64,000 nucleotides of DNA, from positions 62,001 through 126,000 of the forward strand of contig RSEH01000103.1 of the NCBI GenBank assembly GCA_006503475.1, read 5' to 3'. Position numbers and translations under genes: made by a program. The notes below the pieces were generated by a model that searched no databases, was not told the DNA's origin, and saw only the letters and a list, made by a program, of their open reading frames with translations. Source of the stretch: Stentor roeselii. Its lineage: Eukaryota > Ciliophora > Heterotrichea > Heterotrichida > Stentoridae. Below, one piece after another: positions 1-64,000 of the stretch (position 1 is the stretch's first letter; each line of letters opens with the position of its first letter).

Positions 1-165
1 ACATCTGAAAAGGGTTTAATATTGAAAATAGCGAGGTACATCAACAAGACCTGCTTTTTCTGTGGAAATATTTTCAGTATCTGTGACATGCAGTTCAGAA
101 ACTGCGAACACCTCGCTTGTGAAGACTGTTCATCAATCCCTGAGAATCTCTGCAGTTGTCCTTAA
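1..165 (+). CDS. RING-type zinc finger protein, C-terminal part
   Basis: The frame is open from the first base to a TAA at 163-165, giving the last 54 residues of a protein whose start lies outside the window. It carries a cysteine pattern CFFC, then a cysteine, then C-x-H-x2-C-x2-C (CEHLACEDC) and a final CSC. This is the order of zinc ligands in a RING finger (C-x2-C, C-x-H-x2-C-x2-C, C-x-C). A C-terminal RING suggests a ubiquitin ligase or a vesicle-tethering subunit, but no other domain is visible. The spacing of the last cysteine pair is one residue short of a standard RING, so another small zinc fold is possible. It converges on the membrane protein encoded at 218-580. Confidence 0.6.
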   Translation, partial: TSEKGLILKIARYINKTCFFCGNIFSICDMQFRNCEHLACEDCSSIPENLCSCP

Positions 166-217
166 GTGTAGAACAAGAGTAAATAAGTAGAAGGAGTCAA
201 AAGATAACTAGTCTATT

Positions 218-580
218 CTAATTATTCAGCAACAAACTCGCTCCGAACAAGCCAACAGTTTTCATGAGAAAAGCGACTGAGCAGAACTGTTCTCCATGGT
301 CAAGACTTGGGATTACTGGAACTCCTTGAAGGGCAATATTGAGAAAAACAACTACTTGGATCATAGAACTTGCTTGCTTTACTCTCATTAGAATTGAAAC
401 AGCTGTCAAGAACATTACAAGTCCGAGAATCACGTTCAGGTGAAGCTCGTTCAGAAGAGGAACAAAGGTACCGTAGTGCTTCACTGTCTTCAACAAGATA
501 CTTGAAGGATGAGAAAAGTTCAGGACTCCTAAAGCGATGAGAGTTAATGAAAGAAGAATCTGGCCAGACCTTTCACACAT
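218..580 (-). CDS. small four-TM membrane protein, DoxX/SURF4-like in layout
   Basis: This 120-residue ORF starts at ATG 578-580 and ends with TAG. Hydrophobic segments lie at about residues 8-24, 46-66, 70-90 and 100-118, so it is almost entirely membrane-embedded. The first helix (SGQILLSLTLIALGVLNFS) and the 4-TM layout recall the DoxX/SURF4-like family, but I see no diagnostic motif, so that is only a suggestion. Its start codon lies 75 bp from the divergent start of the NEK kinase, so both must be driven from that short spacer. The sequence GATTTAATAA directly precedes the ATG. No introns are apparent. Confidence 0.6.
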   Translation of the reverse strand: MCERSGQILLSLTLIALGVLNFSHPSSILLKTVKHYGTFVPLLNELHLNVILGLVMFLTAVSILMRVKQASSMIQVVVFLNIALQGVPVIPSLDHGEQFCSVAFLMKTVGLFGASLLLNN

Positions 581-655
581 TTATTAAATCTTTCAATGAC
601 GTGGAAAATGATGGAGGTCTTGGAAAGTTTAATTTAAAGACTTGAAATAAACAAA

Positions 656-1858
656 ATGTCTCTTGATAACTTTGAAATTTTGTCGAAACTTGGAGATGGA
701 GCTTATAGTGTCGTTTATAAGGTTAGAAGGAAGGAGGATAGCAGGACTTATGCACTTAAAAAAGTGAATATGAGCAATTTGAGCAAAAAGGAAAAGAAAA
801 ACGCTTTGAATGAAGTTAGGATTCTTGCGAGTATCAAACATTCTAATGTTATTTCTTACAAGGAAGCCTTTTTTGATGATACTGGGTTTTTGTGTCTTGT
901 TATGGAGTATGCTGATAGTGGAGACTTGTATCAAAAAATTGTCAAATATCAGAAAAGAGGGTCTTATCTGGCTGAGAACTTTATTTGGAATACTTTTACT
1001 CAGATGGTTAAAGGCCTTAGAGCTTTGCATGAACTGAATATCTTGCATAGGGATATGAAAAGTGCAAACGTTTTTTTGAACATGGATGGATCAGTAAAAC
1101 TAGGCGATATGAATGTTTCCAAAGTCGCCAAGCAAGGTTTGCTCTACACCCAGACAGGAACTCCTTACTACGCAAGTCCAGAAGTCTGGCAAGACAAGCC
1201 GTACAACATAAAAAGCGACATCTGGTCTCTAGGATGTGTTCTCTACGAAGCAACAACCCTGAACCCTCCATTCCGAGCAGAAGACATGCAAGGTCTATTC
1301 TCAAAAGTGATAAAAGGAGAATACGAGCCAATTCAAAGTCACTTCTCAAAAGATCTTCGATTCGTCATAAAAGCCCTACTTCAAGTCGAGCCAAGTAAAA
1401 GACCATCATGCGAGCAGATCTTAAAAATGCCAGCAGTTCAACGACACCTCATCAACTATTCAGACCTTCAAGACCACAACCATTTGCTAGACTCCATCAA
1501 AATGAAGGACTCAATGTCGATTTCCCTTCCTGCTCCAAACTACGCGAGTCAAGGTTCACCTGAAATGATGAAAAGTCCTTCTAAGTCTTTTAAAATCGAC
1601 AGTTTTTCCACTCAAAAAGATAGAGACTTGTATTTAGAGAGGCGAAAAAGAAAGGAAGTATTGAAGGAGTGCTATGGAGGACTTAGACTGCCTAAACTGA
1701 GATATGCTGGAAAACAAAGTCCTCAGCCTATTCGGAAAATTAGAGATATTGAAGAATATTTTAGTCTGCCGAAAAGTTTGCCGGCTGCTGATCGACTCAA
1801 AAGGCTTCGGGATGCTTATTTGGCTCGCCCTGTCATACTTCGAGGGGATAAATATTGA
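656..1858 (+). CDS. NEK-family serine/threonine protein kinase
   Basis: The 400-residue protein has a kinase domain at about residues 6-265: glycine loop GDGAYSVV (14-21), ATP-binding lysine in YALKK (K35), HRDMKSANVF (131-140) with catalytic D133, and TGTPYYASPE (167-176) followed by SDIWSLGCVLYE. The activation segment and HRDMKSANVFL match NIMA-related kinases, which in ciliates and green algae control cilium length, microtubule severing and basal bodies. The usual DFG is DMN (151-153); the metal-binding Asp is kept, so activity is expected. The basic tail (about 270-400) lacks an obvious coiled coil, unlike many NEKs. TGA stop at 1856-1858; Bud32 begins only 5-17 nt later on the same strand. 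Sure of family, not of subfamily. Confidence 0.93.
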   Translation: MSLDNFEILSKLGDGAYSVVYKVRRKEDSRTYALKKVNMSNLSKKEKKNALNEVRILASIKHSNVISYKEAFFDDTGFLCLVMEYADSGDLYQKIVKYQKRGSYLAENFIWNTFTQMVKGLRALHELNILHRDMKSANVFLNMDGSVKLGDMNVSKVAKQGLLYTQTGTPYYASPEVWQDKPYNIKSDIWSLGCVLYEATTLNPPFRAEDMQGLFSKVIKGEYEPIQSHFSKDLRFVIKALLQVEPSKRPSCEQILKMPAVQRHLINYSDLQDHNHLLDSIKMKDSMSISLPAPNYASQGSPEMMKSPSKSFKIDSFSTQKDRDLYLERRKRKEVLKECYGGLRLPKLRYAGKQSPQPIRKIRDIEEYFSLPKSLPAADRLKRLRDAYLARPVILRGDKY

Positions 1859-1875
1859 GATTAATGATAATAGAT

Positions 1876-2613
1876 ATGGACTTGCAACTTATTAGTCAAG
1901 GGGCTGAAGGGGTAGAGGATATTTAGAGAGTTTATACTTGTAGGTTTCTGGGGAAGACAGCTGTTAAGAAGGAAAGGATTAAGAGAAGTTATAGGCATTC
2001 TGTACTTGATAATAAACTTAGGGAAAAAAGATTGCTGCTTGAAGCCAGAGCATTGGTCAAGTTATATAAAGAAGGTGTTCCAGTACCATGTCTTCTCTTT
2101 GTGGATAACACTACCTGCAGCCTATTCATGGAATATGTAAGTCCAAGTATATCGCTAAAGCATTTCTTGATTAGTTGCAAAAACATTCCAGAAGTACTTT
2201 TAAACGACTTAGCAAGCCAGATTGGTAAAAATATAGCTTTAACACACAACGCTCAGTACGTTCACGGTGATCTGACAACATCAAACATGCTTTTAAAACC
2301 AAAAATAAACCTAGCAAGTGAAGCTCTTCAAGATTTTTCAGTTGAAGACTACCTGACAAGTCCTTCAATCTTATATTTAATTGATTTTGGATTATGCTAC
2401 GGTTCTAACTCAGCAGAAGACCTTGCCGTTGACCTCCATGTTTTAGAAAAAGCAATTGGAAGTGCACATCCAGATTACCCTTCATTTGTAAGTTTCAAGT
2501 AGTTTATTGAGATTTTGGCTGAATATAAAAAATACAAGCACAAAGCTGACTCAATACTCACGAAACTTGAACAGGTCAGGGCCAGAGGACGCAAAAGACT
2601 TGCTTTCGGGTAA
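1876..2613 (+). CDS. BUD32: Bud32/TP53RK kinase of the KEOPS complex (two 15-nt introns)
   Basis: Joining 1876-1911, 1927-2487 and 2503-2613 gives a continuous 235-residue protein, close to the size of human TP53RK. Visible motifs are the loop SQGAEGRVY formed across the first splice junction, AVKKERIKRSYRH, HGDLTTSNML (catalytic loop), LIDFGL and the conserved basic tail RARGRKR at the C-terminus, formed downstream of the second junction. Bud32 is the atypical kinase/ATPase of KEOPS, which makes t6A37 on ANN-decoding tRNAs together with Kae1. Without splicing, both introns put TAG in frame. An in-frame ATG at 1864 would add four residues. Its stop is 3 nt from the stop of the convergent PP2C gene. 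Confidence 0.95.
1912..1926 (+). other. 15-nt intron 1 of the Bud32 gene
   Basis: GTAGAGGATATTTAG, phase 0. Removal joins GAEG to RVYTC and restores the kinase glycine loop. If retained, its last three bases are an in-frame TAG stop. A at position 10 and YAG at the end match the other five introns found here. Confidence 0.93.
2488..2502 (+). other. 15-nt intron 2 of the Bud32 gene
   Basis: GTAAGTTTCAAGTAG, phase 0. Removal joins HPDYPSF to FIEILAEYKKY and the conserved RARGRKR tail of Bud32. Its 3' TAG is an in-frame stop if retained. Confidence 0.93.
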
Positions 2614-2616
2614 TTA

Positions 2617-3897
2617 TTAAAGCCTATTTAGAGGAATATCTAGAAAAACACAAAGAGCTGTTATGTCGTCTATCACGTCTTCTTCGTTTTTCCATCTTTT
2701 GGTTGCTTCCTTCACTATCGCCTCGCAGACCCCTTCGCAATCTGAGATCATCAGAGAAGGAATGCCAATTTTAACAATCTCTTCATTAGATATAAATTCG
2801 AAAACCCCATCACTTCCCAAAACAATAAACTTATCTTCAGGAGTCAAATTCAAAGAAGCAACTTCAGCCTCACAAGTAACTCCAACAGAAGCAGCGACAG
2901 TATCGCCTAAAGATCGAGACATAGCCAATCCAGGTAAATCCTGATTTTTAAGCCAAACCCTTGCAGGTCCAGCAGGATTTCCATTTTCATCTTGATAAGC
3001 CTGGACCCTTCCTCCATTAAGATAAATCCTTCTGCTTTCATCATGATTATCCGGTTTATGATCTCTCGACAATGCAATGGCCATCCACTTTTTTCCATTC
3101 TTAGCCGGGTCCTTCGAATCAATCAACTGTCTTGCAAGCATAGACCTTGAGTCTCCAACATTTGCGCAATACAAAGTCCTTCCTTGAATAAGAACAACAT
3201 TAAGAGTACTTCCACTGAACTTAACATCAAGATTTGATTTGAGTAACTCTTCATTCGTTTTCATTATGCTCGTCTTCAGAGCTCGGCTTGGGTTCGAGTG
3301 AATGTCGGGACTCGCTGCGAGAAGCTGAGGAAGTCTTTGCTTGATGAAGGAAGAAACTTCTCCGCCGTAGAAGCCGTGCCCGTCGAATACTCCGAAGAGG
3401 TAAGAGTCTTGATGGTTCGCGAAGTTTATGTGGGCGAAGTAACTGTCTTGATTCGTCTTTGAAGTGTTTCCTGGAATGTATCCTGTGTTTGAAATGAAGA
3501 AATATTTACTCACTACTGGAAGGGAAGAACAGGGGTCTAGGCTGAACTTACGGGATTTGCTTGGAGTCTTTGATGTTGAGGATCTTGGGTTTTTTGGATC
3601 TTTTTCTAATGAGGAACTCGTTGGTCTTTGACTTACAGAAAAAAAACGACGGTGAAGAGGATTTTTTGAGGAAAGGTTTTTGGGAGTACTGGACTTCTGT
3701 CCGTAGGCTGTTAGGGGACTTGTTGAGATACCCAAACTGTTACTTTTAGAATTTTCAGATTTCTTTCCCTTATTTTTTGCATGTTTTTTCAATTTTTGCG
3801 GTGAGATTAGTTGAAAAATCGTTTCTTTCCCCTTCATATGTCTAGAAGCAGGAGTATGAGAATGTTTCGTCTCTCCACGATTTTTGCGTTCATCCAT
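2617..3897 (-). CDS. PP2C-type protein phosphatase
   Basis: The 426-residue protein has a basic, Ser/Pro-rich N-terminal extension of about 130 residues and then a complete PPM/PP2C fold: NQDSYF (149-154), FDGHG (171-175), GDSRSML (248-254), SRDHKP (277-282), MSRSLGD (326-332), GSDGVFEFIS (361-370) and the metal-binding DDITALCV (410-417). All metal-coordinating aspartates are present, so it should be an active Mg/Mn-dependent Ser/Thr phosphatase. The extension has several SP/TP sites and probably handles targeting or regulation. No myristoylation signal is present. It faces the coiled-coil gene at 4073 across a 175-bp AT-rich divergent spacer and converges on Bud32 with 3 nt between stop codons. 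Confidence 0.95.
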   Translation of the reverse strand: MDERKNRGETKHSHTPASRHMKGKETIFQLISPQKLKKHAKNKGKKSENSKSNSLGISTSPLTAYGQKSSTPKNLSSKNPLHRRFFSVSQRPTSSSLEKDPKNPRSSTSKTPSKSRKFSLDPCSSLPVVSKYFFISNTGYIPGNTSKTNQDSYFAHINFANHQDSYLFGVFDGHGFYGGEVSSFIKQRLPQLLAASPDIHSNPSRALKTSIMKTNEELLKSNLDVKFSGSTLNVVLIQGRTLYCANVGDSRSMLARQLIDSKDPAKNGKKWMAIALSRDHKPDNHDESRRIYLNGGRVQAYQDENGNPAGPARVWLKNQDLPGLAMSRSLGDTVAASVGVTCEAEVASLNLTPEDKFIVLGSDGVFEFISNEEIVKIGIPSLMISDCEGVCEAIVKEATKRWKNEEDVIDDITALCVFLDIPLNRL

Positions 3898-4072
3898 TTA
3901 TTAATCGAGTAATAAAGAACACTCTAATCAACCTTTAAAAAACCTTCAAAACCTTCAAAAACCTTTTCCAATCAAAAATTTTCTATAACCCCAAAAATCC
4001 CAAGTTAAAAACTTTAATAATCTCCAAACTTCTTTCATCAAATCTTCATTCGTTAAAGTTTCGTAATTTAAA

Positions 4073-5002
4073 ATGGAGCAAGTGAATAATTCCAAGAATC
4101 TTTGCCTAATTCAATACGCCCATACAATCAACTTCCAAAAACGGCCGCCAAGCCAAACTAAAAATTTGTTTACACAGAAGAGAATCGTAGCAAAAGGTTT
4201 AATTATCAAAGGAAACAACAAAGAAAACGAAGGACTGGCTTCTCAAGAGACAAAGTTTAACTCGTCATCTGAGCTGAAAACAAGCAGATCTTCATTTTCT
4301 CCTCGAAATCTCAGTTTGACTGAGCGAATCGAGAAAGTCACTTTTCGTAATAGAAACCTTCTGCAAGTCATCAGAATTCGAGAAGAAAACATTCGAACGA
4401 CCTTGTCTCAGTTAAAAATCGACTTTAATTCGAAAGTTCACTCAATAAACAATGAAATTAAATCACTTGAAGAAAAGAAAAAAAAAATTTTGGATCAACA
4501 AGATTTGTTGAAAAGTGGGGAAATTGCGAGACTGGTTAATGAAAACTTGAATTTTAAGCAAAATATCGAAAATATCAACCAGAAGTTGAATTTTATTAAG
4601 AGAAATATGATTGATTTTAAAGTTCAATCAGTTGTTAAAAGTCAAATAAAACTTCTTGAATCTTATGAAAGCGAATATATTAAAACTGGACAAGACCTGA
4701 AACATCAGCTATTGAAATTAAGAAGCTCAAATATTGAATCTGAAACTGTTCAGAGGTTCTTTAAAGACAAACAAGAATTATTAGAAATTTTTTCTGTGAT
4801 CAGTAAACTAAAATACGTAATTTTGAAAAGGATTGAAAAACTTCCGATAAAAATAGAAGAGTTTGATAAATACGATAGAAAAGTTGAGAATTTCGAAGTT
4901 TTTGATATTGTTGAGAGGATTTTAGAGAAAAGTAAAAATTTGAGAATGCTTGTTTCGGATAAATTCGCTGAGGATTATACTGAAGTATGTAAAAATATGT
5001 GA
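4073..5002 (+). CDS. coiled-coil protein of unknown function
   Basis: This 309-residue ORF starts at the ATG preceded by TAATTTAAA and ends with TGA. The first 80 residues are basic and low in structure (RPPSQTKNLFTQKR). From about residue 105 to 290 the sequence is strongly helical with heptad-like spacing (KIDFNSKVHSINNEIKSLEE, NENLNFKQNIENINQKLNF), typical of a coiled coil. No catalytic motif is seen. The unspliced end reads EVCKNM; a GT...AG candidate near the stop does not fit the local intron consensus and was not used. A cytoskeletal or basal-body role would be plausible, but nothing in the sequence proves it. Confidence 0.75.
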   Translation: MEQVNNSKNLCLIQYAHTINFQKRPPSQTKNLFTQKRIVAKGLIIKGNNKENEGLASQETKFNSSSELKTSRSSFSPRNLSLTERIEKVTFRNRNLLQVIRIREENIRTTLSQLKIDFNSKVHSINNEIKSLEEKKKKILDQQDLLKSGEIARLVNENLNFKQNIENINQKLNFIKRNMIDFKVQSVVKSQIKLLESYESEYIKTGQDLKHQLLKLRSSNIESETVQRFFKDKQELLEIFSVISKLKYVILKRIEKLPIKIEEFDKYDRKVENFEVFDIVERILEKSKNLRMLVSDKFAEDYTEVCKNM

Positions 5003-5255
5003 GTAGGGACCTTTTTTAAGTTTAAAATATGAGTTTAGTTTAGAAAAATCAAATTAGAATTATTTAAATTCTAACCAACCTCAAATCTCATAAAAAATAT
5101 TCAAAATCACCTTGAAAAGTTCAACTATTGAATAATTATATTAATAAGAATCACACGAATCTTTAAGAAAAATAATCATCTTCCCAGTCTTTCTTAGTAA
5201 AAAAAATGTTTATCATTCTCGATCTTCAGTGTGAAAAAAATCAAAAATAAATATC

Positions 5256-5969
5256 ATGGAATACAAAACACGTCAAATGACTCTAAGAGATTATTTAAAT
5301 TCGCATCAACAAAAAATCTCACTAGGCCCTTTTGATATATCAGAAGGAGACCTGCTTGAGCTTTGCTATTTTTACGTGCACAGCAAATCCTTACTCTTAG
5401 GCAAAATAATCCAAGTCGCATTAACCAACCTAGATGCAGTCATTTTCTTCGATATGAGTTTTTCCCTCGACTTTCCAGAAATTCAAGACGAAAAAATTCT
5501 AAAATACAACATTTTTACTGCCTGGGAGTTTCTTTTGTATCTCAGAAGTCTTTTTTCATTTCTAAAAGACTCAAAACTTCGAGTTCTTGTTGTGATTGAC
5601 TCTTGGAACACATACTTTTGGACTGAAAACTCTAGAGAAAAATTACTTATTTCGCAATTGGAAAAAAAATGCTGGGAAAGCGTTTTTGAACTAAAGGAAA
5701 AATTTTCTGCGACTTTTATTATTTGTAGGAAAACTGGGTACTATGGACAATATTTTTTTGAGACTAGCTTCGGGAAGTTTAATGCTGTTAATATTGCGAA
5801 GGTCGAAGGTGTTAAAGGATTTGGACTCACTGATCCTATGATTATGGAAAATTCGAATGAGTTGTTGCATGTTCTTGTTGATCAGGATTATACTAGAGCT
5901 TGGTCTTTTCAAGCACCTTTCACATGGAAGACTTTTGAAAAAATTGAGTTGAAAACAGGATTTGAATAA
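5256..5969 (+). CDS. XRCC2-like RecA-fold protein with degenerate Walker A
   Basis: The 237-residue protein resembles the RAD51 paralogue XRCC2 in length and in block order: a strand-loop block GPFDISEGDLLELC (24-37) where XRCC2 has its Walker A, a second strand AVIFFDMSFSLDF (61-73), a helix FTAWEFLLYLRSLFSFL, then Walker-B-like RVLVVIDSWNTYFW (109-122) corresponding to the LLILDS-AFYW region of XRCC2, and a following helix REKLLISQLEKKCWE. XRCC2 works with other RAD51 paralogues in homologous recombination. The P-loop Gly-Lys-Thr is missing, so ATP binding is doubtful; XRCC2 is known to tolerate Walker A mutation. The assignment rests on pattern comparison by eye. BRCA2 lies at 61555 in the same window. 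Confidence 0.55.
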   Translation: MEYKTRQMTLRDYLNSHQQKISLGPFDISEGDLLELCYFYVHSKSLLLGKIIQVALTNLDAVIFFDMSFSLDFPEIQDEKILKYNIFTAWEFLLYLRSLFSFLKDSKLRVLVVIDSWNTYFWTENSREKLLISQLEKKCWESVFELKEKFSATFIICRKTGYYGQYFFETSFGKFNAVNIAKVEGVKGFGLTDPMIMENSNELLHVLVDQDYTRAWSFQAPFTWKTFEKIELKTGFE

Positions 5970-7538
5970 TCAAGAATTTTTTTAAGTTTAATGTGATGAG
6001 GGGAAATTATGAGAATTTATTATTTTTGTAGTTTTTTTATCATGCTAGAAACTTTAAATTAAGCATTGATATCAAATTTTTTAATAATTATGTCTCTAAA
6101 TCAGAACTAATCTGCTAAGAATAGTAATTATTTTATAATATTTATAAAGTCAATTTAGAAATGCATTTAGATGAGGAATTATATTAAGAAGTTCATTGAA
6201 TCATATTGATAAAGTAAATAATCACAATAAAGTAGAAAAATTGTTGATATTATTAAATTCAGTTGAAGTAATGAAAAATTTTAGTTATTTCTTGAGAATT
6301 AATTATTGAATTTTTTGAAGCCAATTTGCATTTCAAACTCTTCTTATATTATACTAATATGATTAAAAAATTGATCATCACAGATTTGAATTATTTTATA
6401 TATTACTACACTGTTTCTAAAAATACAAAATTTTAACCAAATTAAACTAAGTATCAAGTTTTATCATTAGGCTTAGTAATTTTATATCATTTTACTAAGG
6501 CAATTCTATCCAAATCCCTTAATCTTCATTTATTCGTATAGATTTATTTGTTTAAACTTGATAATGGTTTCTAGTTGAAGAAATTATTATGGGTTAATTC
6601 TCTTCAAATATAATCTGCTTTATATAAATTTCAACTAATTAAATATCAAAATTTACAATTCCTTTAAAAACTTATTTCTCGTAATAATTAAGAATAGCAA
6701 TTCATTTTTTCAGTTTGACTCTCTAGCACTTCTAATTTAAATAACTTCAAATTCTTGTTTCCACTTTTATTAAAATAAAATTATATATGTTTATACTTTA
6801 AATAAATTATTCTAGAAGCTTTTATCTCTCTTTTCTTTATGTTCCAAAAGTCTCTTCGTCCAAAGATTATTTGATTTAAGATTTAATCGAACAAATTTTT
6901 TTTTCTCATCAGAAAAAAATTCTTTAATAAATCTTATTTCCTCTTTTTTTTCGTTTTGTTTTCGCTTTGATCTAAAATCTGGAACTTCCAAATCTGTATT
7001 ACCTGAAGATTTGTTCGGAAAGCAGCCCATTTTTCAAGTATAAAAGAATTTTAGATGTCGGTATAGAAAATGAATTTCTAGACTAAATTCAAACAAAGCT
7101 AAATTTGATAATTAAATTTGTTTTAGTAATTACATGTTTTATACTACTTTAAAGTGCTAATTTTAATTTTCTCCTAATCTAATCCATTCTATTTTCGATT
7201 ATTTAAGGAAATCTCAAATTTGGGGCTTTTAATACATCAATTTAATTAAATGATTAAATTGGTACTATTCTGAATTCATCAACATGCTTTCTTACTGATG
7301 ATTTTCCTTAAAATTCCATAATTTCTTTGAATTTATCTTTAAATCATTTATTATTTGAAACTTGCAAAATTTTCCAAAAATTGATTGCATTACATAAACT
7401 TTCATTTCTCTATCCCGAGATAATAAAAATATCCCAAACAATTATACTAAAATTTCTTCTAAAACACTTTTATCACAAAAAATCTCCCCTTAAAGACATT
7501 TTCACCATAATCACCTAACCATTGTTGAAATAATCTAA
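5970..7538. other. long AT-rich intergenic stretch
   Basis: About 1.57 kb, much more AT-rich than its surroundings and full of short homopolymer runs. The only credible coding segment is the 72-codon ORF at 6812-7030 on the minus strand, listed separately. A 63-codon plus-strand ORF at 7327-7518 has AT-driven composition and I do not believe it. No tRNA, no tandem repeat and no transposon ends were seen. It separates the XRCC2-like gene from the multi-TM gene. Confidence 0.6.
6812..7030 (-). CDS. small hypothetical protein with MGC N-terminus
   Basis: This is a 72-codon ORF with an ATG start and TAG stop in an otherwise AT-rich stretch. The N-terminus MGCFPNKSSG fits dual lipidation: Gly2 for myristoylation and Cys3 for palmitoylation. 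The rest is basic and hydrophilic (SKRKQNEKKEEIRFIKEFF, NLWTKRLLEHKEKR). Its composition differs from the surrounding noncoding DNA, which supports a real gene, but it is short and I recognise no family. It could also be one exon of a slightly larger gene. Confidence 0.45.
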   Translation of the reverse strand: MGCFPNKSSGNTDLEVPDFRSKRKQNEKKEEIRFIKEFFSDEKKKFVRLNLKSNNLWTKRLLEHKEKRDKSF

Positions 7539-8435
7539 ATGTCATCCGGGTACGGGCCAAAAGTTCTAATCTCAATATTTTTAGCTTATGCTGTGAACAT
7601 CATCCAGCTATTCCAAGCCCTTTCATTCCTGAAGAACGTTCCAAGGTCAGGAAGCTGGAGGTCAGAAATAAAAGATTTCATCGACGACTGCAAAGACCTC
7701 GCAATCCGAGTTGAAAACGACGAGTTCATCGCGATGTACTCAATTTCAGCAGGTATATGCGGTACAACAATAATCCTTTACATGATCTTCGTCGACTTCA
7801 TCCACGCCCAAAACAAGAAATTTTCATTCCTGACGCCAATTCAGTTCATTCTTGAATACCTGGTCTTCGGCGTCGGGTTCATTCCAATGATATCAAAGTT
7901 CATCGAAGTCCAGATCTGCAACGAAAACGAGAAAATCGACGTTCATCACTCAGTCAAATGTTACAAACATGAACAGATGGTGCTTCTTCAAGTCGGCTTC
8001 GTCTTCATCGGAATTTCTTTCCTGATCAACACAGTCATCATCCCCGCTCTTCGCTTTGAACGAAATGGAGCTGAAAAGTTGAGAGACAATGAGAACTATA
8101 TCGAAGCGATTTATTATTTGGTACTTGTTTTTGCTTCTTCGCTTTTTGGATGGCTTAAAAGACCTGAGGCTGGAATTGTCTTTTGCTCTGCGGCGCTTTT
8201 ATATGCGCTTATTTTCGAGTGCTATGAAAGGGTTTCAGTCGCTTGTAGTCGATGTGGAGTCTTTGCTAGCTTGATCTGGGTTTACTCTGCAGCGTATCGG
8301 CTTAGGCGCCATCATGATGACGGGAATAATATGATTTATGCACTTCCAGTCGCTTATTTGGCTGGAGTCGCTTTAAGGGCTGTTAGGCAGTTGTTTGTCA
8401 AGAGAAAGTATGGACTCACTAAGGTTAGTAATTAG
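7539..8435 (+). CDS. multi-pass membrane protein, unknown family
   Basis: The 298-residue protein has about seven hydrophobic segments, at roughly residues 8-28, 63-84, 98-118, 148-170, 190-204, 210-226 and 258-282. An early loop (about 30-62) is charged (RSEIKDFIDDCKDLAIRVEND), and the C-terminus is basic (RQLFVKRKYGLTK). There is no pore, transporter or receptor motif that I recognise. The TAG stop at 8433-8435 is followed after 5 nt by the ATG of the rhomboid protease on the same strand. No acceptable 15- or 16-nt intron joins the two frames, so I treat them as separate genes that may share a transcript or whose promoter lies inside this gene. Confidence 0.7.
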   Translation: MSSGYGPKVLISIFLAYAVNIIQLFQALSFLKNVPRSGSWRSEIKDFIDDCKDLAIRVENDEFIAMYSISAGICGTTIILYMIFVDFIHAQNKKFSFLTPIQFILEYLVFGVGFIPMISKFIEVQICNENEKIDVHHSVKCYKHEQMVLLQVGFVFIGISFLINTVIIPALRFERNGAEKLRDNENYIEAIYYLVLVFASSLFGWLKRPEAGIVFCSAALLYALIFECYERVSVACSRCGVFASLIWVYSAAYRLRRHHDDGNNMIYALPVAYLAGVALRAVRQLFVKRKYGLTKVSN

Positions 8436-8440
8436 GGGTA

Positions 8441-9283
8441 ATGGCAAACATTAGAGGAGTCAATGATTATAGGCAGGGACTGCTGGGAGGACCTGATCCG
8501 ACTAGTGCCATGCTTTTACAAGGGTTTCCTTTGGGATCTCCACAAGATGCTCGACGAGAGAGTTTTTGGCAGATGATGAAAATCTTGATATGTCCATATC
8601 TAGAAAAAAAGTCATTTACCACTGTGATCTGTCTGATAAACACTCTTCTATTCCTTTTCTGCTGCTTTTACGACTCCAAGCCCGGTTCATTTCTGGTGCC
8701 AACAGCCGATTGCTTAACAAAATTCGGAGGAAGAGACAATGAAAAGCTTTTAAAATTCGAAGTCTGGCGTTGGGTGACTCCAGTAGTTCTCCACGCGAAT
8801 TTCAGTCACTTTTTCATCAACATAGTCTTCATCCTTGCATTTGTTTCAAGAGTAGAACATGGAGTAGGTCGAAAAAAATGCATAATTATCTACTTTTTAA
8901 CAGCAGTTGCTGGAAACATCCTTGGAGCGCTTGGAAATAAAAACCTTGCAGTCGGTTCTTCAACAGCGATCTTTGGAATACTGGGATCGATGATTGGCTG
9001 GATTACGCTGAATTGGAATGGACTTGCTGGAAATGACAGTAGACTGCCTAGTTTGATTATTTTACTGCTTATTGCGATTTTCAATCTTATGATTGGAGGA
9101 ATTGAGAATGAAGTTGATAACTTTGGACATTTAGGAGGACTCATTGAAGGGTTTGCTCTTTCTTTAGCTGTTTTTCAACCACTTGTATCTGGGGAACGAG
9201 AAGCGAGGTTTAGGAAAGTAGGATTTGTTGTTAGTGGCCTTGCTTTGGTTGGGGGCTTGGTAGCTTTTTATCTTAAGTTGTGA
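8441..9283 (+). CDS. rhomboid intramembrane serine protease
   Basis: The 280-residue protein has about seven TM segments. Rhomboid hallmarks are all present: the L1-loop Trp-Arg (W109-R110), HANFSHFFIN in TM2 (H118, H123, N127), the catalytic serine in VGSSTAIFG (S174 by alignment to GxSx) and the catalytic histidine in DNFGHLGGLIEG (H230). The Ser-His dyad is intact, so an active protease is expected, cleaving single-pass proteins within the membrane. The cytosolic N-terminus (about 1-55) has no recognisable domain. It starts 5 nt after the preceding membrane-protein gene. No mitochondrial presequence is evident, which favours a secretory-pathway rhomboid over the PARL type. Confidence 0.95.
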   Translation: MANIRGVNDYRQGLLGGPDPTSAMLLQGFPLGSPQDARRESFWQMMKILICPYLEKKSFTTVICLINTLLFLFCCFYDSKPGSFLVPTADCLTKFGGRDNEKLLKFEVWRWVTPVVLHANFSHFFINIVFILAFVSRVEHGVGRKKCIIIYFLTAVAGNILGALGNKNLAVGSSTAIFGILGSMIGWITLNWNGLAGNDSRLPSLIILLLIAIFNLMIGGIENEVDNFGHLGGLIEGFALSLAVFQPLVSGEREARFRKVGFVVSGLALVGGLVAFYLKL

Positions 9284-9586
9284 ATAAGAATATGGGCAAC
9301 TTCATTTTGATGGAGTGAATTTTGAGTTGTTTAGAAAAAAATCAGTCATTTACTTAATTATCTTAAAATTAGCTAATTTTAAATACTTCTAACAGATCTT
9401 TTTCAGATATCATTTAATAAAACCAGGTAGTAATACTAAGACTTTTTTCTACATTCATTACCTTAATATATATTTTATAAATTTCCTCATAATAACTTGA
9501 TTTCTTATATCTATGAATCTGGTAACATTAATGTAAAACTTCAATTTTAACAACCTAAACATCATTCCCATATCTAAATAAACATC
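9284..9586. other. intergenic AT-rich spacer upstream of the DEAD-box gene
   Basis: 303 bp with no ORF worth calling. The part nearest the DEAD-box gene is G-poor and rich in A, C and T (for example CAACCTAAACATCATTCCC), as in other 5' flanks here, and TAAATAAA lies just before the ATG. No repeats were seen. Confidence 0.5.
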
Positions 9587-10942
9587 ATGTCTGATGTGGA
9601 AACCCTCGTGAAATTCAAAGACCTAGGAATCTCAAAACCATTTTTAACTCAAGCCTTAGACTACTTCAACTTCAACTACGCGACCCCAGTTCAAGTCCTC
9701 TGCATTCCAAAAGCTCTAAACGGTTCCAATCTAATAGTGCAAGCAAAGAACGGAACAGGAAAAACTCTAGCATTTGCATTATCATGCTTAGAATTATTAG
9801 ATTCCCAAAATTCAAATCTTCAAGTGATAATCCTGACATCAACAAGAGAAGTAGCAAGCCAAATCTACGACTTTATAAATGAAATGACTTTTTCAAGCGA
9901 GTCTCCAATCTTCTCCCTTCTCTGCTGCGGAGGATATTCAAGACGCGACACAATAAAAGCCTTTCAACAAGGAGTCCAAATCCTCATCGGAACAGTCGGA
10001 AGAGTCAAAGACTTGACCCAAAAAATCATTCCAATCAACTCAGTCAAACTTCTGATCCTCGACGAAGCTGACAAAATCTGCAGCGACTTAGAAGCTCTTT
10101 TTTCAAAACTCTCTAAAACCTGCCAATTTCTCGCATTTTCAGCGACTTACACTCAAGGAACAGAGCAGTTTCTAGTAAATAAAATAGAAAAAGCTGAAAT
10201 ACTTAAAGTTTCTGGAGATGATACAAAATTAAAGAAACTTCAGGAGTTTTATGTGAGTTGTGCAGATGATTTCAAGAAAAAACTGTTGAAAGTACTGGAA
10301 ATTTTAAATACTGTGCCTTTTCATCAGTGTATTATTTTTCATAATTTCAAAGTGCATGGAAGTGACCTGGCATCACTTTTGAGGGATCATGGATTTGCAA
10401 GTCTTAACATTTCAAGTGACTTGAGTCAAGAACAGAGAATTGAAGTGATGAGGAACTTGCGGTTCTTTAAAATCAAGGTGATGCTGAGCACTGATATTGC
10501 AAGTCGCGGAATCGATGTGCTTAACCTCAACTTGGTTATTAATTTTGATTTCCCTGTTTGTAAAGAAGTTTATGTTCATCGAGTTGGACGCGCTGGTAGG
10601 TTTGGGTCGTCTGGAGTTAGTGTCACGATTTGCACTCAGGATAATCAGGTCTTTCAGCTAAATGAATTCTCAGTTGTTAGACATTTTGATAGTTTTGATA
10701 AGGGTTGTTATCAGATCAAAAGTATCAGTAATGAAGAGGATTTTATTGAAGAACCTCAGATGGATGGGTGGGTTGATGTTGAGCCTCAGGAGTCGCCTGA
10801 GTTGAAGTTCACATATCCTGTTAGTTTTGATCAGCTCAAGGAAATTTTTTGTGAATTTTGCTCAGTTGATGGAATCGGTGATCATTGTCATTGCGAAGTG
10901 TGTCGGGAAAACTACTCTTTTATAAAAAAGTACTTAATTTAA
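9587..10942 (+). CDS. DEAD-box RNA helicase, DDX20/Gemin3-like
   Basis: The 451-residue protein has all helicase motifs: Q motif (ATPVQ, 32-36), Walker A AKNGTGKT (53-60), STREVA (85-90), GTVGR (135-139), DEAD (159-162), SAT (185-187), STDIASRGID (301-310) and HRVGRAGRFG (331-340). The phrases LIVQAKNGTGKT, LLILDEADKI, FSATYTQ and DFPVCKEVYVHRVGRAGRFG are closest in my memory to DDX20/Gemin3 of the SMN complex, which assembles spliceosomal snRNPs. The long SMN-binding tail of animal DDX20 is absent. Instead a Cys/His cluster (FCEFC, HCHCEVC) ends the protein and may bind zinc. Helicase activity is near certain; the DDX20 link is moderate. Confidence 0.93.
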   Translation: MSDVETLVKFKDLGISKPFLTQALDYFNFNYATPVQVLCIPKALNGSNLIVQAKNGTGKTLAFALSCLELLDSQNSNLQVIILTSTREVASQIYDFINEMTFSSESPIFSLLCCGGYSRRDTIKAFQQGVQILIGTVGRVKDLTQKIIPINSVKLLILDEADKICSDLEALFSKLSKTCQFLAFSATYTQGTEQFLVNKIEKAEILKVSGDDTKLKKLQEFYVSCADDFKKKLLKVLEILNTVPFHQCIIFHNFKVHGSDLASLLRDHGFASLNISSDLSQEQRIEVMRNLRFFKIKVMLSTDIASRGIDVLNLNLVINFDFPVCKEVYVHRVGRAGRFGSSGVSVTICTQDNQVFQLNEFSVVRHFDSFDKGCYQIKSISNEEDFIEEPQMDGWVDVEPQESPELKFTYPVSFDQLKEIFCEFCSVDGIGDHCHCEVCRENYSFIKKYLI

Positions 10943-11131
10943 AAATACTTAAAAATTAATGTTTATTGAAGGTTCTTTATTTAACTACAAAAAAGCCCTA
11001 CCTTTATAATCCTTCCCTTAAATTAAAATGATCAGTTTAATAATTCAAATAATTCCAAGAATTTAAGAATCTTAAAAAAAAAGATATGAAAAAATCTTAA
11101 ACTTTACCCTATCATATTTTCATTAAACTAT

Positions 11132-13054
11132 CTAAGTCCCAATCCGATTCTTGATCCAAGCCATCATTTTTTTCTCTAGTTTAGCCACAGGACATTCAAC
11201 TATTAAATAAAGCAAAACAGCTGAGACAACAGAAAGCAAAACAATTCCAAAAAACCTAAAAAGAATAAAAATATCTTCAAAATAAATCCCTTGAGGAGTG
11301 TTCATACAGCTGAAAACAATCCACATCGGATGGACCAAATAAAACGCAAAGCAAATTTTCGAAGTCAGAGCAAAAAAGTCATGAGCTAAAACATCATAAA
11401 AAATCCCTCCATATCCAAAGACCATAGGCAACGTAAACCCAGCAAGTCCAACAGTAAACCCGATATGTTCAGAAGCCAAGAACAAGACCCTGAACCACTT
11501 AGGCCAATAGTCCCCGCCATGCTGATCATAATTATAAGGCAAGCAAATCATAGCCAAGATCAAAGCGATTCCTCCAGCCATAGCAATAATTCTAAATTTC
11601 TTGACATGCACCCAAGCAACAGCTTTATATTCCCAGGTCTTCTTATGGTTAATCAAAGGCTCTGAAGTTTTATCTTCATAGTTAATCGAGCCAAGTTCGA
11701 TTTCAACCTGTTCTTTCGGCTTGTTCTTCACCCTTTCAAAGTCAACTATAAGAAAGCCAAGAGTGATTCCAATGATATAAGCTCCCATCCTGTCGTAAGG
11801 CTTGATGTAAATCTGGGTAAACTGCTCTTCATTCATCAGCCCTCCTGAAGCACCGGGGAGGTAATCATTGACAGAACCTTGAACGATGAGACAGATGAAG
11901 TTTGCTAGGATCAGCAGGGCACAAGTCAGGTACCCGTATAGCTTTTTGTGGTACTGCAACAGAAGTAACAACGGCGAAAGCAGGTAAAACTGCATATCAC
12001 ACGCGATGTACCAGCTCCAAGACATGCAAGAGTATTCAGATGTCGGTAAAAAGTTGTTTAAAAGCACGAAATTACTCCACCAGTAATCAGAACACCCTAC
12101 TTCTGTAGAATGTTCATATAAATACCAAGCAGGACCAAAGCCCAGATAAGGAAACAAGAAGATGTAGAAGTAAGTCGCTACCATATACAAAGGAAGAATC
12201 CTTATCGCTCGATGAAGGTAAAAAACGCCCCAACTCATCTTTCCGCCATTACGATTCATGTGACTCATGGAATGATAAGCGAGTAAAAACCCTCCAATCA
12301 TGAAAAAGACGTCAACTGAATAAATCCCGCTATAAACCGGACGATGTCTGAAGCTTTTCATCATTTTCAAAGCGGACCTCAAGTTAATGACAGGTCCAGA
12401 GCCGTAATAAACATACATATGCGCCAGGCAAATCATCAGCATTGACAAAACTTTCAGTCCGTTCAATGCCTGGGTATTCGACTTCGACTCAGACAGATGC
12501 ATAAATTTTTTCCAGTTGCCGATAAGGGAAAATATCAGAAGTGTCTCGAATTTCTTATCAATTTCACTTTCAGGGTACTTCAAACTAAGATATTCGATAA
12601 AAGTAGAAGTGATGAGAACTCCTGAGTAAACAACGAGAACCAAAACGAAAGCGAAGGCAGATCCTGATAATTCACGGTTGTTGTATTTTTCGGAGTCTTT
12701 GATTGTGGGTTTGTTGAAATAGTGCCCGATTTGTGTGCCTTTGTAGTAATTTGAAAGGTCTTTGGAAAGGTCAACTAAGTCTTCACTTGTGCAGGCTATT
12801 GGAGCGCAGAGGCCTAGGACTTGGTTCATGTTGCTTAGCTTGGTTACTAGCAAAAAGTAACGAGCGTTGGAGATGTTCAAGCAGTCGTCGTATAGGCCTA
12901 AGTCGTTTAAGTCTCTTCCTGAGTTGTAGATTAGGTTTAACCCGTGCTTGTAGTCTCCGCTTACTATTTCTTTGTAAGCATTTTCACAGCTTTCTTTACT
13001 CGCTTTTGTTAAAAAATCGCTTAGAAATATTAATCTCAACAGAGAAAAGACCAT
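11132..13054 (-). CDS. NRF-6-type membrane acyltransferase (acyltransferase-3 family)
   Basis: The 640-residue protein has an N-terminal signal sequence (VFSLLRLIFLSDF), then a lumenal domain of about 110 residues with cysteines in CENAYKEIVSGDYKHG and CAPIACTSEDL, as in the nose-resistant-to-fluoxetine (NRF) domain. A TM at about 135-155 follows, then a long acyltransferase-3 region from about residue 197 with LNGLKVLSMLMICLAHMYVY, whose His matches the conserved histidine of the first core helix. About ten further hydrophobic helices follow, and a cytosolic loop at about 450-480 is charged. Animal NRF-6 proteins handle lipids or drugs across membranes; the substrate here is unknown. ATG start preceded by CATATAA. 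Confidence 0.85.
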   Translation of the reverse strand: MVFSLLRLIFLSDFLTKASKESCENAYKEIVSGDYKHGLNLIYNSGRDLNDLGLYDDCLNISNARYFLLVTKLSNMNQVLGLCAPIACTSEDLVDLSKDLSNYYKGTQIGHYFNKPTIKDSEKYNNRELSGSAFAFVLVLVVYSGVLITSTFIEYLSLKYPESEIDKKFETLLIFSLIGNWKKFMHLSESKSNTQALNGLKVLSMLMICLAHMYVYYGSGPVINLRSALKMMKSFRHRPVYSGIYSVDVFFMIGGFLLAYHSMSHMNRNGGKMSWGVFYLHRAIRILPLYMVATYFYIFLFPYLGFGPAWYLYEHSTEVGCSDYWWSNFVLLNNFLPTSEYSCMSWSWYIACDMQFYLLSPLLLLLQYHKKLYGYLTCALLILANFICLIVQGSVNDYLPGASGGLMNEEQFTQIYIKPYDRMGAYIIGITLGFLIVDFERVKNKPKEQVEIELGSINYEDKTSEPLINHKKTWEYKAVAWVHVKKFRIIAMAGGIALILAMICLPYNYDQHGGDYWPKWFRVLFLASEHIGFTVGLAGFTLPMVFGYGGIFYDVLAHDFFALTSKICFAFYLVHPMWIVFSCMNTPQGIYFEDIFILFRFFGIVLLSVVSAVLLYLIVECPVAKLEKKMMAWIKNRIGT

Positions 13055-13205
13055 TTATATGAAATTGAGCAAGAGAATTGAAACAGTTGATTTTGATTAT
13101 TTTTTTTTAAGTTTTGTTATTTTATGGTTTATGTGATTTCCTGATTAGGATTGTTATGTTTATGAAATTTGAAAGGTTTGAAGTTTTGAGTTTATCTTTT
13201 GGAAA

Positions 13206-14576
13206 TTAAAAGTTATACAAAGTGTTTAAAAAATTTTCATTTTTTTTTCCCATGATTTTAGACTCAGGAGTTTTTCTAATCGAAACAAGGATTTCATGTA
13301 ACTTTTCTTTTTCCTTCATGGTTTTCATGGCGATTTCTAATTTTTTCTTGACACTTTCTTCCTTATTTTTTTTCATCGCATCGATTCTCTGACTATCACT
13401 GATTTGTTTTTCAAGTACATTTTCCCTTTTAAACTTTCTGTTTATTCCTTACAAGATCCTTTTCTTCCTCTCAGCATTATTCAAAGCCTCTTCATCCTTA
13501 AGCCTCTGCATTTCACTTCGAATTTCAAGTTCTTTCATCCAGTTCTCATGTTTTTTCTGCAACAAAGAAGACGATATTTTCATTTTTCTTTCAATAGCTT
13601 TTCCCTTCTTTTCCTCAATTTCTTCCCTTTCTCTAATCTTACTCTGCACCTTCAACGCTCTTTCATCATGTTTTTCTTTGTTTTTTTCCCTGTTTTCCGC
13701 CTGTTGTCTGAGATAAGAAAACCTTCTGTCTTCAGCAGTTTTGTTCTTCATGACAAGTTTTTGTATTTTTTCAACAATGTTCAAATCCTGGTTCAAAGAT
13801 TTCTCCTTTTTCGAGTTCCTTTCAAGCATCTTCGAAGCCAGGTTTTTCTTGGTTTGAAGAGTCATCTGGTGAAGAAGAGTCGATTTCTGCATTTTTTCCT
13901 CGTATTTCGAAATTTTCTCGTCAATTTCAGACTCGTATAAACTTTCAGATCGTGATCTCGCCGGCTTCATTTCGTAGAAACGGTTCTGGCAGCGAAAGCG
14001 TTTTGGAGAGGCGGAGTTTGTTGGTCGGATGATGACTTTTAAGCATTTTAGTTCACTTTTCTTGATTTTTTCCAGGTTTTCCTTCTGCTTTTCCTTGAAT
14101 TCCTCGATTTTCACGCGGGCTTTACTGACGGCGGACTGGGCCTTTTTCTTGTTTTTTTCTCCTGATTTTAATCTTTCTTCGATTGCCTTCCGTTCGTTGA
14201 AGGTATCTCGAAGGTCGAAGTAGGTCTTATCAACAAGTTTTTTGTAATTATTTCTTGTTTTCCGCATCTCGTTGTCAGAGTCTTCCACGACTGAAGTCAA
14301 AAGGACTTCTTTTGGATATCTTGACTTCGGCTGGCTTTTTGCTTTTTTTTCTCGGTTGTGGATGATGTCTTCTCGCACGAAGCTCTTTATTTGGCGGATC
14401 AGTTCTTGTTGTTTCCGTGAAAAGTAGTTAAAACGAAGTGCACGGATTTCAGAAGAAGTTTCTCGATTTCCGAAGTCTTCGATTGAGTGCTTTTCGAGTT
14501 CTGATTCTTCGATGCCGAGATTTTCCATGGCTTTGCGGATTCGAGGGTTGAAGATATCTAGTGTGTAGTAGTCCAT
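13206..14576 (-). CDS. long coiled-coil protein with a 15-nt intron and hidden last exon
   Basis: The first frame (375 codons) stops at TAA 13449-13451. That TAA lies inside a 15-nt intron at 13438-13452. Splicing 13453-14576 to 13206-13437 gives 451 residues and continues the same charged helical character (RENVLEKQISDSQRIDAMKK and onward), ending NTLYNF. Nearly all of it from residue 85 to 440 is Lys/Glu/Arg-rich with heptad-like patterns, so a single long helix or coiled coil is expected. The N-terminus (YYTLDIFNPRIRKAMENLGI) is the most distinctive part and recalls the start of many ciliary coiled-coil proteins, but I cannot name a family. An axonemal or basal-body structural role is only a guess. 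Confidence 0.85.
13438..13452 (-). other. 15-nt intron of the coiled-coil gene
   Basis: On the minus strand it reads GTAAGGAATAAACAG, phase 2. Retention gives an immediate in-frame TAA across the 5' junction (G|TAA). Removal extends the protein by 76 residues of matching composition. A at position 10 and CAG end. Confidence 0.88.
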
Positions 14577-14827
14577 TGTTAATATTTTGATGAGACTTTA
14601 GACAGTTAAACTTCAGAATGGTTTACAAGATGAAGGATTTTAAAGTAATATTATTAAAATTTTCAGTGAGTCTTAATTGAAGAAAAGTTTTTAGTTAAAA
14701 GTTGAAAGATTAGGATTAGTGAAATAATTTCTTATTTTTTTAAGAGATTTGATTTGGTAAAACTTGGAAAAATATTCAGTTTTCCATTTATTCACCTTTG
14801 ATGAAGTGGAGTAAAAATTCTGAATAA

Positions 14828-16642
14828 ATGGATTTCAGAGAAATTGGCAAGTGGGAGCATTCAGGAAAAACCGAGATCTACTACGATAAGATTTTTAGAC
14901 ACTACATCGTTAAAAACAAATCAGTGATCGAAGTAAAACCGCTAGGAGTTCGAGCATCATTCATAGTGAACATGGACAAATCATCAAAAGATCTCTGCAC
15001 CCAGCAGTTCACTCATCTCTGTATAAACGTTCCCAGAAGTTTAATATGCAGTGTATCAGAAGACAACTCATTGGTACCCTTTAAATAGTTACTTTTCCGC
15101 TACAACTCCTTCAAAAGTTTTAAACTCTTGCCAGATAAATCAAAATTTTTAGGAGTTCATTTTTTATCATCACATTACTCAGACTGTTTCTTGTTCATCG
15201 TCTCAACTTCAGGACTTTTTCTTTACAAGACGAATTCAACGACGTCTTCTGTGACTTTGATTAAAAGTTTTCAATTGACAGTCTCGGACTACTCATTTGA
15301 GGAGAGCGAAGGGATTCTAGTGTTGGTCAGTCCTCAAGGGCAGGTGTTTGTTTACGACCTGTACCAACAGAACGGAAGCAGATACTTCCAAATCAGCACT
15401 TTCGACCTGATTTACGATAAGGGAAGCACCCGACAAGTAAGTTCAGGGGCGAAGGCGGTTAATTTGATGGCGTATGTCAACAGGTTGGATCTGAATCAAG
15501 TGAAACTCGCCTTGATTTATAAAAAGTTGTTTTTTCTTCATTTGGATAACCTCACTGGAAGGCTTTACTTGTTCGCTTTGGATAATCCTCAGTTGCCCTC
15601 GTTGTATGCAGCGATGAATGTTGGAAGAGGACTTTTTGCTATTGGGATCTCTGAGAACCTGCTTACGATTATGAACTATAACACCCAGGAAACTCTTTTT
15701 TTTGATATTCAGAACCAAATTAATGACTATTTGGCAAAGGTCAGTCATTCGGATACAGCTGAAGACTCTTCAGTCATTTCTGCTCCTTTTAGACTTACTC
15801 CTGATGTTTTCTTTGTAGACGATGAAATTTTAGCTGATCTTCAAGCCGCGTCTTTAAAAAACATCGACCTGAGATCGTCTGAACTGATTGAATGCAACCC
15901 TGACGAGGTGAAATCAATAAAGTTCTTACTTAGACGAGTCAACTGCAAGATAAAAGTTCTTGAAAAGATAAAAAAGTCAATTATGAACCTCCTTCCATTA
16001 AAACAACTGGAAATTATCTTCAAGTCACTCGGAAGGTCCTATCAGAAGCTGGAAAAAGACACGGAATATGAAACCAACAGCAAAAAACAGGCTGAAAACT
16101 CAGAGCACTTAGAAGAAGGCCATGAAGAAGTGAACCTTAACATTGAAATGAAAAATGATTCAGGAATAACAGTTTTGTTGCAGTCTGATCTTTATTTTTG
16201 TGTCTTCGCACCGGTTTATAAGGAAATCAATGATTTTAGGTATTTTGCTGAAGTTTTGTATTCTTTCATGCATTTTTTAATGGAACTTTCAGTTGACGTT
16301 CATCTCAGCATTCAGTATCTTTTTTTTAAAGTCCTGGTAAAAAATGCGGAATTCGTAAAAATTCAGAAACTTGTTGAAATTAAGTTTTTCAATGATTCTC
16401 AAGATATTGCACTTTTTCTTACTAGTCTTGGGAAAACTGAAACTATTAAAGGATTTCCCAATTGTTTTAACTTGGGAATTGATATGCTTAATAGACTTAA
16501 ATTGTTTGAACTTGTTGCACAGGAACTTGCTGACCAGGAATATTACTTTGAAACTTTAGAGGTTATTGGTGGGAAGATGATTTGTAACCTCGAACTTAGA
16601 GCTTTTGCTGAAGCTAATTGTGGATTTTTAGTTGATTTTTAA
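14828..16642 (+). CDS. RMC1/Mic1-like regulator of MON1-CCZ1 (one 15-nt intron)
   Basis: Exons 14828-15073 and 15089-16642 give 599 residues. The N-terminal 280 residues are strand-rich, like a WD/beta-propeller (SLICSVSEDNSLLLFRYNSF formed across the junction; GILVLVSPQGQVFVYDL). The C-terminal 150 residues match the Mic1 domain in helix order and wording: SIQYLFFKVLVKNAEFVKIQ, then LFLTSLGKTE, then LGIDMLNRLKLFELVAQELA and YYFETLEVIGG. RMC1 (C18orf8) binds MON1-CCZ1 and supports Rab7 activation on late endosomes. An acidic/charged insert is present at about 330-350. Assignment is by recall of the human protein. VPS8 at 51670 works on the same endosomal route. Confidence 0.75.
15074..15088 (+). 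other. 15-nt intron of the RMC1-like gene
   Basis: GTACCCTTTAAATAG, phase 0. Removal joins SEDNSL to LLFRYNSF and continues the propeller pattern. Retention gives an in-frame TAG at the 3' end. A at position 10. Confidence 0.93.
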
Positions 16643-16748
16643 ATAATAATAATAGCATCAATCCCTTATTTCAAAAACAATATTCCTTAAACACCAAACC
16701 AACTCCATCAATCCACACCAAAAAACTAAACTTAAAACTGTCTTAAAA

Positions 16749-19700
16749 TTAATAATCTAACTGAGTCAGCAAAGCAGCCCCTCTCTTAATCCAATGACTA
16801 TCACTATGTTGTTTTTGCATATTAAGCATAATAGTCAACACAAAGTTAGTCGAGTGTCCAGTAGTAGAAAGTGTTCCAGCCCTTCTCGAAGTTTTATAAA
16901 CAGGGCATTCATACGAGTGTTTCTTAGGCTTCTCAGCGATTTTACAAGGTTTAAGCCAAATAACCGGTATACTCGAATAAAGCACTTTAGGAAGCTGTTC
17001 ATTAAGACACTTCAAATTATCATCCCATCGAGCGCCATCAAGGAAAAGTCCATGAACATAGCACCCATCAGTCGGCGGCGACATGATCACATCTTTCGAC
17101 TCACTTTCAGGGAGAACCTCAAAGTCATAAGTCAAAGTATCAATAGGAATCTTATACTTCCTTGAAAAATTCTGCATAGTTCCCGTCAAAAACGACTGAG
17201 TAAAGAAAAATCCTGAAATCCAAAAGACCTGAGGCGCTCCATTGTTAATCCAGTCCTGCATGAAACTGAGTCTTGCAATGAAATCGTCGATCCACTGCGC
17301 AAGTGGCTTTAAAGAAGGATAAGACACGTTTTTCCAAAGGTCAGGAACTCGATTGTCGAATAAAGAATTTCCGACTTTTTCTAAGTCTGCTGACATTGTA
17401 ACGAGACCTGCAACTGCTTCTTTTAGTTGAACTGTGGATGACCGGACTACTTGCAAAAGACGGTTGAATCGAATGAGCTCTTGAATTAAAACTGTGTTCA
17501 TGCTTTCCTCGTACATCATTGGGTATGATTTTGTGCATTCTTCTATGTCGAAGAGCTGAGGCATTCTTTTGAAAATTGAAACTGCTATTTCAGTCATTTG
17601 CTGCTCTGGGGTCTTGTCGCTACCGCCTGATGTTCTTGGAAGGAGAGTTAGACAAGTACTTAGTAATTGGAAACTTTCATTGATCGCACTTGTTATTGAT
17701 GCGTTGTCGTGTAAACCGAATACTTCAGTCATATCGTAGTGAGGGAGGCGCTCTTCGATGTAAGTGATGTAGTTTTGAACGCCCCCATCTCCTGGTATCT
17801 CATACGACTGACAATCATTAATACGATAAGTATCTCTCAAAATTTCAGGAGTATAAAAATCAGCTAAAATAGTATTAATCGCTCTTCTATCCCAAACATC
17901 AGTAACTCTTCCTCCATAGTTTGCCTCAGCAACCATATACTTCAAAGCATCCCAAGGAATGACTTCATATTCATTCAAAAACATGCGCAGCTGAAAGAAA
18001 GAAATCGACAAGTCACTCATGGAGAACTCATAAGGAATATTCCATCCCAGCGCTCCAAACTTGCGTCTTTCCTGAATCAAAGCATGGAAAAAGCTGAGTC
18101 CATAGACCAGTCTTTTGAATTCTTTTAACTTAGAGCAGTCCTCAAAAATAGCAGGTTCATAAGAATAGTAACTTCTAATAAGATTCTTTTTAAGACCTTT
18201 CGGCGGCTCATTAGTGATTTTTATGCCTGACTGAAGGATGGAAACTGGAAAAGTCTCTGAAGGCATTGAAGTGAGCCATAGTCTGAAGTCTTCATGAGTG
18301 GTCTCAGGGACTATTTCATCGACTCTTCTTTCTAATGTCGTGATCCAGCTGCCTGCCAAGTGACAGTTCTGCAAAATCACCCAGCCTCCTTCCCCAATCG
18401 CCCTGTCCAAGGCGGCTTCAGCCATAGGTCCTTGTTTATCTCCTAAAGAAAGCGAGGTCTTGTTCTTGATATTCAAAGACTTTGCAAGTTTATTGATTTC
18501 AGTGATCGGGTCAACTCCAGGACTCAAGATAAAAATAATAGGAATAGTGGACCCTGAGTCTTTAAATGAAATCTCCAGGTTAAAAGGTGGAGGCGAGATG
18601 AACTCTTCACTTAATTCAAGTTTAATCATATGCTCGATTGCAGGGATTACTTTATCAGGCCTCAACACCCTTAAAACTATGATTTTCTGGAAATGAGATA
18701 ATTTCTGGTCAATCCCTCCAGGCCAGGGCATGTCTTCAGGCCTGGCGGACTCCCAGATGGCCTTCCATTCATTGACATGCTGAGTGAAGTTCTTAGGAAG
18801 AGCTGCAAATGCGTCGAATTCACTAAGTTCTAAAAGAGAAGCCCAGTCCTTATTTTCAAGCCAGGGCCTGTCACCTTTAACTGTCGGGTTCGGCTGTGAA
18901 ATCGCGGTTTTCGTGCCTCCTGCCATTAAAAACCGAAGTTCAGATGAATTAATCCGTCCTTCTCCTGTCATTATTTTAAGAGCAAGGGTCAGAGCAAAGA
19001 GAAGTTTGTCTTTTTCGTATAGACTTCTGCATACACTTTGATAGAGCAGTAAGGTGAAGACGTTTATCAAGTTCTTCACTCGTTCAACGACTGAACTCGC
19101 CTTTTCAGCTTCTGAGATCGCCTGATGATAAATCCTTTCATACCAGTCCAAAGAGTACTGGTACATGCTTTCGATTATGCAGAGGTCTGCACAGCAGAAG
19201 AATAGTTGAGAGACTCGATTTGCAACTGGACGGTAGTTTTTACGAGTTTCGTTTATGTTCTTTTGAAGAATTTCTTGCTTGTCTAACTGGGAACTGATTT
19301 CTTTTGATGTTTCTTTTGATTGGGAAAGGGTGTCGATCAGCTTCTCGTCTTCTAGAATGTCTCCTTCTGCTGATGATACTAGGCTTAGGATTGTGTCTTC
19401 TAGTTTTTTTAACTCACGCTTGAACCTGGCTGAGTCTTGAATGCACTTTTGACGACTTGCTTCGATGTGAGGGGCTTCGGAGTTTACGGTTAATGAAAGC
19501 ATCTGGTCTAGAAGACCTTCTTCTGTTGTCATGAAGTTTAACATTACGACTTTCACACAGATTTCAGGTGAATAATGAGGTCTTGGAAGTTTAGTAGTCA
19601 TATACAATTTAAAGTCTCTACTCATTTCAGCAGCTTTATCTCCAATCTTAACAACTCCTTCACTTCCCTTTTTAGTAGAAAGTACATTATCAAGTTCAGG

Positions 19701-22700
19701 GTTGATATTTTCTCCAATATTTTCAATCAAAACGACTTTTCCGTAGTTAATCGAGTTGATCAAGGTATTAGTTAAAGTCTCGCTGTTGAGTCTTGTGACA
19801 TCAAGTTTATCGCCTTCCATTTTCTTGATCCATCCGTTAGCCTGGACCTGGGGGTCGATCATGAGCGGCCATCTTGTGGACTGTTCAATGATAATTGCAT
19901 TGTCAATCGAAAAACTGTCATTAGGCAAGTGGTACATGGTCCATTCTCGTATTTTTACTGGATCGCCCATGACTTTTTGCAAAGTAAACTCGTTTGAAGA
20001 CGGGATTCCTTTTTCTTTCAACTGGGAAACCCACACGTCGAGGCAACTCGTTCGATAGGTGCTGGTGAAGACTCCAAGATAAGCGATTATTCCGGAACTG
20101 ATCATCAAGTCGCCTACTATGTTTTTGAACTTTTCTTTTAACACTTCTTCTTCTTCGGCCCAACGAACTTTCTCGTCTTTTAGACCGTCGATCAGCTTTT
20201 GGGCTCGGTCTAACTTGATTCGGCAGGTGTCTACTTCGTTTTGTAAGGACTTTTCTTTGTCGACTGCCGCTTGGTAATCTGCTTGTAGCTTCGCTACCAA
20301 GTCCATGATGTTCTTGAGATTTGCCATCTTTTCGGCAAGGAGTTCTTCAGCATTTTTTAATTTCGCCTCAGCCTCCGCAAGTGCAGCCTGTCTAGGTTTG
20401 ATTTCTTTCATGACCTTATCATACCTAAAAATAGCCCTGACCCACATACTAAGTCCATAAGCCGCAAGAGAAGATCTTTTAATAATATCCGGTTTGAAGT
20501 CATTATGATTAATAATTTTTTCAATGCTCAAAATAATATTAGGGTCAACATTATCCTTATCAAAATCCAGAAGTTCATCAAGCAATTTCGGCCGATTCAA
20601 GATGCTTTTTTTAGCAGTTTCCCAATAATCCGCTTCTTTCCCAAATCCAGACTTCTTGGGTACCATGACAGGATCAACAGCCATGAGTTTCCCGACAGCT
20701 TCCATAGTAAAAACGACTCCAGCAGGAGGAGCTTTCATTGACTTGACCTCATCAATTTGGGATTTATTCAATTCTTTCAAGGCTTTCTGCGCAGCTTGAT
20801 AAGCAGGCATAGCTTCCTCAAGTCTTTCTTCACATTCCTTCTTAATAGCAGCAGCAGCTTCTCGTTCTTCTTTACAAGCTGCTTCATCTTTTTCACATTG
20901 AATCTGAATAATCTGTGCTTCTTTCTGTTGAACAGTAAGATCTTTCATCATTTCTTTAGTTTCTCCCTGAGCCTTGACAAGTTTAGGCTGAAGTTCTTCG
21001 AGTTCCTTTTGCATGACAGCGACTTTCGAAGCAGTATCAAGAAGTTTTTCAAGTCCTCCAGCGTATCTTTGACGAAGTTTGAGGACATCGACTCTTTTGG
21101 TATTGAGAAGATTTTTAAAGGTGTAGATAAGTTCGAGGTAGCTTGTAGGAGTGATGTAGTAGTACCTTCGCATCTCCTGCTGGTACTTCAAAGTCATTTG
21201 GCTTACTCTTTCTTGCATGTCAACGCAGATGTCCACCAGGCCTGACTTGATTGACTGCTCCACGTCTAAGTCCTCTAAGAACTGAGTTGAAACTGACCTT
21301 AAAGCCTCCTCGGGCCATGGAAGGAACCAGTCAATTGTGCAGCAATTGACAAGAGATGGAAACATTCTCAGTCTTCTTCGGAAACTCTCTCCTATCGGCG
21401 ACATGCAAAGGACTAGATGGAGGTTTGACCTTGCTTTTTCTTTGAAATATGCGAAAATCGCTTCACCTGAACCTCCTTTTTTATTCGCTTCGGCCTCAGC
21501 TTGAAGAGTGTCTGTAATGTTTCCGAAGTCTTCAGCTTCGAATAGATTCGGAACTTCTCCGTTGTTCAGCAGGTTGTTGATGTCTTCTAAGAAACCTTCG
21601 TTGGAAACTTGAGTGTCGCTGAATAAAAAGACTGTTGGCTGGTTTTGAAGACCTGTGTTGAAAAATAATTGCTTTATTCGATCTCGCCAGTCTGACATTG
21701 AGAAGTTCTTTGAGATCTCGACTTCGAATATTGTGTATTCTGCAATTGATGTTGCTAACATGCTTAGACTTTTTCGACCGCTTCCGCCTACTCCGAGGAG
21801 AAGAGCGTTTCCTGAAGGGATTTGAAGAACTCGCACTATTTTTACTATGTGCTCGATTGCCGCCATGAAGAGAACGAGGTTCATCTTTGTTGGAGAGATT
21901 TGGTTGTAGTAGTCAAGAAATTCCATCATTTTTTCTTTTAGTAACTTTTGGTCGCTTAGCTCGCAGTAGATGTCTGGAACTTTTGGTTTACCTTCTTCGC
22001 GGGTTATCATCGGGATGAAACTTCCGAATAGGAGAGGAGTGACTGTGACCAGGTCATCCCAATCCCTTCTAAAGTAAGTTTGAATAACATCCCTAAGTAA
22101 ATTCTGAAAAAAATCTCTATCACTCATATTAATGAGTCTATCTTGAAAGACCCTAAGACATTCATGTCCCCAGAGTTTAATCATAGCAACATCATCCTTA
22201 ATAGCCAGAGGTACAGTTCTCGTAAGACCCTGAAAGACTTTAGCAACATCTCTAAGATTATAAATATAATGCATTTTCGCAGGAGTAGGTAGCAGTTCCT
22301 TACAAATCCTATTAAAAATCTGAATAGTAGCCTGCACCAGATTATCCTTTAATCCCTGAACACTTTTCGCAAAAGGTTCAGACTGTTTTCCAAAGAACCA
22401 ATCCAATACAGTAGAAAAAATGCTTGTCAAAGAATCCTCTCCAAAAGGTTCAACATAAACCTTATTAAAATGCCTTAAATATCTCTGCGTAATATGATTC
22501 CTACCTCCACCAGGGGGTCCCATGCAAGCAACAAACTGTATTCTAATAAACTTCTTAAATTCCTTTGTTTCCAAATCATACCAGCCTTCATGGTCCATCC
22601 ACTGTCGAAGTAGTTCAATCGGCGGCTGTGCTCCGAACTCTTCCTTCATGGGCATATTGACATCATCAACAAATATAATCATTTTCTTATTGTTCTTAGG

Positions 22701-25700
22701 AATATAAGTAAACCTTGTCTTTTTGTCCATTTCATTTTCCATGATGAGTTGAATCTTATTTGCCGAGGTCTGAGCTGAGAAGGCCATGAACAAATTGCTC
22801 CAGTTTTCATTGCTGAACTGAGATTTCAGCTTGTCAAGCACACAGACTGTCTTCCCTGTGCCAGTCGGTCCACAGAACAGGAGATGTTTGCCGGCAGCAG
22901 CGAGGAAGTTCATAATATAACTGACTCTGATGTTATCCTTCGTCGGGACGATGATCTCATGAAAGTACCCGTTTTTATCAGGCACATATGCAGCTGGAAG
23001 TGTCTGAAGCCAGTTACTCCAGGAATAAGCATCTTTTTTCTTGTTGTAAACTATATCAAAAAATTCACCAGGAAGACGAAAATCGTATCTTTTTGGCTCC
23101 CAGGAGTCAGGAGTGTCAAGTAGCTTGAAAATAAATTTAACGTCATCACCTTCTAGAAGTTTCTTGAAAAACTCGACAAACTTCGAACGGGTTGTCTCGT
23201 CAGTCACGCCTCCAAAGCCCCAGATGATGCTGAAAAGCATGATGTTTAGAAGTTGCTCTTCAATGTCCTTCGGTAAATTAATTTCTTTTGGTTCACTTTT
23301 AACTGGAGACTCTTCTTCGTCTTGAATGAGATGTCGATATTCTTCTAAAAAGCAGTCAATATAGTTTAAAGTCGTTGCAACCATTTCAAGTTCTGTGACT
23401 GGTGCAGGAAGTTTGCACTTTTTCCTGATGTACTCCGCGATTGGGTATATTGACCAGGTTAAAAAGGACTTGATGAACTCACCTTGCGATGATTTCAGAA
23501 AATAAGGAAGGGAGTCAATGTAAGAGTCAATTAAAACATGCCAGCCCAGTCGATGAGGCTCTAGAAAAACCATTCCACAGCGAGAGACTGTTGCGGGTGA
23601 TGCAACTTTCAAGTCTTCCACTTCGAACATCATTGTCATTCCATCAACTAGTTTAATTGTTTCTCCTGAAGGCATGCAAAGCATTTTGTTATCATCAAGC
23701 ACCGTATTCATGTTTTCGATCCACTTGGAATCGACAGGACCATCGAAAACGACCCACTTGCGTTCAGGGTTTTTATCAGCTGTGAACTCTCGAAAAGCTA
23801 GAGTCACAACTCCGTCAAACCATTGATGAGATTCTGCCATGAACCTTCCGTAAAGCTGAAATAAACTTATCGACTTCGGGTTTAAAGTGATTTTTAAAGT
23901 TTTCGTGAAATCTGGGTTGTCCTTGACACTGCTTAAGGCCTTTTGCAGGGTGTTAATGACTTGGGTTTTTCCGGAATAGGTCTGACCGACGAGCATGAGT
24001 CCATGTCTGACACAAATAGTTTCATAGAGCTGGATACATTTACTTTTAAACTCCTCTGTTGGCTGTAGTTTGAGTTCTTCACAAGCGTTTTCAATACTTA
24101 CTAAAAGTATCCCATAGTCAATTTCCGGAAGATTAACTCCAGGAAACAAATCAGAAGTAATTCCCTTAAACAAAGGAATATCATTCGATGTGAACTTCGG
24201 AAGATTCACATCATTCAACGCCCTTAAAGCTAAAATCTCTTCATCCTCATCAGGGTACTTCATTTTCAAGTTCCCACAAGCAGTTAAAATAGCTTTAACA
24301 GCTCTCATTCCAAAGTCATAATGATCCTGAGTCGAAAGCTGTTCAGAGCTAAGTTTCAAACTAGCAACGACCTTCGTTGCAATTCCTCTGGCCTTTTCAA
24401 ATCCATAAGAAAACAGTGAAATTTCACTGATCAAAGCGTAGTCAGGAACCATCATAGCACAGCTTCTAAAAAGTGCTTTTAAGTTATCAGGAAGTTCAGA
24501 ACGACCAGCATATCCAGGGTTCATTGTGATGTTAATCGCGCAGGACTGGACAAGAGAAAGTTGAGTGCCTTCAAAGTTGAATGTTTTTCTATTTTCTCGA
24601 ATTGCCTGCTGGATTTGGAAGACTTGAGTCGCGATGACTGACAAGACGGCAGGCTCGATACGGTTGAACTCGTCGAAACAGCACCAGGAGCCACTTGAAG
24701 CTAGACCTTTGAAGAACTTCGCCATTGCGGTGTAGTCAAGAGTGTCGGAACAGTTAAAAACAACGCATTTTACTGCCACTGCCTTCGCCAGGTCCTTTAC
24801 TGACTCGGTCTTTCCTGTACCTGCTGGACCTTCTGGAGCGCCTCCGTAGTATAGGTTGTAGGCACCGATTAAGGTACGGTAACATCTGTCTGTTAGAGGA
24901 GTGATTACTAGTCTTGGAGTGTTTCCTAGGTACTCGAAACCGAATTTTATTGATGAGTTCACCATTCGAACGGAGATGTCGTTCGCACCTTCCCAGTAGT
25001 AACGGAGTTGGGCTATCCAGTCAAATTGGGTCACGTTTCCTATTCGCTTGGTTTTTAGGTCTGTTACTATGTCTTTCGCATGAATATCAATCGTAATCAA
25101 AGCCGACAAAGTTTTCCTAGTAAGCGAGTCTAACTTCTGCCTAACCATAATAACAACTCCCAAGTTCTGTTTATCCAAAAGTTCTTCATACTCCCTTAAA
25201 GTTCCATTTTTAATAGCCTGGTCAACCCCAGTAGTCCACATGATTTGACTAATAGTAAGAATAACCATAGACGGCCATTTCTTAACCCAGTCAGTGCGAG
25301 TAATAGTCTGATACTGATTAAAGCTTTTTTTCATGATATCCTGAATTGTTTTATACATGAACTTTTCAATATCGCCCATCCAATACTCAACATTTCCTTT
25401 CTTGTCCCCTTCATTGACATCAATTTTGCTACAAAGTTCGATTTTTTCCTTTTCCGGAGAAATCATATGAGTGACTTCAAGTTTATCAGTGAACTCAACA
25501 CGATCAATGGCTTCAAAGCACTTATTCAAATGAGGCTGGACTTTGAGAGGGTCTTTCGTCTGTGAAAGGATATCAAGCAAGTCCTCATCAGACAAGAAAA
25601 AGAATCTGGGAAAGGCAAGTCTTTTAGTTTCCAAATATTGATGCATGCTTTTTTGAATCTCATCTAAAGTCTTGTTCGCATCTTTAAACAACAGCAGAGT

Positions 25701-28700
25701 CGTTCCATCAGGTGAGATACTCTCCAACAACGACGGGTCCTTATTAGTAGCTTCCATCGTGTTTTTCCAGTTATTGTCCACCTGTTTAAACTGCCTGTTT
25801 TCCATAGGCATGCGCTTTTGAATATCGTCTGAAGCGAAGATAGGCTCCAGGTTCATCCAGACCACCTGGCACTTCATCCATTGTTCTAAAGTTTCTTGAA
25901 TGTTTGAAATTCGTTGTTCCCACTCTTTGCACTGCTTTTCAATAGGCTTTGCATAAGGCGAGGTCTTCATGGCCTGGACATTATTGATCTGTTCATCAAG
26001 AATCACTTGAATTTCTTCAACAGTTTTAATAAGATACGAGTCTTTATGAGGAAGAATTTCAAGTTTCTGGGCTTCGGCTTCTTTTTTCATTTCTTCTAGT
26101 TTTTTCTTTAGTTTGAATTCCCTTTGCGCCTTGTACGAGATTTCTTCGATATCTGTAATGAATTTTTTCATTCCTTTGTCAATCATCGTAGAAACTGTTT
26201 CCATTTTCGGCTGAAATCCTTCAGCATACTCAGCAATAACCTCTAATCTTTTCCAGTGGTCTTCATTCCAAGCTTCATTCGCGATGGACTTGATAAGAGG
26301 AATATTTTCTTGAAAGCCTAGAAGATGTTCTTTAAGATGACTGATGACATTAATAGCTTCAGGTGATTTTTCCATGAGTTTTTTATTCAGCATGGCGCAT
26401 TCTCGTAGCCATTTATCGACATTAGAAGCGATTTCATTAGCATTAAGTTCATAAATCTTTTTTTCATTAAGCCAAACCTGCAGGCCGTACTTGAAATCAT
26501 TAGCATTTGACCAGAGTTTATTGAAAGGGTCGAATTCGTCGATCATGTTCTGAAGTTCAGTCTTGTCCGACAGCTGAAGTTCAAATAAAGTCTCTCTTTG
26601 ATTAAAAGAAACCATTTGGTCCATGGCTGTTTTCAGGTCAGCTTCTAGTCTTTTTATATTTTCGAAGTTTTTCGTGGTATCTTCGTAGTCAGCGTACTGC
26701 TGAACGCTTTCCAGGTCTCTATGAAGCTGAGTGATTTCCTTGTACCACTTGTCTTTCTCTCTTTCCAGCTTTTCTCTGAATTTTTCTTCTTCGCCTTCAA
26801 GTCTTCCGATGCCTTCCTTGGCGCTGATGTCGATGGCTGTTGGAAGACTTTTACACATCCACATCTGGATACTGACTTCTTCGTCTAGTTGGTGAAGGTA
26901 GTCTTCAAGTATCAAAGAATGCATTATCACGTTGCCTTCTTGATCTTGAAGTTCAGCTTTTCGGTTTTTTATGTTTCGACCGAATTGTTTCAGTTCAAAA
27001 AGTTCTCCTTCATTTGTAGGAAGGGTCATGATTTTCTTCTCAATGAAACTGTAGGAGTTATGGATGTCAGTGATTTCATCAGCACAGAACTTTGCGATTG
27101 ACTCTAAATAAATATTCATCGCTTTTTCTATCTTTTTATTTAAAGATGTTTTAAATTTCTCACATTGAACTTGGAATAACTCGAAATTAACTTCAAGTGT
27201 AGAGAACTGTACTGCTTTTTCCTTCGCTTTTTTCAGTTTAGACAGTTCTTCACGAAGTACTGACGTTGAAGGTTTCGTTGCCATGAGTTTCGTGATATGG
27301 TCTTTCGGGTTTAACTTTCCGATCCACTCGAATTCTTTGTACTGAGTGAGAAGTGAAGTAGGTCCATGAGTGTATCTTTCAAAGAGTGAATTGATTTCTT
27401 CCTTCGCGGTTTGAACCCAAGGATTTTCATCGTCAAGGCGATAGACAGGGTCTTTCGGCATGTTCATGAAAGGGACCAGGTCTGACTCGAGGCTGATGAT
27501 TTTATTGGTGGCTTCAACAATCCAATCAATGCATTCAAGTAAAAATTTCTGAGTCTGAGGAAGACTTGGTCGGAAGTCGATGGACCCGACTTCGACCTCT
27601 TCAGCCTCCTGGTCTTTTTTATGTCTTGAGGCTTCTTCAAGGTTCAGTTGAAGGATGATTAAAGGTTTATGCTTCCAAAGGTACCCGCCGTCTTCTCGGA
27701 CAAACATTTGCAAGAACTCCACCCAGTCCCTGATGCTTTGATAAGAAAAGTTACGCATGTGGGTGTTCATTATTAGATCCATTCTTCTTAGTACCTTATG
27801 TAAAGAACTGATTTTATACTCTTCAGTGTCTACAGCGAAAAAATTGAACTTTTCAGCCATTTTGTCCTGAGTTTCAGAAATCATGAACTCTCGCCAATGG
27901 ATTAAAATATGCTGGCGAATCGCCTGATGATGATTTCTTTGAGTCTCGTAAAGTTGCTTCAGGTTCATCGGAAGTGTCAAGTTGCTGGTCTCTAAAAAGC
28001 GATGCTCTTGGAAACTAAAACATTTCGCTGCCATGATTTTGTTAACTTGAACGATTTCATTGATTTGGTACCAATGCTGGTCCTCCAAGGTCTTCTTCGT
28101 CTCTAGATAAGGATGCTTGGGGATCCTGACAGTTCCATATTCAGGAGCAACGATTTTTTCTCTTTTAATCCTGATTTTTTTTAATATAAACTCCGGGTCG
28201 TTTTTCGGGTCCTGCATTTTGATAAGAATGACACATTTTTTCATGGCTCTCACATATTCTTCATCAACAATCACAAGTAAATGTTTTAAAGTTTCTTTAA
28301 ACTTTTCAGGATTTTTCACATTAACAGTCGCTTTCTGCATGATTTTCGCTTTAATCGATTTTTGCAACTGAGAGACAGTTTCCGCAGGAACATTATCAAC
28401 AAGGTCAATAAACCTCGACTCAGTTTCAAAGTTCGCTTGAAGTTCGCGGGCTTGACTGACTCTTAATTCAAAGTTTTTCGGGTCTTCATCAACGAACATA
28501 ATAGCAAGTCTCTGTACTTTCTTTTCAATTCCATTGCTAGAAATCCGTACAAGGAACTTTTTCTCAAACTTATCAAAAGCAATCAAATCAACAGTTTCCC
28601 AGGCATAGTTCCCCGAGTCATAAACCGGTGACTTTGCATGAGGTCCTTCTTTTCCAGAGTAAAATTTAAGCCATTCTTCAGGTTGTTTTTCTTCAATCCA

Positions 28701-29210
28701 ACAGTCAAACTTGGAGATGTCTCTTGTGCACTTCAAGTTGGGGAATTCAAAACTTGCGTATTCCTTGTGCAGGATGTCTCGGGTTCGCTCGATGTTGTAC
28801 CCTGGAGGCTCTTCAGGCACTGGATCGTTTTTTTCTTTCTGGTCTAGACGGTAACTTGCTTCGTTTTCTCGCGTCGGGATGATTTTTTCGTGTTTTCGGA
28901 CTGCCATTGAGTGCCGCGCTGGAAGACCTTTTGCGCTGTCTAGAGTCATCTTTGATTTTATCTCGGAGATCCATGGGTTTGACACGTTTACTGTCAGTTC
29001 TGGCTCGGTTTCTATTACTGGAAGAGCTTCTATTGACTCTGTGTGGTCTTTCAAGGTCGTGTCGCCTATTTTTGTCTTTGAGAGACTCTTGAAATTTGGA
29101 ATGTTCAGCTGAACTAAAGGACCGTATGGCCGTTTTTTGCTGCCGTCTCGGACTTTGTAGTCCCGGCTTTTCGCCCTAACCGATTTCATTATAAAGATGC
29201 AGCCATTCAT
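16749..29210 (-). CDS. axonemal inner-arm dynein heavy chain (single-headed type)
   Basis: This is one uninterrupted frame of 4153 residues, normal length for a monomeric inner-arm heavy chain. It has an N-terminal tail and linker, then six AAA units. Walker A sequences are AAA1 GPAGTGKTE (about residue 1460), AAA2 GQTYSGKT (about 1743), AAA3 GPTGTGKT (about 2115) and AAA4 GVGGSGRKS (about 2476). The stalk coiled coil and microtubule-binding region follow (VDPVMVPKKSGFGKEADYW, about 2848), and the C-terminus ends with CPVYKTSRRAGTLSTTGHST and GAALLTQLDY. The ending and AAA4 are most like the DNAH3/7/12 group. The motor slides outer doublets in cilia. The start ATG has an in-frame TAA six bases upstream. 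No intron is needed in 12.46 kb. Confidence 0.97.
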   Translation of the reverse strand: MNGCIFIMKSVRAKSRDYKVRDGSKKRPYGPLVQLNIPNFKSLSKTKIGDTTLKDHTESIEALPVIETEPELTVNVSNPWISEIKSKMTLDSAKGLPARHSMAVRKHEKIIPTRENEASYRLDQKEKNDPVPEEPPGYNIERTRDILHKEYASFEFPNLKCTRDISKFDCWIEEKQPEEWLKFYSGKEGPHAKSPVYDSGNYAWETVDLIAFDKFEKKFLVRISSNGIEKKVQRLAIMFVDEDPKNFELRVSQARELQANFETESRFIDLVDNVPAETVSQLQKSIKAKIMQKATVNVKNPEKFKETLKHLLVIVDEEYVRAMKKCVILIKMQDPKNDPEFILKKIRIKREKIVAPEYGTVRIPKHPYLETKKTLEDQHWYQINEIVQVNKIMAAKCFSFQEHRFLETSNLTLPMNLKQLYETQRNHHQAIRQHILIHWREFMISETQDKMAEKFNFFAVDTEEYKISSLHKVLRRMDLIMNTHMRNFSYQSIRDWVEFLQMFVREDGGYLWKHKPLIILQLNLEEASRHKKDQEAEEVEVGSIDFRPSLPQTQKFLLECIDWIVEATNKIISLESDLVPFMNMPKDPVYRLDDENPWVQTAKEEINSLFERYTHGPTSLLTQYKEFEWIGKLNPKDHITKLMATKPSTSVLREELSKLKKAKEKAVQFSTLEVNFELFQVQCEKFKTSLNKKIEKAMNIYLESIAKFCADEITDIHNSYSFIEKKIMTLPTNEGELFELKQFGRNIKNRKAELQDQEGNVIMHSLILEDYLHQLDEEVSIQMWMCKSLPTAIDISAKEGIGRLEGEEEKFREKLEREKDKWYKEITQLHRDLESVQQYADYEDTTKNFENIKRLEADLKTAMDQMVSFNQRETLFELQLSDKTELQNMIDEFDPFNKLWSNANDFKYGLQVWLNEKKIYELNANEIASNVDKWLRECAMLNKKLMEKSPEAINVISHLKEHLLGFQENIPLIKSIANEAWNEDHWKRLEVIAEYAEGFQPKMETVSTMIDKGMKKFITDIEEISYKAQREFKLKKKLEEMKKEAEAQKLEILPHKDSYLIKTVEEIQVILDEQINNVQAMKTSPYAKPIEKQCKEWEQRISNIQETLEQWMKCQVVWMNLEPIFASDDIQKRMPMENRQFKQVDNNWKNTMEATNKDPSLLESISPDGTTLLLFKDANKTLDEIQKSMHQYLETKRLAFPRFFFLSDEDLLDILSQTKDPLKVQPHLNKCFEAIDRVEFTDKLEVTHMISPEKEKIELCSKIDVNEGDKKGNVEYWMGDIEKFMYKTIQDIMKKSFNQYQTITRTDWVKKWPSMVILTISQIMWTTGVDQAIKNGTLREYEELLDKQNLGVVIMVRQKLDSLTRKTLSALITIDIHAKDIVTDLKTKRIGNVTQFDWIAQLRYYWEGANDISVRMVNSSIKFGFEYLGNTPRLVITPLTDRCYRTLIGAYNLYYGGAPEGPAGTGKTESVKDLAKAVAVKCVVFNCSDTLDYTAMAKFFKGLASSGSWCCFDEFNRIEPAVLSVIATQVFQIQQAIRENRKTFNFEGTQLSLVQSCAINITMNPGYAGRSELPDNLKALFRSCAMMVPDYALISEISLFSYGFEKARGIATKVVASLKLSSEQLSTQDHYDFGMRAVKAILTACGNLKMKYPDEDEEILALRALNDVNLPKFTSNDIPLFKGITSDLFPGVNLPEIDYGILLVSIENACEELKLQPTEEFKSKCIQLYETICVRHGLMLVGQTYSGKTQVINTLQKALSSVKDNPDFTKTLKITLNPKSISLFQLYGRFMAESHQWFDGVVTLAFREFTADKNPERKWVVFDGPVDSKWIENMNTVLDDNKMLCMPSGETIKLVDGMTMMFEVEDLKVASPATVSRCGMVFLEPHRLGWHVLIDSYIDSLPYFLKSSQGEFIKSFLTWSIYPIAEYIRKKCKLPAPVTELEMVATTLNYIDCFLEEYRHLIQDEEESPVKSEPKEINLPKDIEEQLLNIMLFSIIWGFGGVTDETTRSKFVEFFKKLLEGDDVKFIFKLLDTPDSWEPKRYDFRLPGEFFDIVYNKKKDAYSWSNWLQTLPAAYVPDKNGYFHEIIVPTKDNIRVSYIMNFLAAAGKHLLFCGPTGTGKTVCVLDKLKSQFSNENWSNLFMAFSAQTSANKIQLIMENEMDKKTRFTYIPKNNKKMIIFVDDVNMPMKEEFGAQPPIELLRQWMDHEGWYDLETKEFKKFIRIQFVACMGPPGGGRNHITQRYLRHFNKVYVEPFGEDSLTSIFSTVLDWFFGKQSEPFAKSVQGLKDNLVQATIQIFNRICKELLPTPAKMHYIYNLRDVAKVFQGLTRTVPLAIKDDVAMIKLWGHECLRVFQDRLINMSDRDFFQNLLRDVIQTYFRRDWDDLVTVTPLLFGSFIPMITREEGKPKVPDIYCELSDQKLLKEKMMEFLDYYNQISPTKMNLVLFMAAIEHIVKIVRVLQIPSGNALLLGVGGSGRKSLSMLATSIAEYTIFEVEISKNFSMSDWRDRIKQLFFNTGLQNQPTVFLFSDTQVSNEGFLEDINNLLNNGEVPNLFEAEDFGNITDTLQAEAEANKKGGSGEAIFAYFKEKARSNLHLVLCMSPIGESFRRRLRMFPSLVNCCTIDWFLPWPEEALRSVSTQFLEDLDVEQSIKSGLVDICVDMQERVSQMTLKYQQEMRRYYYITPTSYLELIYTFKNLLNTKRVDVLKLRQRYAGGLEKLLDTASKVAVMQKELEELQPKLVKAQGETKEMMKDLTVQQKEAQIIQIQCEKDEAACKEEREAAAAIKKECEERLEEAMPAYQAAQKALKELNKSQIDEVKSMKAPPAGVVFTMEAVGKLMAVDPVMVPKKSGFGKEADYWETAKKSILNRPKLLDELLDFDKDNVDPNIILSIEKIINHNDFKPDIIKRSSLAAYGLSMWVRAIFRYDKVMKEIKPRQAALAEAEAKLKNAEELLAEKMANLKNIMDLVAKLQADYQAAVDKEKSLQNEVDTCRIKLDRAQKLIDGLKDEKVRWAEEEEVLKEKFKNIVGDLMISSGIIAYLGVFTSTYRTSCLDVWVSQLKEKGIPSSNEFTLQKVMGDPVKIREWTMYHLPNDSFSIDNAIIIEQSTRWPLMIDPQVQANGWIKKMEGDKLDVTRLNSETLTNTLINSINYGKVVLIENIGENINPELDNVLSTKKGSEGVVKIGDKAAEMSRDFKLYMTTKLPRPHYSPEICVKVVMLNFMTTEEGLLDQMLSLTVNSEAPHIEASRQKCIQDSARFKRELKKLEDTILSLVSSAEGDILEDEKLIDTLSQSKETSKEISSQLDKQEILQKNINETRKNYRPVANRVSQLFFCCADLCIIESMYQYSLDWYERIYHQAISEAEKASSVVERVKNLINVFTLLLYQSVCRSLYEKDKLLFALTLALKIMTGEGRINSSELRFLMAGGTKTAISQPNPTVKGDRPWLENKDWASLLELSEFDAFAALPKNFTQHVNEWKAIWESARPEDMPWPGGIDQKLSHFQKIIVLRVLRPDKVIPAIEHMIKLELSEEFISPPPFNLEISFKDSGSTIPIIFILSPGVDPITEINKLAKSLNIKNKTSLSLGDKQGPMAEAALDRAIGEGGWVILQNCHLAGSWITTLERRVDEIVPETTHEDFRLWLTSMPSETFPVSILQSGIKITNEPPKGLKKNLIRSYYSYEPAIFEDCSKLKEFKRLVYGLSFFHALIQERRKFGALGWNIPYEFSMSDLSISFFQLRMFLNEYEVIPWDALKYMVAEANYGGRVTDVWDRRAINTILADFYTPEILRDTYRINDCQSYEIPGDGGVQNYITYIEERLPHYDMTEVFGLHDNASITSAINESFQLLSTCLTLLPRTSGGSDKTPEQQMTEIAVSIFKRMPQLFDIEECTKSYPMMYEESMNTVLIQELIRFNRLLQVVRSSTVQLKEAVAGLVTMSADLEKVGNSLFDNRVPDLWKNVSYPSLKPLAQWIDDFIARLSFMQDWINNGAPQVFWISGFFFTQSFLTGTMQNFSRKYKIPIDTLTYDFEVLPESESKDVIMSPPTDGCYVHGLFLDGARWDDNLKCLNEQLPKVLYSSIPVIWLKPCKIAEKPKKHSYECPVYKTSRRAGTLSTTGHSTNFVLTIMLNMQKQHSDSHWIKRGAALLTQLDY

Positions 29211-29597
29211 ATTTTAGCTTTCTGGGGTGATGGAGGTGAAGGGATTTTCTTCGTGGTTTTAGCGATTTCTTGGAATTTATTTGGATTTTTAGTTGAGTTT
29301 GGATTGTTGATAAATTTTTTAGGGTTTTTGAAGTTTGGAGGAGTTTAGATTTAGATATGATTTTGAGATGGTGGAGGTTTTTGAGGGGTTTAGGGAGGGA
29401 TTATATTTTGGTGGAGATTATTTGTTTAGGAGAGGTTATTGGAGAACAATAGAATCCAACAGCCTAACCCCTAAACCAATATCAATCTCTCCAAAACTTC
29501 AAAACCAAACAATCTCAAATCCAAAATATTCCAGCTCACCTCCTAAATCCCAACAAAAATCCATTAAAATAACTACCTCAATTCAAATACTAAATAG
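29211..29597. promoter_or_regulatory. divergent spacer with a sharp strand-composition switch
   Basis: 387 bp between the start codons of the dynein heavy chain (minus) and the USP gene (plus). From 29211 to about 29440 the plus strand is G/T-rich with hardly any C; from about 29445 to 29597 it is C/A-rich with hardly any G. Each half is therefore C/A-rich and G-poor on the sense strand of the gene it precedes, with the switch near the middle. The plus-strand ORF at 29335-29613 across this region looks accidental. Confidence 0.6.
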
Positions 29598-32500
29598 ATG
29601 GGATCGTGTGTAGGAATGAACCGAAAGACTCAAGTTCGAATCGTAAACAACGGCAAAAGATTCGTCGACGAAGGCCAACTAATGGACCGTCTAACCGAGC
29701 AACAAGTGAAAACTCTTCGAGACATATTCAACAAAATCCGTTCAACTTCCACAGGTCTAGACAAAAAAGGCATGCTCTTAATATTCCCAGCTCTAAAAAC
29801 CTTTCCACAAGCAGTGATAACAAAATGCTTCCAGCTCTTCACAAGAGACTCAAACCAAATCGAGTTCCGAACTTTCTGCATCATCATCTCAAAACTTCTC
29901 CTTTCAACAAAAGAAGACCAGTCCGAGTTCGTCTTCGAGTTGTTCGACTGCGACAATGACGGACAGTTGAAAGAATCAGAACTTGACATTTTTCTCAAAA
30001 CTCAAGAATTGTTCCTAAGAAAATATTCAGAAAACTCTTCTGAAAACTTCAAACAACACAAGCAAAAATTCCAAAGTATTCCTGTTTTAAAGAAGGAATT
30101 TATAGACTGGTCTTTAAGAAACATCGAACTCAGTGATTTGCTGAAACCTTTCGAAATCATTCCTTCAGCTCTAACAGAAAAACAAGTGATTTCAGCGAAA
30201 ATGCTGAATTCAGAAAAAACTGCTGGGGAAGTAGTTTTTTTGATCAGTCAAGAATGGTGGGTGGCTTGGAAGATGTATGTTAGATTTCAACAGGATATTG
30301 ATGAAGACTACGAGATCAGCATTAATAACTTCGCTTCTATCGAGCCGAAGAATAGAACGAAACCTTTTGCATTAGGTGACCGTCCCATTGAAATTTTTAA
30401 CAACAACCTTTTAGTTGATGAGAGGTTGAAGAAGAATTTAAAGGAAAACACGGATTTTATCGTGATTAAAAAAGATGTCTGGGAGCAACTTCTTGCTTGG
30501 TACGGCGGAGGACCTACCATCGCTCGAAAAGTGATTGAAGAGAAAGGCAGACTGGTGATCGACTACTACCCTTTGATTTTCACCGTCATTCCTGTGGATA
30601 AAAACGGTGTCACTCAGTTTGAACGGAAAAAAAACTTGATGGTCAACAAGAACTGCCTGATGAGGGAACTTTTAGAACTTTGCAGTAAACTTTTCGAGAA
30701 AACGAAAGAACTTTCACGTATTCTCTATCAACGCAATGGGGCTTGGGACCATCTCATCAACCCTGAAGGAAAAGTATCTCCTCTTCTGGCAGATGGAAGT
30801 GAATTACTCCTTGAAACTGCTTTTATTGAAAAAAACGTGCAGATCTGGCCTACTGAAAAGAAAGAAAAAGTCAAAGCTGGTAGTGAAACTTCTGCAAATG
30901 ACACAGGTCCTCAAGTCGCTCCTGAGCCGAAAAAAGCTGAAAAAACGATTCCAAAGCTTACAAATTCTGTGATTCCAGGAATTTCAGGTCTAGCGAACTT
31001 AGGGAACACTTGTTATTTAAACTCGGTTCTTCAGTCATTGCTTCATACTCCAATGTTCGAGCAATTTTTCATCCGCGAGTCGATTTTTTCTTATTTAAAC
31101 GCGTCTTTCAAAGGAGACACCCTGGCAGTCGACCTGAACCTTCTTGCGCGAGAAATGTTTTTAAGCAAAAACTCGAAAGTTATTCCAAAAAAGTTTCATA
31201 AAAAGTTCGTAAAACGCTTTCCGATGTATGAAGGGACTTCTCAGCATGATGCTCATGAATGTTTGAGTCTTATTCTTAACACCCTGCATGAAGAACTCAG
31301 CAGACAAGGCGAAGGCAAAGCGAATGAAACTTGCACTTTAGAAAATCCTGAAGATAAAAGTATTGAAATAATAAAAGCTGATGAACAGTGGAAGTCCTTG
31401 CAAGGTAGCATCGGCTCTCCTATTTCAGATGTTTGTGGAGGGCAAACTCGAAGGACTCTTACTTGTGAAAACTGCGGGTATAAAAAGGTGTTGTTTGAAG
31501 TTTTTTATAATTTGAGTGTTCCTGTCCCTGCTTCTATGGAAATCGTCATCATGGCAACTGTCGTGTTCAAAAAACGAAAAGCTCTGCAGATTGGAATCTT
31601 TATCAATAAGTTCTTGAAAATCACGGATTTAATGCAGGAAATCGCAAATCTTTCTGGACTCAGTAAGGAAAAACTTCTTCTCTGCTTTTTTTACTCAGGG
31701 TCACCAGTGATAGCTTTAAGAAACAACGAAAATGATCCTATTTTTCGTAGGATCAGGGAAAATTCAAATGTTTTTGTATTTGAGGTGATAACAACTCTAG
31801 AAGAATCAGAAAGTTTAGGAAAAAAATGGGCACCTTATGGAAATTCTTTATCTAGTTTTAAAGAAGGGGATCATGTAGACGTGCATTTAAACAAAGAGTG
31901 GAAAACAGGAAAAATCAAAGTGGTCCAAGAAAAGAGTTTCGTTGTAGACTTGGACTATGAAGACAAAGTAGATATTTTTACCTCTGTGGACCTGGCGCAT
32001 TTCAGGGCTCACACTGTTTTCGAGAATCCTAAGATTTTACATATTCATATTTACCATCAGATGTCAAGGAATGGGAAGGTCGAATGCATGGGCTTTCCAA
32101 ATATCATATCAATTGGAAACTGGTACACTTATAAGGACTTAACGGCTCATGTAAAGGAAATCATCGAACCTTTTCGACTTAAAAAGACAGAACCTTGCGA
32201 GTATAGTCTTCGACTCATTGAAAATATGACTTTTAAATGCGCGATTTGTAAAAAATGTGACGGCTGTTTAATGCCTGATGATAAAAACAACTTACTTACA
32301 ATGGAAGCGAATTCAGTTGCTGTCCTTTGGGATGATGGAGGATTTTACCAGGAATTAAGTGTTCATCAATCTGTTGCGAATGTTGAAGAAAAGACGAAAA
32401 AACAACCGATTGATATAAGTGAATGTTTTAACTCATTTACAAATGTAGAAAAAGTTGATCTTGAATGCGAAAAATGCAAACACAAGGTGCACAAGACACT

Positions 32501-32930
32501 TGTAGATATTTGGAGAGTTCCTGATATTTTAATTCTTTGTCTTGTGCGATTCGCTTATCACAACGGGTCCCTTGATAAGATTGACCAAGCAGTAAACTTT
32601 CCTTTTTACGCTTTAGACATATCACAATGGGTGAAAAGTGTAGAAACTAGTGGCGGGATGACTTTAAGCACGACATCATTACAAAACGCTTACGATTTAT
32701 ACTCAGTCATCCAGCATTCAGGAAGTATCGAAGCTGGTCACTACACAACTCTAATAAAAGTCGCGAATCAAGAGGATTCGATGTGGGTGTCTCTCGACGA
32801 CGGTACTGCAACAGTGATTAAAGAAGACCCGGAATCCGCCTCAATGATGCAAAACGCTTATATGTTATTTTACAAGCGACGGAAACTTTCATCGAGTAGT
32901 GTGATTAATTTAATAGGGAATTGTGCTTAA
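29598..32930 (+). CDS. USP32-like ubiquitin-specific protease with EF-hand and DUSP domain
   Basis: The 1110-residue protein begins MGSCVGMN, a likely myristoylation (Gly2) and palmitoylation (Cys4) signal. An EF-hand helix-loop-helix region ends in LFDCDNDGQLKESELDIFL (about 113-131). A DUSP-like domain follows (EWWVAWKMYVRFQQD; VWEQLLAWYGGGP). The USP catalytic domain starts at about 462 with NLGNTCYLNSVLQSLL, catalytic C472, and ends with the His box IEAGHYTTL (H1048) and YMLFYKRR. A ubiquitin-like insert and CxxC pairs (CENCGYK, CAICKKC, CEKCKHK) lie between. The EF-hand + DUSP + USP order is that of USP32, a membrane-bound deubiquitinase of the Golgi/endolysosome. Human USP32 is held by C-terminal prenylation; here the lipid signal is N-terminal. 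The stop directly abuts that of the next gene. Confidence 0.9.
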   Translation: MGSCVGMNRKTQVRIVNNGKRFVDEGQLMDRLTEQQVKTLRDIFNKIRSTSTGLDKKGMLLIFPALKTFPQAVITKCFQLFTRDSNQIEFRTFCIIISKLLLSTKEDQSEFVFELFDCDNDGQLKESELDIFLKTQELFLRKYSENSSENFKQHKQKFQSIPVLKKEFIDWSLRNIELSDLLKPFEIIPSALTEKQVISAKMLNSEKTAGEVVFLISQEWWVAWKMYVRFQQDIDEDYEISINNFASIEPKNRTKPFALGDRPIEIFNNNLLVDERLKKNLKENTDFIVIKKDVWEQLLAWYGGGPTIARKVIEEKGRLVIDYYPLIFTVIPVDKNGVTQFERKKNLMVNKNCLMRELLELCSKLFEKTKELSRILYQRNGAWDHLINPEGKVSPLLADGSELLLETAFIEKNVQIWPTEKKEKVKAGSETSANDTGPQVAPEPKKAEKTIPKLTNSVIPGISGLANLGNTCYLNSVLQSLLHTPMFEQFFIRESIFSYLNASFKGDTLAVDLNLLAREMFLSKNSKVIPKKFHKKFVKRFPMYEGTSQHDAHECLSLILNTLHEELSRQGEGKANETCTLENPEDKSIEIIKADEQWKSLQGSIGSPISDVCGGQTRRTLTCENCGYKKVLFEVFYNLSVPVPASMEIVIMATVVFKKRKALQIGIFINKFLKITDLMQEIANLSGLSKEKLLLCFFYSGSPVIALRNNENDPIFRRIRENSNVFVFEVITTLEESESLGKKWAPYGNSLSSFKEGDHVDVHLNKEWKTGKIKVVQEKSFVVDLDYEDKVDIFTSVDLAHFRAHTVFENPKILHIHIYHQMSRNGKVECMGFPNIISIGNWYTYKDLTAHVKEIIEPFRLKKTEPCEYSLRLIENMTFKCAICKKCDGCLMPDDKNNLLTMEANSVAVLWDDGGFYQELSVHQSVANVEEKTKKQPIDISECFNSFTNVEKVDLECEKCKHKVHKTLVDIWRVPDILILCLVRFAYHNGSLDKIDQAVNFPFYALDISQWVKSVETSGGMTLSTTSLQNAYDLYSVIQHSGSIEAGHYTTLIKVANQEDSMWVSLDDGTATVIKEDPESASMMQNAYMLFYKRRKLSSSSVINLIGNCA

Positions 32931-35900
32931 TTATTTTGGCAGTTTAAGAATAGGTCTCTTGACTATCTTTTGAACATTTTCTGATATACGTCTGTCTGAC
33001 TTTCCTAAGACTGGAGAGTTTATCAGAGCTGAAGACCCGGGGGTGAAGTCTTCAAAGTTTAATTTATTGGAATAAGGGACTTGAAGAGTTGAAACTTTTA
33101 AAGTATGTGAATGGTTCAGCAAAGGTCGCCCATTGAACCTCGCCATTGACAGGACTCGATCGCCGATAATCTTAAAAATCTCAGAATGGTTCGATTTGCT
33201 GATTTTTCGGTCAAGGACTCCTAACATGTGAAGAATATGTTGAAGAATTCCTTCACAGGCGTAATAAGTCAGTTCTTGTCTTTTAACACCCTCTGCAAGA
33301 TTCGTGATTTTTTTTTCATTTTCCAAGATTTCATGATTTAAGTCGTCAGGATTTAGTTCTGAATTATAAGACTTGCTTTCTTTTTGTCTTAAAAAAGCGA
33401 GTTTGACCTCTAAAGCGTCTTTTTGACCTTTTAGGTCTTTTAACTTGTCATCAAGCTTTGAACGTGATGCGGATAAATCGTCTTTCCTTTCAAGTTGCCA
33501 GATGATTGAAGTCAGGTCTTGTGGACTTGAGATGCTTGCAACTGTCTGAAGTTTTTGAATGATTTTCTCGAAGTTTAAGATTTTTTCTTCAAGGACCTGC
33601 TTCAGCTTCTGAATTTTTTTTAAAGTTGCTTGACGTTCTTTCAGCCTTCCTAAAAAGAAACTTTCAGAACGAGGAGGGTGTTGAACGTTGATGAGATTCG
33701 CACGTTTTGACTCTCCTGAAAGAAGAGTTTCTTTTATACTCGCTTTGAATGAGAACTGCTCGACCACCCGGTCCAAGGTGTTTTCTTGGATTTTTATTTT
33801 ATCTTGAAACCACTTCTCGAACTCAGTGATTTGAGTGTCAAGAGTTTCTTTTTCTTCTTCAAAAATACGAATTTCTGCCTTTTCCGACTCGATCAGGGTG
33901 TTAATGTTTTGGATTCCTTTTTCCAGTCCTTTTTCCCATAATTCATTCCTGGCAGAGTTTTTGAAGCAACATGAGATAATAGTTTCAAGTCGTTTACTCT
34001 CTACTTCAGCTTTATTGATTTTTTCATAGATTTTTTCCATTCTTTTTTTCATGAACTCGATTTTTTCACTGATTTCTTTCGACTCCTTCATCTTGTCTTC
34101 ACTTTTCGCAATTTGACTTTTGAGGCTTTCAAGTTGCAGAGTTCTTGTGCGAGTTTCATTGACAAGTTTATTAAAACAGGTCTGAAGTTCATTATTTTCT
34201 TTTTTCTTTTTCAAGATCTCGAAGTTGGAGTAATCTGAAACCTTTGCTCCAACTTTCAATAAAACATTAGCAGGTGTCAGTTCTTTAAACATCAAGTCAA
34301 AGTTAAAGTCAATCTTGCACTTTTTGTTGATATTTTCACTTGAAGCCCCTCGTGTCATTTGCTTTCCAAGAAAAGACTCATTGATAGGGTTAAGTTGAAT
34401 TGTTGTGTTCAAAGGAGGTAAAGAGTCATGCCAGATCCCAGCGGCTTTAACAAATGCGGAGACTGAGCGATCTTGAAAGTCCTGTTGAAGATTTGCAGAG
34501 CTTCTTGATTTCTTCGAAGGAACGAAACGTTTTCTTGCTTTTAACCTTGCGTCTCTGATGATTTTCAAGGTCGTTACAGCCATTTCATTGTCATGCTGGT
34601 GATTTAGCTCAACAGCATTGAACACCCCGACGATTTGAGAGAAGTCCGAGTAGACATCAAGTGAGCACCAAGGAAATTGTATCCAAATCCATCTTTTATA
34701 ACAAAAAAGTTCTTTTTTCATCTTTTTTCTCATCATCGCTCGAGAAAAGCTCTGGTTTTGCTCTTCTTCATCATTGCGAATCACTGAATCTTTCAAGAAG
34801 TTCCAAGCTTTTTTGTTCTCGAAAGTGATCTGCTCGTCTTTTCGCAGAGGATTTATGATCGTCGTGTTGATCAGGCCTGGTAAAAGCATGATTTCTTCGT
34901 ACAATGTCAGTTCTTTCACCTCGTTTACCTTCTTTAAAGGAGGATGGCGGAATTCACAGATAGAGGCAGGTTCGAAAATTGAAAATTCTTTGAAAAATCG
35001 GCAGAGTTGGACTAAAATAATGAAAATTTCTTGATTACTTGGATTGTGCTGCTCTACAAAATGCTCGAGGGTCTTGTTGTACTCTTGCACTGGGTCAAAG
35101 TGATGCTCGAATAAAAGGTTCCAACATCTGATCAGCTCTAGACGGTTCTGAGGACTGTACATTATGAAAAAGACTTCTAGCGATGTGAGGCAGTCCTTTA
35201 GAGAAAGCCATTCTTTTAGTTCTTTGTAATGGTAAATTCGCTCTTGCACTGATTTTATTGATACTTTTCTTAGGCTAAAGTGCTCCAAGATGTCGAAACG
35301 AAGATGGGACAGTTGAAGGATGAACCGGGAAATAATCACCTTGCTGAATATGTCAGACTTGAACAGAAATAAAGACTCGCAGGTAAAAAAACAGATGCTG
35401 AAAACTTCTAGAACTTGAATCACTGACTCTGAATGAGAACATAAAGATTTTAGGTCGTCGATGCCGAGACCACATCGTGATATTGCCAAGTAACCAAGAA
35501 CTTTCAATACAATACTTCTTTGAGGAGTTTGGTCTATGAAGAACTGCACGATTACTTCAAATAATCCTTCAATGTCCTCACATTTTTTAATCGATTCTAG
35601 AGGAAGACTGGGAAAGTTCTTGTTTTTAATCAATGAAAAATGAAGCACCAGGTTTAAAAAAAGAGGATTTTCACAAGATTTTGATTGAAAAACGAATTTT
35701 TTCAGTTGATTAATTTCGTTTTTATTTCTAGAAACCCGTCGCAGGTACTTTTCAATAACTTCTATTTTTTTCTCATTATCCAGTCCAGAAATAAAGACCT
35801 GTTGTTTCACTTTATTTGAAAGATAGTTAAAACATCGAGAATTCCTGTTACATGAGATGATTACCCGTATATTATCAGGAAGATCACTGGGAAGCCACTC

Positions 35901-36461
35901 AGGAAGTTCTTCTCTTCCAGTAGATTCCTTAAGTTTATCAACAGAGTCAATCACAATAATAATAAATTTTCTAAAGACTTGTGAAGACTGCTGCTTTAAA
36001 TTCGCCATTTCCATCCATAACTTGAAGTTGATTCTAAGATGATCTTCAATTGTGTTGACCTTCTGCGGCAGATGATAAAACTCCTGATTTTTTATTACTC
36101 TTAACTCATTGTAAATCGAGTAAAGTAGAAACTCGTAGGAAGTGTCGTTTGGAGTGATTCGCGAAAAACGGACTATGAAAAAATCGTTGTCTAACTTGTG
36201 AGAACTTTTGTGACTCTGGATCCAGTGAGAGATCAAAGAAGACTTTCCACTTCCAGGGTCTCCTGTTATTAAGATTGGAAGGTTTTCAGCTTCTCCTGCC
36301 TCGGTTTTGTAGTCTTCGTGTGAGATGAGTGTGTCGATTTCTTGTAAATAGCCTTCAAAACCGATTATTTCATCACTTTGACAGGATTTTAAGTAACTTT
36401 TGTGGATCTTTCTGTGTAAGTTGTACCTGGATTGCTCTTTTATATTCAGACTTGCGTTCAT
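32931..36461 (-). CDS. STAND (NACHT-like) NTPase with long C-terminal coiled coil
   Basis: The 1176-residue protein has a P-loop GDPGSGKSS (67-75), a Walker B strand KFIIIVIDSVDKL (about 173-186), a sensor-like RVIISCNRNSR, and then helical winged-helix-like sequence (LKVLGYLAISRCGLGIDDL), as in STAND NTPases. The closest layout I recall is the NTPase core of nephrocystin-3 or TEP1. The middle (about 300-640) is helical. From about 740 to 1090 it is a coiled coil (KSQIAKSEDKMKESKEISEK and similar). NPHP3 has its coiled coil before the NTPase and TPRs after; here the order is reversed and TPRs are not seen, so this may be a separate family. A ciliary role is inference. Its start codon is 45 bp from the CEP70-like gene. 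Confidence 0.75.
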   Translation of the reverse strand: MNASLNIKEQSRYNLHRKIHKSYLKSCQSDEIIGFEGYLQEIDTLISHEDYKTEAGEAENLPILITGDPGSGKSSLISHWIQSHKSSHKLDNDFFIVRFSRITPNDTSYEFLLYSIYNELRVIKNQEFYHLPQKVNTIEDHLRINFKLWMEMANLKQQSSQVFRKFIIIVIDSVDKLKESTGREELPEWLPSDLPDNIRVIISCNRNSRCFNYLSNKVKQQVFISGLDNEKKIEVIEKYLRRVSRNKNEINQLKKFVFQSKSCENPLFLNLVLHFSLIKNKNFPSLPLESIKKCEDIEGLFEVIVQFFIDQTPQRSIVLKVLGYLAISRCGLGIDDLKSLCSHSESVIQVLEVFSICFFTCESLFLFKSDIFSKVIISRFILQLSHLRFDILEHFSLRKVSIKSVQERIYHYKELKEWLSLKDCLTSLEVFFIMYSPQNRLELIRCWNLLFEHHFDPVQEYNKTLEHFVEQHNPSNQEIFIILVQLCRFFKEFSIFEPASICEFRHPPLKKVNEVKELTLYEEIMLLPGLINTTIINPLRKDEQITFENKKAWNFLKDSVIRNDEEEQNQSFSRAMMRKKMKKELFCYKRWIWIQFPWCSLDVYSDFSQIVGVFNAVELNHQHDNEMAVTTLKIIRDARLKARKRFVPSKKSRSSANLQQDFQDRSVSAFVKAAGIWHDSLPPLNTTIQLNPINESFLGKQMTRGASSENINKKCKIDFNFDLMFKELTPANVLLKVGAKVSDYSNFEILKKKKENNELQTCFNKLVNETRTRTLQLESLKSQIAKSEDKMKESKEISEKIEFMKKRMEKIYEKINKAEVESKRLETIISCCFKNSARNELWEKGLEKGIQNINTLIESEKAEIRIFEEEKETLDTQITEFEKWFQDKIKIQENTLDRVVEQFSFKASIKETLLSGESKRANLINVQHPPRSESFFLGRLKERQATLKKIQKLKQVLEEKILNFEKIIQKLQTVASISSPQDLTSIIWQLERKDDLSASRSKLDDKLKDLKGQKDALEVKLAFLRQKESKSYNSELNPDDLNHEILENEKKITNLAEGVKRQELTYYACEGILQHILHMLGVLDRKISKSNHSEIFKIIGDRVLSMARFNGRPLLNHSHTLKVSTLQVPYSNKLNFEDFTPGSSALINSPVLGKSDRRISENVQKIVKRPILKLPK

Positions 36462-36506
36462 TGCTTGATTATTAAGTAATTAGGAACTTCACATTTCTTA
36501 TTTTAA
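36462..36506. promoter_or_regulatory. 45-bp divergent spacer (STAND NTPase / CEP70-like)
   Basis: Only 45 bp separate the two start codons. It holds TTGATTATTAAGTAATTAGG on the plus strand and ends TTATTTTAA before the plus-strand ATG. Both promoters must overlap here or reach into the coding regions. Confidence 0.5.
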
Positions 36507-37946
36507 ATGGATACTTTGAACCTGCATGAAGAAGACCCGTCGGTTTTTGATAACTTTATTCATCGTAATACGAGAACTGAGATTAGTAACTTTGAAGGAT
36601 CTTTTCGGCCTTGCTTGTTTAGTAGAATTGAGTCCAGTTCTTCTTTTGAAAGCTCTTTCGAAAATTCAGGAGATAATTTCAGTGAAATCATTAAAGAAGA
36701 GAGACCGCTAAGCAAGTCTTACAAACCAGACTCAGTCCTCAAGACATCATTTCTAACAGAAAGACCAAACTCCCCAAGTTTTAAAGAATTCGATGCCCGC
36801 AACACAGAAAAAGATTTTTTAGGTACTTTCAAAGAAATCCTTCCAAAATTCGAAGGCAACCTTGACAAAAGCGATGCAAAACCAAAAGAAAAGTCAGAAT
36901 CATTCGAAAAAGTTGTAAAACACGACGATTTTTCAAAAGACGTCGTAAAAATCGACGGGCATCACTTTATGTTCAAAAAAGGCAACAACGAGATCGAAAA
37001 AGAAGCTCAAGACGACAAGTTCCTAACATTAATCGACATCATTTCCCAAAAAGACGACGAAATCAAAGACCTAAGGACTCAAGTAATTGAAAAAGAAAAG
37101 GAAATCAGCGAAAACTCTCTAAAAATGCGAGCAATGCAAGGAAAAATCTTGAAACTCAGTGAAGAAAACAACACCCTTCTTCAAAACCTTGAAATTTCCA
37201 ATGAAAAACTATGCAGGTCTGAAAATAATTCTCAAAAACTTCAAAGCCACTTAAACGAGTTACAAAAAGAACTACAAAGACTAGAAAAAGGAAAAAAAGA
37301 AGACCGTATCCGAAAAATCACTGAAGACCAGCCAAGACCTGAAAAACTTGAAGCGAAAATCAAGGACTTACTATCAGAAACCGATTTTTTAAAGCAAGAG
37401 CTTCAAAAGCGTCCAACAGTTGCACAGTACCAGTCATCAATCTCACGAATCGAGGAGCTAGAAGGAATGCTTTCAAACCGTAAAAAGCCTTTAAAGTCAG
37501 AAAGACCAGAAAGAAGTGATTCTTTAATCCCATCTCTTTTAGAAGTGTTAAAAATAAACAACCCAAGCGAAATCATCCCTTCTGTGAAAAGCCTGAAAAG
37601 TCCTAACGCGAATTCAAAACTCTTCTGTCGAATTTCTTCGTTGATCACAGACTGTGTACCACCAGGGACGTTTAAAGATGGTCCAAAGCATCGAGATGTT
37701 TGGAAGTTTATAAGAAATGTGATGGAAAGTTACATTCAACTTAAGAAAAACGATGATCATCTGGTCATAGCGAAAATACAAGGATGTCTGGGAATTGGTG
37801 AAAATTCAAATGTTTATCAAGAAGTTTTGAAAATTTATAACAGTCTTCATTTCATGGAACTTGTTTTTGATAAACTTAAGTCGAAACTAGGCCTTTCTCC
37901 TCATGTTACTACTGAAGAAGTGGAAAAAGCTGTTGATGATTTATAA
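36507..37946 (+). CDS. coiled-coil protein, CEP70-like at its C-terminus
   Basis: The 479-residue protein has a Ser/acidic-rich, probably disordered N-terminus (about 1-165), a coiled coil (about 170-325; KDLRTQVIEKEKEISENSL and ENNTLLQNLEISNEKL) and a globular-helical C-terminus. The latter contains PSLLEVLKINNPSEIIPSVK and YNSLHFMELVFDKLKSKLGL. These two blocks remind me of the CEP70 signatures around EILEIDDLDAIVPAVKKL and a MNEVYTRLGEM-like helix, so I suggest a CEP70-family centriolar protein, from memory only. CEP70 binds gamma-tubulin and is conserved among ciliated eukaryotes. The gene starts 45 bp from the STAND NTPase and ends 16 bp from the stop of the convergent H2A-like gene. Confidence 0.55.
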   Translation: MDTLNLHEEDPSVFDNFIHRNTRTEISNFEGSFRPCLFSRIESSSSFESSFENSGDNFSEIIKEERPLSKSYKPDSVLKTSFLTERPNSPSFKEFDARNTEKDFLGTFKEILPKFEGNLDKSDAKPKEKSESFEKVVKHDDFSKDVVKIDGHHFMFKKGNNEIEKEAQDDKFLTLIDIISQKDDEIKDLRTQVIEKEKEISENSLKMRAMQGKILKLSEENNTLLQNLEISNEKLCRSENNSQKLQSHLNELQKELQRLEKGKKEDRIRKITEDQPRPEKLEAKIKDLLSETDFLKQELQKRPTVAQYQSSISRIEELEGMLSNRKKPLKSERPERSDSLIPSLLEVLKINNPSEIIPSVKSLKSPNANSKLFCRISSLITDCVPPGTFKDGPKHRDVWKFIRNVMESYIQLKKNDDHLVIAKIQGCLGIGENSNVYQEVLKIYNSLHFMELVFDKLKSKLGLSPHVTTEEVEKAVDDL

Positions 37947-37962
37947 ATTAATTGAGTGAAAA

Positions 37963-38397
37963 TTAATCTATTTCTATTATTTCTTGGAATTTTTTTGGGC
38001 TGTTGTCGAAAATGAAGGGAACTAGGATTTTTGGACCTAATAATTGTTTGAAGACTGGATTTGATTGAAAGATTTTAAAAATGTGGGAAGTTTGGATCTT
38101 TGAATGATTATTTTCTTTGTTGCTGGAGTTTTGAGCTAGGGTAAAAATCTCAGCAGTTAGGGTCTCAAGTGCTACAGAAATAGGCAAGGCAGCTTTTTTA
38201 CTTACCCTTATATCCTTATCACAGGCTTTCATTTGTTTAAGTATTTTACTTATAGGAAAAATCATCTGAGCCTTCGACTTTTCACTTTTTTTCTGAAATT
38301 TTCCAATATTTTCCTCCTCTTCTTTTTCAATCTTATCTTCCTCTTCTATTTCAAAAGCTTCAAGTCCTTCATCTTCCAAATCTTTCTCTGTTCTCAT
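37963..38397 (-). CDS. highly divergent H2A-like histone-fold protein
   Basis: I choose the ATG at 38395-38397, giving 144 residues; the frame is open to 38643 but that part overlaps the next gene. An acidic N-terminal tail (about 8-30, Glu-rich) replaces the basic H2A tail. Residues 43-121 follow the H2A fold in order: AQMIFPISKILKQMKACD (alpha1), IRVSKKAALPISVALETLTA (loop1 and alpha2), HSKIQTSHIFKIFQSN (loop2, alpha3) and VFKQLLG; compare AGLQFPVGRIHRLL, YLAAVLEYLTAEI and NDEELNKLLG of H2A. Of the nucleosome acidic patch, E78 and E83 are kept, while the third helix Glu is T86 and the DEE is NPV (113-115). It may be an H2A variant or a partner in a non-nucleosomal histone-fold pair. Confidence 0.7.
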   Translation of the reverse strand: MRTEKDLEDEGLEAFEIEEEDKIEKEEEENIGKFQKKSEKSKAQMIFPISKILKQMKACDKDIRVSKKAALPISVALETLTAEIFTLAQNSSNKENNHSKIQTSHIFKIFQSNPVFKQLLGPKILVPFIFDNSPKKFQEIIEID

Positions 38398-38440
38398 CTT
38401 TATAAGTGAATCTAAAAATCCTCTAAGGGGGCTTCTAAAT
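38398..38440. promoter_or_regulatory. 43-bp head-to-head spacer (H2A-like / transposase-derived gene)
   Basis: Only 43 bp lie between the chosen start codons. If the minus gene instead began at its furthest codon (38643) the two coding regions would overlap by about 200 bp; the acidic-tail start avoids this. It contains TTTATAAG next to the minus start. Too short for two independent promoters, so shared control is likely. Confidence 0.45.
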
Positions 38441-39718
38441 ATGGAGGAAAAGCTATACAAGGAAGATTCAAATAATTCCCTCGAATCACTTATTTTTACT
38501 TGTCTAAGACCCTTGGAGGGCAGCCTTGGTCTCGTGTGCTGCAACCATTCAGAGTTCTTTGAAAACTGTTCCAGTTGTTTCGATTCTCTGACTTTCGGCA
38601 TGATAAACCACAAAAAGAACCAAAAACTACTGAAAAAACTCAATCAAGAACTCAGGGCCAGTGAAAGGCTCAAGGCTGAAGTTAAACTTCTGAAAAGAGA
38701 ACTTAAAGACATACTCAGTGCAAATAAAACTGGAAAAATCGACTGCAAGGCGGACGTGCATCAACTTTTACTTGATAAGAAATTGCCGAAGAACTTTTTA
38801 GATATTTTTGAAAGTGCGGAAAAATCTCTTAGCTATATGATTAAACTGGGAACTATACAGAAGGATATGGAATGTAAAAGATGTTGCGAAAAAATGCTTT
38901 TGCAGGGGAGGGGAGGGTTTGGGTTTAATTATTATTGTGAGAGATGTAGGGTTAAACTTGATTATAAAGTTGGAACTTTTTGGGAAAAGTGCATTTTGGA
39001 ACCGAATCAGATATTGTGGCTTATGCTTTTGTGGGTGGTAAAAGCTCGAGACATCGAGATAAGCCACTTAATGGAAATATCCGTCGGCTACGTCTCATCA
39101 CTAACATCCCGAATCCGTAAAATAGTATCTCGCGAATATCTAAACTCCTTGCCAATGTTCACCGGAATAGTCGAAGTAAACATCCGTAACTTCGTAAAGC
39201 GAAAAATCGAGATAGGCAAAAGTAAAGCAAAGGAAAGATGGGTGATGATTTTAGTTGAACGTGAAAGAACCTTGGTTTACATGGAAGCACTTTCGGAGAA
39301 GTCTTTCTCATCAATTTTGAAGATAATCCAGAAAAGATGTGAAGTTGGGACAGTCATCTTGACTGAAAAGTTGGCAGTGTTCGGAAATCTGGAAAACTAC
39401 GGGTATCCGCACTATACAATAGAAAAAAATAAGGGATTTGCTTATTTGCAAGGAACAAAGTTGAATATTTCTAAAGCTTATGGACAGTGGGCTTGGATAA
39501 AACATGCGATTAAAAGGTATAATCGAACTTCGAGCTATCTTAATGACTATCTGCTGGAATTTATTTGGAGAAATAGCATGAAACATCGGTTGCAGCAAGG
39601 AGAGATTATTAGGGGATTGTTTAATACTTCTTTTGTTCTTGTTTCCAAGTGTAAAAGTGAGGAGATTCAGATTTCGAAGAATAATGAGGATGTGGATGAG
39701 GTTTACTTAAGTGATTAG
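38441..39718 (+). CDS. domesticated ISXO2/Merlin-like transposase, catalytic residues lost
   Basis: The 425-residue protein has a Cys/His cluster (CCNHSEFFENCSSC, 33-46), a short coiled coil (58-95), a zinc ribbon CKRCCEK...YYCERC (145-169), a helix-turn-helix-like stretch (DIEISHLMEISVGYVSSLTSRI) and a DDE fold of the ISXO2/IS1595 (eukaryotic Merlin) type: GIVEVNIRNFVKRK, RWVMILVERERTLVYMEAL, IIQKRCEVGTVILTEKLAVF, GYPHYTIEKNKGF, WAWIKHAIKRY and YLLEFIWRN. In active members the first block reads VEIDES and the third YSDEW; here they are VEVNIR (N247) and LTEKL (E309), and the later acidic position is not conserved. So strand transfer is not expected. The frame is intact with no terminal repeats seen, which points to a host gene kept for DNA binding. 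Confidence 0.8.
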   Translation: MEEKLYKEDSNNSLESLIFTCLRPLEGSLGLVCCNHSEFFENCSSCFDSLTFGMINHKKNQKLLKKLNQELRASERLKAEVKLLKRELKDILSANKTGKIDCKADVHQLLLDKKLPKNFLDIFESAEKSLSYMIKLGTIQKDMECKRCCEKMLLQGRGGFGFNYYCERCRVKLDYKVGTFWEKCILEPNQILWLMLLWVVKARDIEISHLMEISVGYVSSLTSRIRKIVSREYLNSLPMFTGIVEVNIRNFVKRKIEIGKSKAKERWVMILVERERTLVYMEALSEKSFSSILKIIQKRCEVGTVILTEKLAVFGNLENYGYPHYTIEKNKGFAYLQGTKLNISKAYGQWAWIKHAIKRYNRTSSYLNDYLLEFIWRNSMKHRLQQGEIIRGLFNTSFVLVSKCKSEEIQISKNNEDVDEVYLSD

Positions 39719-39941
39719 GTTTTGTTGATTCTTCTTGGTTTTTTTAGTATTTCATGAGTTTTTGATTTTTACTTATCTTCAAGATATTTGAAATTAAACT
39801 CGAGTTGCCCTGAAAGATAATCCAATCAAACCCATCTCCTAAAAACCATTAAAAAAAATCCTAACCCTAATTCCTTCACACCCTTAAAAACCTCTCCATT
39901 CTCACCAAAAAACCTGAAACCGCTCCATCCCAAAAACCCTT

Positions 39942-39998
39942 CAACCTCTTCAAACCCTTCAAACCTCTTCAAACCCTTCAAACCTCTTCAAACCCTCT
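39942..39998 (+). repeat. 19-nt tandem repeat, three copies
   Basis: Unit AAACCTCTTCAAACCCTTC. Copies at 39942-39960, 39961-39979 and 39980-39998 with one to two differences, and a partial copy before them. It is pyrimidine/A-rich and G-free on the plus strand. Probably slippage-derived. Confidence 0.85.
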
Positions 39999-40016
39999 AA
40001 CCATAAATCCACTAAA

Positions 40017-40097
40017 TCCTCAAAATCCTCAAAATCCTCAAAATCCTCAAAATCCTCAAAATCCTCAAAATCATCCAAATCATCCAAATCATCCAAA
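40017..40097 (+). repeat. 9-nt tandem repeat, nine copies in two variants
   Basis: Six perfect copies of TCCTCAAAA (40017-40070) followed by three perfect copies of TCATCCAAA (40071-40097), in unbroken 9-nt register. The homogeneous blocks suggest two separate expansions of one ancestral unit. No G occurs on the plus strand. Confidence 0.93.
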
Positions 40098-40200
40098 TCT
40101 AATCCTCACCTCTTTAAACCCTCAATTCAACCCCATTTGAAACGGCCTACATAAATCCTAAAAAAACTTCTAACAACTGACCTAAGTAATAAGTTAACAC

Positions 40201-40572
40201 TCAAACAATCTTGTTGAACTTCGCAGCCTCTACAAGTGGATTGTCTTCAGAGATTTTTCTAATCCCAGCGCTTCGATGATCGAACGAGCAGCGGTGGTCC
40301 TCTGGGTACCTGTGCCTTGTGCAGAAGAAGTTCTCGCACTTACACTTGAAGTTCACAGGGCCTAATAGTTTAGAACACTGAAAACATTTGTCTGCATTCG
40401 GCGAAACCTTTTTTTCTTCCTCTGGGATTGTAGATGATTTTTGAGGGTCTTGTGGAAGGAATGACACGGATGGAGTTGAAGAAGGCTTTTTTGAGTCTCG
40501 GAAACACTTGGAGCAAAGACCGTCTTGACAACCGAAAAATACTTTGCAGATACGACAGATTGGGGCTTCCAT
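40201..40572 (-). CDS. A20/AN1 zinc-finger protein (ZFAND5/SAP type)
   Basis: The 123-residue protein has an N-terminal A20 finger (C6-x2-C9, C20-x2-C23 in ICRICKVFFGCQDGLCSKC) and a C-terminal AN1 finger (CFQCSKLLGPVNFKCKC, then FFCTRHRYPEDHRCSFDH) with all Cys/His ligands in the standard spacing. A Ser/Pro-rich linker joins them, and it ends NPLVEAAKFNKIV as in plant SAPs and animal ZFAND5/6. These proteins bind ubiquitin and polyubiquitin through A20 and act in stress responses and proteasome delivery. Size and layout are normal. The PARG-like gene lies 133 bp upstream on the same strand. Confidence 0.95.
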   Translation of the reverse strand: MEAPICRICKVFFGCQDGLCSKCFRDSKKPSSTPSVSFLPQDPQKSSTIPEEEKKVSPNADKCFQCSKLLGPVNFKCKCENFFCTRHRYPEDHRCSFDHRSAGIRKISEDNPLVEAAKFNKIV

Positions 40573-40705
40573 TTTGATTATAAGATCAGAATAGAGATGA
40601 TTTTTGGTGATTTATTGGATAAAGATAAGAATTTCGAGATTTTTGAATGAAAAAAAGTGATTTTTTTATTTGCGGTGATGATTTTTTTAAGTTTTTTAAA
40701 GTTTG

Positions 40706-41596
40706 TTAAAAGGTTAGATCTTCTACATTGAATAACCCTTGCATTCTGAAAACTCTTTCAAAAGGAGCCACATTCCCTTCATGAGAGTTTTCTTTGAAAG
40801 AATTGTGATCGTTGAAAATAGCGAAAACAATTTTTTTAAAGCACCCTTTAAAATTTCCTTCAATTTCTTGTTTGAATAACTCAGCAACTCTCTCAGTTGG
40901 ATTCCGATACGCTCCACAGCCTAAAGCACTGAGCACGATCGAGTCATGTCCTCTTACAAAAGCGACAGAAAGAATCATTTGAATTTTATAGATCATTGTT
41001 TGAAGGTCTTCAGGATTATAATCGAGTTTTCCATCATTCATCACAAGTTGCGGTCTTCTGATAGCTGCGCAGGCGATCATTGAGAGAGGAACAGGCTGAG
41101 TTAAGAATTGATAAAGACTAGCTTCACTTTTTCTAAAGACATTGATTTGAGGAGTGTAAATAACTCCGTCAATAGGATACAAATGTTGAGGTAAATGCAG
41201 AAAGTAGTCAGATCTTCTGAAAATAGACTCTTCTTGGGCACCAGCACCGTAAGCCACTCCTCCCCCAGGGGTGAAGTTGTTAGCCATATTAAGAACAACA
41301 GGATTAAACCCCTGCTTCAACTCTAACCCAGCATCAAGACAGTCTCCATTAAAAATCACGACCTGTGTCTGAAAACAAGAAGAATCAGGTAAAATAACAC
41401 CCAAATGCTTAGAACTCAAAAAATCCGAAGGAATCATTTCAACTTTTTCTCCATTTTCCAGTATAAACGACCTGTTTTCAACACAAGAAACTGTTTCTTT
41501 ATAAACTTTTATCCGAAGTGCATATCTTTCTTCTTGTGTCAAACTCGACAGTTGCTTCGAGTACTGCTCATATCTGGACTCCATTATTACAACCAT
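40706..41596 (-). CDS. PARG-like macrodomain protein (TIGR02452/DUF2263 type)
   Basis: The 296-residue protein contains the poly(ADP-ribose) glycohydrolase signature GGG-x7-QEE (GGGVAYGAGAQEES, G111-G113, E122-E123), preceded by VLNMANNFTPG and followed by RRSDYF. Further macrodomain blocks are VVIFNGDCLDAG and LSALGCGAYRNP. The N-terminal helical part (about 1-45) and overall length fit the microbial-type PARG family (TIGR02452) better than animal PARG, which is much longer. The expected reaction is removal of poly(ADP-ribose) from proteins by exo-glycosidic cleavage; the catalytic Glu pair is intact. The ATG at 41584 (MESRYEQY) is an equally good start. Confidence 0.92.
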   Translation of the reverse strand: MVVIMESRYEQYSKQLSSLTQEERYALRIKVYKETVSCVENRSFILENGEKVEMIPSDFLSSKHLGVILPDSSCFQTQVVIFNGDCLDAGLELKQGFNPVVLNMANNFTPGGGVAYGAGAQEESIFRRSDYFLHLPQHLYPIDGVIYTPQINVFRKSEASLYQFLTQPVPLSMIACAAIRRPQLVMNDGKLDYNPEDLQTMIYKIQMILSVAFVRGHDSIVLSALGCGAYRNPTERVAELFKQEIEGNFKGCFKKIVFAIFNDHNSFKENSHEGNVAPFERVFRMQGLFNVEDLTF

Positions 41597-41644
41597 GAAG
41601 AAGACTCGGAAACAAGTTAATCAAGGTTATTTATTATTGTCGCA

Positions 41645-41884
41645 CTAAAATTGGGAGTACTTTTTAAATATTGATGGAAAGCGAGTTGGAGAAACGCTTC
41701 CTCCTTGCTTTGAAATCGGACTTTCTGATACTGTTGACAGGTTCAAGAATTTTTTCGTGTTCTTGATTGACGGAAGCTTCGGGTTTGTGATTGGCTTTTG
41801 CTCGAAGTCACGGAATTTCGTCTTTAGGTACTTGCGAGTGCAGGTTGTTTCTACGCTTGCGTCGGTTTGGTCGAGAATTTCCAT
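41645..41884 (-). CDS. small hypothetical protein (79 aa)
   Basis: ATG start with CTAATAAAC just upstream; the stop lies 48 nt before the PARG-like start on the same strand. The sequence is basic and Ser/Thr/Pro-rich (KNTKKFLNLSTVSESPIS; SVSPTRFPSIFKKY) with several possible phosphorylation sites. Composition and codon use look like the neighbouring genes rather than the AT-rich DNA upstream. No family recognised. Confidence 0.5.
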   Translation of the reverse strand: MEILDQTDASVETTCTRKYLKTKFRDFEQKPITNPKLPSIKNTKKFLNLSTVSESPISKQGGSVSPTRFPSIFKKYSQF

Positions 41885-43140
41885 TGTTTATTAGTTCTTA
41901 GCTAATTCTATTTGATTTTTATCTTTCTTATGTTGAAGGATTTTGTAGTGGGGCGGATTTAGATTGGATTGGGTGAGATTTTGATCAGGGGTAGATGAAT
42001 TTACCCGGAAAAGAAGAAATTTTAGGTTTTTTTTGAGGTGATTTTTTTGAAGGATTTTAGAGGTTATTTGATTTTTATTGAAATTTTAAGGGAATTTTTT
42101 GAGATGAATTAGGAAAGGTAGTTTTAATTAGTTGGATTGGAATAGCTGATGTTAATTATAGATTATTTGAGGTTATTAAACTTTTTTGCTTTGGTGAAGA
42201 TAGGATTTTAGAGATATAGACATTTGATTATTATTGGATTAAGCAATAATTAATTTTTATATTCATGAAGTCTAACCATCTAAAGTATAGATCTTTAATT
42301 TTCTTTTTGTCTAACACTTCAATTATATTCATTAATTTATCACAATAAATCTTTAAGTCAAAATAGTGCTTCAAAATTACTATTATAATATGAAGTTATT
42401 ATTTGTATTTAATTTTAAAGAACATAAGCCTTAGGATAAATAATATCATTTTCTTGAAACTAATTCGAACTAATTTGAATTTTAACTAAATCCCTGAGAA
42501 TTAGTCTAACCTCAATGAGTAAATAGATACAGATTGCAACCCTCACAACTTTAATATTAATACACTTACCTAAAACCCACAAATATCACTAAAATAAAAT
42601 TTAACCGACACAAAAATATTAAATAAGTTGCCACAAATTTTAGTTTACAATTTAATAAAAAATGAAAATCTTTCTGCAAAAATTTCATTAATCCTAATAC
42701 AGATAATCATCAAACTAATTCCTAAAGATATTTCAATAAATTATCCTAAAGCCTTCTAAACAATCTGCAACCACATCTAAATCTTAAATATCTTAATTTC
42801 CATTAATACTTCCCAGTTCCTTAACTCACAATACAAGCATTCTCCAACAACACAACCCTAAAAAAACCCTCTCTAAGCCACATCCAAATCAAATCTCAAT
42901 CCAAATCCCCTAAATCCCAACTAAAACCTCTAAACTCCAAACCCTGCTACTCCATTCACCCCATCTAAACTCCATCCAACCGATTCAAAACTTCAAAAAC
43001 CTCAACGAAAATCTTCAGATTCTAAAAAACCCGTCAAATTCCCATAAAAAATCTCTATCTAAACAGAAAACATCCCAATATAAATATGAAGACCCCTAAA
43101 GAATGAGCTCTGCTCTAAAATATGCCGCTGATTTAAATCC
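41885..43140. other. 1.26-kb divergent intergenic region
   Basis: The plus strand is G/T-rich from 41885 to about 42200, very AT-rich to about 42820, then C/A-rich and G-poor to 43100. The outer parts are thus C/A-rich on the sense strand of the gene they precede, like the dynein/USP spacer. A 16-codon upstream ORF (43103-43153) overlaps the start of the DP-like gene in another frame. No other gene, RNA or repeat is seen. Confidence 0.5.
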
Positions 43141-44031
43141 ATGTTTACCTTAATGAAGAAATATCCTTCATATGTGCAGTCTTTGATCGAAGAGTTGCAA
43201 AGCTGTGAGTTGGCGAACGAAATTCTCGCTCGTTACGAGGGCTACTCAGAAGATCCAATGGTAAAGCCTCTTTACTCCTTATTCCTCGAGTCTCGCACGA
43301 CATTTATTTACTCGTCTCAGGTGCTCGCGTTGCTTGAATCGTCAGCCAAATTCAGCCCTCCACCGTTCCGGTCCTTGTCAGTCAACCCGAACTTGGAGCC
43401 TTGTGCAGAGGATAACCCTTTGTCGCCGGTTTTCCAAGATTTGAGCCGGAGCACTTTGTGGAGTGAAGGCGGAACTGGCAGTAAAGACCAGAAAACATTG
43501 AAACAACTCAGTTTCGAGGTTAAAAGTATTGTTTATCTAATGAAAAATTGCACGTATAAAGAGGTTGCTGATAGTATTGTTGGAAAACAAATACTTGATA
43601 ATGAAAAAAATGTGAGGAGAAGGGTTTATGATGCTATTAATGTGTTGACCTCTGTAGGGATATTTGAAAAAAGGGGTAAACAAATTTACTATATACAGAA
43701 AAACGAAGAGGTTCATAAAAATGTTTTGAGTAAGAAAGAAGCGCTGAAAAAAGTAGTGAAAAAATATGATAGTTTAAACGCTATTATCTGCAGAAACAAG
43801 GAAAAAGCTAACTATCGACAAGCAGTACAAATGCCTTTTTTCTTGGTAGTTGGTAAAAAAGGGGTAATTTTCATTCAGGCTATCATGAAAACCCAGCAAC
43901 AAGGAAACGAATTCAAAGTTCTTTCAAACAAAAAACTTAAAGTCGTAAAATCCGTATCAATCCTTCATTTATTCAAACTTCCCGTAAGTCAGTCCTTACC
44001 AAGCGAAGTTTATCAATTAATAGTTAGTTAG
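43141..44031 (+). CDS. DP-type (E2F dimerisation partner) transcription factor
   Basis: The 296-residue protein has the winged-helix DNA-binding domain of the E2F/DP group at about 120-190: KQLSFEVKSIVYLMKNCTYK, EVADSIVG, then KNVRRRVYDAINVLTSVGIF and EKRGKQIYYI. The sequence RRRVYDAINVL is the DP form (E2F has RRIYDITNVL). A helical dimerisation segment follows (VLSKKEALKKVVKKYDSLN) and then a DP-like beta region (MPFFLVVGKKGVIFIQAIM). DP binds DNA as a heterodimer with E2F to drive S-phase genes. The N-terminal 110 residues are unique. The TAG stop is only 11 nt from the next ATG on the same strand. Confident of DP family; human TFDP is longer at both ends. Confidence 0.88.
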   Translation: MFTLMKKYPSYVQSLIEELQSCELANEILARYEGYSEDPMVKPLYSLFLESRTTFIYSSQVLALLESSAKFSPPPFRSLSVNPNLEPCAEDNPLSPVFQDLSRSTLWSEGGTGSKDQKTLKQLSFEVKSIVYLMKNCTYKEVADSIVGKQILDNEKNVRRRVYDAINVLTSVGIFEKRGKQIYYIQKNEEVHKNVLSKKEALKKVVKKYDSLNAIICRNKEKANYRQAVQMPFFLVVGKKGVIFIQAIMKTQQQGNEFKVLSNKKLKVVKSVSILHLFKLPVSQSLPSEVYQLIVS

Positions 44032-44042
44032 TTGTAGTTATA

Positions 44043-44615
44043 ATGTCAGGCGGAGCATATAAAGTCCTGCCCCACTCATCACCCAGCTTCCGAGTATCAT
44101 TAGAAATCGAGAAACTGAAAGAAATGCATCAAGAAAGTCTTCAAAAAAGGTTAAAAAAGCGAATGTTTCTTACAAATTCAATCAACATTTGGATGAATCA
44201 TCATCTTTACAAGGCTTGGAGGTGATTTTTAAACAGACAATGGAAAAGCATTAAGGTCTTGCCTACTCCTTATGAGAACATCAAGGGAACCATTCAGCAC
44301 CAAATCGCAAAGACCAAGTCACAACTCGCTCAACTGGTAAAAAGAAGCAGAAATAACTATTTTGGACAACTTGCAAGTAACGCCAGGAGTGTCAAGTTCA
44401 GGAAGGTTTGTGACAGACAGTTCATTGGATCTCGCAGGTTGGAAGAATGCAGAAATAAAAGTGCCTTTGCGGCTTGTCTTAGGGAACAGATCTCCACTGC
44501 TAGTAAAGAATCAAGGGAAAAAATGATCAGTCAGAGAATCAACTCGGCAAATGAGGTCAGGGCTAGGTCTAGGGCTGGAATGTTGGAAGTTAATAAAGCC
44601 AGCTTTTTCCTTTAG
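44043..44615 (+). CDS. basic hypothetical protein (185 aa, one 15-nt intron)
   Basis: Exons 44043-44221 and 44237-44615 join to 185 residues. The first frame alone ends TGA inside the intron. The product is Arg/Lys-rich and helical (EIEKLKEMHQESLQKRLKKR; SINIWMNHHLYKAWRQWKSI across the junction; KESREKMISQRINSANEVRA). The second frame has no ATG of its own at its start, which supports the splice. No domain recognised; a nucleic-acid-binding or axonemal structural role would suit the composition. It starts 11 nt after the DP-like stop. Confidence 0.75.
44222..44236 (+). other. 15-nt intron of the 185-aa gene
   Basis: GTGATTTTTAAACAG, phase 2. Retention makes an in-frame TGA at the 5' junction. 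The only one of the six starting GTG rather than GTA. A at position 10, CAG end. Confidence 0.88.
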
Positions 44616-45264
44616 ATGAAAGGTAAAGAATGTAATATTTTCATCATTTTAGATGTTTTGATAGGTTTTGAAAGGTTTAGGGTGAAGGATTTGGATTGAT
44701 GAGGAGGGTTTAAGATTTTCAAGTGATTGGAAAAGAGAATGGTGAAACTAGAAGATTTAAATTTGGAGACGAAAGAAAAAACAAAAAGAAGAAACAAAGA
44801 AGAACAAAAAGAAGAAACGAAAAGAATGTAGCCCAAATCATACTGGGAGACTTAAATGAAATAAGAATAACTGCTCATTCAACTGAAAAGATCTCAAAGC
44901 CAAAATTTCAAAACTTCTGACATATAAAAATGCTCGTTTGTAAAAAACGGATATATCCAAAAGAGATCCAATTAAGACAACCCTTTCCAATACTCAACCA
45001 ATCCAATAAATCCAAATAACAAAACCAAATCATTCCAATAAAACCAGCACAACTTAACATCCAAAATATTATCTTAACTACTAAAGAAATTACTGCTTGA
45101 ATTATTCACACTGATTATACGCATCAGTTCTGTAAAAGAAAAAAGGATTAGCACAAGAAAAAAGATAGTCAATCATTTTCAACCCAGATACACCAAAACA
45201 GTTCCAGCCCATTTATTAACCGGTCTAATAATAAACTCAATAAAAATCAACTCTAATCTTGTAA
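44616..45264. other. 649-bp intergenic region, possible gene remnant
   Basis: A purine-rich Lys/Arg-coding stretch at about 44723-44923 is open in one plus frame and ends QIILGDLNEIRITAHSTEK..., but has no ATG and no consensus intron linking it to one. It contains an imperfect AAC-AAAAAGAAG repeat. The rest is A/C-rich, G-poor flank of the sulfatase-fold gene. No confident gene. Confidence 0.4.
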
Positions 45265-47613
45265 ATGTCTTCAGTCCCATCAAAACTTTTACTTATTTCC
45301 CTTCTCTTCTTTTCAACTCTCCTTCTTCTGAATCTCTCCTCACCAAGCACAACAATAAAAACCCAAGATTCAATAGAATTCCAGAAATCATTAAAAATCA
45401 ACTTAAAACTTCAAGATTTTTATTCAAATTTCATTAAAAGCTGGGAACTATCTTCAGAAGCGAAACTTGAAAGTAAAAATTTTTCTCATGTCTCTTTTGG
45501 CTTCAATTATTTTGAATCATCGAAAATGTTTAACTTGAGAGTTTATCTCCCTTGTCCAAAACCTGATTTTTTCCAAGGAAGTCCACTTATCGGGAGATGT
45601 GAAGGAAAATATTCTGAAATTTTTGAACCTGGGCCTGATGTTCAAGAGTTCTACGCCGGTGAAAACTTAACTTTTCCACTTGAAAGACTGGAAAGTGGAT
45701 TTTTTGAAGTTAACAATCAGAGCGAATATGGAATGATTCAATGTCCGAATAAAGAAAAAAGAGCTTTTCTTAGAAATGTTTTTAGTCCAGTCGTTGCTCG
45801 TCGGGCAAGTGAATCTGCAGAAGAAATGGGAAAAAAGTACTCGAAAAATAATAAAACGTTGACTGTTATTTTTCTTGTCCTTGATAGTGTCTCAAGACAG
45901 AGCTTTTACAGAAATTTGAAAAAAACGGTGAAAATCTTGAATCAAACTGCTTCGAATTCAACGTCTGGGTACTTTGTTTATGATTTCTTAGGAAATCAGA
46001 TTCATGGATGGAGAACGAAGGCTAATATGATTCCTTTTCTTTATGGTCAGTCTGAAGATTTTGCACTTGAACGATTGAATGAAGCGAAATTTGAAGATTT
46101 AAATGAATTTTTAATGGAGAATCAACAAAATAAATCGATTTGGACCTTTTTCAGAGATAGGGGATTTGTTACTATGTTTTTAAATGATGTGGTAAGCAAT
46201 TCACTAAACCAATTCTCAGGAACAACAATCCAAGCCGACCATCACATCGGAAACTTCTGGTCAATGTCAAAAGCTCACTTCAGCTACCACCAGCTTTCCG
46301 AAGAAATCCAATGTATCGGTTCATACTTCCCACATCATTACTCCTTGAAGTACCTAAAAGAATTTACAGAAAACTATAAAAATTTCAACAAATTTGCATA
46401 TGTTCATATAAATGTAGCCCATGAGGCGACAGCGACTCGTTTGAAGCTTTTAGACGAAGATTTGAAAGATTTTTGCAGAGATTTGATGGAAAATTCTAAT
46501 AAAAGTGACCTGGTCCTGGTCTTAGCAGCAGATCACGGCAGGTTTAAAGCGGAGCAGGTGACTTTAGAAGGAATGGCTGAAAGAGCGATTCCTGCGCATT
46601 TTCTTCTTATCACTAAAGAAATGACTGAAAGACTTGGCTTTCAGAAGAACTTGAAGGTCAATAGTAAAAGGCTTGTATCAAGATTTGACTGGCATAAGTC
46701 TTTAAAAGCTCTTGCTTTTGCACCTTATTCTAACTTAACTGAAAATTCAACAGAGTTGAAAGGAATTCTTACTGAAAAACCTGCTGTTTCGCTTTTTCAT
46801 TCTCAGGTCTCTGAAGAAAGGAAATGCTCTGATTTTGGAATTAGTGAATCTTTGTGTTTTGATTTTAGGTTTCAGAAAGTTTTGACGAAAATGTGGAAAA
46901 AAAATAAACGGTATAAGTTTTTCGTGAATGAAAGTTTGAAAAATGTTAATTTTTACTTGAAAGAATCTGAAAATGTTGAATGTTTTCCGGTTAAATTGGA
47001 AAAATTAAACAGTATTGAGGCTCTTTATGTTAAACCTGTTACTAAAACTAGTGTTGCTCATTATTTGCTTCATTTGGAACTGAGTTTTAATTTAAATTTA
47101 TTGGTTCATGGAAGCTACTCTTCTGCTGAAGACTTTGGAAACAAGCATCGAGTTCTCTTTAAGTTCACTTCAATTGAGCCAAACTATATAAAAGTGAGAG
47201 AAGATCTTGAAAATTCACATGTTTTGGTTGTGTCAAAGATCTGGAGTTATACAAGACTTGATCTTATCCATCCGAATGATCAACCTCACAAAAAATCCTG
47301 TCTTGAAAACAGATTTTTTCATTATAATTATCTTCTTGCTGATCAGCAGGAAGACTGCAAAATAACTTGTGAAAAACAGGATCTTCTTTGTATTCCTTCT
47401 AAGTTCTTGGAAAAATTTGTTGAGACACAAAAGGAAATGTTTAAAAATATTACTCGTATTGGAAATCTTGGATCGCTTGAAATAATTGGTGACTCTTTGA
47501 TTATTGGTAGAATTGAAATGTGTGGAAAAGCTGATTCTAAAGCTGTTAGAGTCTGTCATTGTGTCAACCCTTCGCTGCTTGATGATGGAGAAAGATCTGT
47601 TAAATATTGGTGA
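45265..47613 (+). CDS. DUF229 sulfatase-fold membrane ectoprotein
   Basis: The 782-residue protein has an N-terminal signal anchor (LLLISLLFFSTLLLLNL, about 8-24) and a large extracytosolic domain with many Asn-X-Ser/Thr sites. The DUF229/alkaline-phosphatase-like core shows VIFLVLDSVSRQSFYRNLKK (about 200-219), FLGNQIHGWRTKANMIPFLYG, WTFFRDRGFVTMFLND and the metal-binding AADHGRF (about 420). DUF229 proteins of animals are sulfatase-like, with unknown substrates. The residue preceding Ser in LDSVSRQ is in the place of the sulfatase nucleophile, but the C/S-x-P-x-R formylglycine motif is absent. The C-terminal 150 residues are cysteine-containing (CKITCEKQDLLC) and may be an extra ectodomain. 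Likely cell-surface or lumenal. Confidence 0.85.
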   Translation: MSSVPSKLLLISLLFFSTLLLLNLSSPSTTIKTQDSIEFQKSLKINLKLQDFYSNFIKSWELSSEAKLESKNFSHVSFGFNYFESSKMFNLRVYLPCPKPDFFQGSPLIGRCEGKYSEIFEPGPDVQEFYAGENLTFPLERLESGFFEVNNQSEYGMIQCPNKEKRAFLRNVFSPVVARRASESAEEMGKKYSKNNKTLTVIFLVLDSVSRQSFYRNLKKTVKILNQTASNSTSGYFVYDFLGNQIHGWRTKANMIPFLYGQSEDFALERLNEAKFEDLNEFLMENQQNKSIWTFFRDRGFVTMFLNDVVSNSLNQFSGTTIQADHHIGNFWSMSKAHFSYHQLSEEIQCIGSYFPHHYSLKYLKEFTENYKNFNKFAYVHINVAHEATATRLKLLDEDLKDFCRDLMENSNKSDLVLVLAADHGRFKAEQVTLEGMAERAIPAHFLLITKEMTERLGFQKNLKVNSKRLVSRFDWHKSLKALAFAPYSNLTENSTELKGILTEKPAVSLFHSQVSEERKCSDFGISESLCFDFRFQKVLTKMWKKNKRYKFFVNESLKNVNFYLKESENVECFPVKLEKLNSIEALYVKPVTKTSVAHYLLHLELSFNLNLLVHGSYSSAEDFGNKHRVLFKFTSIEPNYIKVREDLENSHVLVVSKIWSYTRLDLIHPNDQPHKKSCLENRFFHYNYLLADQQEDCKITCEKQDLLCIPSKFLEKFVETQKEMFKNITRIGNLGSLEIIGDSLIIGRIEMCGKADSKAVRVCHCVNPSLLDDGERSVKYW

Positions 47614-47731
47614 TTTATATCTTGTGTATATCCTGCTAAATTCGCATAAAAGATCGATTAATCATTAAACAAATCCACACTCAAACTATTTCTCCAATCA
47701 CCAATCAATATCTCCTCCAATTTACCGAAAT

Positions 47732-48103
47732 CTATCCTAAGTTAAGCCTAAAAATCGTGTTATGCACGTAGTACCCACTACTTGTATTAGGCAGCAAGTG
47801 AAAGACCTGAGTGAATTTCAAAGGAGCATCTTCATCCATTTTCAGCAATCCAGTGACAAACACAATGATTCCTCCAGGCGAAGATGAAGGTTGAATATCT
47901 TGAGTTAAAATCTGATGAGCAATAGTATTCATTCCTAGTGACTGGAACTTCTGCACAATATTGACCACGCCTTTGAAATGTTCTCCTTCGAAGCTGAGCA
48001 TAGAGTGTTCATTAAAAAGTTCTGAAAGTCCTGCGCGGTTAGTCTGAAAAACATTGTAATAGAAATTGACGAACTGGGCACCCACAGCGTTGAAGTCTGC
48101 CAT
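47732..48103 (-). CDS. NTF2: nuclear transport factor 2
   Basis: The 123-residue protein is a complete single-domain NTF2: VGAQFVNFYYNVFQTNRAGL (helices 1-2), HFKGVVNIVQKFQSLGM, the central strand HQILTQDIQPSSSPGGIIV, FVTGLLKMDEDAPLKFTQVF and the closing strand YYVHNTIFRL. NTF2 carries RanGDP into the nucleus by binding FxFG nucleoporins; the acidic DED (residues 91-93) matches the Ran-binding region of yeast and human NTF2. Length is standard. The stop of the upstream CEP350-like gene on the same strand is 23 nt before this ATG, with TAGTAATAA in the gap. Confidence 0.95.
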   Translation of the reverse strand: MADFNAVGAQFVNFYYNVFQTNRAGLSELFNEHSMLSFEGEHFKGVVNIVQKFQSLGMNTIAHQILTQDIQPSSSPGGIIVFVTGLLKMDEDAPLKFTQVFHLLPNTSSGYYVHNTIFRLNLG

Positions 48104-48126
48104 TTATTACTAAATAGGAAAATAGG

Positions 48127-51100
48127 CTAAGCCCTAAGAACTCGAATCACTTCATCAATCAACTCAGAAAAAACGACTTCGGCTGCGTTGATCTCCGCTT
48201 GGACCTCTTCGAACTGATAGTCAAGCCAGGTCCTTTCTTCATCTTTTATATCTGTTACTATCAAAGTTCTCAACTTTCCTTCTAAATAACCATTATTTCC
48301 ATCACAGTGTCTCTGAAAAGTGCTCAAATAATTAAAATCATTCACTTGACTTGAAACCTTCGGCATCACTTGCAACATTTTCAGTTTTTTCCAGACACTT
48401 GGGACCTGCTTCACCCAAGGCAAGGGCCTGCCTTGGGCTCCGAAAGGTCTGAAGCTGTTGAGGACTTCGTTGCAAGTGTCGAAAATAAGCTTGTCGAAAG
48501 TCTTTTGGAAAAATTTTATCTCTTCGTTTTCGATTGACTTGATACGTGACGAGCTGATTTTAGAAAATAAAGAAGATGAGAGGACTGGGTCTCCAATTGT
48601 CTTGTAAAAATTTTCAGGGTACCCGATTTCGTCGATGTGCATCAAGGAAAGGACTTCTAATGGCGAATGCTCTAAAGGGAGCTTTAAACGAGATTCGAAA
48701 TCGGCAGAGTTTGAATGAAAGACTATCAAGTCGATGTAGTTGCAAGGGGATAAGTCGACTGACTCTTCTAATGAAAAGTGAAATGATGGCAAAACGTTGA
48801 CTAATAAGGTTTGAAGTACTTCTTCTGATAGTTTCGCGATTTCGTCTGGGGAGATTATTGATTGAAGGGACTCGGAGGATAATTCAACGGGACTTGAACG
48901 AGATATCAGCGGCTGAAACACTTTCAAAGGACGGGAAAAGTCAGAGCTTGAGTCAGAATAGTCATCAACTACAATCTCTTCTGAGTCATTTTTATCATTT
49001 TCGTCTATTTCTGATACGTTCGGGGAAACTTCAGCAGAGTCTTGCTTGGGAAGACTGCAATCATCGAAACTTTTTAATTTTTCATCGATTTTGAAATTTT
49101 CAGTGATTTGGATATCAGGTGAGCGAACAAGTTGGTAATTTTTTTCTTTTTTCTCATATTTTTCAGATTCAAATCTAGGAAAGTCTTCAGATTTATCAGA
49201 ACGATAAGACGGAAACGAGAAGTCAAGGTTTCTGGTCTCTTTCACACCGTCCAGTTCTTGTTTATAGCTGTTCAAACTATTCGAATTATCAAGAGGAATG
49301 ATTAAATTTTCATTACTTGTTGAATTTTGCAATAAATCAGCAATATGTTGATATCTTCCATCAATCATCTTATTGAGAGAATCAAGCATATCAGGAGTTT
49401 TAGGAAGTTTTTTCGCAATTTCTTTGATTTCTTTCAGTTCTTTTGTTTTCATTTCTTCTAAAAAAAGAAGCTTTTCAGGAACTGCTCGGGTGAGGAAGGG
49501 ACTCGGATTTTGCTGTTGGTTTGAACTCCAAGCGGAAAGAATCTCTTGCACCTCGTTGTCTTCGGTCATGTGGTCAGAGTCTATTGAAAAAAGGGACTTT
49601 TTTTTTAGGAATTCACGAAAAAATCTTTGGATTTTTGAAGCTGCCTTTGATTTTTTCTCTGGAGATGGAGATGATTTGTTGGAAATTTTTGTTTCGGTTG
49701 GATTTAGAAGATTTGATTGGGGATTTTCAGGAGAATCTTTCGAATTTGCATACGGGTTGCCTTGGGTTGATAGGGACTCTGATGGAAGGGGTTTTAGGGG
49801 TGAAAAGTTTTCGGATGGCTTGAAAATTTCGGAAGTTGGAGTTTTTTCTTGGCTTGGATTGTTATTTGATGAGATTTCAGAGGAGTCAGATTGCTTATCA
49901 CAAGCCACCTGATCATCTTTCTCATTCTGTTTAGCAGACTCCTCACCAAGCCTCGATACAAACTGTTGCTTCTGACTATCCTCCTCTTGATAAACATCTG
50001 AAGATTCATCATCATAAATTTTCTTAACTTTTTCACCATCACTCAAACTAGCCTCAACAAATTTCTGCCTAAAAAGTCTTCCATTTTTCAAAGTTTTACT
50101 TTTAAAGCTAGGCTTTGTTGTACTTCCCAAGTCCAAAACTTTTAAAGTTTGAAGTCTTTTCGTTTCCTTTCTAACACTTTCAATCAACTCATTTCTCTTA
50201 AGTTCCCGAGTCTTTTTCTTCTGAATCTTCATAAAATTTTTAACTTTCGGGTCAGGTGATCGTTTTTCATTGCGATTGACGGGAGAAACTTCAGTTTTCG
50301 CAACAGTTGACAAACATCTTTTCAGTCCTATCTCTTCACCGACTTCCACAAATTTGCTAAGGCCAAGGTCGTGTTTTTTTCGGCATTCTGGAGATTTTTT
50401 AAAAGCCCTTCGGGCTTTTCTTTGATTTTCAATGTTTGATAACTTTTCATGTGTCTCGAACTTTCGACTGTCAAGGCCCCAGGGCTTCTTTGGTTTGAAT
50501 TTTTCTGTTTTGAATTTTGAAGAGTTTTCAAGACGAATTTTTGAGTTGATCTCGTCGATGAGGACCTTTCTGACAAGTTTTTGTTTTAATTGGTTGAGAT
50601 GAAGAGTTTCATCTTTTTTCTTCTTTTTTACTAGAAAGTGAATTGAGGACTGGATGATTTTTTTTAGTCTTTTAGGAGATTTTTCAGGTTTTTTTAAAGA
50701 TTTTTCTGTGGTTTTGGTTTTTTTTATTAGTTTTTTTTGAGGTTTTGGAATTTCTTTAAGGTCTATTTTTTCAGGTTTTCCTTGTTTTTCAGATTTTTCA
50801 GGTTTTTCTGATTTTTCCTTTTCTTTAGGTTTTTTAGTTTTGGAAAGAGAAGTGATGATGATTGAACCTGTTTTAGAAGGTGGAACTGGTTGTTCCATGC
50901 ATTTAATTTTCAGATTTCTCATGTTTTTCTGCTTGATGAGGATTTTTGCTTGAGTATTGTGTCTTTTCAGTCTGCTCATTACTTTGATAGGAATCGGGTA
51001 CCGAGGGTTTTCTTCTATCACTTCAGGCGACAGGCATGAATGCGAAAAAATCTTTTTGCCGATGACTGTCACTGAACCTTGTCGAGGTGATGAGAAAGAG

Positions 51101-51192
51101 TGGACTGGAGTTGATTCCATGTTTGACGTGTTAAATAAAGGCAGGTTGAATTGAGTTGTTGCTTCTGATGATCTATTGATACTTATACTCAT
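48127..51192 (-). CDS. large IQ-motif protein with CEP350-like (DUF4378-like) C-terminus
   Basis: The 1021-residue protein is mostly low-complexity, very rich in Lys, Ser, Glu and Pro (for example KPKEKEKSEKPEKSEKQGK at about 118-136). An IQ motif (AASKIQRFFREFLKKKS, about 515-531) could bind calmodulin or centrin. The last 160 residues are helical and ordered: IKFFQKTFDKLIFDTCNEVL, then WLDYQFEEVQAEINAAEVVF and SELIDEVIRVL. This ending is like the DUF4378 domain shared by plant TRM/LONGIFOLIA proteins and animal CEP350, which tether FOP/TON1 at centrioles and microtubule arrays. I therefore infer a basal-body or cortical microtubule protein. The middle has acidic Ser runs (DDYSDSSSDF). Confidence 0.65.
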   Translation of the reverse strand: MSISINRSSEATTQFNLPLFNTSNMESTPVHSFSSPRQGSVTVIGKKIFSHSCLSPEVIEENPRYPIPIKVMSRLKRHNTQAKILIKQKNMRNLKIKCMEQPVPPSKTGSIIITSLSKTKKPKEKEKSEKPEKSEKQGKPEKIDLKEIPKPQKKLIKKTKTTEKSLKKPEKSPKRLKKIIQSSIHFLVKKKKKDETLHLNQLKQKLVRKVLIDEINSKIRLENSSKFKTEKFKPKKPWGLDSRKFETHEKLSNIENQRKARRAFKKSPECRKKHDLGLSKFVEVGEEIGLKRCLSTVAKTEVSPVNRNEKRSPDPKVKNFMKIQKKKTRELKRNELIESVRKETKRLQTLKVLDLGSTTKPSFKSKTLKNGRLFRQKFVEASLSDGEKVKKIYDDESSDVYQEEDSQKQQFVSRLGEESAKQNEKDDQVACDKQSDSSEISSNNNPSQEKTPTSEIFKPSENFSPLKPLPSESLSTQGNPYANSKDSPENPQSNLLNPTETKISNKSSPSPEKKSKAASKIQRFFREFLKKKSLFSIDSDHMTEDNEVQEILSAWSSNQQQNPSPFLTRAVPEKLLFLEEMKTKELKEIKEIAKKLPKTPDMLDSLNKMIDGRYQHIADLLQNSTSNENLIIPLDNSNSLNSYKQELDGVKETRNLDFSFPSYRSDKSEDFPRFESEKYEKKEKNYQLVRSPDIQITENFKIDEKLKSFDDCSLPKQDSAEVSPNVSEIDENDKNDSEEIVVDDYSDSSSDFSRPLKVFQPLISRSSPVELSSESLQSIISPDEIAKLSEEVLQTLLVNVLPSFHFSLEESVDLSPCNYIDLIVFHSNSADFESRLKLPLEHSPLEVLSLMHIDEIGYPENFYKTIGDPVLSSSLFSKISSSRIKSIENEEIKFFQKTFDKLIFDTCNEVLNSFRPFGAQGRPLPWVKQVPSVWKKLKMLQVMPKVSSQVNDFNYLSTFQRHCDGNNGYLEGKLRTLIVTDIKDEERTWLDYQFEEVQAEINAAEVVFSELIDEVIRVLRA

Positions 51193-51669
51193 CTAATTAT
51201 AATATGGGGTTTACGGTTAAATCACTTTGATTTGTGAAAATGGAAAGAATGAGAGTTTCTCAAAATTGAAAAATTGAAAGAATTTTATGGTTTTCATGAG
51301 AAAGTTTCAGGGTTTTTGGATGTTTTAAGGTTTTTTTTGGGGTTGAAGATATTTAGGTCCAAGGATTGAAGTTACTGGACTGTTTCTTGTAAATGAAAGG
51401 AATTGATAATTAACTTTTATCTGATGATTAAATGAAATTTAACTTAAAAGCTTGTTTCTCATCATGAGTATTCAAAAATCAAAATAAAATCAATAAATCA
51501 ATAATTTCAAGAAAATGAATTGTATAGAACCAGAAAGAAATTTTAAATAATAATTTATTTCTAACTCAATTCTATTCTTTCACCCTTTTCAGTTACTTTT
51601 CACCCTCTGTGATTCAAAATTATATAAACCCCTAACAAAAAATCTTATCCACTTAAATTATTATTTAAG
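51193..51669. other. 477-bp intergenic region
   Basis: Between the start of the CEP350-like gene and the stop of VPS8, both on the minus strand. AT-rich. The half nearest the CEP350-like start is G/T-rich on the plus strand (C/A-rich on the sense strand). No gene or repeat seen. Confidence 0.5.
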
Positions 51670-54600
51670 CTAAAATACTTTATTACTTCCCGCAGAGCAA
51701 AAGCCACATCTCCCACCTTTAACACATTTGCGATGATAAGCATGTCCACAAATAAAAACAACGACTCGATCCTTTTTATCACATTGCAAGACATTAGAGC
51801 AAGTTTTACAATGTCCATTTGAATTAATCCCTTTGCTCTTACTAGAAAAAAGGTTTCGAGTCATAGCTTTAACATCACTTGTAAGCAAATTTATCGCTCT
51901 TTTCACAATACTTTTTTGATAAGAATGTTGAGAAAGTACCTGATAAATATTTTCTTTTATATGTTTAAATGGCATTTTTTCTACTTTTTTGACGATAAAT
52001 GTGATGATTTTGTTGAAGTCAATAATATTAATCATCATTTCCAGAATGTCTCTAATACAAACATGCACCGAGTTCTCAATGGTCGGGTTGACTTTAAACA
52101 TATGTCCAAATTCCGAAAAAAGCTGAAGTATGACTTCAAGAACAGCAAAGAAATACTCTTCAATCTCATTCATATCAAGTCGATCAACATTTCTATTACA
52201 AAGTAAAATGCACTGTTTGATATCTTTTTCTATTTCAGGAATGACTTCAAAGCTTTTCCCTCCATTTAAAAATTCGCTCTTGTTACTCTGAGCTCTTCCA
52301 AGTAATAAGTCAAGAGCGTCTTTGACACTTCCAAGTTTTTCATGTAAATAAGCTGCTGCTTCAATGACTTGGTACTTGATGCATTCATTGAGACATTCGT
52401 CCAGATTGTAGTCATTTCGAGACTCAAGAAAATTGATGACTTTAGAAGGTTCATGTTGACAAAGCAAGATAAGATACTTGAAAATCAAATCTTCTTCAAT
52501 CTGGTCCTGTAAATTAACAAGTTCTCCTAAATACTTCATTTGCAACTTCGGGGCATTGTTGAGTTTTCTCACAATATCAAGATGTTGGTTCTGAAACCAG
52601 TCAGTTACAAGTTTCGCAGTTAAATCACTGTCGATTTCAACAAGTTTATTCAAATTCGTCATAAGACAGTCTTTTAGTTTGTTTTTTTCATATTCATTTG
52701 AAGAAATAACAGCAAAAATTTCGTTTAGCCAGGGAAAAACCTTCTTTCGGGTCTCTTCCACCTCGCATTGAACGAAGTTCCTCACACATCCTGAGTAGTC
52801 TTTAGCGAGTTCTAACAAATAAATGATAAGTTCAATGAAACTGGTCTTACTTGCCAGGAAACTTATTTCTTCAATTTCCTTTTGGCTCATTTGATGTTTT
52901 TTCAGCATTGAAAGCAACAACTGGCTTTTTTCTTCTGTTGTGAATTCGGTGAAAACTTGATTTTTGTCTTGCAAGTTGCAGTAAAAGTTGATGTAGTCGT
53001 CGATGTTCGTCGCGAATATTGAAATGATTTGACTTGGCCGTGACTGGCTTAAGAAGTACCTCGCGACTTCTACGCAAATAGACTTTTCTAAAGATACATA
53101 GTCAAGAGTTGCTGTTTTTAACGTGAATAAAAAGAACTGGTGGTAAAGAAAAGTGCCTGGGGCACAGATTTCTTTTAGTTTCATTATAAGGTCCATGTAA
53201 GTTGGAGAAGTGCAGGAAGGGTCAGTCAGGACTTCCTTTGGTAGAGTTTCTTTAAAAATTTCCCAGACGACCATAAGAGTGATGAATGAGTCATTTTGCA
53301 TTAAAGTGAAAAAATGTTTCCTTTTCAGTAACCACTTCACAATTCCAATTATCATGATTTTCCTCATTTCCGGCAAAACCTTTCCGTTAGGAAAAGTTTC
53401 TCCCTTGAGACAGAGCCTGTAATACCAGAGGAGTTTATAAGTGAAGTAAAGTTTTGCCCTTAAATCATTTTGTTTTGTCATAGTTTTATATATTTTTTTC
53501 AAAGGGTTGACAAAGCTCTGCAGGGTGGAGTTGGTGTTGACATAAATATAAGCAAGTAGTAAATTATGCTCGTCACAAGCAGGAATGACGCACTTCGGGT
53601 CAATGCAGATAGGATCAAGATGCACAATAATTCTTTCAATAGTCGTATGATGCTTGTCACCCAAATAATACCCAATAACTTTTCCAAGCACAACAGGCGG
53701 CATAACTTTAATTTTTCCAGTCAAAACATAAAGTTCCAAAGTGCTCATCAAAACTTTCATATCTCCCTGGTTATTGATACTTTCAAAAATCTTATCAAAC
53801 AAAACATCAAAAAAATGCTCAACAGCTTCAATTCCTGCACAAAACTCTAAAATAGCAGGAATTCTTACATTCCAAGGAATCAACTGCATTCTAATAATTG
53901 GATTAAGAAATTCAACAAGATGAGTTCTGAGTTCGTCTTTATTCCGAGGGACTCCATACAACTTTTTCCCTCGCCCTTGGTAAAGATTAAGACCCAAGGC
54001 AAGGACTTCGAGCCAGTCATTTTTTTTCATTAGTTCATCGAGACACTCCTTCCAGTTCAACAGTTGTCCCTTGTGGAACTCTTTATTTCCCAGTAAAAAA
54101 ACGACACGGTCAATGGCTTTCAGGGTGTTGTGATAAGTGAAGTTTTCCTTTTGGTCGATTTTTACGTAGATTTGAAGAGCAAGGTCTTTGTTTGCGTAGG
54201 TCTCTTCGAGGACTGCTCGTCTTCCACTTTCACCTGGTTTTGTTGAGAACTCTCTGGAAGTTATCACTTGGATTTCTCGACTTCGGTTCAGGCAGAGGAT
54301 TATTTCGTAGCTTAACCAAAAAATGCTTTTTATTTCGGTGTCGGTCTCTAGGTAACCACTTATTAAGACACCTTCTGCACTTGCAAATTTTAAGGTGTAA
54401 AGGATTATTCGTTGGCCCCAGGCTACTGCTAGGATGTGGTGAAGTGGACTTTGGTCTTCTGGAGACATTGCAAGCTTCCAGGAAATGCATGGACACATGT
54501 GAGGCGATATACCGATTGGTCTGTCAATAGTAAAAATCGTCCGAATCTCAGGTTCCAATGCCAAGACAACAACTTTCCCCATACCCGCAACAGCAACAAT

Positions 54601-55491
54601 TCGATCAGTATCAGTAGGATGAGGCCATCTAGGTTCAGGTTTCAAAGGTTCAACCGCAAGTATAGCTCCAATAGGTTCCCTAAGCACATCCTGAAAATGC
54701 AAGTTCGTACTCATCAAAGCCTTAGAAAATCCTAAAAGACAAAGCCTTCCATCTTTATCCGCGCTGATAGCTTCATCCTTTCCTTCCTTCCAGAACCTAA
54801 CAGCTAAAACAGCAGTTTTATGAACAGCGTTACTTGTTTTAATCGCTTTTCCATTCGTCAAATTCCACAAAACAAGATGTCCAAAGTGATACCCAACAAT
54901 GGCGAAGTTATCATCAAATGAAATATCAATACAAGTGACTTGTCCACATGATTTTTTCGGCTTTAACAGAAGAATTTCATGTCCTTGATGAGAAAAAACA
55001 GTGATATGGCCGTTTGTATTCCCTACAAGGATCAAATTCGCACTACAGGCCAAAGCTGAAGGTGCTACTGAGTTATAAGCTGAGGAAGGAGCGATTTTTA
55101 TCGATATTAGTTTAAGTTCTTCGAATTGAATCACAGGCAGTCGTGACTCGAGGTACTTTTTATCGTCCAGGTGCGTTGACACGCTTTTTTCTTTCGAAGA
55201 AATCGCTTCTAACTCGTTTGATTGAAGAAGTGACAACGGGTCCACCATGTCACTCGACTTCAATGAACGAGAACGAGTCATCGCACGGTCTAGACGCGCT
55301 TGCATCGTTTGTTGAGCTGCTTGGGCAAGACGCGATTGAGACGCCCTGTCAAGTTTCAAAGACTTTCGAGGGTCGATTGAAGAGTCTGAGATCGACAGGT
55401 CCATGTCGTCTAGATCTGAAATCTGGAAGTCGGAAAGAAGATGCTCTGGAAGATTTCCTGCGAAACTTGAATAGTTCTTTCGAGTTGTCAT
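51670..55491 (-). CDS. VPS8: VPS8, CORVET tethering complex subunit
   Basis: The 1273-residue protein has an N-terminal WD/beta-propeller (about 120-420) with GHITVFSHQGHEILLLKPK, TCIDISFDDNFAIVGYHFGH and LVLWNLTNGKAIKTSNAVHK, which are typical VPS8 phrases. A long alpha-solenoid follows (about 440-1200). The C-terminus is a RING: CKTCSNVLQ, then FICGHAYHRKCVKGGRCGFC. VPS8 is the Rab5-binding subunit of CORVET, which tethers early endosomes. Length and domain order fit yeast and human VPS8. The N-terminal 110 residues are Ser-rich. No intron is needed across 3.8 kb. The ATG is preceded by CCATCTAAAAT and faces the membrane-protein gene at 55612 across 120 bp. Confidence 0.93.
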   Translation of the reverse strand: MTTRKNYSSFAGNLPEHLLSDFQISDLDDMDLSISDSSIDPRKSLKLDRASQSRLAQAAQQTMQARLDRAMTRSRSLKSSDMVDPLSLLQSNELEAISSKEKSVSTHLDDKKYLESRLPVIQFEELKLISIKIAPSSAYNSVAPSALACSANLILVGNTNGHITVFSHQGHEILLLKPKKSCGQVTCIDISFDDNFAIVGYHFGHLVLWNLTNGKAIKTSNAVHKTAVLAVRFWKEGKDEAISADKDGRLCLLGFSKALMSTNLHFQDVLREPIGAILAVEPLKPEPRWPHPTDTDRIVAVAGMGKVVVLALEPEIRTIFTIDRPIGISPHMCPCISWKLAMSPEDQSPLHHILAVAWGQRIILYTLKFASAEGVLISGYLETDTEIKSIFWLSYEIILCLNRSREIQVITSREFSTKPGESGRRAVLEETYANKDLALQIYVKIDQKENFTYHNTLKAIDRVVFLLGNKEFHKGQLLNWKECLDELMKKNDWLEVLALGLNLYQGRGKKLYGVPRNKDELRTHLVEFLNPIIRMQLIPWNVRIPAILEFCAGIEAVEHFFDVLFDKIFESINNQGDMKVLMSTLELYVLTGKIKVMPPVVLGKVIGYYLGDKHHTTIERIIVHLDPICIDPKCVIPACDEHNLLLAYIYVNTNSTLQSFVNPLKKIYKTMTKQNDLRAKLYFTYKLLWYYRLCLKGETFPNGKVLPEMRKIMIIGIVKWLLKRKHFFTLMQNDSFITLMVVWEIFKETLPKEVLTDPSCTSPTYMDLIMKLKEICAPGTFLYHQFFLFTLKTATLDYVSLEKSICVEVARYFLSQSRPSQIISIFATNIDDYINFYCNLQDKNQVFTEFTTEEKSQLLLSMLKKHQMSQKEIEEISFLASKTSFIELIIYLLELAKDYSGCVRNFVQCEVEETRKKVFPWLNEIFAVISSNEYEKNKLKDCLMTNLNKLVEIDSDLTAKLVTDWFQNQHLDIVRKLNNAPKLQMKYLGELVNLQDQIEEDLIFKYLILLCQHEPSKVINFLESRNDYNLDECLNECIKYQVIEAAAYLHEKLGSVKDALDLLLGRAQSNKSEFLNGGKSFEVIPEIEKDIKQCILLCNRNVDRLDMNEIEEYFFAVLEVILQLFSEFGHMFKVNPTIENSVHVCIRDILEMMINIIDFNKIITFIVKKVEKMPFKHIKENIYQVLSQHSYQKSIVKRAINLLTSDVKAMTRNLFSSKSKGINSNGHCKTCSNVLQCDKKDRVVVFICGHAYHRKCVKGGRCGFCSAGSNKVF

Positions 55492-55611
55492 ATTTTAGAT
55501 GGTGAATTATTTTAAAGATTTTAAAGAAGGAAAAAGTTCCAGGGTGTTAAAAATTTAGAAATTTTTTAGGAAAGTTTTGGGCGAATAGGGATTTTTTTGG
55601 ATGTTTTATAA

Positions 55612-56484
55612 ATGATTACGAAAAATAGGATTTGTTGGGGTTTGATTTTTTTGGTTTTGATTGGAATCTTAGCGAGTGGAATTTATTTCTTGAATAAAGC
55701 CTCGAATGACCCTCAAGGTTCTGAAATTTCTAGAATAAGCAGTATTATCACGAAGTGGAACCAGACTTTTATTGAGTTAAAAGAGCTGAATGTTGATTTT
55801 CAAAACAAGACTTTGACTAAAAATCAGACTCAGACCTGGGCTTTGAACGTTGAAGACTTGCCTTATTACAAACCTCTGTTTTTTTCAGGGTCAGTCAAGA
55901 TTTCAGACAAGGTCAATAAAGTGAAGGTTTATAATTCAACTAAAAACAAGGAGTATAATATAACCACTGATGTTACCTTGACTATTATGCATGGGAATAT
56001 TACTCTGAATACCCAATTGATTAAAGACGTTATTTTACAATCTCGGATCAAGTCTACTATGAATGCGAAAGTTTGTGGTAATGAGCAGATGGGGTTTTGG
56101 GATGGGGTTACTTGTTATCATGACTACCAAACCACTCACTTTTGCTTTGTTATTGATTCAAATTACTCTTTGACCAGTCAGTTCGAATTAGGCTGTGACG
56201 CTGTCAACTATTACCAACAACAAAAAATCAAATACCGAAATGCAAAAGTCTATGAAAATTTAACAATATCCCCTTTTATCGAGGTTAGAAGTTCAAGTGA
56301 TCCATATGTTTACGCTTCTTATAATGGAATCTCAGAGTTTTCACCAAGTTCATCAGAGTATAAAATAATAGGAATTACTTTAGTTGTGATTTCATCTGTT
56401 TTAATTGTGGCTTCAGGGTTCATGACGATTTGCACAGGTCGTAAGAGAAAGTACTTGAACATGCACGATCATAATAAGATTTAA
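55612..56484 (+). CDS. two-TM ectodomain protein, unknown family
   Basis: The 290-residue protein has TM helices at about residues 8-26 (CWGLIFLVLIGILASGIYF) and 253-273 (IIGITLVVISSVLIVASGF), with a basic tail RKRKYLNMHDHNKI after the second. The loop between is about 225 residues, strand-rich, with several Asn-X-Ser/Thr sites (NQT, NKT, NIT) and four or more cysteines, so it should lie in the lumen or outside the cell. The layout recalls CDC50/TMEM231-like proteins, but I see no shared motif with either. Followed by the next gene on the same strand after 42 nt. Confidence 0.7.
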   Translation: MITKNRICWGLIFLVLIGILASGIYFLNKASNDPQGSEISRISSIITKWNQTFIELKELNVDFQNKTLTKNQTQTWALNVEDLPYYKPLFFSGSVKISDKVNKVKVYNSTKNKEYNITTDVTLTIMHGNITLNTQLIKDVILQSRIKSTMNAKVCGNEQMGFWDGVTCYHDYQTTHFCFVIDSNYSLTSQFELGCDAVNYYQQQKIKYRNAKVYENLTISPFIEVRSSSDPYVYASYNGISEFSPSSSEYKIIGITLVVISSVLIVASGFMTICTGRKRKYLNMHDHNKI

Positions 56485-56526
56485 AATCATTTGAAACCTT
56501 CTTTCATTTCATAAATGATAATAAAA

Positions 56527-57330
56527 ATGGGCTGTTGTCAACACTCAAATGGAATCATAAAGCCAGGTCCAATAAAAAGACCTAGTTTATTATCAGGTCT
56601 CAAAGAAAAACTCTCAGAAATCACTGAAAACCTTCTAAAAGAATACGAAGACCATCTTTTACAACGAGTTACTCCTGATCAACCACGAACTTTAGCAGAA
56701 TTCAGTCAAATCTCAAGTAAAACTATGGAAAAAGTCACTAAAGAATACGATGAAGAAACCAAAGATCTTGCAAAAAACTTGCTTTACATAAGTCAGATCA
56801 AATTTTACAAACATTATCTCTCTAGTAAATGCAAAGCGAAGGAAGGGCTGTTGAGTAACGAAAACAGTTTAAATTCATTTAGGTATATTTTCAAGTTAAT
56901 CGAAACCTTGCTTAATAAAATAGAACAAGGAATAATTGATGATAAACAGTCTGTTGAAGCATTCACAAAACTTGCGAAAGGCGCGTATATGATTAAAGGA
57001 CTTCAAATTTATCACAACCTTCTGGGTGTTAATTCAAATGAGAGGAAAAAGTTGTTGAAAGCTCTTCAGGAGAATGAAAATTCGAGATTAATTGATGATC
57101 GAAATCAACTAGTCGGACTTTATAAAGATTCTCTTATCCCAGGGACCAAAATGATGAAGGAATTCGAGGAAAATGAAGACTTGAAAAGAGAAAATTCGTT
57201 AAAAGCTGATTCTTTTTATAATGAAACTGAACACGAGTTTTTAAACTTAAACGAGCAGAGGATTAGAAGATTGTCAGCAAGTTACTCGAAAAGAAGGATT
57301 AAATATGAGAGTCAAGAAGAGTGTGCTTAA
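56527..57330 (+). CDS. lipid-anchored helical protein (MGCC start), unknown family
   Basis: I choose the ATG at 56527 rather than the one at 56515 because it gives MGCCQHSNG, a strong myristoylation (Gly2) plus double palmitoylation (Cys3, Cys4) signal. The 267-residue product is helical and charged: EKLSEITENLLKEYEDHLLQ, ETKDLAKNLLYISQIKFYKH, FRYIFKLIETLLNKIEQG. It ends in basic RIRRLSASYSKRRIK. No enzyme motif. A peripheral membrane scaffold is a reasonable inference. Its stop lies 16 nt from that of the convergent C2-like gene. Confidence 0.7.
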   Translation: MGCCQHSNGIIKPGPIKRPSLLSGLKEKLSEITENLLKEYEDHLLQRVTPDQPRTLAEFSQISSKTMEKVTKEYDEETKDLAKNLLYISQIKFYKHYLSSKCKAKEGLLSNENSLNSFRYIFKLIETLLNKIEQGIIDDKQSVEAFTKLAKGAYMIKGLQIYHNLLGVNSNERKKLLKALQENENSRLIDDRNQLVGLYKDSLIPGTKMMKEFEENEDLKRENSLKADSFYNETEHEFLNLNEQRIRRLSASYSKRRIKYESQEECA

Positions 57331-57346
57331 GATTTATTTATATTAT

Positions 57347-58375
57347 TCAAAATTTCGCATTTGTTAGCGACTCAATCATTTTTTTACTTTCGAATTCTTT
57401 ACGAAGTAGATTTTCACGACTTAAGACTTCTTTGATGGTCAGTTCATTGACAATGTTTTTATTTTTAAGCTGCCGATTTTCTTTTTCTAGTTCTTTCACC
57501 CTTAATGTAAGGCTGTTTTTTTCTTTCACCAGTTTGCTGATGTGTAAAGAGTCTTGCATTATTTTATTGGTGAGGGTAACAAAAGAATCATTTTGCAGAG
57601 GTTTTTTGCAGTTTAACAGTGAATCTCTTTGTTTTTCAAGGTCTTTGATTACAGAAAATAAAGCCTGAATGCATTCATTTTGTGTAGTCTCATTCCAGTT
57701 CTCAATAATTTTCACATCACTTGTATTAACCTCAGATTTTCCAGTCCTCCCTCCATTCTCACTAAAATTCCAACTTTCATTCTCCATCCTTTTCTCACTC
57801 CTCAATTTTCCTTCACTCCCCTCAAAATTTTCCCTTTCTTTTTTCGTACTTTTTTGATTCAATTCTCTGAAATCTTTGATTTCCTTTCCTAAAAATTCTT
57901 TATTTTCTCCAAAAGGATCAATTTTTGATTCAGCTTTTCTGGTATATTCAAGTTCAGGTCGATTAGCATAGAAACTTTTATCTAAAGAGTCATCTTTGAG
58001 TTTAAAGCTTTCAAGTGACTCTTCAAAGCAGATTGTTTCACATTTAGAACTTAGCATTGAAGTCTCTAAACTTGAGGCAGTTTGAATAAGAAGAACTCTC
58101 GGGGGGTCGATGTCGCTTGGGATGTGATCAATGAAGACAGCAGGGGTGTAGATCGGAACATAAGAATAAGCCACTTGCGCCAACAACTCACTTGAAAAAA
58201 AGACTCCGCCAAGGTCAGTCCTTCCTTTGAAGAACTCAAGATGAACTATTCCATGCTTTGAGATACTAAACTGATAGTTTTTTACCTGAACTTCTTCATT
58301 ATCAATGAAAACTTTGCAGATAGTCCCAGGGTCCAGTCCTTCTATTTTGAGTATTTGAAGTTCGATTGAGATCAT
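57347..58375 (-). CDS. C2-like domain plus coiled-coil protein
   Basis: The 342-residue protein starts with a strand-rich region of about 100 residues (MISIELQILKIEGLDPGTIC KVFIDNEEVQ; HGIVHLEFFKGRTDLGGVFF) that looks like a C2 domain without the calcium-binding aspartates. A disordered acidic middle (about 105-215) and a coiled coil (about 225-335; SVIKDLEKQRDSLLNC, VKELEKENRQLKNKN) follow. C2 plus coiled coil is common among ciliate cortical and transition-zone proteins, but I cannot name a family. The sense-strand 5' flank is AT-rich (CAAATTTAAA before ATG). Confidence 0.6.
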   Translation of the reverse strand: MISIELQILKIEGLDPGTICKVFIDNEEVQVKNYQFSISKHGIVHLEFFKGRTDLGGVFFSSELLAQVAYSYVPIYTPAVFIDHIPSDIDPPRVLLIQTASSLETSMLSSKCETICFEESLESFKLKDDSLDKSFYANRPELEYTRKAESKIDPFGENKEFLGKEIKDFRELNQKSTKKERENFEGSEGKLRSEKRMENESWNFSENGGRTGKSEVNTSDVKIIENWNETTQNECIQALFSVIKDLEKQRDSLLNCKKPLQNDSFVTLTNKIMQDSLHISKLVKEKNSLTLRVKELEKENRQLKNKNIVNELTIKEVLSRENLLRKEFESKKMIESLTNAKF

Positions 58376-58449
58376 TTTTAAATTTGATAAATATGAATGA
58401 TTAACTCGAAAGATGAAGAATTTTATTCAAACTTTTTATTATATCTAGC

Positions 58450-59043
58450 TTAATGAGGTCTCTCGTAATTCACCTTCGATTCCTCAACACGGTTCTGAAC
58501 AGGTAATCCCGAAGCAGGACTTAAAAGTCCTTCAGACACTTGAATACTATGCTCAGAAGCGATTTGTCCTAACAAATTATCCACTTGTTCTCTTGGAGCC
58601 GAGTTAGAAGTAGTCTGGTTCAAAGACTCATTCACAAAACCAGTCGCGACGTCCAAGTCTTCGAAGCATCTTTCAAAGTCAGTCATTGTTTGGGCGATGT
58701 TTTCAATTTTCATGTTCTTCAGGGCTCGGTTCATCTGTGGAATGACCCTTGAGAAGTTTTTCGTCATTGACTCAGTCCTTTGCGCTGATTGGATGCGTGA
58801 AGCCACTGCGTCCATCTTTGATGAAAGTTTCAAGTAATTCAAAGACTCGTTTTTTTTTCTGATTGCGTTTTCAGCGTGGATTCGCGCAGCGTCAATCATT
58901 CCTTTTGCCAGGTAATTTTTCGCTTTTTCCTTTTCGAGACGCTCTTCTTTTTCACATCGGGTTGACTCTTTAGCGAGTTGTTTCGATGAAAGTCGCATTT
59001 CGAATATTGTGTCTTGAAGCTGTTGACTGTTCTTTGCACCCAT
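58450..59043 (-). CDS. CHMP1: ESCRT-III subunit CHMP1
   Basis: Starting at ATG 59041-59043 (an upstream TTG would add four residues), the protein has 197 residues. It matches CHMP1 throughout: LSSKQLAKESTRCEKEERLE, GMIDAARIHAENAIRKKNES (CHMP1 has NMEVARIHAENAIRQKN), LSSKMDAVASRIQSAQRTES, MTDFERCFEDLDVATGF and REQVDNLLGQIASEHSIQ. CHMP1 recruits Vps4 and spastin and works in membrane scission, late endosomes and cytokinesis. The final MIM1 helix, which in CHMP1 reads like DELSQRLARLR, is poor here: the end is LPVQNRVEESKVNYERPH. The ATG is 17 nt from that of the divergent pseudokinesin. Confidence 0.9.
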   Translation of the reverse strand: MGAKNSQQLQDTIFEMRLSSKQLAKESTRCEKEERLEKEKAKNYLAKGMIDAARIHAENAIRKKNESLNYLKLSSKMDAVASRIQSAQRTESMTKNFSRVIPQMNRALKNMKIENIAQTMTDFERCFEDLDVATGFVNESLNQTTSNSAPREQVDNLLGQIASEHSIQVSEGLLSPASGLPVQNRVEESKVNYERPH

Positions 59044-59060
59044 TATTATATTCAACAGAT
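59044..59060. promoter_or_regulatory. 17-bp head-to-head spacer (CHMP1 / pseudokinesin)
   Basis: The two start codons are separated by TATTATATTCAACAGAT on the plus strand (17 nt). It holds an AT-rich TATTATAT element and nothing else. Each gene's promoter and 5' leader must overlap the other's coding region, or leaders are almost absent. Confidence 0.55.
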
Positions 59061-60530
59061 ATGAAAAGTCGCCTGACTGGAAATCATCGAATTGGGTTGA
59101 AAAGTCTTTTGGGTGTTGTTGAGAAGAGGGTGGAAGAGTTGATTGACACTCAAGAAAAGGTCTTGGAATCGATTCATGTGAAAAATAAAAAAGTCTTGAT
59201 GGATATTGACTGTCTTAAGGGAATTATTTTGAGAAATGATGATGAGGCTTTGAAGAGGAATAGGAAAAGAGAAAAGGAAAATCAGGATTTAATTGAATTT
59301 CAGAAAATTGTTGATGATTTTGAAGGTTTTTCACAGGTTAGGAAAGTTTTTGATCAGTTGGCGTTAGCTGGAATTTTTGATGCTTTTGGAGTCGTTAAAG
59401 AAATCTGGAAATTTTTGATGTTGAGTTGTGAGTTGGAGAGAGAGCTTCAAATGAGTAGGTTAAAATACTTGAGGGTTAGAAGGGAAATGAATGAAATGAT
59501 GATAATTCTTGAAGGGCTTAAGTTTGACTTGGAGGGTTTAAGGGAAAATGGAGAGATTTTAGAGGATGTTTTAGTTGCTTATGAGGAGTATTTAGGGAAG
59601 TGTTCCAGCGAAAAAACTGAAATTTTCAAGAAGATGATGAAGAAAGAAATAGAATCTAGAATGACGAAGGAGAGACTTCAAGTGCTTTGCTGTTTAAAAA
59701 ACTTAGATGAGTCATCTGACCAATTAAATTTAGAAATGAATGAAAAGCAAATCATTTTAAAAAAACATGAAAAAGAATCAGTTTTTTCATTCTCAAGAGT
59801 TTTTACCAGCCAGTCACAGCTGATTGATCAAATAATCCCTTTAATTCCTTCAGTGTTCTCAGGCAACAAGGTAACATTACTGAACTTCTATCATAAAACC
59901 CCATCAAAAAACTCAAAAATCATTTCTTCTGATTTTTTTTCCCAAATAATTTCTTCACTCTTCAACATTTTCTCAAAATCTTCAATTCTAGAAAACAATT
60001 CATTGAAAACAACGATAAAATCAACTTTCCTTCAAATAAAACAAAACATTTTTATCGACCTTCAAAATGACTCAATAATTGAATCTTCATCATCTTTGAG
60101 TCAACTCGAGTTATCCAAAGACGATTTTCATGAAACCCTTTCAAAGGTGTTTGAAAAAGCAGAAAAAGATTTTAATGACTCTCATTTGATTTTTTCAGCT
60201 TTTTTGAATGTAAAAGATGAAAAATTTGAAAAATCTGGAGTCATTAGTTTTGTTAAGCTTGTTGAATTCGACATGGTTCATCCTTATTCAGATAATCAGG
60301 ACTGGCTTGGAAGAGATCTTAATTGTCTCACTTCTGTGATACAAGAAGTTTCAAGAAAATGTGGAAGTTTCAGTTTTAAATCGTCGAAGTTGACAGAAGC
60401 CTTTGAAGGGAAGATTGAACTACTCTCTGATGTTTTGTTTGTAGTTAATCTGGACTTGAGTGATGATCCTCAGCAGGCTATGAAGACTTTAAATTTCGCT
60501 CAAAAGCTAAAAATGAGTATTCTTGAGTAA
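59061..60530 (+). CDS. kinesin-14-like protein with nucleotide-free (pseudo-motor) domain
   Basis: From ATG 59061 the product has 489 residues: a coiled-coil first half (about 15-235) and a C-terminal kinesin motor fold, as in kinesin-14. Landmarks are VFSFSRVF (241-248; motor FSFDRVF), GNKVTLLNFYHKTPSKN (268-284), SHLIFSAFL (374-382; SSRSH-type helix), FVKLVEFD (397-404), LGRDLNCLTSVIQEV (416-430; SLSALGDVI) and SSKLTEAFEG...LLSDVLFVVNLDLSDDPQQA (441-472) and TLNFAQKL (476-483). The P-loop GQTGSGKT is gone, switch I is reduced to DSH, and switch II DLAGSE is KLVEFD. ATP hydrolysis is not expected. Yeast Vik1 and Cik1 have such nucleotide-free motor homology domains and pair with Kar3. Confidence 0.78.
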   Translation: MKSRLTGNHRIGLKSLLGVVEKRVEELIDTQEKVLESIHVKNKKVLMDIDCLKGIILRNDDEALKRNRKREKENQDLIEFQKIVDDFEGFSQVRKVFDQLALAGIFDAFGVVKEIWKFLMLSCELERELQMSRLKYLRVRREMNEMMIILEGLKFDLEGLRENGEILEDVLVAYEEYLGKCSSEKTEIFKKMMKKEIESRMTKERLQVLCCLKNLDESSDQLNLEMNEKQIILKKHEKESVFSFSRVFTSQSQLIDQIIPLIPSVFSGNKVTLLNFYHKTPSKNSKIISSDFFSQIISSLFNIFSKSSILENNSLKTTIKSTFLQIKQNIFIDLQNDSIIESSSSLSQLELSKDDFHETLSKVFEKAEKDFNDSHLIFSAFLNVKDEKFEKSGVISFVKLVEFDMVHPYSDNQDWLGRDLNCLTSVIQEVSRKCGSFSFKSSKLTEAFEGKIELLSDVLFVVNLDLSDDPQQAMKTLNFAQKLKMSILE

Positions 60531-60854
60531 TTTGAATGAAAAAATTAGATTTACTTAGTTATTAACCTTGAAAGTCTATTGAGTAGAGATTTTTATATCA
60601 CCTTTAATCACTTCATAATGAAAGACTCTTAGTTTATAGATGCTTTAAACTGGAATGATTACTGTAAGTTGAAGTAGATGTGAAAGAGTTGAATCTTTTA
60701 TCAATGATTTTTCGATTCTGTAGCTTAAGGAGAAAACAAATACTACCTTAAACTGGCTTCTATGGAAGTAAACTACTTAAAAGTTGATATGAATGAAAAA
60801 ACTTTGAGGTTAAGATAAACTTGCATTCAAAGAGACTAGATTAATTAATTTAGT
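60531..60854. other. 324-bp intergenic region
   Basis: Between the convergent stops of the pseudokinesin and the small spliced gene. AT-rich with scattered short ORFs, none convincing. Confidence 0.45.
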
Positions 60855-61142
60855 TCAACTTGGAGATGTGAAATTTCGGATAATCTTAAATTCTTTACGT
60901 TCTCTCTTAGGTTTTGTATTGACAAGAGTTATTGAGTTATTTAGAATGTTTCGGACTTTTGATCTGGTTCTTTTCAGATTAAGTGGAATGATTTCCTCTG
61001 AGTTTCCGCTTTGATTGAAAGATACTGGAAGCGTTTTAGGATCGCATTGACTGTTTCTTCGATCTTCTTCTGGAGCTCTGAATGGCTTTTACATAGATGC
61101 TTCATTCTTGCATAGTCTTCTGAAAAATCTCAAGCAATTCAT
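60855..61142 (-). CDS. small basic protein (90 aa), visible only after splicing
   Basis: ATG at 61140-61142; exons 61093-61142 and 60855-61077 join across a 15-nt intron to 90 residues ending in TGA. The start is MNCLRFFRRLCKNEASIAPE across the junction and the end is LKRTRSKVRNILNN, KRERKEFKIIRNFTSPS. The intron fits the consensus of five introns found independently, and the second exon is open for 74 codons with protein-like composition, so I believe it is real. Rich in Arg/Lys; the second half could bind nucleic acid or a partner. No family recognised. It lies between the pseudokinesin and BRCA2. Confidence 0.65.
61078..61092 (-). other. 15-nt intron of the 90-aa gene
   Basis: On the minus strand GTAAAAGCCATTCAG, phase 2. 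Retention creates an in-frame TAA across the 5' junction. A at position 10, CAG end. Confidence 0.75.
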
Positions 61143-61554
61143 AATATTAATGGATCTTTAAAAGTTAAAAAATTATTAACTTAATTTGTTTCAAGAGTCA
61201 ATTTTAATCCTTAGGCATCTCTACCAGAAAACTTAAACTAAAATTACATTCAGTAAGTCATGGAGCTATCTTTTAATCACTTACAGGCTTCTCTTTCTTT
61301 TTCTATAATATTTTAATATTTCAAACATTCCAGTTTCAACTATTTTTTTCAAAGTGTCAGGATTTTAATTAAATAATAAGCGATGGCTGATACTTTTCAA
61401 TTAGAAAGTCAATATAAATGAAAACTTAAAATAAAACCATCCCCAGAATCAAAAATCTTAAAAAAATCTATTTCCTCTGAAATTTCATTCAAATTAAAAC
61501 AAATCCAATTAAATCTTCCAATCATTCCTTCATGCATCACAAAAAGCTATAAAA
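61143..61554. other. 412-bp divergent spacer upstream of BRCA2
   Basis: AT-rich, C/A-rich and G-poor on the plus strand from about 61430, with AGCTATAAAA immediately before the BRCA2 ATG. No gene seen. Confidence 0.5.
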
Positions 61555-63642
61555 ATGTCCTCTCCTCAGCCGCGTCATCTGAATCCAAGACTTGAGCCAA
61601 CAACTTCAAAGCCAAATTTCGAGTTGACAACAGGAAATTTCACAGTTTTAACTCTTTCAAAAGAAGCCCTTGAAAGAGCTAGGAAAATGTTTGATTCTCC
61701 TTCAGTCTCGCAACAGATCAAAAGTTCTGACGTTTCTCCAGAAAATTGTATGGAATCTAGTCCAGAGTCGATATCAAAGAACTCGATTCAGTCTGGAGCT
61801 TCAAATCATTCGAAGTCTGGAAATCATTCAAACCCGTCAACGATTTCGAAAAATTCACAGATATCTGAGAATCAGAAACTTTTTGAGAGTCCCAGTCAAA
61901 CCACAGTCCAAACAAAAGAAGACAAAGAAAAGCCCACAGAAGAGTTAGACCGAAGAGGCAACAAGATGATCGGAGTAAAAGCAGGGCTGATCCGTCAAAC
62001 CAGAGGCGAGCTTTCCTACGGAAGCAGCATCCAACCCAAGTTCGTAAGCACCGTAAACAGTGCAAAACTCGCAATGAACAGCCTGATAAAGCGCCGTCCA
62101 GAGTCGCCTTCTAAATCTTCAGCTTCAATAAAACCTGAGCCAAAACTTCTTCCAAAATCTCAAAAAGGTTTCCCAAATCTTCTCGAAATAAACCAAAATA
62201 AAAACCCAAAAGGCTTCTGTTCATCTTTAGGACTACTCGTAAAAGCTGAAAATGCTGAAAATTTCATCTTCAAGTGCAAATGTCTCAGCAACACCTGCAG
62301 TTGCTCAGAGAAAGGACTGAGTTGGGAAGATTTTTACGATTTTCTCGTAGAAGGTGGAAAAAAGGTCTCGAAAGAATGGGTTAGAAGTCATTATCGCATG
62401 ATTGTTTGGAAATATGCGAGTTATGAAAGAAAACTAGAAGCTTGTGAAGGGATTTTTACTGTAAGGAAAGTTTTAGAAGGACTTGAAAAGCGTTTTGAAG
62501 TAGAAGTGATTCAAGGGAAAAGAAGTGTTTTAAGAAGAATTGTTGAAAAAGATGAGGTGCCTTATAAGAGAATGGTACTTTGCATTGCGGTGATTAAGAA
62601 CCTCGGGAATTTCTTTAATGTTGAATTGACTGACGGTTGGTTCAGCGTTTTTACTGAGGTTCTGCCGGATTCTTTGTTTTTTCCTTTAGTCCAGCGGAAG
62701 GTTTTCTTCCAGGGTTTAAAAATCGAGGTGTTCGGGTGCAGTCTTCATGAAAATAAACTCGTCTTGCCTTACAACTCAGTCAGAAGAGCTGCTTGGTACC
62801 GTCCCCTGGGCGAGGTAGGTTCAGGGATTCCATTTCCAGTGAGCATCTCTTCTACAAAAGAAACAGGAGGGATAGTCTGTCGTCTCACAGCTTACATTTC
62901 TCGTATCTATCCATTGCTTTTCCTTGAAAACAACTCAATAAAAAGTAAATTTTCATCAAATGAAGGAAAACTCTGCTTTTTTGACTGTATCGTCAAAGAT
63001 GGCCTTGTGGACTACTCATCGAAAAAAGTCTCTTCCGCGATGGTCACTTTTAAACACAACTCAGTTGAAATCTATGAAAGTCTTAAACTTGGTTCTTTGG
63101 TAAATCTTTACTTTTTAACACCTCAACCTAACCCGAATCACAAGACAAGCAACAGAAGATGCTTTGTTTTTAACCAGAAATCAAAAATTTCTTTTGTGAA
63201 GAAAGAACGAAAAGATATGATTAAGATCAGAAAACTTGTTGATAATAAAACAAAGGTTGTGAAGGAAGTCGATGCTATTGGAATTGTTACTAGTGTGCAA
63301 AGGACTTCTAGTAATGAAGTTTTTGCTTTGAGTCTTGCTGGGGTGAATGGAAATTTGAAGGTTTTAGTTCATAATCCTAGTTTCTTTGGAAGGGTTTTGA
63401 ATATGATTGAGTGCTCTACACTTAATTATACAAAGTATCTTGCCTTTCTTAATGTTTTTGTGGAAAGTAAGAAAGGACCTGTTATTGAAATCAAGACTTC
63501 GAATTATACTGAAATTGTGCATAATAATTTTCCTAGTCATATGATGCATCAGTACACTCAACTGAGAGATCTTAATATGAACACGCTTTTGTCACATCGG
63601 GAAGAATGTGATCATTTTGGATGTGTTTGTGGCTTGGAGTAG
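61555..63642 (+). CDS. BRCA2: BRCA2 homologue, compact form
   Basis: The 695-residue protein has one BRC-like repeat near the N-terminus (F22...G27...S35-KEALERARKMF46), a disordered Ser/Pro-rich linker, then the BRCA2 DNA-binding domain. The helical domain holds WVRSHYRMIVWKYASYE (275-291; human WISNHYRWIVWKLAAME), KVLEGLEKRFEVEV and KRSVLRRIVEKDEVPYKRMV. OB1 holds VELTDGWFSVFTEVLPDSL (human IELTDGWYAVKAQLDPPL) and ARWYRPLGE-like RAAWYRPLGE (411-420), and further OB folds follow. BRCA2 loads RAD51 on ssDNA. Human BRCA2 has eight BRC repeats in over 3400 residues; this is among the small protist forms. An extra Cys cluster CKCLSNTCSC lies at 241-250. The ATG follows AGCTATAAAA. Confidence 0.93.
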   Translation: MSSPQPRHLNPRLEPTTSKPNFELTTGNFTVLTLSKEALERARKMFDSPSVSQQIKSSDVSPENCMESSPESISKNSIQSGASNHSKSGNHSNPSTISKNSQISENQKLFESPSQTTVQTKEDKEKPTEELDRRGNKMIGVKAGLIRQTRGELSYGSSIQPKFVSTVNSAKLAMNSLIKRRPESPSKSSASIKPEPKLLPKSQKGFPNLLEINQNKNPKGFCSSLGLLVKAENAENFIFKCKCLSNTCSCSEKGLSWEDFYDFLVEGGKKVSKEWVRSHYRMIVWKYASYERKLEACEGIFTVRKVLEGLEKRFEVEVIQGKRSVLRRIVEKDEVPYKRMVLCIAVIKNLGNFFNVELTDGWFSVFTEVLPDSLFFPLVQRKVFFQGLKIEVFGCSLHENKLVLPYNSVRRAAWYRPLGEVGSGIPFPVSISSTKETGGIVCRLTAYISRIYPLLFLENNSIKSKFSSNEGKLCFFDCIVKDGLVDYSSKKVSSAMVTFKHNSVEIYESLKLGSLVNLYFLTPQPNPNHKTSNRRCFVFNQKSKISFVKKERKDMIKIRKLVDNKTKVVKEVDAIGIVTSVQRTSSNEVFALSLAGVNGNLKVLVHNPSFFGRVLNMIECSTLNYTKYLAFLNVFVESKKGPVIEIKTSNYTEIVHNNFPSHMMHQYTQLRDLNMNTLLSHREECDHFGCVCGLE

Positions 63643-63826
63643 GACTTGGTTACGGATAATGATTAAAAATAGATTGTTTATAAAAATAGCATTTTTCTTA
63701 TTTACTTCAATTCTTTCTAGGTGCTTTTAAAATAAATAAACCTAGAAATCATCAACCCCTTTAACATTCAAAATTATCTTCCACTTAAAAAAACTCTAAA
63801 AGCCTGAAATCAGTCTTTTTTAAGCC

Positions 63827-64000
63827 TTATCTGGGTAAACTTAATCTAATATCCTCCCTGTTCATCCTAAGAACAGCCAAACCTTCACAGCCTCTTCTCT
63901 GCTCACTTAAGACCTTTCCCGAAAACATTCCATTATGCTCTTCAAACAACATGAACATCACTCCATCACAACTCAAATTCTCCAAAGCAAAAACCAGGAG
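63827..64000 (-). CDS. unknown protein, C-terminal 57 residues (partial)
   Basis: The minus-strand frame is open from the right edge to TAA at 63827-63829. It encodes a globular-looking segment (LLVFALENLSCDGVMFMLFE, GMFSGKVLSEQRRGCEGLAV, MNREDIRLSLPR). The start lies outside the window and the family is not recognised. It converges on BRCA2. Confidence 0.5.
   Translation of the reverse strand, partial: LLVFALENLSCDGVMFMLFEEHNGMFSGKVLSEQRRGCEGLAVLRMNREDIRLSLPR

Follow-up and report, generated by a model that had tools for sequence, protein, structure and literature searches.

The window (the whole stretch of DNA that was analysed, 64,000 nucleotides corresponding to C8:62001-126000 of the assembly) carries at 38441-39718 on the forward strand an open reading frame of 425 codons that runs from ATG to TAG with no internal stops, an unbroken single frame as the sequence-only reading had described it. 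The features of this gene and its divergent neighbour are the following.

37963..38397, - strand: histone-fold ORF, divergent neighbour, from the ATG at 38397 (PF00125, E 3.7e-6)
38441..39718, + strand: Merlin/ISXO2-derived gene, 425 aa, catalytic residues replaced (ORF, profile and alignment)
38537..38578, + strand: N-terminal Cys/His cluster C33..H36..C43..C46 (paralogue alignment)
38873..38947, + strand: zinc ribbon C145-x2-C148 ... C166-x2-C169 (cysteines invariant in six paralogues)
39008..39145, + strand: residues 190-235, ahead of the DDE domain, resembling a helix-turn-helix (putative fold; alignment with bacterial IS1595)
39179..39181, + strand: N247 codon, first catalytic Asp column (alignments)
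39197..39571, + strand: PF12762 DDE_Tnp_IS1595 match, residues 253-377 (profile match)
39197..39226, + strand: KRKIEIGKSK block, residues 253-262 (identical in L002; 9/10 codons differ)
39365..39367, + strand: E309 codon, second catalytic Asp column (alignments)
39479..39481, + strand: Y347 codon, third catalytic Glu column (alignments)

The predicted protein matches PF12762 (DDE_Tnp_IS1595) over residues 253-377 with 42.7 bits (curated cut-off 27) and E 7.6e-11, which supports the Merlin/ISXO2-type origin that had been proposed. The NCBIfam model NF033547 (IS1595) gave E 5e-10, but its 39.6 bits lie below the curated cut-off of 75. In a Pfam search at E values up to 10, PF12762 was the only match, and DDE_Tnp_1_7, the PiggyBac domain of PiggyMac and the PgmL proteins, was not found. 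The N-terminal zinc ribbon that had been read by eye is indeed kept (C145, C148, C166 and C169); it has no Pfam match of its own and was called from the cysteine pattern and the alignment to bacterial IS1595 proteins. Ribbon, helix-turn-helix-like region and RNase H-like domain align to bacterial IS1595 over residues 119-402. A further stretch ahead of the DDE domain looked coiled-coil-like to the eye, but was not picked out by a crude heptad count. In the Cys/His cluster nearer the N-terminus, C43 and C46 are invariant across the six intact paralogues of this genome and C33 and H36 are common to the window gene and its closest relative; the cluster is possibly a second zinc knuckle. A search with residues 1-220 alone (E up to 10) recovered the same five paralogues and no other protein, so this N-terminal extension belongs to the family.

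The columns of the DDE catalytic triad read N247, E309 and Y347, and the triad is therefore absent. The earlier reading had given Asn at the first position, had placed the second within TEKL and had failed to see a third acidic residue, and all three points stand. The triad columns agreed in MAFFT with the five paralogues, with 11 bacterial IS1595 proteins and with all 19 bacterial loci, and hhalign of the window gene plus its sister against the 11-row bacterial profile (99.8%, E 5.1e-29, residues 119-402) returned the same columns. Four paralogues (C3, C135, C339 and C20) have DDE, C61 (L002) has DKK and the window gene NEY. All 11 of the bacterial rows aligned first, a set also used for the tree and picked by eye for spread among the 19 loci, read D/D/E; the eight left out comprise five with D/D/E, L033 with D/N/E and two frames that end early. 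Over the 19 loci fetched this makes 16 D/D/E, one D/N/E and two frames ending before the second residue, a sample that leans towards an intact first residue because the fetching patterns included the first catalytic block. Since D/D/E is found in the live paralogues and in the bacterial relatives, the loss of the triad in the window gene is most simply a derived state. The second and third residues differ between the two dead genes, for which reason it is likely, though not certain, that they descend from an already dead ancestor. With these residues gone, the window protein has presumably lost its cutting activity.

By eye, the catalytic blocks gave the impression of being wholly eroded, an impression that we have replaced by tests at fixed radii, where the effect is modest. 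Where all four live members agree, the window gene keeps 3/16 of the columns that lie at most 3 residues from a triad position and 46/86 of the others (p 0.014). C61 has no such depletion (9/16 near, 44/86 elsewhere). In the control, where each live gene was compared with the remaining three, 25 of 25-27 columns near the triad and 77 of 84-103 farther away were kept. Within the DDE domain alone the depletion in the window gene has p 0.047 at radius 3 and is not significant at radii 5 (p 0.09) and 8 (p 0.17).

The gene had been taken for a lone one, a reading that was ruled out by the genome search (44.39 Mb, 522 contigs). Besides one exact copy, the protein search found five full-length relatives at 25-32% identity, a decayed place on C132 and two weak ones (C213, E 0.007, and C55, E 0.30) that are absent from the PF12762 search. 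No near-identical copy was found, the next best place being 32% identical (these counts are lower bounds). The family thus has six intact genes (window, C61, C3, C135, C339 and C20), four of them with DDE, and its members range from 381 aa (C3) to 425 aa (the window gene). The C135 match holds one TAA, which falls shortly before the ATG that opens the 385-codon frame taken for this gene. In a tree of 17 rows (six paralogues and 11 bacterial proteins) the six form one clade apart from the bacteria (support 100/99), within which the window gene and C61 are sisters (99/96) and the four DDE-intact paralogues group together (97/96). The zinc ribbon offers a second difference between the live and dead clades: its knuckles are CxC in the four DDE-intact paralogues (L003-L006) versus CxxC in the dead pair. 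Among the four bacterial rows with a ribbon, three have CxxC and L024 has one CxC.

Searching the genome with PF12762 gave at least 15 places, the six intact family genes and nine shorter ones, seven of which have stops inside the match. One of the nine, on C132, is a decayed family copy, 56% identical to the C135 gene (L004) over 114 aa, with stops and a frame change. The other eight (L015, L016, L017 and L019-L023, on C11, C40, C171, C165, C511, C195, C247 and C9) are short stretches, six with stops in the match and two in short open frames, and the DNA around them has 25-34% GC versus 36-43% at the six intact family loci. Some have a classical Merlin look (e.g., the motif NTIEDTW), and the eight are probably old Merlin transposons left in the assembly.

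The window gene lies among ordinary genes, as had been noted. On the left are an ORF without any family above threshold and a NACHT-type ATPase, and on the right are genes of AN1 zinc finger, PARG-like and E2F type; the next gene on that side ends 482 bp away. The adjoining ORF on the left is a histone-fold gene (PF00125, 27.6 bits, cut-off 26.4), whose longest open frame (37963-38643, reverse strand) overlaps the start of the transposase gene and which, counted from the ATG at 38397, begins 43 bp from it in the opposite direction. Two adjacent minisatellites are found downstream (39934-40099), with units of 19/9 bases (AAACCCTTC...) and 9 bases (AAATCCTCA, 10.6 copies). In line with the absence of terminal repeats claimed before, no inverted repeats of the Merlin type (with terminal GG) were found at the gene. 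In ungapped tests, inverted matches between its flanks were equalled by 36 of 40 shuffles at 400 bp and by all 40 at both 500 and 1000 bp, and the flanks of the five paralogues were likewise no better than shuffles (7 to 34 of 40 as good). Of the inverted pairs around the gene (25 listed of 28), five straddle it whole, with the left arm inside the neighbouring coding ORF.

The intact frame, the lack of detectable terminal repeats and the position among host genes of what we infer to be a ciliate somatic genome are the traits of the domesticated DDE_Tnp_IS1595 genes of ciliates. Together with the replaced triad and the lack of near-identical copies they make a domesticated, non-catalytic protein probable, much as the sequence-only reading suggested. 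We think it about an even bet (roughly 0.5) that the gene encodes a host-owned, non-catalytic DNA-binding and assembly subunit working beside its live paralogues, by analogy with PgmL and PiggyMac. The reasons are that the triad is lost while the scaffold of zinc ribbon, helix-turn-helix-like region and core is kept, and that four DDE-intact relatives exist in the same genome. A former ISXO2/Merlin-type transposase, now owned by the host, would be unable to cut DNA; its zinc ribbon and helix-turn-helix region would recognise or hold DNA, and its dead RNase H-like core would dock with catalytically complete members of its own family, all of this during the development of the new somatic nucleus. 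DNA binding, docking, developmental expression and a role in DNA elimination are thus all predicted properties.

Almost as serious is the possibility that the protein is a DNA-binding factor outside excision and genome editing altogether, acting on chromatin or transcription in a sequence-specific way through nothing but the DNA-binding parts of the transposase; we regard this as a genuine, if tentative, alternative. The zinc ribbon and helix-turn-helix-like region have been kept while the catalytic columns were lost, and the gene stands head to head with a histone-fold gene at only 43 bp. Besides, Loxodes is described as having no extensive DNA elimination and still has two PF12762 proteins related to those of Blepharisma and Stentor (PMC11441545), so genes of this kind can persist without any part in elimination. 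However, the RNase H-like core is also kept, which goes beyond the needs of DNA binding alone, and the reported expression of relatives also speaks against this reading: in Oxytricha, expression of the family is nearly confined to conjugation (PMC3558436), and in Blepharisma DDE_Tnp_IS1595 is among the domains of the nine transposase-domain genes within the 100 most up-regulated genes in development (PMC9942806).

Another explanation would be that the gene is an old inactive copy, functionless and heading to decay, as might be suspected from the replacement of all three catalytic residues, from the longest end branch among the six paralogues (0.92) and from a codon adaptation to its neighbours that is coding-like only weakly (0.690 versus 0.648 +/- 0.014 in shuffles) and the lowest among the 8 genes compared. 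We find this very unlikely, since the 425 codons are open and the protein appears to have been constrained relative to its sister while the synonymous codons were randomised. The window gene and L002 (C61) share 117 of 376 aligned residues, and at the identical ones (M and W left out) the codon is the same in 35 of 109 cases, with 42.6 expected at random. The block KRKIEIGKSK is extreme in this regard, with all 10 residues but only 1 of the 10 codons in common, and an identical run as long was obtained in 45 of 20,000 shuffles. Simulated neutral decay left 5 of 300 frames free of stops at 90% identity to the start and none of 300 at 80%. The C132 copy illustrates what happens without constraint, at less divergence, and the eight other short PF12762 stretches also show what decay looks like. 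The chance-level codon use at residues shared with the dead sister, the neutral simulation and the decayed C132 thus argue that the gene is functional. Synonymous sites between paralogues are saturated (pairwise pS 0.71-0.84), so that no dN/dS value is usable. What these data indicate is that selection has kept the window protein since the split from its dead sister, a two-paralogue measure that is not proof of selection today.

It has also to be considered whether the protein might be a working nuclease that employs other acidic residues, E309 among them, as Metnase does with its DDN active site (PMC4036204). E309 is acidic and stands in the second position, and the bacterial IS1595 frame L033, which has Asn in that same column, also departs from D/D/E, judging by its sequence. 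With Asn at the first position and Tyr at the third, though, at most one of the three triad positions is acidic, and such an activity is hardly to be expected. Finally, a still or recently mobile Merlin element, for which only the transposase domain above the family threshold would speak, is rejected in view of the replaced triad, the gaps of 43 and 482 bp to adjoining ordinary genes, the lack of a near-identical copy (32% at best) and the lack of detectable terminal inverted repeats at any of the six genes.

As to the genome in which this family is found, which is probably that of Stentor roeselii, the 26 ORFs checked end in TAA (13), TAG (7) and TGA (6), and gene GC is 36-41% in the 8 genes compared, a better match to the published value of S. 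roeselii (37.3%) than to that of S. coeruleus (32.8%; PMC10384029). In Blepharisma UGA encodes tryptophan, so the use of all three stops argues against that genus, and introns of 15 bases are described (PMC9942806). The neighbour of paralogue C3 has one clear 15-base interruption that begins with GT and ends with AG; counting against the assignment to S. roeselii, GTA..TAG words of 15-16 bases are not in excess in the window, and a splice scan gave no 15-base candidate and one of 16 bases. No telomere was recognised by eye at three contig starts and one contig end. Among other transposase families searched at E up to 1, DDE_3, MULE and DDE_Tnp_4 gave no match, and neither did PF13843 (PiggyBac). 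This last profile also failed to match any control genome, so the zero result does not amount to absence of PiggyBac, and a weak pair of PiggyBac matches has been reported in S. coeruleus (PMC9942806). DDE_1 gave one open-frame match and one broken. The former, L047, lies on the same contig outside the window (C8:8771-9283), an open frame of 465 codons with a pogo/CENP-B type domain (E 1.3e-21), and is possibly another domesticated transposase. Twelve Piwi-domain places (E below 1e-59) suggest a well-developed small-RNA system. Outside this genome, two scans confirmed no viral relatives of the window protein, the plasmid search gave one record (an IS1595 transposase with 24.5% identity over 51% of the query), and solved structures offered nothing credible (best E 0.36).

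The window gene illustrates well how a Merlin-derived host gene, catalytically dead by its sequence, has been maintained in a family that also has DDE-intact members. The sequence-only reading took a host gene of Merlin type to be new. This is not so, as similar domesticated genes are already reported in Oxytricha (PMC3558436), Stentor (PMC8101967) and Blepharisma (PMC9942806); the gene is instructive as one more case, but does not represent a kind of its own. In S. coeruleus and S. roeselii, DDE_Tnp_IS1595 (Merlin-like) ORFs of 381-425 aa, with PF12762 at the C-terminus, no TIRs or TSDs found and a DDE not conserved in several, were described with domestication proposed (PMC8101967, 2021). 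Our family resembles them in length, C-terminal PF12762, lack of detectable TIRs and short intergenic gaps. Because the span of 381-425 aa is the same, the window gene very likely belongs to the set of ORFs counted in that work. The contig RSEH01000003.1 named there fits C3, although our PF12762 search gave no match on C98 and that report names contig 98 as second, so that the two assemblies are likely, short of proof, to be the same. The passages of PMC8101967 on these ORFs give no live/dead clade split, per-gene residue losses, N-terminal Cys cluster or constraint test, and neither the two clades nor the residues of the window gene are described in the full-text ciliate literature on Merlin/IS1595 that was covered (main texts, under some of the licences). 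The same source describes IS1595 groups as differing in the zinc finger, with Merlin and IS1016 lacking one; the window protein has the N-terminal CxxC...CxxC of the zinc-finger groups. Bacterial IS1595 proteins with a ribbon (e.g., L024, from a Levyibacteriota MAG) share with it the ribbon, the helix-turn-helix-like region and the RNase H-like domain. They differ in keeping D/D/E (16/19), and the rows aligned lack the long N-terminal extension of our family.

Along similar lines, 11 DDE_Tnp_IS1595 proteins, seven of which keep the triad, are reported as proposed domesticated genes in Oxytricha trifallax (PMC3558436, 2013). Like the window family they are macronuclear, lack TIRs and include members with and without the triad, which is given there as DDD and not DDE. 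The DDE_Tnp_IS1595 genes reported in Blepharisma stoltei (PMC9942806, PMC9942856; 2023) are, by their description, also those of a heterotrich, macronuclear, without terminal repeats and with some triads complete. Blepharisma also has PiggyMac.

A parallel in working would be Paramecium, in which the essential proteins PgmL1-5 lack the full triad and assemble into complexes with PiggyMac (PMC6143343). There too several triad-less paralogues are kept beside a catalytically complete one, but those belong to the PiggyBac family with complexes and essentiality shown, and ours is an ISXO2/Merlin family. If the analogy were pushed further, germline DNA excision in a Stentor-like ciliate would be run by a Merlin-derived machine instead of PiggyBac, with four DDE subunits that cut and two, the window gene and its sister, that do not. 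We consider this unlikely, but if true the live-plus-dead arrangement of Pgm and PgmL would have arisen twice, on the second occasion from a different transposase superfamily. What one genome does offer is a Merlin-derived family split into catalytically complete and dead clades, both with intact frames, a situation that makes testable whether ciliates have time and again put together their excision complexes out of live and dead copies of whichever transposase was domesticated. And since Loxodes keeps related genes without extensive elimination, this family could be used to separate host functions that predate genome editing from those that serve it.
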